From: Albula goreensis
Lineage: Eukaryota; Chordata; Actinopteri; Albuliformes; Albulidae
Length of the DNA: 64,000 nt
Direction of reading: 5' to 3'
Assembly (NCBI GenBank): GCA_022829145.1
Contig: CM040749.1
Coordinates: forward strand, 20,235,987-20,299,986
Shown: positions 1-64,000 of the stretch, one piece after another
Position numbering within the stretch: position 1 is the first letter of the stretch
How the letters are laid out: each line of letters starts with the position of its first letter
Notes under the pieces: model-generated
What the model saw: the letters and a program-made list of their open reading frames with translations, nothing else
Told to the model about the DNA's origin: nothing
Database searches by the model: none
Position numbers and translations under genes: made by a program

Positions 1-11023
<11,023 letters not shown>

Positions 11024-11427
11024 CACTTTAGATTGGGTAATGCAAAAACCCATTTATAAACACAATAATAAGTATTTTATAATCATTAGTAATTTATAAA
11101 TCATTACGTATGAATTATGCTTGTGTTAGTTAACATTAGTAAATGACACCATTTGTGGTTAGAGGTAAATTTAACACTGTATCTACAATTGATCACTGAT
11201 CCAGTGATCAGGCTTCCAGATGAACTATGACCTGGAACAAGCATCAGGAATTCAGGCAATAGTGGTTACCAAGATCAATCTGTCTCAATCACAGACCATG
11301 TCATTTATCAATATTTACAAACACATTTGCAAATCATAAATGATAAATTAACAGATTACAAAAGATTATTAGCTACACATTGTGTTTATAAGCCATTTTT
11401 GCATTAAAAGTTTTTGCATCTAAAGTG
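11024..11427. mobile_element. Fold-back MITE-like element with about 130-bp inverted termini
   Basis: The left end begins CACTTTAGAT (11024-11033) and the right end finishes with its exact inverse ATCTAAAGTG (11418-11427). Inside, the inverted match continues: TAATGCAAAAA and TTATAAACACAAT on the left (about 11038-11066) pair with TTGTGTTTATAA and TTTTTGCATTA on the right (about 11380-11405), with weaker AT-rich similarity to roughly 11160 and 11296. The core has no coding capacity, so it looks like a non-autonomous DNA transposon. CACT/AGTG ends recall CACTA (EnSpm) elements, but I see no convincing target duplication, so the superfamily is open. Confidence 0.6.
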
Positions 11428-13786
11428 TTGTTGTATTTAATCCTGAGTAAATTAAATTATTACAACATCAAATACACATACCTTAAACCATACTCAAAAA
11501 ATGTATCAAGGTTGAGGAATAGGGAAGGTTTTTCCTGTGCATAGTAAAGTTAAAGGGAAAGTCTACTCATCCTTTTGTCATCATATTAATTATGTTTAAT
11601 TCATGAAAAGACAGACTGCCACTCCACCCTTCCTGTGTATTGGAAAATATTGGAAAATTTCTCAGGAAAAATAACTTGTGGGAATTCAGTTTTTCCCTGA
11701 GAAAAAAGAGCATGACACTGAAGAGAGCACAATAACACACAGGAAGACATAGTTTACTCCTTTGAAGTCTCATCCACAGATGATCGTACATCTGAAAACT
11801 TTTTACCTGCTGAACCTCTGAACAGAAGAGCAAAGATGAAAAGCCCTATTGGGAAAAGCCATGCAGCACCATTAACCCGTGTTGAACCATTTTTCACCTG
11901 TCTGTAATGTCTTCACAAACATCTTGTCATTGTCTCTAGTCTATTAAAGAATCTATTAACAACAATATGCCTGGGGTGCTGTTTGATTTTTAGAGAAATC
12001 TAATGGATTCCCCACCATTGTGGTTAATCTCCAACATACAGCACCATTTGTCTTCTCAGCTCCCATTTAGAGTACACAATGCAAACGGTATAAAACATAC
12101 TGTAAAGCACAGTGTTTCAAATTCAGATTTTTTTTTAAGCAACACTTCAAAACATGGAAAAGCTGGAGCTCATGACTACCACCTGAGGGACCATCTTCAT
12201 AAATCTGAGTCATCAATACTTTTAGACCCTCACAGAAGAACACATGATTAATTGCTGGCTGTTAAAAAGTGCCCAAAGTGGTTTATGAGATGAGCATCTA
12301 TACTGCCAAGAGACCTATTTAACCTGGTGGTTTCTCTCATTGCACTTTGTAAATTGGCTTTATTGTGACATCTTACATTTCCAGCTGTGTCTTTAAATCT
12401 TTATGGATATACACGGATGTGTTGGCTTGGTCATTATACACTGAGTTGTAAAAAATCCTTACTGTGTGCATGTGTGTGAGATAGGCAAGGATGATATTGC
12501 TACTATGTCAGTTCATACCACAGTAAATGAGTAGAGAAAGCTAAGCACCTCTCTAAAATTTAAAAGGAACATTAATGCATTTATATTCACTCTGGCAAAA
12601 TAAAAATAAAAACTTATTCCACTGTATATCTGGATGCTGTGAATAGTCTCAGTAACAGCTACAAAAATGTTGAGACGTCAAACAGCAGATCTATACTTGT
12701 GTGTATAAATCTGTCAATACAGTTTCACATGCCAATGCTGATATTTTATCTTTGTTCAGCATCAAAATATTTGAGAACTCGGCACATACATGGACACAAC
12801 CGTGGACGTGAGCAGTGATGGCACTTTCCCAGACGCACCTGCTGATGACACCCTAATCCTTGGCTCTTTCACCCGACACATCTACTCAAGTGCAGCTGCC
12901 GTAAAGCCACAGCGTGAAAGGCAGCCCTCAGTCCCTCCAAGTGGGAAAAGAGCTTTCACCTCAAACACCACCTTTTTGTGCCTGGCCAATGATGTTGAAA
13001 ATGCAGATATTAAAGAACTCCATTCATCTGTGAAGAAGGGCCATTTACTTCCTCTTCTCCCCTTAAAAGATAAGCTGTGCTTCTCAAAGCTACTGAAATT
13101 ACTGCCAAATCACTCATGGGTAGTGTCAAGGTGGAGGTCTGGGTCTTCCCTGGATATTTTTTTGTGTCTGTTGGCCAGCCTGAGTGTTTTCTTACTGCAA
13201 AAATAGAAATGGCAGAATGTTAACGAGATACTGTTCTTTGGTCTGATTTAAACCTTATGTCATAAGCTAAATTATTGTTGCGAGTTCTTGGATAAAAAGC
13301 ATCACTTACATGACTGTAATATAACAAGTTATAATGTAAATGTTGTGCAAGACGTGTGGTATATGTAACCCTAATGTTTTCACCTTTCGTTGTTAGAATT
13401 AGTAAGACATTCACCACCGCCCCCCCCTCCCCATACCCCATTCCTCCAATGAGGAATAGCCACTTGCAAAACCATAAACAATCATGTTAAAGTGAAATTC
13501 AAAGCGCATGCAATGTCATGTCTTAAGAGATTGAGTCATGTTCTCCTGGCATGGTTCCCAATTGGGAAACTGAACTCCTCATGTGAAAATGCAGGTCACT
13601 GCAACTATGTGAGAGCACAATGATTGCAAAACGGGAAACCAGGTCGCAACTACTTTGATTCAGAGGAACCAGATGTGACTACAGAGGATATATTCATTGT
13701 CCTGCCAGCATTTGTATGAACAAAGAATATACATCCATTATTCACTGGCGATTACTGAATAGAATTCAGAACTTGCAAAGGCAGGC
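11428..13786. other. Gene-free stretch with one isolated long open frame
   Basis: Nothing is recognisable as a gene. The only notable frame is 12790-13206 on the plus strand: 138 codons, ATG start with a weak context, and a hydrophobic C-terminal tail (DIFLCLLASLSVFLLQK). It has no family resemblance that I can see and may be chance. A C-rich tract (CCGCCCCCCCCTCCCC) lies at about 13417-13432. Confidence 0.4.
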
Positions 13787-14022
13787 ATTTGTGCTATTTT
13801 TTTTGTTAACATCAAATTTTTATTCAAATTTTCCATATTTCCATATGAGTACATTAGCTTGGGGGGAATCATCACATCAAAAAAGACAATGACACGATAC
13901 ACAAAATAAATAATACATAATTATAGCATATAATCACTGCAAAGCAGAGAAACTATCGCCATGTCATAATGAAGAGCATCTTTGTAAATACAACATAGGA
14001 TATCAGACCGGAATTTGTGCTA
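13787..14022 (-). mobile_element. Retroposed 3'-end fragment flanked by 10-bp direct repeats
   Basis: Read on the minus strand, the segment ends with GAATAAAAATTTGATG, about 20 nt later an A-run, and then the flank TAGCACAAAT. The same 10 bases (ATTTGTGCTA on the plus strand) occur at both borders, 13787-13796 and 14013-14022. A poly(A) signal, an A-tail and a target-site duplication together are the signature of LINE-mediated retroposition of an RNA 3' end. The roughly 215-bp body has no open frame and I cannot name the source; it could be a 5'-truncated LINE or a retrocopied 3' UTR. Confidence 0.5.
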
Positions 14023-17020
14023 CTTTTGAACAGAAAAACAGATGCTTCTCTGTGTTAAATCAAGAAAAGAAAGAAAGAAAACAGAGGAAAGAAAGGAAAC
14101 AGTCTGATAGGCAGTAGCAAAATAAATAAAGACTTTCAAAGACAAGTGCTATTTTTCATGTAACCAGCATTGGCCATCTTGCTCACTTAAGTGCCTTAAG
14201 TGTTAAAGAGGCTGCCCTGCAGAAATTGGAAACCTCAATATTTGACACAGCCTGAGTAATGTTAACATACCCAAATACACAATTTCCCCTTTAACCAGCT
14301 GGGGCTTGATTATTTGCATGTTTATTGAAGAATGGATATCAAAGTGTCAGTGCTTGACTTTAAATTATTCAAATTCTCAATCACTGAATATAAAAATACA
14401 AAAATCAATTTGACTTCAGAAAAATTCCAGAATAAACTTCTCCAGAATAAACTCCTTCCTTCATTCAACACAGTGGATGCAAATTTAAAGATAATGACAA
14501 CACGACCCTCTGTACTTCAGCATTAATGCACAGTGCAGCTGATTGATTCAGAGAAATACATACCATTGTCTCAGTGCTAGTATCTGACAAGCTTTACTAA
14601 TGGTTATAATTTTCCTGGTGCTCTTCTCTTTACCTGCACATTATCTTTCTGGCCATTACAAAAATTTCAGAAAATAAAACACAGCAGTGAATACAGAACC
14701 CAGAATACAGAACTAACAAGCATATGATAATGCGTAGTGTGATGCAGAAATCATATCCCATTGTGAAAGATGCCTCAGTTTTTTTTATTCTGCCTCTTTT
14801 TCAGATCGTGGGGGGCAGGGTATTTGTGCTGTACTGAGGTCAAATGAAGCCAGCCAATATGCTGTCCCTTTTTTTTGTTACTTCAGAGCTTTTTTAAAAG
14901 CTGGCTTTCTCAAACAGCAGCTGTCCCATTCTAATGTTCCCAGATCAGACAGCTTTGTATTTCTAATCTCATGGAATTAGAAGCATTTATTTGTCATGGA
15001 CTTCCTATTCATATGTGATGCTACAACGTCATATCAAGAATTATTTGTGACAGGAGATGCTTAGGACTGGGGAGAAGTAATGGCCAGTGGTCTGCATGAT
15101 GTTCAGGGCTCCCCCTGTGAGGACCCAGGCTTACAATAAAATGGTTCCAGGCTTGATTCACAGGTGAATTCGTGAGAAAATGCTTAACCTGGGTAACTGC
15201 AGTAAGCACCCAATATCTATAAAATGTAAGCTGTAAAAAAGGACAATTAAATATAGCTGCAAGGTGTGATTATGGGAGCCAAGCACAACCAAAGCTGTTA
15301 TGGACATAATTCTTCAATTATATGCAATGCATAATTGATTTATGCCTCATGGGTGACCCTGTGATTGGAAATACAGTGTATGTTAACCTGAAACACCAGA
15401 CTACAGTAATTATGAATCAATGGCCAAAGAGTGTTGAGAAACATACAACCAATATTTTAGCGCAGTCATAGAAGCATATAAATAATTCAATGTATAAACA
15501 AGTTGGGAGCACAGTATACAAAACAGTAGACTATAAAGTTCAATACATCTACTTAGATGAGAGAGTTACATTTTTAAAATTGATCATTTTATTGACTTGT
15601 CTTAGCATCATAGTTTCACCATAATCTTATGTGTTAAAAAAGATAAGAAGGTATGTGTTGTTACTGACTGTGCAGAAACAACAGTGAAAGATAAAAATAA
15701 TGTCATTTCTACCTGGATTACTTTACTTAATTCTGATGGTGAGACATCCTCAAAATCCATCAATTTTAGTTCAGTTTAATTTAAATATTTTTTCATTTAT
15801 GGTCTTTGAAATATGGCTGTGGTATGCCACCCTGTTGTACTTACAAATCTGAAATTCACACCTTTGATAGAGGGCAGCACAAAGGTCATGAATAGAACAG
15901 AAACTGCAGTGGTTAACTGGATCTTTTCAAATGTCTTTTTCAGCATCAATATTAAGTGAAAACTACATGTTTTATTGTGACATGAGCATTATTATTTAAT
16001 TAGTTCTGAAAATCAAAAGATGATGTGAAGTTTATGAGGGCTTAACATGTAACATTTAAATGTAAAAATTCCAGAAAATAGAATATTGAGCCAAGATTAC
16101 TGAAGAGAACTGTTATTGTTGTAATAGCTAAAATATATGTGCACTAATCTCTGTGCTGAACTAGTGATTTTAATTGAATTTTAAAATTCTGCCAATCAAC
16201 TATTATAGTGCCATCATATGTGTGATTCGTAGGATATTGCTAGGCATGTAATTGACCTCTTCTTTTCCAAGAGATATTTTGAGTCTTTGAAAAGCTGTTT
16301 ACAGTGATCCTTACACCTTTTACTTGGGTCATGCAATGTGAGTAATAGGACCAATTTAAATAGCATTTTTACTGAAACAAGCATCAAGCTTAATTAGTTT
16401 TGTTGGTCTACTAGCGTTAGAGGTGGGGTGTTCGGGAAAATGGCAAATAAAATTAATGAGAATAAATTCTCGTAGAGTGAGGATCCAGTAATTAATGATT
16501 TCTGCAATGACAAAATTTTCCCCAAAATGTATAAACAATTTTAGACAGTGAAGCAGCAAAGAATTTAAATATGAAAGGAAATGAACAACAATAGGACCAC
16601 ACATTAACTTGTCATGGGGTGTGACCGACCTCTCAAATCATCACAACTGCTGCAACACTGGTGCACTAACACACCAAGATGGAGTGTTATAGATCTATAT
16701 CTTTTGTAATAGAGTGGAGTGTGCTTCAAAGCCTATTACATAAAACTTAAAAAGGTTCAAGAAAAATACTCCTCTGGATGACAAGCTTATGACTATGCTA
16801 AGATTTTAGCTGCATAGCTCAAGGACACTGGTACTTTTGACAGATGGCATACGGCAATGGAAACAGAGTAATTGCTGCTGAGGGAAGGAAGGTTTTATTT
16901 GTTGTTGCAGTTGCATTTCCATGGAGAATAGCTAAAGTTATGGAGTCACATCAGCATAAGAATTGTGATTTGAGTAATAAAAAACAAGTAATAAAAAACA
17001 AATGTGATAATCATTAATGT
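14023..17020. other. Gene-free stretch
   Basis: AT-rich sequence without a supportable gene or named repeat. A short internal duplication (CCAGAATAAACT repeated in tandem near 14427-14454) lies inside a short chance open frame. Confidence 0.45.
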
Positions 17021-17106
17021 AATAATAATATATATATATATATATATATATAATAATTATCATTAATTATTATTAAATTAATAATTAATGATTATTTGAC
17101 ATTATT
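17021..17106. repeat. (TA)n microsatellite within an AT-only dyad-rich patch
   Basis: A TA run at about 17027-17052 is embedded in TAA, ATTA and TTAAT units that can fold into several short hairpins. A near-tandem GTAATAAAAAACAA pair lies just upstream (about 16977-17002). Low-complexity sequence; no other function is inferred. Confidence 0.8.
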
Positions 17107-20100
17107 TGGATAATTAGATAAGTACAAGGTAGTATGAAATCCAGAAACAGATATAGCCATCCTTGCCTTGGCCTCTTTACTTATTTTCTTCAGGGGGTCA
17201 TGTCAGGGACACTGACCTGATGTCTGCAAGGATTTTGTGTTGTGGGTCGGAAAAGTGGGAATAAATCTGGTAAAATAGCCTTACCATGGAGACAAAATGC
17301 ATCACATCACATAATCATTCCTTCTATTGCATTTTTGTGCCTGACAATAAAACTGAATTGCTGGGTAAATCACAGCAATAGTGTAAAGTTTCAGCTGCTG
17401 GGCAGGACAGTGGCCGTTTCACTCCAAAACTTAAGGCTGATTTATTGTGTCACAGACGTTAAAATTTAATGACACGCTGATTTGTGTGCATCCATTACAG
17501 CTTTATTTTCTCAGGTCACCTTATTCATCAGAGCCATCTAAAGCAGCGACTGTGGACCCGTTCTTTAAATGGTTAGTTCTCTCTGTCTTTAGTTTACATT
17601 ACCAGAAATGATTATGTTGTCACATGTAAAATTTTTGTGGTCTACCATTTTTTAAATCAGCATCTGTGGTTTACTGCATTGAAAGGGTGTGCAATAAAGC
17701 AGCCCCCTTCAAAAGAAATAAAATAATCCATAATTAGGCATGAATAATAAGAATAATTGACTTATTTGCTAATTGGAGAAAATAAATACAGCTCAGGCTT
17801 AGCATAAGGAACCTAAGAATTTCATTAAAATAATAAATGGTAAACATGTAGAATAAAAAAGTTTCCAGGTTTATTTTGGTCAGCAGTAAAAGTGACCATA
17901 GATGGAAATTAGTCATGAGCAAAATCAATTTTTAGTACCAGGAAGTATTTTACATTATTTTACATAAAGAATAATCAATTCATCAAACAGCCTGCCATGT
18001 CAAGTAGTGGGGACAGGGATACTAAAAGTGTTCATGTTCTAATGTTCTAAATATTAATTCTGCTATTTATAGTTCAAAGCTACAACCAGGTACTGCAAAT
18101 ATAATTGAATAAGTCACCATCTAAGTACAATATGTGTCAGCAAGAGCATCAACCTGAAGAAATACAGAATCTGTGAAAGGTAAAGGAAGATGTTGGAACT
18201 TAAATCAGACTTCAATTTATTGTTGATACTTGTAACCATCAGTAACATAACCCAAGTTTTCTGTAGCTACCTTTCTGACATCAAGCCTGTCACAAGTATC
18301 TTCACTTTAAGCAGGCAATACTTCTATCACTACAGAATTATTCAGAAGCCAACCAGAGTCTACCATGAGGCAAATCTGGGACATACTACCTCACTTTGAT
18401 ATGATTGTCAAAATGTCCATGTTTGTAGTGTCATTTTTCTCAGCTCTGCCACCCAGCGTGTTCCAAATTGGGGATGCCACCGGCTTCTACAGCATCACTT
18501 TAGTGAGAGGAAATGAATCTAAGTTTTTAAAAGGACACCTCTGCTGTCAGGACAAATGCTACTTATTTCATTTACCAGACTACAATTCAGAAAATTTCAG
18601 CAGTAAAACATTTTTATAACTTTTGTTGTTTCTACATTGCCATGGCAGTCTGGATTTTGGGCCTGTATGTTGTACACAGGGTGCTATATAAACACCTCTG
18701 AGTATTCTGAGGACATAAATGAGAGCTGGCTGGCTAGCTGGCTGTACACACAAAAAGAGCAGACAGATAACTTTGATGTGTGCAGCAATAGCTAAATTTA
18801 GTTAGCTATCACATTAGGTTGTTGTTTGAAAACTAAATTGAAGTATGAAGGGGGTTATTATACCAATCATAATAAGAGCTATTAATGCATTAATTAAATT
18901 AAATGTATAAGGTTTTCATCCAATGGTGACTATTTCCTGCCATTTTCACTGGAAAATGTTTCAAAGCATAGTTTCCATATAAATCAAACAGGTATGTAGC
19001 TGATTATCTAACGATCAGAACTGATGTAAAGCAAAAATGATCAATGTTTTCACTGCTTTCCTCCTCTATCTTATCTCTGCTCATTTGATACTTGTGCCAC
19101 ACCCACAGAACTTTAGTTTATGAGCAAATATTGTGGGTATAACTCCCGGACTCATGTTCCATTTACTCGATCCTTGAAATTCATCAGTGATTCATACTGT
19201 TATTAAGACATAGGTGAAGTGTTTAGTACACAGCCATGCATCTTTAGATAGTGATGTTTATCCTGCAGCTTCATTCAAAACACCCCTTTGCTTATTATCC
19301 TTATGGAAACAATGAATGCTAATGCTTTAAAACCTTGACAGTCATGGCAAATTAAAAATAACACAATCTATGGAATATTTTTACTGTTCAAATGTTGTTA
19401 ATTATACTCTCATATGTGAAATAAGTGACACTTCAAAAAGCAATGGTTTCCTGTAATGTAGTTGGAAGTAGGCTATGAAGTGTAGACTTTCACCTTACTG
19501 TACCAAGCTATATCATGAAAGCAGTTCTCCATTAAAGTAAGGTTTTGACATAATTATGTAATTACAATGCAATCTTACATAAATTAATGTGTAATTAACA
19601 AATTGTTCAACACTAAAAACAAATACAGCTGAAAATAAGCAGTCAACAAATTAGTTCAGAGCAATTTCCTAGCAATCCTAAGTACTGTCAGTAAATGCAC
19701 ACTCGACTGCATGCTGGGAACTGATAGTTGCAGTTTTCAGCTTTAGCCTTGGCTAGGTCATTAGCTGACTATGATCAAGAGTCATGCAGCAGAGAAGTAC
19801 AATTGTCCCAAGCTGGCAAGGGTTCCTTGGGTTACTGCTACATTAGTTCCTCCCAAAGACACACCAGATGCTCACAGGCTATTACTTGTTATTAGTGAGA
19901 GATATGCTGCTCATCCCATGTCTCATCTGATACTAGTGCTTTGTGGACTGCAAGGTATAAAATAGTCAGATTACAGGTATTCTGTATTGCTATTGGTATA
20001 GCGGTATGGATATATTTTTATAACAGAATTTTACTGACAATATTAACTTTGTGGGTAATACACCAGATGCTCTTTTAATGTTTTCTCATTTGTCTTAAGA

Positions 20101-23100
20101 ATAGCTAAATTGTGTAACATTATGTCGACCAAAATGTATTTGTTGCTGGAAATTAAACCGCAGTCATGCAATCTCCTCCATATCCTGTCATCCACCCAGG
20201 GAGACAGATGGAATTGTGCATTTGCGTTGTCACTGAGAGAGATGAACTGAACCATGCTGGCTCTGAATGTGGCGGCTGAACAGCACCAGGCTGAAGGAGC
20301 AACCATGATGAATTATTTGAAATCTCTGCTCTTCAAAATCCCTCACTTGGGTCAGTCAGATGTTAGTGGCTGAGAAAGCTGCACATTAAGGATTCTCTTT
20401 CATCAAAAAGAAAAAATAAAGCTCTGCTTGTAGGGTCTCAACCTTCTCAGGGTTGGGTAATAAATCAGAGGAAGCAGAAAGGCACAATAGTAAAGTCTGT
20501 ACAGATTGTACCCAGGATCTACATTAAAAGTTGGCACATACCAACTCAAGGACACAGACTGCAATGACGATAACACCTTTTTAATGATGTGAAGCTTCTG
20601 CTGTTAGATTTAATTCAATGTCATTAATTCACCAAACACAAAATCTTTAATGACGATTCAAATATAAGGCATTACACAAGGAAGTAAATTTTTACACATT
20701 AATTCTGGGGCTATAGAGTATTACAGATCAACTTGACAAGTAGACCCACCATCAACAAAGCATCATCTAGCTCTAGCACAACTCATTGAAGGGGGAAAGA
20801 ACCGAAACCCAGACTGTGTATTGGGCCTTAGCATGTGGCATGTATATGAGCAGGTAAATATATCTCAGGCTGCACCTACTCCAATCAGCTTAATGTTACA
20901 TTCTGTCTCATATAACCATGTTCAATTTCTGTGACTTAACATCTGAGTGTAAGAGTGATATCAGCTATCAGAAAAATGTAGTCCCCAATTACATGTAAAA
21001 ATATAAATCCTTAATCTAATAGCTTAAGTCAATAAATGAAACTTTCATAGCAAGACAGATGTTTTGCACTTGAGAGATGCTTCTTATGCTTCCTCATATC
21101 CTTTTTTCTTTGTCCCCTGTGTTGATTGCAAGTGAGCTTAACTAGATCAAGATCATCGGAAAATTCAGGCCATGAGATGTTAGCCCTACTCTAAAGTTGA
21201 GAAAGCCTAAAAGCATGGATTAAAAAGCAGAAAGTATTCTTTGAATTCAAATTCTCATATATTCAAATTCTCAATAACTCATATTTTAGATACAGGCTGT
21301 ATGTCCTCCAAGCAACTAAAAAAGCAGCTGTGTCAGTGTTCTCATACCTGACTCAACTGCCTTGTAGTTACTACTGATGTGTTCATAAAAATCACCTGGA
21401 GAGGTGTTACTTCATCTACATTGGCCAGAATTATTGGAAACCTCAATGAAGATGAACAAACAATGTGGTAAAAAATAAAAAGATAATGACATACTAGTTC
21501 AAATAGCAAGCTTTGTTGGACTGAAGTTGAATCTTGAAATGCAAAGCTGGCTGGTCAGTTCAGTTGGATCTAGATTCCTTATGTCAGGCTGTGTGTGCTT
21601 GGCAAGCATTCAAGTTAAAACAGCTAAAACACAAAAAAACATACTCTTGATATTGCTTGCCACTTCAGACTGATAAGCCCTGTTTACAACATGAAGAGCC
21701 ATCGTCAGATGCACTCCTAGCAAACAAAGTGAGGGTGACCAGCAGGGAATTTTTGAATCCACTGAAACAAGGCCTGGTATTGATTAATCAATATGTGGAA
21801 GGAAGCTGGAAGCTGTGGGGAAGGGGAGATTTCTGATCTTCCAAAATGCTGAGAGTCTGGCTTGAAAGGGCTATTTTAATTAATTACTACATGCAGGGCA
21901 CCCCTCATCATGCGTCAAAGCCTGGATCAGTGGTGGGCTGTGCTGTCAGTATCAAGAGGAAAAAGTTACAATAAGGGCTACTGTCATTAACCCACAGCTA
22001 AAATGCCTGAGGCATAACTTACAGGCATCCAGAAAAATGTACCAAAGCTCCCTTTCACATTTAATAGATAATCATTGCGTCAACGTGCTTGTGTTCCTGT
22101 TTCCCTGAAAAGTGAAAAGTTGTTACTAAATACCTTTTTTCTGAAGTGTTTGGCAGTCACACTTACAAAGAGAAATTCCTGTTTATCATTTCACGTAATA
22201 TCCATTTGGATGACAGGATATTGTAATTCAGGATTGCACTTTCAATTAAGAATAATGACCTTGCTCAAAAATTCAACAGCAGGGCCCTACTGACAAGCAA
22301 AGCCTTAAATATCAACATTTTACACATGATATTAAATGCATGATATAAGTTAAATAAGGATACTCAAAGATGTAATGATATAAAGATGCTCTACTCCATA
22401 CTGTGACTTATTTGAAAACAATTTTCATTTCAGCACAGGTGGAACAATGCTGGTGAACTGACATAGAATTTCAGTTGGTTTAACCTGGCTATGGTTGAGG
22501 CCATAAATTGGACTCATGGTTTTAAGAATTCAGAGAATCCTAACAAACAGCAGTTCAGCATTACTCAGGAACTTTGCTCCTGTAAAACAAGAGTAGAGAA
22601 CAAAACCTTTAAAGCAGCGTTTCAGGTGCACAGTTGGGTGAGCGATACACAGAACCTCATGGACAGATGTGAAGCAGCTCTGAAGCCACTAACACATATT
22701 GCTCAGTGGTAGGAGCAACCAAGCCTGCGGTATGAGGGATAGGACATGGGAGAATTACTGTTCACCACTGGACAATGACAGGGAACAAGACTCTTCATTT
22801 TTGAGAAACGTGCCCAAAGAGGTCAGGCTTTAGTCATGGATATCACTGTTCCTGTAACTTTGCATCAGCTGGCTGGCTTTATTTACTGCTTTTGTCAGTT
22901 AGTCACCCCATTCCCCAGCACAGCTATCGCAGGATGACACCCTTGATCTATTCTCTCTCTTCTCAATTGCAAAGTTAATAATGCATTTAATATTGATGTA
23001 CTATTGATGTCAGTGGAAAAAGCATAAAAGATCCATTTCTCCCATCCAGCGCTCCCTGGCAAAGTGAACTAATGAACACAGCTGCATTGCATGAAGCATG

Positions 23101-24150
23101 GAAAGTGCTTTAACTCTGTATTTCTTTTTAAATCCCTTTACAGAAATATGACCTGTAAAGAGTCTAGATTCCAACATTTGAGTTTGGAAATAAGAAAATC
23201 CTAATGTGCCTTTATCATCTGAGGTAGAATGCAGGTCAGTTATGCTACTCATCAGGCATGGCTGGCCTATGTCTCAATCCTTGGTAGAGCTGTCTTTGCT
23301 GAGCATTTAAGGAAGCATTTGGACACACATGTGACAGGATTTCAGGAAACGCATGCGGTACATTCCCCAGTAGCTTTTCAGCTGCTTCATTATCTGAGAA
23401 GAACATAATAACTTCACTCTAAAATATGCAACAGTGAGAGGGTATGCCCTAGATCTCAGCTGATCTACAGTGTATATATTATTTTTATTCAAAGCTCTCC
23501 AACCTGACCTTTTGAGACAGCCCATAACAAAACACTATGGAAGCATGCTTTCAGTCTTTTCTTTCTGATTAACGCTTTTCATCCCACTATCCACATTTCC
23601 CCCAGCAATTCCCCACTATCCATGAGGAATACATTTTCTCTCTCTTAACAGCTGCGTTTAACACTAGTAAATGGATGAAAATGGACAAAACACAATAATG
23701 ACAAATGACTAGTCAATATATTTTTCATTCATGACATTAGCAGGGATAAGACTCAAACAGATTGACATAGAAAGTCTGGATTATGGACACAAGGGGTTTA
23801 CATTTATTAAATCCTTGACCACAAACTAAACCCCATGCTCTCATCCCACTGTGATTAAGGATATGCCTCAACAAACAACAGATTCAGAAAGCAAGGTCTG
23901 GCACACATAAGCTGCCTTATCTGGGCTCGCCAGGTCAAACACTCTGTTTGAAGGGGAGGAAAGGAGCAGTTTTATTGGTCCCAAGTCACAGCAAGCTGAC
24001 AGAAGCCCCTCACCAAAAGCTGCATAAACATGCATACGCAAATCACAGATGACCAACTGGGCTGTCTCTGTTTGTCACTTTAAAGGCTAGGCGGTGTGCC
24101 AGGCTGTGGGGAGGGTAATTACCAGCCTCATTATGCGTTAGAGGTGTCAT
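17107..24150. other. Gene-free stretch
   Basis: No coding exon is supportable. Small repeats include a TGGCTGGCTAGCTGGCTG patch near 18726-18744 and a duplicated ATTCAAATTCTCA motif near 21245-21275. Open frames such as 18190-18399, 18365-18619 and 20043-20306 show no recognisable domain. Confidence 0.45.
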
Positions 24151-24917
24151 CTTTTTAGTGCCCTGCCTGCTCTCTGCCGTTTGTGTGAATCTGCAAGCCC
24201 CCCCCCCCCCCCCACACCCTTACCCCCTGCAACACCTCCCCCTCCTCTCAGAACCAGCCTCCCCCTCGCTCAGCGCCTGTATGCTCACTGTCCCGAAACA
24301 TGATGAGCCATTCTGCCCTGTGGGAATTTCTCCTCCCAGCCAGCACTGGCTACATCTGTGTCTGTCAGTGAAGGCAGCAGCAGCAGCAGCAGCGGCAGCA
24401 GTAGCGCGTGAATCCTGGCTGCTCTCGCTCTCTCTCTTCCTGCGCGCTCTAACTTCGGTACAGAGGGGGGATGATCGCTGCCTGCCTGATCATAGGAAAC
24501 TTGCGCTCCCCTGCGCACACTCTTCACTCTGGGACCTCTAACCTTCCCTGTACCACAGCACAAAGCAAGCGATGGATCAGCCCGCCACTTATAAGCACTT
24601 TTCTTTTTTTCTGCCTAAAGTGTTTGCTGCTCTGTCTCTTTTCCAGCACAGAGATTAATCCAATCATTTTTTGTCATGGTTCACAAGACTCCTGCTTTTG
24701 ACTTCTTCCCTGTTCCACCCCTTTTAATGAGGATGGGTTCTGAGTCCTGTGAAGGCATGAGAGGAGAAAGCGAGGGGTTCCGATCAGTTTCTGTTTAGTT
24801 TGGACTCTGCAGCCCTGAATTGAAGGAAATTGCATGAGGAATAAAGGTGAACCCTTAGCACCTGTCTTCACAGGGGAAGAGGAGGCTGTCTAATGCTGCT
24901 GTTGGAACTTGTCCATT
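24150..24917 (+). promoter_or_regulatory. Candidate promoter and 5' UTR exon, possibly of chrm5
   Basis: This is the only clearly GC-richer, pyrimidine-tract-rich island in the first 40 kb. It holds a run of about 17 C (24199-24215), a CT-rich block, a (GCA)n run (about 24373-24400), a CTTATAAG TATA-like site (24588-24595) and a good splice donor, CATT|GTGAGTAT, with the exon ending at 24917 (an alternative AAAG|GTGAAC ends at 24846). chrm5 has its coding exon preceded by a strong 3' splice site at 40520, so an upstream untranslated exon must exist; this island on the same strand is the best candidate visible. The 127-codon frame at 24158-24541 is probably chance because it reads through the homopolymers. 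No transcript evidence is available. Confidence 0.4.
24373..24401. repeat. (GCA)n trinucleotide repeat
   Basis: Six to seven GCA units with one GCG interruption and a trailing GCAGTAGCG, inside the GC-rich candidate exon. A frame through it encodes a poly-alanine run, but I do not regard that frame as a gene. Confidence 0.85.
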
Positions 24918-27900
24918 GTGAGTATGTCATTCTTTTCTGCTTTGCCTTGTTGTCTCAGGGATGTGAAACGGTGGTGATTTCACCGTGATGCTTTTAACGT
25001 ATGCTGGCTATATCAAGCTGAACAAAACCTGCAAGGGGGGCATACAGCCATGCGTCTGAGAGATGTGTTCATGCATTTTTAATGCTTCCTTTTAACTTAA
25101 TGAAAGGTACCAGATGTTTCCAACTGCCGAGTGAGCAAAAGAAAGTTACAGACAAAAGAGCAGTAGAGCAATGCTTACTCTAAAAACAGTACCCTATATA
25201 ATCTTCCATCTCTCAAAAGACAGATCCCTCTACATTCCTCATTTATACTTAACAAATCCATGCAAACAATAAGTTAAAAACAATCCATGCTAACAGTAAG
25301 TAAGAGCCAAGGTCAAACAGAGTACCCCTCCTAGTAACCCGTAAATTTTCTTTCCAAAGACTGCAATTATACCCAGGCCACCACAATATGTGCTTTGGAA
25401 ATAAAGGACCGCAACCAGAAGTCAATCATTTCCTCACCTGATTGTGCCCCTTGTTACACTAATGAAACGTAACAAATCCGTGGGGAAGGGGGTCTGGCCT
25501 CCATATCTGCATGCGTCTGTAGCAGAGGTGCCTCTACCTTAGATACCCCAATGCTTTAAGAGAGTCACACATCATCTCTTCTGCATTCTTTTCTTTTACT
25601 CCACAAACCAGAACAACCACGGTTCTACTTTTTCTTTATGGGATTGAAAGGTGTTTTGTGTGCATAATGTTAATTAGAGTAGGCTGGCAATATGTGCACA
25701 GTAATTATTCAGTTTCAGCAACAATCTACTGCATTGCTATTGTATCAGTAAACAAGAGAAATGTAAATTGCTATGATTCACTACAGGAAGCTTTTGTTCT
25801 GTGGATGCAATGATTTTTTTGATAAATTAACTTAAATAAATATATTCCACTTTGATTCTCCATCTCTTGAAGCAAACATGAAGCATATGGTGACTTGGAA
25901 TATAAAATCTTTCATCAGTGTGGCTTTTTGCTACTGACAACATAGCCTACACATGTTTGAGGAGCATTTTCACTCTTCAAAATCAATGAAAATAGATGAA
26001 AAGTAGGATGAACCTAAATGCTGATATTCTGAACTTTTCTGTAAAAAAATCATTAAAATCTGTCATTGAACAATCTCTACATAACTGCTTACAAGACAAC
26101 AAAGCAATACTTCCAATAGAACTCAATAGTCTAACAGTATAATCAAAGGACAGCAGCTTGTTATCCTGGAACTAAAGCACAATACAAACACACACAGTCC
26201 ACCAATCACAGTCTATTCATTTAATAAGCAGTGTAGACATTTACTTTTTCCAATTCCTACTTAATCAAAGGGGATTAATCATTCGAGCATGATTTTAACG
26301 AGTCCTTGCATTGCCCACAAAATTTAGTGGAGCGTTTAAGAAATGCCAATTGCTACTAGGCTCTGTAGCACTCGAGGGGTGAGTTGTCATGAAACGGAAA
26401 CAATCTGCCCTGTCCCGGGAAATTACAGAGAGTGATAATGGCAGGAGCATGGACAAAAGCAGGTGAAACTGTCGCCTGCAATTAGTAAAACACCACATCT
26501 GGCTGAATCATGAAGCCCTTCTGCTCTTAATGCACTGACTAATATGGGGGGAGGGTAGAGTAGCAAGGCAGTAAACACCAATGCCAACCACCAATCCAGT
26601 AACTCCAGGGCTGTCCAGGCTTATGGTGGCATTTCAGCACTATTTGTACTACTGCATAAGATGAAGGTGATCTTGGTGTACTGGAAATCTCGACTGACAG
26701 AAAATATATTTTTTTCTCTTAAAGCTATGATGGCCTTAAACTTAAACTCAACCATGTAAACCAAGATCAAAACAAATGTCTACATAGCCAGTTCTGTTTT
26801 GAATGTGAAAATTGAGTCATCAGCTGTTTTTCTTCATTTTTTAAATCAACCATTTCAATACTGAACAAGTGGATATTAAACAATAATAAAGTAAGCAAAC
26901 TGTTAGGGAAAGCAAAATTTTTTTTGGCTTCCAAATATGATCTTCAGAAGTGTGATCGTAAACTACTGTCAGCAAAGAAAGAAAATTAGCTGGCACAGTG
27001 AATGTATAGACAATGTTGATATTTTTGACTTTGGTGGGGTAGAAGCATGTAAAATGTAGGGAAATAATTTACTATGATTAGTAATCCTAGCTGATAGCCG
27101 CAGCAGCTCATAAACACAGCATGAGACAGAACATCGGTCATTGGACATGATGTTTGGGGTGGGAGTATGAGTTTGGATTCATTTGTCCAAAAAAAGGGTT
27201 CTTGGGTGCAGGCAGAAACCTTTTTGTGATTAAGCACAGCGTGGAGGGTTCTCTGTAAAGCTCAAAAGGTGCAGGGGACACTGACATACTCCAACCGGAA
27301 GGGAATGAAGACATCTAGTACACATTAGGGATTATGTGACACCCTGATCTAGACAGGAGCGGTTTAAAGTCTATGAGTTAGCATATAGAGGAAAATGAGG
27401 AAAAAGCCATTCACTATAACCCCAGCCATCGTCTGTCTGCTGGCCAGCTTTAATGCTACTGAGCCCTCTAAACCCCCGCATCTCTCCTCACCCACACAGT
27501 AATCCTCTCTCAATCTGGGAGGACAGATGTAGCAAACAGTACAAGTGGATGATTATCCATTATCATACTGTAGAGGACAATGCTATTATAATATCAAGAT
27601 TGTTTACAATCCTAAATACAGACATGTTTTCTGATGCTTTTAATGTTGAAAAATTAAAATCATTACGAGAGAGCCATTACATGAAATAAACAAATAAAAT
27701 ATCACATGGTTTAGTAATCTTTACATATTATTCATATGCTTAAAAGATTCCTTAATATTTGAAATCTGCAACGCTTAAATGTAAACCTGACATATGCACA
27801 CAATGGATTTTACCAGAAAAAAACAAATCCAGCAGAATTTATGCACCTTGCAATGGAGGATCAACAGTTGAACTCACAGACCTCAGATCACAGAGGAATA

Positions 27901-28065
27901 CCCTTTCTTTGGAGTATGCGCCTTCAGTGTAGGCCAGTGTATTGAAAGGTAGCATGATGGGAGGGTTGTTTTAATGGTCCACAGGACTGCTTCCAGAACT
28001 GTGGTTCTCCAGTGTATGGTACTGCAGCAATGCTGTACACAGAGCAGAGGCAGGCAATGACGAGT
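24918..28065 (+). other. Presumed chrm5 5' UTR intron, first part
   Basis: No coding exon is seen. A tandem-like duplication with ATCCATGC(A/T)AACA(A/G)TAAG units lies at about 25256-25303. The whole 24918-40520 interval is treated as one intron only if the candidate exon at 24.9 kb is right. Confidence 0.35.
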
Positions 28066-28481
28066 CTCGCCATCCTTTACGAATGTGCTGTACTTCTGCC
28101 CTCCCAGGGCACATATGTGAGGGAGGGGTGCTACAGGTGAGGCTGTTTGGGAGGTCAGTGGGCTGCTGGGGCTGAAGGTGAAGGTGCAGTCATCTCTTTG
28201 TCATTGTCACTTTCAGCTTGACTGACCAGATTATGTTCACATCGCTGAACTTAGTTCCTCCACAGACTCTGGGAATCACACATACACACAAACGCAAATA
28301 CAAAAACACACATACACATGTATGCACACATACATATCTATGTACGTGTGTGTGATTGTGTAGTGATGTAATGAGTAGTTTTGTGCATGTGTGCATACAT
28401 GTGCATGCATGTTTTTGCATTTGCGTTTGTGTGTATGTGTGATTCCCTCGCCATCCATTACGAATGTACTGTACCTCTACC
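28066..28481. repeat. CA/TG hairpin with a flanking 35-bp direct repeat
   Basis: Two arms, 28271-28336 and 28382-28447, are inverted copies of each other with few mismatches; the outer ends are GGGAATCACACATAC and GTATGTGTGATTCCC. They enclose a loop of about 45 bases. A separate 35-base segment starting CTCGCCATCC(T/A)TTACGAAT occurs at 28066-28100 and again at 28447-28481, starting exactly where the right arm ends, with four differences. It may be a small fold-back element or a local rearrangement at an alternating purine-pyrimidine tract. Confidence 0.75.
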
Positions 28482-31363
28482 TACACATAGATTCCTTCCT
28501 GGAATTGCAGACAGACTGGAGGGTAGCCAACTCCACACTAAGGAAGCTTTTATTCTCAACTAGTTATCAGATTCTCCTTTTGGGTTGTACCACATATGGA
28601 CCTAAGCCCACTGACCTAAGTGAAACCATATCTAGTATTTAGGAGTACAGAAGAAACACAATCTTGACTGCGTCTGAAGATGCCATTGATGATGGTCAAT
28701 AATGACAGGGACATATTCAGCTGGGGTTGTTTAAGTCCTGCAGTTTCTACATGCATGACACTCTCTTATAAAAATGTGTAGTATCTTTCTGAGATCATCA
28801 ATCATTATAGTGGCAGGTTTGCCAATTAACAGGGCTGAAATAATGAGAAAAATACCAGTTTGTGATACAGCACATCAATAAATATACCACTTAGAATTAG
28901 AACACAACATTCTTTTCTTTGTGATTATTCAACTCATTACCCAATTTCCACAATAATGGGAGGAACATCAATAGACCTGAATTAAGACCTTATTTCATTA
29001 AAATAATGAGTTACCAAAACATAATAGGTAAGCGAGTTGTCAATTGTCAATTAAAAAAAGAAAATGTCACAAGTGTTAGCTGACTGCATTAGAACAAAAG
29101 CACTTTTCTGTTGTAAAAGGAAGAGAAAGAAGAAGAGAAACCAAGATGGGGAGCTCAGGGGCAGAGTATGTATGTGCAAGTTGTGCTTGTTCAATTGGAT
29201 ACAGTGAATCAGGGACTGTTTTTTGAGAGCACCTTGACACTCAAATAACCATTTAATACTCACTGCTTTGTTCATGTTGTTCCTGGCATAGACAAGCTGA
29301 CTGCAAAAGGTCTGTCATGTCTTTCAGCCCTGTGCAATGTGCCATTGGGAGGAAACTCCTCAAATGCCTTTTAGGCTCAAATAAGACAAGGGCTTCGCAC
29401 CAACAGTCAATTTTAAAATATACAGAGCGAGGAAATCAAACTTATTTTTTCAACCTTACAGGCACCACTTTGAGAAGGTTTATTGTCCATGTTACTGGTA
29501 CACATAATTAATAAAGGTCACATCATTTGCTGTGATCATAGTTTTTATTGCTCCAAAGTGTTTCAGCACTAATAAACAGAGCAGGGGTTTTTGGCAACAA
29601 ACCACTTGAAGCAAAGTGTGTTATGACCTAAAAAGCTGGTATCCCTATAATATTGAGAGAGTAAACTGCACTACTATGCTCTTTTCAGAGAATCTAAACC
29701 AAAGTGTGTGACAAAGTTTGCAAAAGCTTTGTTTGGGCTATCAAGTGGCTTATCAGGATAGGCTCTCGTTTTTACTTCAATGATGCACCTTATAGCCTTG
29801 GTGGAATCTTGATCAGGCATGTGGCTCCCATTAGCCATAGTGTGGTGAGGGTGGAGAGGGTTTCTGTGGGCCGAGACTTCCACATGTCTCTGCTCAACAG
29901 TGACTCTTCTCACTCCCAGACACCCACAGTCTGTCCCTGTCGGCCTAATTCCACCATAGACCGGATTGCAGACCAGCAAGTGCATCATGAGGGGAAAAAG
30001 AAAGCAGTATATATTTGAGGATGGATATCATAAGAAAAAGGTGCTTTTACATGATATGTTTAAGTTTGTTTAAGTTGAATCATTCAGATGGATTATTTCT
30101 GCCCAGTTTATCAATTCAGTGTGATTGTACTAGATTGCTATGATGTGAGAAGAGAATTTTAGACAAGTCTGACCAGTTTACAATATTGCTGGGTATGTCT
30201 TTTGAACAATTGCATGCATTAGTAAGAGGCACAAAGCTAATCACAAAACTTTGGTCAAAGCAGGGCAAGACAAACTCTATTTTTAGGATTTAGATCATTC
30301 TGAAGCACATTGTAAGGCATATTTTTAGTTCATAATTTATTTCATGTAAGTTTTTTGTAGTGTGTATTTGTTGTATTAAATTTGTTCATTTTACAATTCA
30401 GATTTGACGTTTTATGGTGTACCACTGGCCACTGAGTGTGACATCAAAGCAGCTAGCTCATTAAAAGCCAGTTAAAAGAAAAGTGGAAACCATTTTAGAG
30501 CATCTCTCGTTAGCACTCAAGCCAACAAGGTCACTTTATACTTAGTACAACACAACAGTGCTTGATTTAATTTACTCTGAGAAATGGCATTATCCACTTG
30601 GGGATTTTAAACAAGCAGCCACAGCTGTAAGCTACCACTACCACCAGATCCAAGACTGCGTCACTAAGCTTTATCTTTCACAGAGACAGTGAGCACTGTT
30701 ACCACTAACAACACTTTTTTAGTGTCTAGACTGCTGAGAACCTTGGCCTGATACTACACAAAGCTTTCATTCAAAGGCCGCATAGCAACAGTGGATTAGA
30801 TCTGCAGAAATCCCTCAACCACTTGGAAGAAGTTCTAATGATGAGATACTGCAACTGACTTTTCAAAGGCAGATGAGAAAATGCAAAAAATGTATGATGA
30901 CTTTTGTTTGAATGAGTAAAACCAACTAAGTAAACCAATTAGGAAACAAATACTCCTGTAGCTGCTTCATTGAATAAGGCCACCACAGGCTTATGTTAAT
31001 ATTTCACTGTTGGAGCAACATAATGGCCATCTCAATCATTTGTGAGAAAAGCAGTTATAAAAAAGGCATTACTGTGCTTGCATTCATTCCACAGCAGGGA
31101 GAGCAGCACCTTCAGCCTGACCCCACTCCAACACCTTCAAAGACTGCACCTGCTGGTCAAGACACATCTGACTGAAGTTGAATAGAAATACAAGAACTAC
31201 ACAAAAAACTGTTATCAAGGAGACCTTTCTGCTACAGACAGCCAAGTGTAAGTAAATAAACATAGTCATAAACATTGTATTTCTAGAGAACACACACTAC
31301 AAACATCAGTGCCACTTGTAAAGCAAACATAATAACACAAGTATCACATACAATGGGATTGCT
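28482..31363 (+). other. Presumed chrm5 5' UTR intron, middle part
   Basis: No coding exon or named repeat is recognised. A pair of 104-codon frames overlapping on opposite strands (29674-29988 minus, 29704-30018 plus) lacks domain resemblance and is treated as chance. Confidence 0.35.
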
Positions 31364-31565
31364 TTGAGGAAAGAGGGAAAAAGTGGAGAGATGGAGAGGA
31401 GAAAGGCAGAGGGAGGGATAAAGTATAGGAAGGAGGGGAGAGACAACAAGACATATCAAAATAAGGTAAAAGGGAAGAAACACAAGAAGTAAAAAAAAGG
31501 GACAGAATATTAGAAAATGGAAAGAGAAGGACAGTAGAAAGAAAGTGCAGGAAGATGGCGAGAGT
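31364..31565 (+). repeat. About 200-bp strand-asymmetric polypurine tract
   Basis: The plus strand is overwhelmingly A and G, with many GGAGAG, GGGAGGGA and GAAAGAAAG blocks and few pyrimidines. Such tracts are prone to triplex (H-DNA) formation. It is low complexity rather than a clean tandem repeat. Confidence 0.8.
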
Positions 31566-34500
31566 CTATGTATTAAGTCATTTTAATGAGAAAGTGTAAT
31601 AAAAAAAATAAAACAAACTTAGCATACCTTAGCTTGCTGGTGCACTGCTAATGATTACACTAATGCTAAGAAATGCCACTGTAACAAGCTGACGGGTAAA
31701 CCGTATTTTTCTCTCCTCTACCCCCCATTGTGAGCAGAATTTCTTTTTGAGCCTCAGGCTGGTACTGTCGCTGTTAGCAATCGTGTTGTGCCAACAGAAT
31801 AGTAATGAGGCTAGGAGTTACTAAAAAGGAAAGGTCAAGAAGACTTAAGACCTATGTTGGGCAGGGTTTTCTGGAGTGTGTAGTCAAATGCCCCACATAT
31901 TAAAATCATCTCCCATGATGCTCTATTGCAGGATAATGTGATGACAGACAAGCATGTCTGAAGGCAAATTTACATCATCTTGGGCCAAGAAGCTTCCTCT
32001 AATATACAGTGACTTTCATTGTATCAGCAGTTCCCCCAAAAATGAAAGCAGTTTTCTCTAATGCAAAAAACATTCAAATATTCATTGCCAAAGTGGAATA
32101 CACTGCAGAAATGGGGCATACTTAGGAACCCTGAATATCCTTATATAAATAATTACTTATGAATAGAATTCACCCAAAATTAACTGACTGAAAAATGGAC
32201 AGTCAAGAGCTTATTTAAGGCATTTATGATAAATTATTTGGCAATGCACACATTTTAAAGAAGGGTATGATGATATGTAACACTGCTCTTTGTCCATTTG
32301 GCAAGCATCTTGTTTAAAAACACCCTTCACTCCACATATGCCTCTGGGTATTTGCTGGATGTTGTCCTAGGAAATATCAGCTGCAAAGCTACTGAGGTTC
32401 ATGGTGAGGAAGGAAAAGTTTCCCCAAACACTCAGTCAGTGCCTTAGGATGACAGTGGAACCCTGGATACTGCCAGAAACTCAAAAATTTCAAAAGAGCA
32501 CAGGTCCCACCTCGACTAGGAATTTCTTATATATCTGGACTAGAAGCCTACAGACAAAGTCTACAGTGTATTGCCAAGCAATGCAGCAATGGCAGCTATT
32601 TCCAATTTCAAAGACCCAAAAACACCATCTTTCTGCATCAACACCCAATTCCTAACATCCTCAATATTAAATGAACAATTTTATTTCAAGGGACTGCAGA
32701 CATCCTAACATAAACATAATTCAGATTCCTGATTGCATGGTTACACTAATTGGTCAGAGTAACAACTTTGACCACATTACGCCTACATCTAATTTGAAGT
32801 TCACAAGAGAATTGTGGGTTCCTGGTTTTGATGGTGAATCAGTTGCCGTGGGCAACAAACACAAAAACTCATGAATGAATCAAATGATTACAATCCTACT
32901 GCAACCCAGAAAGAAAGGATGAACATTAATACAAATCAGTGTACAATTCCTGAAGTCTGTGGGTGTAATTAACTGAGCATTTTTTAATCGACAGCAATTC
33001 ATGGTCATCAGAGTGAGCTCTGGGGCTGTTCACCATCAGTGAGCACCATCTCAGCACATGTGGTGCTGAATTTCAGCTAATGCTAAGGGCAGCAGATATA
33101 TACTGGAAACTAAAATGACATATTTGGTGTCATTTATCAAATTATCATATATTTATTCACATATGTATTCATGAGAAAAGTCACATATGATTTATCAAAC
33201 ATGGATTTATCCAAGCATTTCAGTGTGTGTGAATTAATATACATGTATCATGAGCTCCCCACTCTTGAAATAACTGAAATCTATTTGATGGTAAAGGCAT
33301 GCCTACAAAATACAAAGTCAGTACAAAAATGTTGTCACTGAGTATGATATGAACAAATATTTGTACAAGAAGGAGTACCAGTAATGCTTCAGCTTATATG
33401 AAGCAAGGCACAGTCAAAGAATGTGGTCAATCTCTGCTCAACTCAGCCCTGAAAAAGGGACATGTCACATGTGCATACTGTGCCTGCTGCCTATGGACAT
33501 TGTTATTGTCATGTAAGGCTGACCTGTTCTACTAGCTGACTATAATTGAAAACACAACTCCCTCTGTTACCCTGGAATACCCTGGATTTCAATGATTTAA
33601 CAGAGTTACAACTAAATTAACACTCCATAAACACAGGAGAGTGTACAGTCTATTGTCTACAGCTACACAGGTGGCACCACTTGGGGATAGCTCATCTCCA
33701 TTACAAGAGCATGGAAAAATACAATATATAGGAGCAAAAGGTACTTGACTAAAATCAGAAAATCTATTAACCATTGTGGAGAAAGAAGCCACGTCTAAAA
33801 TCGGGGTATTAACCCTGGTCCATAAGTGAAACAGTGTCTGCCATTGTTAGCATTGCTCAGCATTTAATGAATCAAATTAACAGTTACTTGCACAGACAAC
33901 TGTTACTCAACCTTACGCTTTGTTCCCCTTTGGTCCACCTTTTGTTACTCCCTTGTGGATCGATCTTTATGTTACCTTTAAAATCACAATAATCTCCAAA
34001 GTTGACAAATCAACAAGAAAGCAGTCATAAATACTAATGTTTCTGAAGCTGACTAGTGAAATGAGAAATAAAGCCCACAAAAGCCTCTTGAGGGATTCTG
34101 ATCTTCCCTTCCGTTCCCTTACAGAGAAACAAAGGTAAAGAAGAACAAATACACTGTACAGATGGACACCAAAGAATATTGCAAGAATAGAATAAGAATA
34201 ATTCAGTAAAATAAACTGATGTGGTGCAAGAGTATTTATCAGTCACAAATAATTCCCACTAGATACAGTTAAATGACCCCAGGACTGGAACACTACTGGA
34301 CATAAAAGAGCTGCTGTTTGTTCAGGAGGATAAGCCTACTCTGGTAAAAATGTCAACATTCATTAGAATAGGAAGACAATTCAAACAAGCCTTTGGAGTC
34401 AGCAGTCTAAAAAACACACAAATGATTTTTTTGTGTTTGTTTATCATTCCCCCAAAAGCTTAAGCACTTTCACTTTACCAGAACTGATAAGTGTCTTTGC

Positions 34501-34981
34501 CATTCAGGGACACTCTTCATCACCTCCACGGTTACAAAAAGCAAGACAGAAGACTGTCAGCTACCTCCCTGTATATGTACATACTGTTCAAAATGCACTT
34601 TCAGACAGTTATGGGTCTTGCCGTTTTTCCTTTCTTGTCCTTCCAAATGCAGATATATTTCTGTTCTCTTAACTGACCTTTGTGTACCTCTAGATGGTGC
34701 TGAAGATGAAATAATGACAACAAGAAAACAGTTTAAATATAAAAAGCTAAACTAAATGCCTTATTTGATAAATTATGTTTGAGATGCACATTTAATTGTG
34801 TTCCCTTTACCAGTATATTAGCAGGGCATTCAGCCCCACCAATCTCACATGCTGCCCTCTCTGATGGACACAGAAGTTAAAATATAATGCACTACATCAC
34901 ATGATGGTTGCATTAAGCAAAAACAACAGCAGGAGCAATTCCAAGTGAAAGCAGTTTGTTTGATTTTTAGGCCACAAAATA
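31566..34981 (+). other. Presumed chrm5 5' UTR intron, third part
   Basis: AT-rich, with only short open frames (32401-32655 plus is the longest, 84 codons) and no recognisable family. Confidence 0.35.
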
Positions 34982-36528
34982 CACTTCTGAAAAAAAAGTT
35001 TTTGCCCCTTCTTAAATTAATCTTTTATTGCATATTTCTCCCACTGCATGGTTTCAGATAATCAAAAAAAATAATATATTAGACAAGGGAAACCCAAGTA
35101 AACATAAAACATAGTTTTTACATCACTATTTCATTCACTTTTTTGAGAAAGTCACCAATTACCCATATTGCCCCTGTGAAAAAATAATTGCAGTTTTTAC
35201 AAACAGTTTTTACAGAAAAAAATCAAATTTGCCATCAAAAATTAGATATATATATATTGAACCTTACCATCAGAGAGAAGGTGTCACCCAGTGTCAGGCA
35301 CACAATGCCACGATCAAAGGAGCTCCCTTGAACAAATGAAGAAAAATGTTGTGGAGCTATATCAGTTTTGAAAGAGTTACAAAGTCATTTCTTAGGCTGT
35401 TAGACTCAAGCAAACTGCAGTGCACTACCATTACCTCCAAATGGAGAAGACTTGGAACAGTAGTGAATCTTCCCAGAAGTGGTCGACTTGCCAAAACGTC
35501 TGGCAGGGCATGTCAGCACCTCATCCAGCAAGTCTCTGAAGCCCCCAGAGAGACATCCAAAGAGCCTCAGGCCTCTCTAGCATCAGTTATGATCAGTGCC
35601 CATGACTCTACACTAAGAAGGACACTGGGCAAAATTGGGTCTCATGGAAGAGTGACATGATGGAAACCACTGCTCTCTTAGAAAAACATGAAAGCTCATC
35701 TCACATTTGCTAAAAGTACCTGGAGTATGCTTAAGTCTTTTGGGATAATATTATATGGATAGATGAGCCAAATGTGGAACTTCAGAGTGCCCAAGTCCTC
35801 CTTTGTCTAGCATAAAACAAATACAGCATTCCTCTGTAAGAACATCATCCTTACACTGAAACATGGTGGTGGCAGTGTGATGGTATGGGAATGTTTTACT
35901 GCCTCAGGACCTGGATGACTTTTAATCATTGAAGGAAATATGAATTCTGATGTATACCAGAAGATTCTTAAGGTGAATGTCCAACCATCTGTGTGTAAGC
36001 TGAAGTTGAGGCATAATTGAATGATGCAGTAGGAAAATGATCCTAAGAATACCAGCAAGTCCATAGCTGAATGACTTAAAAGAAGCTAAATTAAAGTGTT
36101 GGAGTGACCTGCACAAAGTCCTGACTTGAACCCAAAAGAGGTGCTTTGGCAGGACCTGACAAGAGCAGGTCATTCTCCAAAACCTACAAATTAAAGGAGT
36201 TCTGCAAAGATGAGTGTGCCAAGATTCCATCTCAGAGATGTGAGAGGCATATATTAAATTATAGGAAACATTTGGTTGCAGTTTTTGCCACTATGGGCAG
36301 TCCAATCTGATACTTAGTTAAGTAACTTATTCACAGGGGGAATATTTGTAATTGGGTGCCTATATCCATTAAATGAATGACATAATGATGTAAAAAACTG
36401 TGTTATGTTTGCTTGGGTTTCTGTTGTCTCATAATATATTTTATTAGATTATCAGACACCATTCAGTGAATAAAATAAGCAATGAAAGAGGAAATCAAGA
36501 AGGGGGCAAATACTTTTTCACAGCACTG
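34982..36528 (+). mobile_element. Tc1-type DNA transposon, full-length but decayed
   Basis: Inverted terminal repeats of roughly 200 bp (about 34982-35188 and 36327-36528) share blocks such as TTTGCCCC, CAGATAATC, AAACCCAAG and CCCCTGTGAA. The latter, near the inner edge, resembles the outer end, as in the IR/DR layout of fish Tc1 elements. Both ends abut a TA dinucleotide (34980-34981 and 36529-36530), the expected target duplication. Length is 1,547 bp, normal for the family. Between the repeats lies a broken transposase. The element sits in the presumed chrm5 5' intron on the same strand. Confidence 0.93.
35305..36243 (+). pseudogene. Tc1 transposase pseudogene
   Basis: The reading starts with MPRSKEL (35305), a common start for fish Tc1 transposases, but breaks almost at once. 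A 104-codon frame (35346-35660) keeps the helix-turn-helix part, including SKWRRLGTVVNLPRSGR. After its stop, catalytic-domain pieces appear in shifting frames with internal stops: a degraded segment ending in DEP (first Asp region, about 35760-35770), GGGSVMVWECFTASGPG (about 35868-35913), NDPKNTSK (second Asp region, about 36038) and DLNPKEVLWQDL (Glu region, about 36124-36160). With several frameshifts and stops it cannot encode an active enzyme. Confidence 0.92.
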
Positions 36529-36620
36529 TATAAATTCTGGCTGTACTAGGTGGATATTGGTAAGTTTTCTTATCTTCCCAGCTGGCAAAATAACAAGCAT
36601 CTTAATAAGATGCCCTTCTA

Positions 36621-36743
36621 GGTATTACATTATTGTCATTTAGCTGATGCGTCTAACCAAAGCAATGATTATGCTAACCAAGGGACAATCCCAATTACCC
36701 CAGGGGTTAAGGGCCTTGCTCAAGGGTGTCTTTGTGCAGCAGA
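36621..36743 (+). repeat. Teleost-type interspersed repeat fragment
   Basis: The segment contains TCATTTAGCTGATGCGTCT, GGACAATCCCAATTACC and GGGGTTAAGGGCCTTGCTCAA in the order seen in a very common fish interspersed repeat, usually annotated as SINE-like or MITE-like. Only a partial copy is present. The family name cannot be settled without a repeat library. Confidence 0.6.
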
Positions 36744-39700
36744 GAAGCCTTGAAATTTCATGCAGCAGCACCATCTTTGAAAAAATGTTTTTCTCGTAAG
36801 GCTTTAAAATCCAATTTCTTACACATACACCACTTACATAAGGTTGCCTGGCAGCCCATTCCTCTTTCAGCGAACTGTGAGTAAATATCCAGATAGAGTA
36901 ATGACCCTCTCCTTATATTACTAATTCCAAATTGATGCCAAGAAATCTTATTTCCATTGTTGACAAGTTTCTCTTTTCTGTGTTCAGAATAAAACCCTGG
37001 CAATGCATGTGGTCTATGGTATGATGGTTCGTAATAAAGCCTACTCCTGGATTTTTGACTGCAGGAGCCAGTAATTCAGAAAGCCTACCTTTGGCTGCTA
37101 CCAGTGAGACAGCATCTATTCACTGGAAAAGTATGTGGCAGGTAACAAGTGTAAAGCAACAAACATTACTAGTCATTTATAAACATAAACCAATTTAAAG
37201 GTTCAAAATAATTAAAAGAAAAAATAAGGTGATTTCTGTAGTACATATTTTAATCAATAAAGGATTAAAATTATTTAAATTGTATTTTGATTTGTTTCAA
37301 TAATCCAGAATTTTCACGAATCCAAACAAAGTCTAGTTGCATGGGGTCTGGACCTTCATATGACCACCACACTCCCCAGCTTGCCTAACTATATATATTC
37401 TTAGCTAAATAACTGAGCTCATTAACATGTAGTTGTGTCTGTTAAGAAGACATAGTAAAGAATGGCTGTCTTCCTCCTCTTTTTCTAACTCAAGATAGCA
37501 TATAGCATGCATAGGTGTGCAGAAAATTTGACAGACAGTTATCTCATCAACCCAGCGATGCAACCTAGGATAGGAAAACTACATGTCAGGCCATTCTGAA
37601 GTAAGGTAGACTAAAAAGAATAAAAAAACTACCCACAGAAGGGTTTTCATTCAGATATGCTGTAGGGCCTCAGTGGGCCCAGTTCATTCACTGGTCAGTT
37701 AAGTCAGGCATTATCCATGCTCCTGCTCCTGATCTCTGTAGCCTGTCATTTCTGGTCTGGTCCAAGGCGTTGTCAGTGAAATTGTAACTTCAGGGCACCT
37801 GTCAGCTGCTGTTCCCTGTCCCACTTAAAAGAGTACACTCATGGGAAAATCCACTGTACCAATCAATTCACTGTTCTGCTGACTCCCTGTTTTACCAAAG
37901 ACTGATCAGGTCTGCCAAGTATACATGGGCATCTAAAAGTAGGCTGTATCTACTACTCACCCTGTATGACAGTTTTATTTTACATGGGGGAGCAACCTCA
38001 CAATGACACTGTTTCTCTTCTTCAACTTTGCAATATGCAATAGCTCAGAAGAGGTCAAACTTTTAAACCCCTAAGGATATGAAAAAAAAACACTGACAGA
38101 AAAGTGCATCACCATTTACAAGAAAATTTCAGCAACTTGTCAGTTACCACCTAAAGTAGCTTGTAGTACTGAATCATGCAATGGAAGATGTGTAAAAACA
38201 TTTACTATCCTGAACAAATTTGTATCTAAAAAATGAAAAGTTTGTTTGCAGAGACTTCACATTTGAGGTCTTCCCTTTTATAACATTTACGGGTAATAGT
38301 AAACACCTCTGAAGACATTCTGTCATTTTTTAAGTGTATGGAAAAAGGATAGTGATGGTTGAGGGATGTCTCACAAACCTTTTAATGGGTGGAGTTACCA
38401 TGTGAAATCACATGTTTCCTGGCACAGAGTAATCAAAGGCTTTTATTCTCTTTAGCTAATCTTTGAGTTAAGTGACCCCGCAGATGAAGGCTCCACCCAT
38501 TTTGGGGTTCACAAGACCACACTCACACATCATTAGAAAAGGTTTTTTAAAGCATTAACACTATATTACACTGCCCCTCATTTCTGATGCTCCCTAGAGA
38601 GTGATGGACCTATGTACTAGACCTATAATAATCTTGATCAATCAAGTGCACCAAGACAAAACATCAAGAGATGAGATGAACTGGACCCTCGGGCTCATGG
38701 AGCAGAGATGACAGTTGTCATGTGAAGTCTCAGACACTGAGGGAGAGTGCCTCCTTGGGGTTGTTTTTCATGAGCAGCAGCTGAGGACAAAGGAGGTGTG
38801 AGCATTCTGACCTGCTTAGCTGAGCAGGATGGGGCAGTCTGTTCCCGTCAGTGTCATTGGTCCTTCCACCCCCATCACATTGCAGTGGTCCCAGCTGGAC
38901 CCCAGTTTACTTGTAGGGAAAATATAGGGATCATTCTCCAACAGAGTCTCCCTGCTGTCTGTCTCATCTTGACCCCCACAATTCAGCTGGCATGTGGAGG
39001 GGGTGCTGTCTCTTTGAGTTTATCTGAGCACAGTGGCTCCTGTGAGGGTGACTTTGGTGATAGCCTAAGAGAATGCACATATAGCACCTGCACAATTACC
39101 CAATGATGGAGAAAAAGAGCTGCTGCTTTCAACTCAGTGACCAGAACCACAAAGACAGTGAACTGCACAGTCGCTACCCAGAGAGCAAGCACATTGTGTA
39201 AAACCTATAAGCATTTAACTGCTATCTCTGTGTTATCTTCAGGAAAAGAATTCTTAAGATATGTTAACATGAGAGAGGAAGGCATGTAATGACCCTTTGA
39301 CCCTGGGAGCTGACCACTTGGATCCCTGAGGGTGTGTACATTCTGCAGATCCATGATTTGAACTCCTGTTCTGGGCATTGGGTTGTAGCCCCTTATTAAT
39401 TTTTTATACCTGATTAAACAGTTCATTACTAGCGATCTAGTCTTGACATAACGGACACCCTGACCTGCTTCTGTTCTGTAATAACTGAAGATGGGGACAC
39501 AACGTGGAAAATATGATTATATAATTAGGGTTGACAATAAAAAATACCACAACCAAAAAAAAAATATATATTGTCAAGGTACAGTCTTATGTTTTCAAAA
39601 TAACAGATACAGTAAGATGATTCACTGTTCAGGACAATTAATTACCACTACAAAATCTAATCATGACTTTTTCAAGATTTATTCATCAACTCAGACTGTG

Positions 39701-40520
39701 CAAACAAAACTGAATGACGAAAAGCACAACGTGAAGTCTCAGCCACTGGTATAAAAGTATATGTGTGGGAGCAGTAAATGAAGCAATGAAACAGAGAGAT
39801 GGTTTACTGATGACATTTTGTAATTACGTTTTATTGCTCGCTGTATTTGCTTGCTAATAACACCATTATTTTTTAAAGCACTGGCAGTTAAAATTTAAGC
39901 ACGAAGCAGGCGTGTACGCTACCAAATGCTTCATGATGGGTTATTTTTACACCATGTGTGCTAAAACACAGCTCTCACCTGTTGACTGGAAACAACGGGA
40001 AAGTGAATATATTTCAGGGAATATATTTTTTTCCACATAGGTGTCGATACTTTGTTCTTGACATGCAACTAATGTCTTACGATTCAGACGGTACTAGTAT
40101 TACCACACCACCTACCTCTACCTCTGCAATTATACTCCCATTACGGCACCAGTTTCCTGCTCCCGCATCAAACTATGAAATACTGTCGCTTTACTAATTT
40201 GAGACAATTTATTTGTTTAGAAATGGCATTAAAAGCACAGAGAGGGAAACAAAAATAAATGCATACTGCAAGAAAATCAGTTTTCATCACCTGCTGCAAC
40301 ACTTTCAAAACTATTTTCTATGCAATATCGGTAGGCCTTCAGTGTACTAGAGAATTAGGTCATTACATTGATTCAGATAAAAAATATATTAGTAGACTCA
40401 CTAATTCTGCATTTTGCTCCAGTTTAACAGGGTTGTCTATTCACAATGGATGGGAGGTCTGTGAAAATATATCACAGTATCTTAAAAATGTATGCTAAAA
40501 AAATTTGTTTTTTCCTTTAG
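36744..40520 (+). other. Presumed chrm5 5' UTR intron, last part, with 3' splice site
   Basis: No coding exon is supportable; frames at 38798-39106 (plus, 102 codons) and 36758-37003 (minus) show no family resemblance. The interval ends in a strong acceptor, TTTTTTCCTTTAG, with the AG at 40519-40520, immediately before the chrm5 mRNA exon. Confidence 0.5.
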
Positions 40521-40603
40521 GTGCTCATATGCCACATCCTGATGGAGAACTTTGAGGACAATTTTTCTTCAATCAGTTTTCTGAAGTAAAAAGAGACACA
40601 AAT
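40521..40603 (+). promoter_or_regulatory. chrm5 5' leader segment with two overlapping upstream ORFs
   Basis: Between the acceptor (40520) and the receptor start, two short frames open and close: 40529-40555 (MPHPDGEL, 8 codons plus stop) and 40542-40589 (15 codons plus stop, [15 protein letters not shown]). Both end before the main ATG at 40604, whose context (A at -3, G at +4) is strong. Such upstream frames can damp translation of the main frame; that effect is inferred. Confidence 0.6.
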
Positions 40604-42184
40604 ATGGAAGCTGAGGAGCTGTCAAACTCCACTGTAATTGGCAATGCATCAGATATCCAACCAATCCCACACAGTCTATGGGAAGTCATAACCATAGCAA
40701 CAGTATCAGCTATTGTGAGTCTAATCACAATAATTGGGAACATTCTTGTGATGCTATCCTTTAAGGTTAACAGCCAACTAAAGACGGTGAACAATTATTA
40801 CTTGTTGAGCCTGGCTTTTGCAGACCTCATCATTGGAGTGTTCTCAATGAATTTATATACCTCTTACATTCTAATGGGATACTGGTCACTGGGGAGCTTA
40901 GCATGCGACCTGTGGTTAGCTCTGGATTATGTGGCCAGCAACGCCTCTGTAATGAACCTGCTGGTCATCAGCTTTGACAGGTACTTCTCCATTACAAGAC
41001 CGCTGACTTACAGAGCTAAACGGACTCCAAAGAGGGCTGGGGTCATGATAGGATTGGCATGGCTTGTGTCTTTCATCCTATGGGCACCCCCCATTTTGTG
41101 CTGGCAGTATTTTGTTGGCAAAAGAACAGTTCCAGACAGGCAGTGTCACATCCAATTTTTCTCTGAGCCAATAATCACATTTGGGACTGCTATTGCAGCC
41201 TTCTATATACCAGTCTCTGTTATGACCATTCTATATTGCCGGATCTACAAGGAAACTGAAAAACGCACCAAAGACCTGGCAGAGCTTCAAGGCCTAAATT
41301 CCACAGCAGACACCTGCAGTGCCAAGCCACAGAAGACTATCATCAGATCATGTTTCAACTGCAAACAGCCCCCTAATGCTTCACGTGAGAGGAACCAGGC
41401 CTCATGGTCATCTTCAAACAGGAGCAATGCTGCCAAGTCAGCTGCTTTATCAAGTGATGAGTGGTCCAAAACTGACCAGGTTACTACCTTCAACAGCTAT
41501 GCCTCCTCAGAAGATGAAGAGCGCCCTGTTTCACCAGGAATCTTCCAGGCAGGTTACAAGAACCAGGCCTGTGGGCAGAATGAAAGCACTGCAGGAAGTG
41601 AGACTGAGCAGCTGAGCAGCAATGAAGATGGCAGCTATTTCCCTTCCCCACCTAAGACCAGCTCCCAAAAAAGCAAAAAATGTGTGTCCTACAAGTTCAA
41701 GCCAGTCCCCAAAGATGTCAACTCTCAGCAAAGCAAAAATGGGGACACTAAAATGGCACCATCCTCATGCTCCTCAGCAGAGTCAATGGGCGCCCCCTCC
41801 ACCTCCTCCTCTGCCAAGCCCATGGACACTACCCTGAAGAATCAGATCACCAAGAGAAAGCGAATGGTCCTCATCAAAGAGAAGAAGGCTGCCCAGACTC
41901 TCAGTGCCATTCTTCTGGCCTTCATCCTCACCTGGACACCATACAACATCATGGTACTCATCTCCACTTTCTGCTCTGACTGCATTCCTCTGTCTCTCTG
42001 GCACTTGGGCTACTGGCTCTGCTATGTCAACAGCACCGTTAACCCAATGTGCTATGCCCTCTGCAACAAGACTTTCCAGAAGACTTTCCGCATGCTACTC
42101 TTCTGCCAGTGGAAGAAAAAAAGAGCAGAGGAGAAACTGTACTGGTATGGCCAAAACCCAGCTGTGGGCAGTAAACTAACTTAA
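40604..42184 (+). CDS. chrm5: Muscarinic acetylcholine receptor M5
   Basis: A 526-residue class A GPCR of the plasma membrane; M5 couples through Gq/11 to phospholipase C and calcium. It matches human M5 almost throughout TM1-TM5 and TM6-TM7, and is intronless in the coding part as is usual for muscarinic receptors. Visible landmarks: N-glycosylation sites N8 and N14; TM1 about 27-51; TM3 with the acetylcholine-binding Asp108 ([12 protein letters not shown]) and DRY at 125-127; Cys101 for the bond to extracellular loop 2; a long serine-rich third intracellular loop (about 220-430) bounded by [16 protein letters not shown] and [16 protein letters not shown]6 TWTPYN; TM7 NPMCY. The C-tail KLYWYGQN matches M5 (KLYWQGN) and argues against M1 or M3. 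The ATG at 40604 has a strong context and no in-frame upstream alternative. Teleosts can carry two copies (a and b); which one this is cannot be decided here. Human length is 532. Confidence 0.98.
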
Positions 42185-44468
42185 ACAGAGAAACAGTTCA
42201 AATCTCTGTTGCACTCATTTTCAGAATTATTGGCACCTTGCTAAACATTAGTCAAAGGCTGTGAAAGATCTACAAAAATGTAGTAACATGTTGTATTCCA
42301 CAATGTATTCAATGATAAATATATTTATCTAAGATAGGTGTCAAGATTATTTATATAAATGTAAGACAGTTCTAGTTTTTTGTTAATCTTGCACAACCTA
42401 TTAGCTTATCTTTTGTAATGGTGACAATAATTCTAGAGCTGCACTCCACATTGAAAATTCTTTGATATTGGAACATGTGTTTATTGTAAACTTCATGGAT
42501 GTTATTGTGAAGGATTAGATGTGAAGTTCGATTAAATGCTTCCAGAGTGAAGCTGGTCTTTCTTGTAGTATTACTATGACAGAGTGTTTGGCAATAATTA
42601 GAATCTATGGTGGACCTCGCGATTGGATTTATACCAAAGCTTTGTCATCAGATATTCTGTATCACAGAAAAAGGAAAAATTGTGGCATTGGGCCACTGTG
42701 TTCTTTATATGTTCCTCAAGCTTTCCATTGTTAAAATGAAATGCTTCTTTATCATATTTAATTTTTATTTTCATTCATAAAAAGTTACTTTGTAAATATT
42801 GAATTATTATTTGTAAATTATTTGTTCTTGTGCTTGTATTTAAGGGCTACCATTTTCTCATGGTTGCAGATTTTGGAGGTTTTATCTTGTAATCACAGAC
42901 AGCAGCTTTATCACCCCATTTCAGAGTCATCTGAAGATCAGCAGCTAAATCAAGATTGTAAATGTTGATTATAAAAGCCTTTTTTTCACTGGTGCCATTT
43001 TAAAGTACTGTACTGCTAACCCCTCTTGTGTAACTTGACCCAGCTCAAACAATACCAGAAATTACATATTTGTGTCATAAAAAATGAGGAAACTCACCGA
43101 ACAATATGTGCATCAGAGAGGAGCCAAGGTAAGAACTAGGAATCTAAGTCACTGTGTAATGACAAAAAATGGAACTGAAAATATGGTCATTGAATTTAGT
43201 CTTTAAACTCATCAGTATTACCATTGTCCTATAAAGGCTACACATTTTTTTGTAAGGCAGTGTCCTTTCCAGGCTATATGTTTGTTTGTAGTTTCAGTGT
43301 AAATGCAATGATTGCTTTCTTTTTTATATAAAATAATTGTGAAAGTCAGATCTGGTTCAGGCAGCAAAAATGTAATCTTTGCTACATGCTGTCTTTATTT
43401 ATTGGTATTCAAATAGTAAAATGAAAAGGACGGTATAAGTAATGAACTCACTATTTCCTTTTCCTTGTTCAATGTACATGTCTTTAGTTTCAAAGGGTTT
43501 GTTTATTCATTATATGGACTTTTGCCAACTATTAAACATTCACCTATACTGTTTTTTTATCCTACTATAAGGGTAATATTGCAGTTGACAAGTTTTTCAA
43601 ATTATTGATGTGCAACAATTTAAAAAACGTTCAGCATTATTAATATGTTTTGGGAGAAGCAAAGTGTTACCTTCAGAGACTCCATTTAACATTTCGCATT
43701 GAAGAGAAAAAAAAAGCCTTTTGACCTGTAAACAGGAAGACATGAATATACCCTTAATACTCCTTACTGATATACCCTACACATGTATTTCAAATGGAAT
43801 ATTGTTAGCCATGTTAATTTGTTCCTTACTTTTCCAGGAACCTTGGTCATACATCACATCCAAATAGCATTACAGTTGTATGGAGTCATACTGATAGATT
43901 TAAACACAAGATCCATAACACTCATTTAAATCAAAGTATTACTAATGTGATCATACTTTCATGATTTACAGCAATCATTTGGATGAATAAAAATCACATT
44001 AAGTCTTTGAAAGAAAATATTTCAAACAGAGCAGAAAAGAAACTGCAGTTGAGGCTGTATGTGAAAAATTTCCACAATGATTTTGTAATGACAAACTACA
44101 CGTTTCTCAGTTATTTAATGGTGTGTTGAGACAATTTAGTTAACATTTACTGAACCTGTGCGTATTTTGTGACAATGTGTTCCTGTGTACTTTAAAATTG
44201 AAATATATGTCATTTCAAAAAGCAATTAGTATTGTTCTTTTTATAAAGCATTTTCAAATTCTGCCTATCATGTTACACAATTTTCAACTTAATGTTTAAT
44301 CGACTACAGATGGAGATGGCGACTAAGACCCAACTCTTGATTACATGATGGATTAACTGAGTGATATCTACCCAGCTGTGGAAAGACAAGTTCCAGGGAT
44401 TACCCCCAAATGAGTGCTGTTTTTGTGCCCCCCCCATCCCCATTTAATCCACTACATCAAAAGTTTAA
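42185..44468 (+). other. chrm5 3' UTR and convergent intergenic region
   Basis: AT-rich and without coding potential. Candidate poly(A) signals on the plus strand include ATTAAA at 43531-43536 and AATAAA at 43986-43991, so the chrm5 3' UTR may run 1.3-1.8 kb. On the minus strand, ATTAAA (44451-44456) lies just beyond the stop of the next gene. The two genes are tail to tail and their ends may be only a few hundred bases apart. A short C run lies near 44429-44436. Confidence 0.5.
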
Positions 44469-47074
44469 TCAAAGTTCATCCTTCTGACATCCCCCAGTAT
44501 AGATGACCCTCTCGAGGTCTGAGGGCTTCACCATCATCCAGGCATACTTGCAGAGATGCTCTTTATTGCAGTCCTTCTGCCAGTAGATGACATTTCGGCG
44601 GTTGAGATTAGCCCCCGCACAGGCATCGTACCACCACCCTCCTCCTGGCACACCCTGAAATTCAAGCTTGGCACAGTTCTGAAAGTAGTTGTCATTGTCA
44701 CGGTCCTTTGTGGTGAATTTCTGATTGTCATGAAGGTAATTCTCTGTGTCCAGGGAGAGAGCATCCACGGCTGTACCCTGGAAGAGGCCCAGGCGAAGCC
44801 GATATTGGGCTTCCTCATTCTCCACCAGGACTGGGTTGTATTCACCAAACTTGGTAATTGCATCCTTGTCCACCAGCTTGACCCCCAGTTTGTAGTGCCC
44901 TGGTCTGCTGGTGAGCTGATGGAGATATTCATTGCCCAGCCAGTGGTCACCGGTGAGGGTGCCAAAGCCCAACTTGTATTCAGTCCAGCTTCTGTCAAAG
45001 TCCACGCTGCTGTTGACAGTGATATGCTGCACCACGGTCCAGCCCCCTTCCTGCATGGAGCAATATGCCATAATGACAGAACCTGCTGGCTGGATCAGAT
45101 AGACCCCATCTCGTGCATGGCCACCAGAACTCTGCCAGATCTCATAGCAATCACCAGGGAACACTATGGGGCAACATGGAGACACTCACTATCTGTTTTC
45201 TGACTCTGATCACTTCTCATAAACAAGGAACGCATTATGACATGACAAACATTTTATTCATTAAGTCCTAATTGACAGCATACAGAAATCCCAGAATTCC
45301 CTATTTTTGAAAAAGATTTTATATTACTATCAAAAGTTTACATTTTTATCGTAACAGTATTAGCCAATATTTATCACAGGCCTAAAATGTTATTTTACTC
45401 AGAAAAGAACAGAAATTATGGCAAGTGATTTTTGGGAAGGATTTCAAAGCATGAAGTAATCATAATCACCCTGATTATCTGACTTGTGCCATCTGTCATG
45501 ATAACAATTTTTCACACAAATCGGTTTAGTCGTTTTTCAATAAGGCATGAGTTAGTTATTAGCCCCAGCTTTATGCAGGTTGAATTCCTAGTATTTCAGA
45601 ATCAAAACACTGCCCCCCAGTGTTATTGAAACAATTTACCTTTTTTCCCCCAATAACCTGAAGCAAACCACTATGGCACACTTACAACTGCAAATAATGG
45701 CAAAAATTCATAGGATTACTTCAAGCTTTAAGAGGGCTGAATATGCTGCCACCCAATGATATAGTTTATCTCAGGTCAATAAGAAGGACTTAAGAGCAAG
45801 ACAACACTTCCTGCTATTCTATTACATGTTATAATTATTTCAGGAGTATTAAAACAAATTTATAGAGAGAATTGGCAATTAAGTTGTGGTCTATGTGAGA
45901 AGCTGTTTAATTTTACATTCAAAATATGAGAATGAATATTTCTAAAACCACGCAATCAATGTCCTACAAACAATGTCGGACATTTAAATGGTGATGGTGG
46001 TCTATCAATTACTCAACAACACAGTATCCACTTATTTTAACATTATTTTAAAAAGTAATAAAATGCCTTAACACAATATGACAATTAATTATTCAGACCT
46101 GAGTCTAGTTCTGTAACTATGTACTACATCCTGTTTCAATGTATATAGTCTATAAAGACAATAAACAAGTCACATTAACAAAGCACTCTTATCAGCCGCT
46201 GTGCTGTACTCTGGGCCAGTAGTAAAATCAGTGGCTTACTAAACAGGGTTCAACCCTTCCCTTCCCACCACATAACTGTACAGGGAATGTGTAATATGTA
46301 GTCTGAAGTGTGACGTGTTTTTGACAAGTCATTTATTGTTCTAGATCCCTGGAGTTTGAACTGATTGCCTACTTCAGTATTCAAAACATTGCTGAGCATT
46401 TCTATCAGTGATGACAGTGAAGATAACCCATTTCACAGTTAAGCACTACTCAAAGCTATCATTCAAGTTTGGATGCCTGGATTTTGCTCCTTCAATACAT
46501 TAACCTCGAACGTATTCACAAACATAATTGGGCAAGACTGGTGTATTTACCCCCAGTTATAGAACAGCTTAGTTAAATTCTTGATTCTGTTTGTCTGAGA
46601 TACCATTGTGTTTTGATAACCTGTGGAGGAACAAAATAATGGATGGCTACAAATTGGCTCCAGCAATAGGGGGCTTATTGATGTTCCAAATCAGAACACA
46701 AGCCAATGAAGGAATCTATTTAGTACAAATAATGCAAAAAAGTTAATAACACAGTGCTACAACAATTTTGTTTCATTGTATTTAAAAGTTGAAATACTTA
46801 CTTTGCAAAAACAGTGGTATAAGCTTAATAAACCAATTTATTTCCTCGCGACTGTAAATCCCATGGTGTTATATTCCCCATGCTGGGATGGAAACATTAA
46901 CATAAATAAAAGCATAGATCCATACTTGCCTTCATTTTCCACATTTATCACCAGCTTGAACTCTTCAGGGGAAAGAATGTGAATGTTCTCTGCAGAGGGT
47001 AACTTGGCATGCATGCCAATCACACAGAAAATAGACAGCAACAGAGTCCCCAACCAGAACCCTGAATTCTCCAT
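44469..47074 (-). CDS. Secreted fibrinogen-domain protein (FGL1-like) ending in KDEL
   Basis: Two coding exons are proposed: 46930-47074 (48 codons plus 1 nt) and 44469-45163 (2 nt plus 230 codons and stop), giving 279 aa. Exon 1 supplies a signal peptide (MENSGFWLGTLLLSIFCVIG) and a short linker. Exon 2 holds the complete fibrinogen C-terminal domain: GDCYEIW, YCSMQEGGWTVVQ, DHWLGNEYLHQLT, the calcium-loop-like KDRDNDNYFQNCA, GGWWYDACAGANLN and WMMVKPSD. The tail continues about 14 residues past the usual domain end and finishes GGCQKDEL, an ER-retrieval signal. The domain part has seven cysteines, an odd number, and an N-glycosylation site (NSS). No coiled coil is seen. To stay in frame with exon 2 (acceptor CCATAG|TGTTCC), exon 1 must end GAAG|GCAAGT, a GC-type donor; a GT donor two bases on gives a stop unless an unseen exon intervenes. 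The nearest relatives I know are fibrinogen-like 1-type proteins of fish. Exon 2 is certain, the join less so. Confidence 0.8.
45164..46929 (-). other. Intron of the fibrinogen-domain gene
   Basis: A 1,766-bp AT-rich interval with no further exon that I can support. It is the proposed GC-AG intron: 5' end GCAAGTATGG, 3' end CCCCATAG. If a hidden exon exists it should lie here, entering in phase 2 and leaving in phase 1. Confidence 0.55.
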
Positions 47075-47093
47075 GTTACACCACGTGTCAATA
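47075..47093 (-). other. 5' UTR part of the signal-peptide exon
   Basis: On the minus strand the acceptor TTTGCATAG precedes 47093, and 19 untranslated bases follow before the ATG at 47074. The upstream tract is rich in CT (TCTCTCTCTCTTTGC), a good polypyrimidine tract. This implies an upstream untranslated exon. Confidence 0.6.
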
Positions 47094-47241
47094 CTATGCA
47101 AAGAGAGAGAGAATCCCACTCACATACATATCACTTAAAAACAGTGCAGGATCCTATAGAATCCCAAATCCATAATGATCAAGACAGTATTTTAGTTGAT
47201 ACAAAGTTACATTTCCAAAAGGTAATGTAATGGGTGTGGAC

Positions 47242-47622
47242 CAGTGGCAGCTGGTGAACTCAGAACAGGGGAGGAACAAACTTTACCTTTAAATGTATCA
47301 TAATGTTCAATACTTTCCCATTTATCCTCCTCGATTAACAACAAAACAAGTAATTCACGGAATAATCAACACCAATTGATGCAAATAGATAAAACACATC
47401 CATGGATATAACAAACATAACTCTAGTTTGCAAAGAACAGCAATTCTATTACAAAATGAAATTGATAACCATTTACTCTATTTACGTTGGCTGGTGTCAA
47501 TTACTCTGTGAATAATTTGTTTTATTGTTAATCGAGGAGGATAAATGGGAACAGGTTGAAAGTAATGATACGTTTAAAGGCAAAGTTTGTTCCTCCCATT
47601 TTGATCTCACCAGCCGCCACTG
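47242..47622. mobile_element. hAT-like fold-back MITE (381 bp)
   Basis: The left end starts CAGTGGCAGCTGGTGA and the right end, read in reverse complement, starts CAGTGGCGGCTGGTGA. Inverted similarity continues for about 150 bp (47242-47393 against 47472-47622), including GGAGGAACAAACTTT and CCCATTTATCCTCCTCG, around a loop of roughly 78 bp. The flanks GTGTGGAC (47234-47241) and GGGTGGAC (47623-47630) form an 8-bp target duplication with one difference. Ends of the CAGTGGC type and 8-bp duplications fit the hAT superfamily. There is no coding capacity. It lies in the 5' UTR intron of the fibrinogen-domain gene. Confidence 0.88.
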
Positions 47623-47874
47623 GGGTGGACCATTGTGTGTCCAACACCCCCTTTCCATTGGGGTTCATTTCCAAACACTTAACCTCAAACATTTATCCAA
47701 AGGATACCCATGGTAAATGGCAATAAGGTAACCTAAGCACAATTTTCCCCCATAAAAGATCATATTAATTTCAGTAACACCAGTATGCCAGAACAGACAG
47801 GTCAGCAGATAAACCTTTAACTAAAAAATATCTTGCTCCATGTAGAAAGATTAGCCTGTGAATAGAACTCATAC

Positions 47875-48060
47875 CTTTCTTGCTTCTCCTGGAGTGAGTT
47901 ACTTATTGAATGCACTGAGAGCTGTAGAAGTGCTCCCACTCGTGCTGTACTTTGACTGCAGCTTGAGGTAGACAGCAAACACAGCGGTCCAAGTTGGCGC
48001 TCTGAGACTCAGAGTCCAGTGAGCTGCATTGTCTTCCACAGCTCATAAGCTAAATCACTG
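47875..48060 (-). promoter_or_regulatory. Candidate first (untranslated) exon and promoter of the fibrinogen-domain gene
   Basis: On the minus strand the sequence GAAGCAAGAAAG|GTATGAG gives a donor with the exon ending at 47875. The upstream bases (to about 48060) are more GC-rich than their surroundings. Its distance to the acceptor at 47094 gives an intron of about 780 bp that contains the hAT-like MITE. The transcription start is not determined. Confidence 0.4.
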
Positions 48061-49496
48061 CTGGACTTCAGCCTCCTCTTCACGTCACTCCGGGACACGC
48101 CAAGGGTTAAAGCTTGCATTTATCTGTGTCAATTGGACTTGTTACTCACTTCACGCAAATCTTTCAGTGAACTGCCTTTCACCACAAGGAAAAATCTGAT
48201 TGGATTACAGCAGGCACACATATGACAACCTTTGCGCTTGTTGTAGTTACCCAATTAGTTTGTTTGAACAAAAGATTGCAGAATGTTTAACGGTTGTACT
48301 GTACACGAGGACTTAAATAATGTTTATGGGGTCTGAAAGCAATCTTCCCTTTGTGGAATACTCTATTGATTGATTGAATAAGTCTCATTCACAGTAAGAT
48401 AGCTTTAGATAATGGCCATGGACAGGAAGGTATTTTTTTTTTTTTAGAGCTTCACAGTCCAAATCCAAGCTGTTAACGAAGAACTAGAAAAGGCATTCCA
48501 ATGGCATTCAGGTCAGGACCCAATCAAATTAATTTAGTCTCTTTAAGTGCATATGCAATTCAAAATGGATGTAACTGTTGTAATGGCTTGTGGTACTCTA
48601 TGTTATAAGGACAAATGGTATTTCACCATGAAAACATCACACTATAAATGATGTTTTCTGATCTCCAACAAAATAGAAAACACCCATGGACATGCTATAA
48701 ATTAAGAATACCTAGATCGAATGTGCCCTATTTGATTCGGTTTCATTGGGTTCTGGTGTCAGAACTGTCTACTGTAATGTATCACAAATAGTATGTTGGC
48801 TGTATATCTTTAACAGAAATCTTTAGAAAAGTTACATGATATTGGAGATGTCAGCTGTATTCAAGAATACCAAAAGGAAATTAACAAGAAAAAGTGGATT
48901 GTAAGATGAAAGTGTATTACCTTTATTTAAATATTTAGCCCCCTCCTCCCCCATTAAAAACATTATTTCATTAATAGATATCTATCCCAATTCAGTCAAG
49001 TGGACCTTTCATAATATTAAGTTCTATAATCTCTCATTCAAGTATGTTCACTATGAGTACAGTCATATGGATTCCAGAAGCAGCATAAATAATAAATATA
49101 TACACAATACAGCAACAGCTACACAATGAACCACAAAAATGAAAGGCAATACCTTAATAAATCAACAGGTTCAACTGTTAATACATGCCTAACATGACTT
49201 GGAAACACAAATGGTAACAGAGGAAAAAATGTTCAATGTATCCACACAATCCAGAAAAAACAACATGAAAGCAGTGCCAAAGAGCTCACTGTATTTCTTC
49301 CAGTTTTCAGTTTTCCCAACTTTCCTCCCCAAAGAACAGAAACCCTGGCTCTCATAGCCTTGGAGAATCAGAGCAAAAATGAGGCAGGAAGCTACTGTAA
49401 AACTAGAGACTGATTTGAAAAAAAATGGAAGAATAACGCTGACAGTCACTCAGATGGTAAAGCTCCCACAGTGGCTTTTGGGGATAAAGTGCGTCA
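48061..49496 (-). other. Intergenic segment and emc7 3' UTR
   Basis: No gene is seen in 48061-48920. On the minus strand, AATAAA at 48922-48927 is the best poly(A) signal for emc7, giving a 3' UTR of roughly 570-590 bases from the stop at 49497. An 11-T run lies near 48434-48444. Confidence 0.5.
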
Positions 49497-52400
49497 CTAC
49501 CTCCTTTTCAGTGTGCCACTCTTGCAGCCTTTACTGCCACTTCCTGCCTTGCCCGAGCTCTTGCTTGAGAACAGCTTGGTCATAAACTCTGAAACATCTG
49601 GCAATTCATGGTTGGGGTTCAGCATGTTCATTGACTGCTCCATCTCCTGCAAAAAAGGACTGCAATGTGTTACACTGAATGAGGTTTTCATTCTCCAACA
49701 TCAATGTTTGTCTTCATAATGGCAGACTACAATGCCAGTTCGGTTTTGTCATAATTTTGGCAAAGGTCATGGATTAGCCTATCTGAAATACATGATTAAT
49801 ATTTTAATTCTGAACAGTTGCATGTCAGCAAGATACAGTTATTTTTCATGTCAACATGAAAAATTAAACATAATTGTATCTGCCCACCACCATGTTTAAC
49901 AGATTGGGTGAAGGTTTCCTTTGACTGTCTCCAAACATAAACCCATCCAAGTGAAAGAAAAAGAAATCATCTAGATAATATTACTTCATTCCACTGCTCA
50001 GATGTCCAGATTTTGCACTCATTACACTAACTTATTGTCTTGGTCTCCCGAGGGTAGCCCTACTGTGAACATCATCTTCAGTTCTTGTTGAGACTTTCAT
50101 TTCTGTGGTAATTTCACTGTTCTGTTTTGTGGCTTTCAGCAACTAGCCCCTGTCTTTGAGCTTCAAATTGCAACACTGGTTCTCTTTACAGCTTCTTTTT
50201 AAAATGACATTTAGAGCTGAGACATTGACATCAGAATATGAGTCATCTGTCATTTGGTATTTCCATTATTTTACCTCATGCATTTGTGTGACTTTTTGCA
50301 TTAAGTCCATATAATTCAATGACCTTTATTAAGATAGGCCACACTAGAATAGCAGTCAGACATATTAAATTATGTCCATGCTTTGATCAGACATTAAGCA
50401 CACTGTAAATGGGGATGGATTGCTGGGGGCACATCTTACCCTTCTCATCTCTGGGTCATTGGTGTTGACAACTTTAGGTAAGAGGACAATGATCAGCAAA
50501 GGGAGGACCATCATCATAACCTGGGTCAAAGAGATAAACAAGAATAAGGACAAGAACACTAACAGTATTTAACAGTAACAGTATAACTCACCGACATTAA
50601 GATTGTTGATCTTGAATGGATGTCAACCTTGAAATTTCTGTCCAAATCCTACCATTGGGTTCATGAGAAAATCACTCCAGCCCCAAGTGTCCCTCTTTAT
50701 AAAGTAAGAGTGGGGCCCGGTGGACCTCATCTGTAGTGGATATGGCTGCCGAACCACCTCTGATGTCTTGATGTTGTTCACTATCCGTGCCCTATGATTT
50801 AGAATACAGGCAACTTAACACCAAAATTTAGGGCATTGAAAACTGTAAGTCCTTTCAGACGTTTATTTATTACCAAGTAGTAGGAAAAGAACGTATTCTT
50901 GAAGGGTGTATCATTAAAAAAAAAAAAACAATGATGTATCAGATGGACCAGAACAACATCAATAACATTACACTAAGAAAAAACTATGTTCAAGGAATGG
51001 TTGGTCCTGAAGTAACAGTAGAAACAGGTGCTACTGTAGACACACATCTCTAACGGATCTGGTCAACCCCAAGGTTTCATGCCTCATTTTGCTGACCACT
51101 TCCTCTTCTATCTTGTACAATGGAGACATCTCAGGCCATTCTATGCATTTTTAACCATGACACTACCCATGGATGGTACTGTTAGCAGTACTTAACCTGC
51201 TAGATGTCAAGAAACACATGGGTTATTAAGCTTTCAGAGAAAATTTTAATGTAAATAGGATTACTTAATTTCGTTCAAATCTGTGCCTTGAGACTGATTC
51301 ACCAATTTAATTGATGATAATAACTTACTCAATTAATACAGACAGTTGAACTGGGTAGTATTTTTCAGTTGCCTACTTGTTTACCTGACATAACTACAAG
51401 ATGAACAAACAATACAAATGCAGACTGCAATCCAGGAACGAAGCACCTCTGACCATTCTTCACCACATAACACATACATGAAAAATAGGAGCATATGATG
51501 GCAAATGTATTTGATTTGCGAACACTGTATGTCTATACAACAAAATGCTCAATTGTATATATCTTCCCAAGTCTTTAAATCTGATTTGAATGTAGCCATA
51601 TTTCACATAGACAGTATTTATTTCGAAAGTTGATCTGAAATAAGGCAGATGCAAGCAAAATAATATTTAATTGTAAATAAATGGTAGTAATGGTTGTTTT
51701 GCTATAATGAGTATTTGTACAAATTTGGTTCAGTAAATTGTGAATAACAAATTGTAACACGATTATTGGAGCTAGTTCCTGTTTCTAGAGGCAGACTATC
51801 ATTAATTTTGAAAACTGCTAAAATTATTCAAAGGATTTAACCTGAAATAACGAATACAAAATAGCACAGACTCTTGGAAAATAAAATGTTGGAGTATCCC
51901 TTCAAAAGTTTGTAAAACTTGGCAAAAATCCACGTTTAGTTTCCATCAATGCCATCTTTGACGTTTGGTCATCTATGCATGCCGTAGTGTCATATTTTGA
52001 TAGAACTTAAATAAATAAAACGCACAGTTCCAAATTCACTATTACAGAGAGAAATCCGTGTAAGGTATAGCTGTGGTAGTAAACGCTACATATTCCGGTA
52101 GTGGCTCACCTCATTTTCCCCTTGGATGTTATATCTACTCGAACTGGTTCAAATCTGTACGATGGGGATACAATCTCCACAACGTAGGATCCTGATGGCA
52201 CATCGTTCACTGCAAAGCTTCCGTCGGTTCTGCGAAAACATATTGTAACAATATTAACTAGGTATTAGTCGACCAGATATCGCTTAGTCAATCATGCATT
52301 CTACATAGTAATACTGCCAAATGCGGGAGCATGGTGGACTAAGCTGCAAACTGGGCAACGTTACTCAAGAACAAGCATCTTAGTCTAATACTTACTTTAA

Positions 52401-52619
52401 AAATCCGACGTGTTCTTCTCCTTCCACGAGAACTCGAGCGGTGGAAATCCAATCTTGTGTTTTAATTCCAGGTACAACCGCCCGACCTTCTATCCTGAAC
52501 TTATCTCCGTTAGTTGTAGCACTTCCAGGCCCCGCTTCCATATCACTGTACGTGCAAGACATCGCGAACAACCCACACAAAATGAGCCATGTTCGCGTTA
52601 TGCTCCATTCTGATAACAT
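49497..52619 (-). CDS. emc7: ER membrane protein complex subunit 7
   Basis: EMC7 is a subunit of the ER membrane complex, the insertase for tail-anchored and some multipass proteins; it contributes a lumenal beta-sandwich and one membrane anchor. Five exons join without phase conflict: 52396-52619, 52110-52229, 50653-50791, 50440-50520, 49497-49646, giving 237 aa (human 242). Landmarks: N-terminal hydrophobic signal ([11 protein letters not shown]); lumenal domain beginning [16 protein letters not shown] and running through [26 protein letters not shown] and [21 protein letters not shown] helix about 162-180 ([18 protein letters not shown]); cytosolic tail [20 protein letters not shown] ending in basic KRR. 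All these match human EMC7 closely. Introns have GT-AG ends (for example AAA|GTAAGT and CGCAG|AAC). The ATG at 52619 is the first in a frame that gives a signal peptide. Confidence 0.97.
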
Positions 52620-53224
52620 TCTGCTGTCGGACTATCCGTTGCACACTGAAACAATTTCGGCAAAATTACGAAATTTCTTAAATGTGCTGTTTCAATTTTA
52701 AACAGACACACTGATCTAGAGTGCTGTTTTCATAATTTGCTGAGGTCACTTCTTCTGCATCTGTGTAGCGACGTCACTTGCGAAGAGAAGTTTGTACGAC
52801 CCGGAAGTAAACGTCATTTTGTAAACAGTGCTCAGACAATGGGGATATATTAATATAGGCAACCTTGAACCGAAGCACATATTTGCCGTGAATTAATACC
52901 AACTCCTAACTAAAATGTCGCTTTTATTTTCAGCATTTAAATACCCCATGCACTAATATTTGCAATATTTCCATAAATTGCAATGTGTTCAGCATTTGAT
53001 ATTGACACTTACAAAATGAAACTACAACCCCTTTGATGGCTGAGGTTAAGCCTAATCAGGCAGTATCAAAACACTGCTCATGACACCCATAATCAGTTCA
53101 ATAAATTAACCATGTTACTTTTATCATTGGGTCTTTTTGAATTTCAAACAAAAATTCTGACATACATTGCCAATTTATTAATAACAATAAAATAACATTT
53201 TATGTACATTTTACAGTCAAAGAT
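52620..53224 (-). promoter_or_regulatory. emc7 upstream region
   Basis: Just upstream of the emc7 start (minus strand) lie a GACGTCA half-CRE (about 52770-52776) and an ETS-type CCGGAAGT (52801-52808), a pairing common in housekeeping TATA-less promoters. Beyond about 52860 the sequence is plain AT-rich DNA up to the end of katnbl1, whose poly(A) signal is at 53225-53230. The motifs are seen; their use is inferred. Confidence 0.4.
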
Positions 53225-53707
53225 TTTATTCATGAGCAAACATGAAAATGTTCTAATAACTTAAGACAACTGGAGTTCAAGTTCTTGATTCAAATAAAAC
53301 TAGAGATATCAATTACATTCACCTACAAAAAAAGAAAAAGAAAAAAAAAACATTTCATGGCAGAACAGTGCCTCGGTGAGGAAAACATAGCTTGGCACAT
53401 AATTGAACAGTGTTGATTAACAGTCTTTTGCATCTCATTGAGTCAAACTTTAGACCCCAGGCAAACGATCCACTTCAATGTGAAGCAGGCATTCGCGTTT
53501 CAAGGAAGGCTTTTTGCCTTCAGTTTTATATGAAAGAACATCAGTGGGTTACTCAGTTCATTAACCACACTATTGACCCGTGATCCTGGAACCTTGTTCA
53601 GTTTCAATCTTAGTTCCATAGTTGACCAAGAGTTGAAAAGCAGCTTTGAAAAAGTCTGTGGTCAAGTTCTTGGAGTGGTTGCCTCCCCTCTGTGCTACAT
53701 TGCAACA
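53225..53707 (-). terminator. katnbl1 3' UTR with poly(A) signal
   Basis: On the minus strand AATAAA (53225-53230) lies about 480 bases beyond the katnbl1 stop (53708-53710). No coding potential is present. It marks the probable transcript end some 15-25 bases further on. Confidence 0.55.
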
Positions 53708-56620
53708 TCAGTGCAACTGTGACAAATAGGACTCTATAGCCTGCAAAATAAAAAAAAAAAAAAAAAAAAAAAAAGGGAGAGTTAAGGTTAACATTTTTCA
53801 AAATGTATCTAGTTATTTTCAGTGTAAACAATACGGCTACTCAAACCCCAATTCACCTTTGCCATTTCTCCTGTAGTTCCTGGAATTAAACTTAACTGAC
53901 AACCATTTTCCCACAATTCCCGTAGTTGCTGCTTCATCACTTGAATATTCCTACAAGAGTGAGATTGAGAGGTGATTAAAAAAATGACAGCATAGCACAA
54001 GGCAGGAAAAAGTAAGATGAGATGGGGATATAAGTGGGCAACTTAAACATACCTGTCATCCAAATGACAGTCATGTGTCCTTCTGCTGTTTGCAGAAAGC
54101 TCTGGCCACCACTTTTTTACCACAGACTGAACCCAGTGTAAACCGACGATTAGGTACCTGAAAAACAATACAAGTTTTAGATTAAAATCACCCAGGATCC
54201 ACACATGAATGCATCCACCACTGATCTGAGACAAATTTTAACAAAAGGTGTCACTCACTCTTCATATTGACTGGTAAGAATATTTTTGACAAGTGGTAAA
54301 AGATCCACACAACAGCCAATGGACATACTTGGCTTTTCATCTTGAATGCTATGTGGAAGAGAGAAATATATTCAATGGTACCACTGTTACCTTTTATCTA
54401 TGTTTTACTTGAAATATGTAAGAAAAAATAAATAAAATTACCTTTTAGTAATTACAGGTAGGCAGTCAACAAGCACACCTGTGTCTTGGATCCTATAATA
54501 AACAGACACATTATGAGACCAAGTATTTTTTTTACATTCACAGGAAAATATGTCTTGGTTTTTACCTTAATAGGTATGAAATTAGTTCACCAGCATTTCT
54601 TCGCCACAGAGTCAAAGCTACGTTAAGCCTGAGATTTCTTCCAAAAAGCACTTGGGTCATTGTATCATGGTCCTTTGACAGCTGCTTAAAAAGAAAATAG
54701 TTATCACTCAAAATGGTTATCACTCATGCAGCCAGCTGGGTGTTTGCTAAAATGCAACGACTGAAGGTTGGAAACAAAAGTACAATAAATAATGGTACAG
54801 CACAAACTGCATACAGTACTGAGGAGTTAATACGTACGGGGCTCTTTCTACCCATCCAAATTAATGATGCAAAGGTCAAATACAGCAAGAGTACCTTGAG
54901 CAGTTGTTGTAGTGTTTATTTCAATACAATGAGTCATAACTTTAACAGTTATGTGGCTGCACTGATTACAATACAATACTGCTATAAAATTAAATTTGCC
55001 CTGACAGAGATGTTTAAAAAATTCACAAATATTTTCAAATTCAACACAACAGTTGTTATCAGTGCACCCCAAGTTTGGATGGTGAAGTAAAACCCATGAT
55101 GTCTAACCTCTGCAAAGCAATCACTGCATTTGGATCCAGCCTCATCCATCTTGGTGACCTCATCAGAGGTCAAGGGGAGCCCACAGTAGTCACTGCAGAG
55201 TCTTTCTTTGAGGTCCTTTGCACAGGCCATTTCATTCTCCTTGTTTGCCATGTCACAGTTTCTCCCTGCCACTGGTGGCCTCCTTCGGACCCCAGAGGTT
55301 GCCGTCACGTGACGAGTCTTCCTCTTGCAGGACACTACTCTTTTTACTTTTCCAGAGCTGTGCACAGAACGACCCACTGGAGACCTGTGGAGCACAAGTA
55401 ACACTTACGCTCTGGCCAGACAAAGGATTTTCTAACCTATGTACTACATTGTGGCAGAGATTTACCACTGTACTTTTGGATGCATTTACAACTGGATCTC
55501 TGAATTATTTTCAGATACAACAATAGATTTAGCTTTGCTAATATTATTATTATTATGGAGATTATGCATGAGATGAGTGGCCACGTGGTGACGGCTCAAG
55601 AAAACTCACCTCCTCTTATTTATTTCTTCCTTTTTAAAAATATCCACCTAAAACAAAAAGAAAAGTAATAAAAGAACACCCCCAATGTATTCCGTGCTGG
55701 TCATGTCTGGCGGGCTTATCAAAATTTGGTCACACCTACTTATATTCAAAAAACGTATTACAGCTCAGGGTTCCCACTAAAATCAGATTTATATTTTTCA
55801 GTAATTTTCCTAAAAGGGCAACATTTGATGGATAAATTAATGATTTTGAGGCATGTGTCACAGGCGTACGTTTAACGCTCCACTGTCTGATGATATCTAA
55901 AATGGAATTCCTCTACATGCCAGTGGGCTGTAAAACCTAGTAGCACCCTCTCACAATGTTTGTCCGTGACCGTTGGCACCATGTTACAATACTAGTAAGT
56001 GACATCTGACACACAAGTTTGGAAGATGCATGCATTTTGCCTACTGTATAGGTCTGATCAAATTTCCCAGTCTTTCAAGGGACAGCAGGATACTTTCCAA
56101 GACTGTTCCATGACTTTCAGTGCACATATTTTCAGGGATTTTCAAGGACTGTGGGAGCCCAAACTGTTATCCAACTTTAACTGGTGATTTAGTTCAGCTT
56201 TAATTCTACTCAGTAGACCTGTATTCAATTTAATATGCTGTAAAAGCAAACCTGGATTTTGGTCATATTTTCAACTGCATTAATATGTGGTTAATATGTA
56301 GTTCTATTCCATAAATGACAAAGTTGGTCTAAGCTGGGATCCTTCAATGTACACATTTTTCACAAAAATGCCAGGAAATAATTTTATGCCGATATAAAAC
56401 ATTCTGTGCTATGACTGGAAGCCACAATGGTAATAAGGTGATGACCAGAATATTGACTGCCTACTTGGCCACTTAACTGCTCCCCTCCACAGGGTTCACT
56501 TGCCTCCTTCATGTTCTTCATAGGAACAGAATGTATCCGGTGCTTGATAAATTCACCAGGCTGGGCCTCCTCCAGACTCTTAAATTCTCCCTCTTCACAG
56601 TCATGGTCTCCAGATGCCAT
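53708..56620 (-). CDS. katnbl1: Katanin regulatory subunit B1-like protein 1
   Basis: KATNBL1 resembles the C-terminal part of katanin p80, binds the katanin p60 severing ATPase and modulates microtubule severing; in mammals it is largely nuclear until mitosis. Nine coding exons keep phase: 56465-56620, 55610-55647, 55108-55384, 54566-54684, 54442-54492, 54259-54348, 54053-54157, 53857-53950, 53708-53740, giving 320 aa (human 304). Landmarks: start [13 protein letters not shown]; basic, NLS-like [14 protein letters not shown]; the diagnostic [13 protein letters not shown]; and the p80-like domain from about residue 158 ([80 protein letters not shown]) ending SYLSQLH. Every block has a human counterpart. 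Least certain are the two N-terminal exons (1 and 2), where the protein diverges. Exon 4 begins at a CAG that can be skipped (tandem acceptor). Confidence 0.95.
53741..53856 (-). repeat. A25 run forming the polypyrimidine tract of the last katnbl1 intron
   Basis: A run of 25 A (53750-53774) on the plus strand becomes T25 just before TATTTTGCAG on the coding strand, so a mutable mononucleotide run serves as the polypyrimidine tract for the final 10-codon exon. Confidence 0.85.
55648..56464 (-). other. katnbl1 intron 1 (between coding exons 1 and 2)
   Basis: No extra exon is required for phase. The donor is CAA|GTAGGC and the acceptor TTGTTTTAG|GTGG. The human protein has a longer segment here, so a further small exon cannot be excluded. 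Confidence 0.5.
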
Positions 56621-57860
56621 AATAGGAAAAGATGCTGGAAGAGAGAATATAAAGCTGCATTCATGTGGACAGCAATTTTAGGAACACCCAACCTACATCA
56701 GAATCAGACCTCAAATACATTAATGACAACACAAGTCAAATATTAAATACATTTTAAATTAAATCCTGATGCACTTCATGACAAGGTTACCTGTTCTTTT
56801 GTTGTAAATATTGTAGTGAATATAACGGCATCTAATGAACAGTCGATCTTTTGGAAAAACAACTCCCACGGAAACTGAATACCTGTCCCAGCTTCAACGA
56901 TCTGAACTGGCTGTAATCGCTAATAATTTTTTTGTAATCACATAATTTCAGTTAACGTTACAGCCGTATAAGAAGGATGGTTCGTCGCATTCTCTCATAT
57001 TTTGTTCAGCATGCTTTACTCAAGAACAGACGGCAATGGATCGTTACAACAGCAAGGAAATAATCTATTTACCCATAATTCCAAGGATGGCTGCAGCCCA
57101 GCAAACTATTGTTTTTACAACATGGCGTACTTTTAAGGAACACTAGGATGTTTGTTCAATGCACATTTTTTTTTCCAAACAAACTGACAGTGACAATAAA
57201 ATGCATTGATACATGCAGATTGATAAACTGGCTATCTGGCCACCAGGCAATTCTAATGCAGTTGCTACAGTTCTGACCAAGAAATGCTTTAAGTTCCTGA
57301 CGAAGGGCATGTTTAGTTATTTCAGTATAACAATAATTGTTCCCTAAAAACACTAAGGTAAGGAATGCAATTTCTTTCTAAACTGTTAATATACATTATG
57401 CAATTCACGCTTATTAGCGCGAGGCGTATTTCTGAATAACTAAATGTACAGTTCATATGTGAGGCTTTCAATGTATCTACTTGAACAAGGCCTCGACTGA
57501 GTGTTGCGTATAATAAGCTGAACGTGAATCCCGTAAACTATTTGACAGGTTAGGTCCGAAACAAACTATACTAAGACACTTAGGCAAAGCAAACTGTTTC
57601 CAAGCTGAACTAACTGCGGTAACTACCACTGTTAACAAATTTAACATAGGCTACAGCGCTGAAGCTGACGATATGTTTGTGAGTGTAGTCCGAAGGAAAA
57701 ACAATTACCTACCGTTACATTTTGTGAACCTCCAAAAATCTCTTCTTTCAATAAAGTGTATGTTTACTAGTTTATATTCCAAGTTTCTACCTAAAAGACA
57801 AAAATTCGCTACAACAAAACATACAAGTACCAAATAAACTCAACTGGGCGAAGCCTGCTC
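56621..57860 (-). promoter_or_regulatory. katnbl1 5' region with candidate untranslated first exon
   Basis: The coding exon begins after an acceptor, TCTCTTCCAG|CATC (exon start 56634), so an untranslated exon lies upstream. A donor, CGGTAG|GTAATT, ends a candidate exon at 57709. Six bases inside that end is ATGTAA (57720-57715), a start codon followed directly by a stop. The transcription start is probably between about 57740 and 57860. The remaining sequence between 56640 and 57700 is AT-rich intron without recognisable features. Confidence 0.4.
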
Positions 57861-59265
57861 CTTTCATAAATGGAAACAGTGCATTTTGGGGGAAAGCCAG
57901 GGCTCAAGTCTGCATGGGCTTGGCCTCCCCCTAGTGATGACAGGTTGGAATACATGCTGGCTTCTCTTTTTTGTATGGAACAAAGCGGAGAACAGTTGGA
58001 GGCAGCTATCTAATCATACCTTATTAATTTTAAACTTTATCCAAAGTTTATTTTACAAAACCTTGAGGTAAAACGTAGGCAAAGCAGGTTGGTTGCGAAA
58101 TAAATAAATCAATAAAAATAGGTAAACACTGAATCACATGCCTCGCAAGTATCTGGTATCCTTTCTAAAAGTAGTGCAAGAAAGCAAGTAACAGTAAAAT
58201 AAGCGATTTCTTAGATTGTTTAATGCATCAGAAGTTGCATACATCCAGGCCAGTCTGTAATGAAGTTATCAAGTTAGAGTTTGTAATGAAGGCTCTGGAG
58301 AGTGAAAGACTAATAGCGTTTTTTTTTATATTTATCAGCAAATGAATAGAATAAGATAACGACCAAAGATAACGGTAATTCTCTGTTCTATTCTCGTTAC
58401 GTGGAAATGAGTACAACCTAATATAGATGTTCAGTGTGATAATGTTATGACACTGAGGGGTTAGATCACTTCATCTCAATATAGCAAAGAGTTGCTGTTG
58501 AATAGGTTAATGTTCCATAAAACAGAATGTGAAACAACTGATAAGATGGCGTTGACCTTTGAGGAAATGTGTTGTGTTTGAATTGCTGACAAAGCATTTT
58601 ATTCCGTGTGTGATCTGGAGCAATATTTTTCCAGTTGTACAATGTAGAGGTGGTATTCCAGAAAGAGTACTGAAGGAAGAAAACAGCCTTGAAGTTAGTC
58701 ATCCAAGGAATATCAAGAATTAACCAGTCAGAGGTAAGAGAATGACATTAATTGCAGAAATCATGTTTTTTGGGGGTATGTAACAATTATCATGTCTCTT
58801 CCGTGTGTTTCATGGAAATTAATCAAATAATTTCTTATACTCAAACAAATAAAAAACAAGAACAGCACAAACATCATCCAGTTTTTAATGCCCATTCTTC
58901 TTTCTTACTGAAAACCAACATATTTTTGCTGAGTTCATGTTTTGCAATTGTTTTTTTTTTTTTTTTTTTATCTTTTTGAAGACAAAGAGATTTATAAAAC
59001 AACACCCAGCAGTAAAAGGAAAAAGAATTACTAGCCTGTATATACAGTAGATTCTTTACTAAATCTGTACAGTAAAGTTTGCAGAAACTGGGGGGCATAG
59101 TACTCTTATGCACATCCGTGAGTTTTAGTGCTTCTACGTAAATTGAAGGGCTTGGTTCCTTTACACATCAGAGGAAACAAAAGAAGCTGGGTCAGCTGAA
59201 TGTGGTAAATGTGACAGTCATGGGACTGATTGCAGGGCCTGTGTTTTATGTCTTTTAACCCACAG
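57861..59265. other. Head-to-head intergenic region, katnbl1 to acp7
   Basis: Divergent genes are separated here. No coding exon is supportable. A T run of about 19 (58951-58969) and other short A/T runs occur. The untranslated first exon of acp7 should lie in this interval or within the end of the previous one, because the first coding exon starts at a splice acceptor. Confidence 0.4.
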
Positions 59266-59283
59266 CTGTGCACAGGGGCAGAC

Positions 59284-62200
59284 ATGGCATCTCTCTGGGC
59301 TCTGCTGGGACTGTGCTGTCTGGAAGCCCCAATGGTGTTCTCTGTTCCTCCAATTGAGTCCCAGCCAGAGCAGGTACATATATCTTATCCAGGTAAGGTT
59401 TCAGTCTCTTATTTTTGCTGTTATAGTTATTAGGGTAACAGAGATCAATCATTTCTAGGGTGAGTTGAAGCAGAAGCACCAAAACACGAACACTTTTCAA
59501 ATGCTCTTTGAAGGTTAAATTGCATCAGCGTTTGAGTGCTGCTCAGAACAAGTGACAGCATAGGGCTTGCAGTCTGACAGCAACCAAATAATTCTCAACA
59601 ATCTCCAAATTGCCTGAGTTGTATTCAAGCTATCAAAAAAGTGTTCTTGTTTTGTATCAATCCCAAATCAAGAAATCAATAAGAAGTGACTGAGGGTAAC
59701 ATGCCACAATAAAGGGGGCTCAAACTCTCAGATCTCTCCAAAATTAGATGATGCTATTTTGTAGCTCAGTATGGCTTTTTTTTCTAAGAAACCAGATATG
59801 TGTACTAAGCGGTAGATCGGCCGAGCCCCGGTAGACAATGTAAGCCTTAACCACATCTTAACACTTCAGTACTGTAGCCATCTGTGTATAGTTAACGCAA
59901 CTAGAATTTTTCTGAAATTCCTATCAGAGACCATGTGTGCATTGTAGCACATGTGCTCACTATTTGATGCTTAATGGCTCATAGATATGGATATATTTCC
60001 AATATCCAACTCCCCTGAAGCCTTATTTACCCACTGGGGAGAACAAAAAGGCTAGTGCGTGAGCCACTAATCCCTTTGGGCCTGTTCCATGGACAATTCA
60101 TGGGTTATGTAACTTACTCACTGAACATAAAATACAAAACTCTTTTTGTCTTCGATGTTTGTCTGCCTGCTGTGCAGGTGTTTGCACCAGATAATTGCAT
60201 CTGTCTTTACAGGGGTCACCCGCTCCATGGTGATTACCTGGACGACTTTCAACAAGACAGAGAGCTTGGTAGAGTACAGTATGTGGGGTGGAAAACTCTT
60301 TGATCTGAAGGCCAAGGGTACTAGCACCATTTTTGAGGACGGAGGGTCAGAAAAAAGAAAACTGTACATTCACCGTGTCACACTGTCGGACCTGAGACCT
60401 GGTTCTGCTTATGGTGAGTGTGTCCAGGTACAGATTAAGGCTACTTTGCAGCTTGCTTATGGCTCACCAGCTCCTGGAGCTGCCAAGCATAGAAGTATCC
60501 GGAAATCGAGGATTGAAATGGGGCTTGAAAGGGGCTTGTACTGAGCTGAGATGTATTTGCTGCCTGTGGGTGACGGCACAGCCAGGGCCCTTTGGATATG
60601 GTGCTTACATAACTCGTACACATGTGAGAACAAATGGATCACAGGCAGTCCTGAGAAGGGCCCAGGGCACTCAGCTCCCCATGCCTGATCCCATGCACCC
60701 ATCCACCCCATCCATATGCCAAAGTTAAGTGTTAGCTTAGTGGGGGTTCTGTTTTGTCTGGACTCTTTTTTGTGTGGTTCGTCGGGGGGGTTAATCCATT
60801 TCTCTTGGTTCTGTGTGCTCTGCCGTGGGATCGTTTCACATGGCTCAGGCTTATTAAATTCTGCCTTCCCTCAAAGTTTCTGTTTGCTTTTCTTATGAAA
60901 TGTTGGAGAAAACCTAGGAATGGTCAAAAGATTGCTATTGCCAGTGATTCATCTCCTTAGTAAATATTAATCACAGAATTGTGCCTCAGGGGTGTGACAT
61001 TCTTTATTCTTGAATACAGCTTAATCACAGCTTGGGTGTGTCTCCACTGGCTATCCTCAGTGTTAGGTATAATTGAAATCCAAGATTACCATCAGCTCAA
61101 ATAAATATTCCGCTTCCACCAATTTATCAAGTACTTACATAGGATTGCATAACTGTGAATATCCAGCATTCCATAATCTTTCTGAAGAATGGAAAGTGTC
61201 ATTATTTGCCAATATTTTTATAGTGGTTGTGTTGCATTTCTTGATGTCTGATAACGTCTCACCTTTGAGGCCATAAGCTACATTTAGTAGCAATTTCTGG
61301 TTCAGCCTGTTTTGGTGACTGCTCTTGTATGTGTGATTTTACCGCAGTCTATCACTGTGGAAGTGAAGCTGGCTGGAGTGACATCTTTTACTTCACTGCC
61401 CTGAATGAGAGCACTACCTGGAACCCTAGGTTTGCTCTGTTTGGGGACATGGGTAACGAGAATCCCCAGTCACTGGCAAGACTCCAGAAGGAGACCCAGA
61501 TTGGAATGTATGATGCCATCTTGCACATTGGTAAGGATGTAGGTGGTAGTGAATGAGTAGAGTTAATACTTTCTGTAGCATGAATGAGATGAGGGAATAT
61601 TTTTGTACAGAAAATTACTCATCTTTTCTGTCATTTATCAGTATAGAGAATGGTTTTATGTGTTCATTTGGAAGGTTGGGCAGGTACTGCAGTCATACCA
61701 ATATGGCTATAATTGTGCAAGTCATAATTAATAATGTGTAAGATATTTTCTTTTTGTTCCCCCATACTAAAAGCTAAATTGGCTAATCTAATACATTGTT
61801 GATGTGCATGGAAAATAATCTTGTCTTTTTTATTTTTCTAGGGGATTTTGCTTATGACATGGATGAGGTAATTTATCACCATTTTTTAACTTCCTCTTAA
61901 CTTCAAGATTACTCACCCAATAGACAGATGAGGCAGACTTATTAATATTTTCGATGATATTGGCAAAGCAGCATATATTTCATGGTAGATGTGACCCATG
62001 CCCTTGTGTGCTTATGAAAACACCATGGTTTACAAATAACTGCTATCATTAGTAGTTACACTATAACTACTGCAAACACAAATGTCAAATCGTTTGGCTT
62101 CCTTACACTAAGAATAGTAATGACACCTGAAAAGTGCAGTGATACAGATATAGTTATTCTTGTACTGTTACAAAATTATTTTTTAGAGATTAAATTACAT

Positions 62201-64000
62201 ATTATTATCATGACCAGGCTGGGAGGGATTGGGATTAGCCTCCCTACTACAGCTGGCAAGTGACTCTGTTTGTCATGTTTAGTAAGAGAGGTGTGAAGAA
62301 GAGGCTGTCTCAGTAAAATGGGAATCTGAAAAGGGGGGAGTATACTCAAGCTGTGATGAGGTATCAGTTAACCCTACTCTGTCAGTAGCTGCCCTTGCCC
62401 ATGGTTTACCACAGTCTTAGTGTCAAAATAAAACCTAAATCCCCATAAATACAGTGATGAAGTGTTGAGACTTACATCACTGATTAGAAAAGGCAGGATT
62501 TTGAGCTCAAGTTGACCGACTCACTTGTTGATTTCTCAAGAGTGTTAAAAACCAGCTGTATCTTTATAGTAGAACCACAACAGAGAGATTTTATTCCAAT
62601 TTATGTAATCTGCTCTTTAAATTTGGGACAGATTGAACTGCTTTGATGGGGTGAATACATTTTTTTTTCAAGGAAACTAAAAGTCCCAGACCTAATGGAA
62701 TATCAATGTGTCAGGACACTGGACAAAGTAATATTTATATTCCTATTTAAAATGAAAATATAAGAGGTGATTTTCAGCTGGAATTTTCATGGGAATCACT
62801 GGCTTTGTGTAAACATTACACGCAGCATGTGTTCCCATAATGTCACATACTTGAATTTAACTTAATATGGGCAAACTAAACATCTGCACATTCATGCACT
62901 TATTTCCCCTTTTATATGTGCCAGAGAATGAGAACAAAATATTTATGATCAGACAACCACAAGAATGAATGTCCCCAGCTCTACCAGTGCTTTGTGTTGG
63001 AATGTCTAACTTGCTTCCACTGCTTTAATGGACCTTATAAATAGAAACTCTGGGGACCTTGTGAAAAATCAGCCAGCCACCTGAAATTGATCTCAACTAA
63101 TGCTCTTAAATTATCTGTCAAATTAGTAGTTGTAATTTAATTGGCTTTTTTGGTATGCAGATACATTTTTGAATATGTCTGGAAAATGTGTATACACAAG
63201 TTACAGACGTCCTCTTTCAATTACTGCTTTGTTTCCCTCATATCCCTCTCGAATAGTAATGAATAATAATCCAGTGAGCCCAAGACATGTCACAAACAGC
63301 AATGGCATCCCTAGCTTCCTGGCCAAAGTCTCAATCTGGCTAAATATGAACCTCTACCATCCCCCAGGTCAACTGGATAAATAATGTCCTCCCTCTCTGC
63401 CTCTGCATCACATGTTCATAGCTGATGTGAGTGACCCCGCCCCATTGACCCCACTCATCAAAGGATCCTCCCTGTCAAATGTGTCTGGATTGGATATCTG
63501 TCAGGCAGAAGCACAGGACAGGGTCAGTCAGTGCTATTGGCCTCATCAGACAGGACCAGTAAATTAGTGGATGCAGGGAAAGGGGTAGTCAAGAAATGAA
63601 TGACATGTTCTGTACTCCGGTTTGTTAGCATTCAAGGTATCTTCTTAGAGTTTCTTTTTAATGTAGTTTAGTGTAGATTGGGGTAATAAAAAAACCTAAA
63701 CTTAAATGAACTTAAATGCTGGAATTTGAAACATGCAATATATGATGAAAATGCAATTCGTAGGCTTTTGAGCAGAGTTCTATTAAGACTCAGTGCTATT
63801 TTAGGGTGACCTTCTTCTAACTAAGGCTTATTTGTGCAATAGCAATCAGATGGGTTTTAACCCTTAGCCTGCTGGTCATCTGCATCTCATAACCTCAAGC
63901 AGTGTAGTTTGGGAGCAGGCACTGTCAGGGTGTATAACCATTCCTGTGTTACAGGACAATGCCCGGATTGGGGATGAATTCATGAGACAGATTCAGTCCA
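59284..64000 (+). CDS. acp7: Acid phosphatase type 7 (purple acid phosphatase-like), 5' part
   Basis: ACP7 is a predicted secretory-pathway dinuclear-metal phosphatase of the purple acid phosphatase family. Five exons are in the window: 59284-59392, 60213-60413, 61348-61530, 61842-61867 (only 26 nt) and 63955-64000, where the gene runs off the edge. Phases are consistent throughout (1, 1, 1, 0). Landmarks: signal peptide MASLWALLGLCCLEAPMVFS; N-terminal beta domain with PEQVHISYPG, SMVITWTTFNKT and KLYIHRVTLSDLRPGSAYVYHCGS; then the metallophosphatase core FALFGDMGNENP (metal ligand Asp137) and GDFAYDMDE (Asp166 and Tyr169), followed by DNARIGDEFMRQIQS. The 29-residue spacing between the two aspartates is that of plant and animal purple acid phosphatases. 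The remaining ligands (GNHE and the His motifs) lie beyond the window. The start ATG sits 18 nt after an acceptor (TTTTAACCCACAG|CTG), so the transcript has an upstream untranslated exon. Confidence 0.95.
59393..60212 (+). other. acp7 intron 1
   Basis: Donor CCAG|GTAAGG and acceptor TGTCTTTACAG. An upstream in-exon CAG|GTACAT (donor near 59373) is a possible alternative donor but would change phase. No other feature is seen. Confidence 0.7.
60414..61347 (+). other. acp7 intron 2
   Basis: Donor TATG|GTGAGT and acceptor GATTTTACCGCAG. Several frames above 60 codons on both strands occur here without family resemblance, probably because of locally higher GC. Confidence 0.7.
61531..61841 (+). 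other. acp7 intron 3
   Basis: Donor ATTG|GTAAGG and acceptor TATTTTTCTAG. No internal features. Confidence 0.7.
61868..63954 (+). other. acp7 intron 4
   Basis: Donor GAG|GTAATT and acceptor CTGTGTTACAG. This 2.1-kb intron holds no supportable gene; a 71-codon frame near 63169-63384 has no resemblance to a known family. Confidence 0.65.

Follow-up and report, generated by a model that had tools for sequence, protein, structure and literature searches.

Fibrinogen-type domains are known as recognition modules of the blood, the matrix and the cell surface, and angiopoietins, ficolins, FIBCD1 and FGL1 are all extracellular or cell-surface proteins. Can a member of this family be held inside the secretory pathway as a resident of the endoplasmic reticulum (ER)? 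The question is raised by a gene in a stretch of 64,000 nucleotides of the Albula goreensis genome (C9:20235987-20299986, hereafter the window), whose last exon encodes a fibrinogen domain and runs into a stop codon directly after Lys-Asp-Glu-Leu.

44469..45163, minus strand: last exon, with the entire fibrinogen C-terminal domain, an apparently private tail, KDEL and the stop (PF00147 and frame reading)
44472..44483, minus strand: KDEL codons AAG GAT GAA CTT, adjoining the TGA stop

From 45158 to 44469 the minus strand forms a single open frame of 229 codons, which ends with MMVKPSDLERVIYTGGCQKDEL and then TGA, and the exon as a whole terminates in KPSDLERVIYTGGCQKDEL-stop. The final codons read AAG GAT GAA CTT TGA, with K-D-E-L at 44483-44472 and the stop at 44471-44469; the extreme C-terminal [KHR]DEL of KDEL-retrieved residents is thus present. 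This KDEL-ended fibrinogen-domain sequence is real and unusual. Given the amino-acid composition of the protein itself, the probability of KDEL at its end is 2.1e-5, from which a chance of about 8e-4 follows that at least one among the 39 gene-like clusters with this domain in the genome would end so. Across tens of thousands of proteins, at 2e-5 each, chance would supply about one such end, and therefore the figure alone is no proof of use; the presence of a signal peptide and the length of the tail bring the odds in favour of the motif being used.

Upstream of the domain, the gene was modelled from reading frames and from splice scores obtained with a crude matrix of general consensus frequencies.

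46930..47074, minus strand: first coding exon, with the ATG, the putative signal peptide (MENSGFWLGTLLLSIFCVIGMHA) and a short linker (frame and splice reading)
46551..46620, minus strand: possible small middle exon (GYQNTMVSQTNRIKNLTKLFYNW), uncertain (acceptor 6.7, donor 6.2, crude matrix)

The ATG at 47074 starts MENSGFWLGTLLLSIFCVIGMHA-KLPS.... The donor of this first coding exon is of the GC type (AAG|GCAAGT, 46929; score 5.9) and leaves phase 1, the phase in which the last exon begins at 45163, and the two are in frame when spliced directly together. The acceptor at 45163 scored less than 3. The intron ahead of the last exon is of phase 1, and so are those that precede the domain of the FGL2-like and the FGA-like gene in this genome, with acceptors (1490 in L001 and 1505 in L002) picked by eye. 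The possible middle exon is open only if entered in phase 1, as checked by hand, and it is out of frame with the last exon as sequenced because it exits in phase 2. A run of five G at 46550-46554 overlaps its donor, and this run together with the wrong exit phase could mean that the length of the run is wrong, that the exon is spurious or that it goes unused. A micro-exon at 45492-45470, the sole candidate listed for mending the frame after the middle exon, has a weak acceptor (1.8) and was dropped. Farther upstream, a putative 5'UTR exon has its donor at 47874, with the acceptor before 47093, both read by eye; between it and the signal-peptide exon lies a MITE-like inverted repeat (47264-47602; arms of 131 bases, 80% complementary and 77 bases apart). 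The KDEL end is surer than the splicing proposed for the part before the last exon, and doubts about the gene model leave it untouched.

The hydrophobic core in the MENSGFWLGTLLLSIFCVIGMHA region reaches a Kyte-Doolittle maximum of 2.78 over 11 residues, and past residue 30 the maximum over 19 residues is 0.92, with no strongly hydrophobic stretch. Judged by hydropathy, this profile fits a protein that is soluble apart from a putative signal peptide, whose cleavage would be expected. In the last exon, Pfam PF00147 (Fibrinogen_C) matches residues 3-207 with an E-value of 7.8e-42 and 144 bits against a cut-off of 22, and in NCBIfam only a model for a bacterial GGGWT domain was matched, below threshold (23.5 bits; cut-off 30). 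An earlier note on this DNA had described a protein with a signal-peptide exon and a fibrinogen fold, whose last four codons are K-D-E-L; the Pfam match and the reading of 44483-44472 with the adjoining stop bear out the fold and the motif, and the ATG at 47074 with its hydrophobic core upstream of the domain exon fits the signal peptide.

Within the fold, conserved and remodelled parts can be told apart.

44673..44705, minus strand: calcium-binding-type loop DRDNDNYFQNC, common to other fibrinogen domains (alignments)
44487..44570, minus strand: stretch from Cys197 to Cys224, with the extra cysteines 197, 203 and 224 (alignment)

Four of the seven cysteines of the domain exon (4, 33, 162 and 180) align with the canonical four, and these, together with the loop DRDNDN, to which we attribute a calcium-binding role, align with the FGL2-like and FGA-like proteins, as is proper to a member of the family. 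The remaining three (197, 203 and 224) are extra. Cys224 stands one residue before KDEL, and in 33 of 33 other C-terminal exons examined in the same genome the last 30 residues hold no cysteine at all. The cysteine count is odd, and one thiol would therefore be free or bound to a partner. The last loop, in its typical though not strictly defining full-length form (NLNG...GIxW...YSLK..MKIRP), is absent here: the segment from NLN to KP has 25 residues, compared with a median of 36 for the 25 measurable of the 33 other C-terminal exons, where four lengths (22-30 in L011, L026, L028 and L029, with the second LNG picked) were misread low and the other 21 are 34-44. Past KP the tail is 17 residues long, where the 29 measurable of the 33 have a median of 6 (range 1-23), and only two fibrinogen-gamma-like exons among these 29 have longer tails. 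The extended tail had been recognised earlier and stands, whereas the length given for it, about 14 residues, does not (17 past KP, 15 past KPSD). Taken together, a shortened last loop, two extra cysteines and a 17-residue tail, in which the third extra cysteine and KDEL lie, make up a protein end that appears to be private, because none of 29 other genome matches, the best-scoring candidates, passes residue 192 of 229.

The same remodelling bears on ligand binding. The acetyl-ligand pocket of fibrinogen-domain lectins is located at the His after the fourth canonical Cys and at the aromatic loop that follows. Here, DACAGANLN has an alanine where NCHTSNLN of the exons L010/L011, which we take to be FIBCD1-like, has the histidine, and the next loop is shortened; the His and aromatic pocket loop of acetyl-group lectins (of ficolin, FIBCD1 or techylectin type) is thus lacking. 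The acetyl-ligand pocket looks lost from the alignment and the calcium loop kept, and a ficolin-type lectin role is unlikely because of the replaced His and the shortened loop at the place of that pocket. The earlier suggestion of a lectin is weakened accordingly.

How far this gene stands apart was examined in the window's own genome (932 Mb, 208 contigs). A search of the whole genome with PF00147 gave 125 exon matches, which were grouped by eye into the KDEL gene and 38 other gene-like clusters. The C-termini of 34 other fibrinogen-domain sequences of this genome were read, and none of them ends in DEL; they comprise 31 C-terminal exons read to the stop, two full-domain exons and one last exon picked by motif; the scripted test covered 33 of them, and the 34th ends in RTHS. 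The last exons of clusters L040-L043 were sought and not located, and these clusters stand outside the count of 34. The best-scoring genome matches to the protein are FGL2-like (41% identity) and FGA-like (44%), and locally, identity is higher in some of the short exon matches (up to 56%). In the window, tblastn found no second copy (other matches had E-values of at least 1.4). By these searches the gene would be a divergent member of the fibrinogen-domain family, of which the genome yielded no further copy. Searches of other contigs with exact 8-residue patterns taken from this one protein, by which only close relatives are detectable, gave one stretch in viral contigs and five in bacterial and archaeal genome contigs, none of them confirmed by tblastn. 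As a separate observation, two C-terminal exons, L036 (C18) and L037 (C23), which we take to be fibrinogen-gamma-like, suggest a duplicated gene.

Among known proteins, the nearest in this genome are an FGL2-like protein (L001, presumably FGL2, fibrinogen-like protein 2) and a domain (L002) that we take to be the C-terminal domain of fibrinogen alpha-E. The former, the best-scoring paralogue (41%, 126 bits), is like the KDEL protein in having the whole domain in one exon after a phase-1 intron and is unlike it in ending ...MMIRPKNYAP, with a full last loop and no Cys in the last 30 residues. The latter (44%, 110 bits) likewise has a single-exon domain after a phase-1 intron; in contrast to the KDEL protein, it ends ...MKVRPLATM, with a longer loop and again no Cys in the last 30. 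Likeness to the domain of solved structures (angiopoietins, ficolins, FIBCD1, FGL1) is clear, with E-values of 1.3e-33 for angiopoietin-2 and 6.2e-29 for FGL1 among the best 60 of 68 matches. When only the last 90 residues were used as query, the best 60 of 70 matches to solved structures all ended by position 67, which corresponds to residue 206 of 229, and the five alignments examined stop at 47-52. The ER residents BiP, PDI and calreticulin differ from this protein in having other folds, and in that their residency is known by experiment, whereas here it is deduced. They resemble it in the C-terminal KDEL (PMC8248988) and in a signal peptide and solubility, both of which are predicted here. 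In the openly licensed literature of PubMed Central, none of the papers listed describes, by title and abstract start, a fibrinogen-domain protein with KDEL or ER retention; in two papers in which both sets of terms occur, the fibrinogen-domain and KDEL/ER-retention terms are unrelated (PMC8462739; PMC12871138). A lamprey lectin has been described as homologous to intelectins (PMC9682848).

The best reading of these data, and one that we regard as fairly probable, is that the product of the gene is soluble and that KDEL receptors retrieve it to the ER. A protein of about 29 kDa would enter the ER through its signal peptide, KDEL receptors would return it from the Golgi by means of the C-terminal KDEL, and its steady-state residence would be in the ER and early Golgi. 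We assume that this genome encodes a KDEL receptor, as those of other animals do. The behaviour of the signal itself has been described with reporters: mScarlet-KDEL is retrieved and the ADEL and DDEL forms are not, the residue at -4 carries the signal jointly with the three carboxylates that the last three residues provide, and specificity from sequence further upstream has no strong support (PMC8248988). The KDEL found here should be recognisable if exposed, because the signal sits in the last four residues (PMC8248988); exposure of the tail, in turn, is likely because of its 17 residues, against a median of 6 in the 29 measurable others, and recognition by the receptor could then follow. 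In the ER lumen, the protein would most likely act as a small calcium-binding accessory protein that binds partners through its remodelled domain end, possibly with the involvement of the odd cysteine Cys224, and it would not be a ficolin-type lectin. A more specific version, in which the ER lumen has acquired a fibrinogen-type domain as a resident quality-control or assembly factor, with its ligand loop cut back, an unpaired cysteine before KDEL holding partners by mixed disulphides and KDEL-receptor cycling returning the cargo in the manner of ERp44, is speculative and, on balance, quite unlikely.

For retrieval, the KDEL exactly at the stop, the signal peptide and the lack of a further strongly hydrophobic stretch fit. 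Against it, the ending may be private to the species, and to our knowledge all other members of the fibrinogen-domain family are extracellular or cell-surface proteins. The extracellular relatives, together with the similarly named plasma proteins (two proteins called fibrinogen-like protein 1-like in a green-turtle plasma table; PMC8084024) and the weak acceptor at 45163, weigh on the same side. The KDEL could accordingly be fortuitous or masked in a protein that is secreted like its relatives, its last four residues having arisen in a drifting, species-private tail. The variation of fibrinogen-domain tails in sequence and length (1-23 residues past RP in the 29 measurable), the single KDEL end that chance would give in tens of thousands of proteins and the plasma proteins just mentioned would be in keeping with such an origin, which we nevertheless judge unlikely in view of the figure of about 8e-4 for the 39 clusters, and given that a long-tailed, signal-bearing soluble protein is where the motif would work (PMC8248988).

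Retrieval and secretion need not be opposed, in that the protein could stay in the ER under resting conditions and leave the cell upon calcium depletion, ER stress or saturation of the receptor. Depletion of ER calcium has been reported to free reporters with ER-retention tails (PMC8276033), some ER residents are described as occurring outside cells too (PMC9326092), and a protein with the similar name fibrinogen-like protein 1-like is tabled with HYOU1-like, DNAJB11-like and TXNDC5-like proteins in the liver of trout after bacterial challenge (PMC6167799). The sequence upstream of the KDEL gene offers a further point.

48080..48087, minus strand: TGACGTGA, candidate UPR element, about 205 bases upstream of the putative 5'UTR donor at 47874

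This element, spotted by eye before the scan, matches what we take to be the XBP1/ATF6 UPR element; it is the only match in the window, where 0.78 such sites are expected by chance, and neither ERSE nor ERSE-II elements were found in the window. As support for an ER role, it would be a weak lead. KDEL is, moreover, the canonical signal, and the secreted AGR2 has the weaker KTEL (PMC9326092). With the expected number of UPR-type sites, this makes conditional release, though a serious rival, improbable as a separate reading; KDEL retrieval and its conditional-release form, taken together, are likely. Finally, the gene could be non-functional or misread, the last exon being a relic or the true transcript having another C-terminus. 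The out-of-frame middle exon and the acceptor at 45163 would agree with an error of this kind, but 229 open codons that preserve the calcium loop and all four canonical cysteines, and a first exon that joins in frame in the phase of the FGL2-like and FGA-like introns, make it very improbable.

If the KDEL works, a fold best known outside cells gains a resident inside the secretory pathway, whose possible clients could be, for example, other fibrinogen-domain proteins. A natural fibrinogen-domain member retrieved to the ER would point to the gene that lies, in this window, between chrm5-like and emc7-like genes.

40.6-42.2 kb, plus strand: rhodopsin-type receptor (PF00001)
49.5-52.6 kb, minus strand: further exons, without a Pfam match, presumably of an emc7-like gene of which one exon matches PF09430
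53.8-55.4 kb: putative katnbl1-like gene, further out (the scanned piece is without a Pfam match)
60131-60541, plus strand: purple acid phosphatase exon (PF16656)

The receptor is presumably chrm5, and we know of no human counterpart of a gene between chrm5 and emc7. In chicken, CHRM5, EMC7, KATNBL1 and AVEN occur in one interval of chromosome 5, and the list given for this interval, from which unnamed genes were perhaps omitted, holds no fibrinogen gene (PMC8469556). The chicken LOC428073 (fibrinogen-like protein 1-like) was considered and set aside, as it is placed with VPS36 and ATP7B on chromosome 1, a different neighbourhood (PMC4948856). Elsewhere in the window, an exon at 61269-61553, without a Pfam match, presumably belongs to the purple acid phosphatase gene (ACP7-like), and a long microsatellite of the (CA)n type lies at 4300-4600, where the frames read poly-TH or poly-CV.
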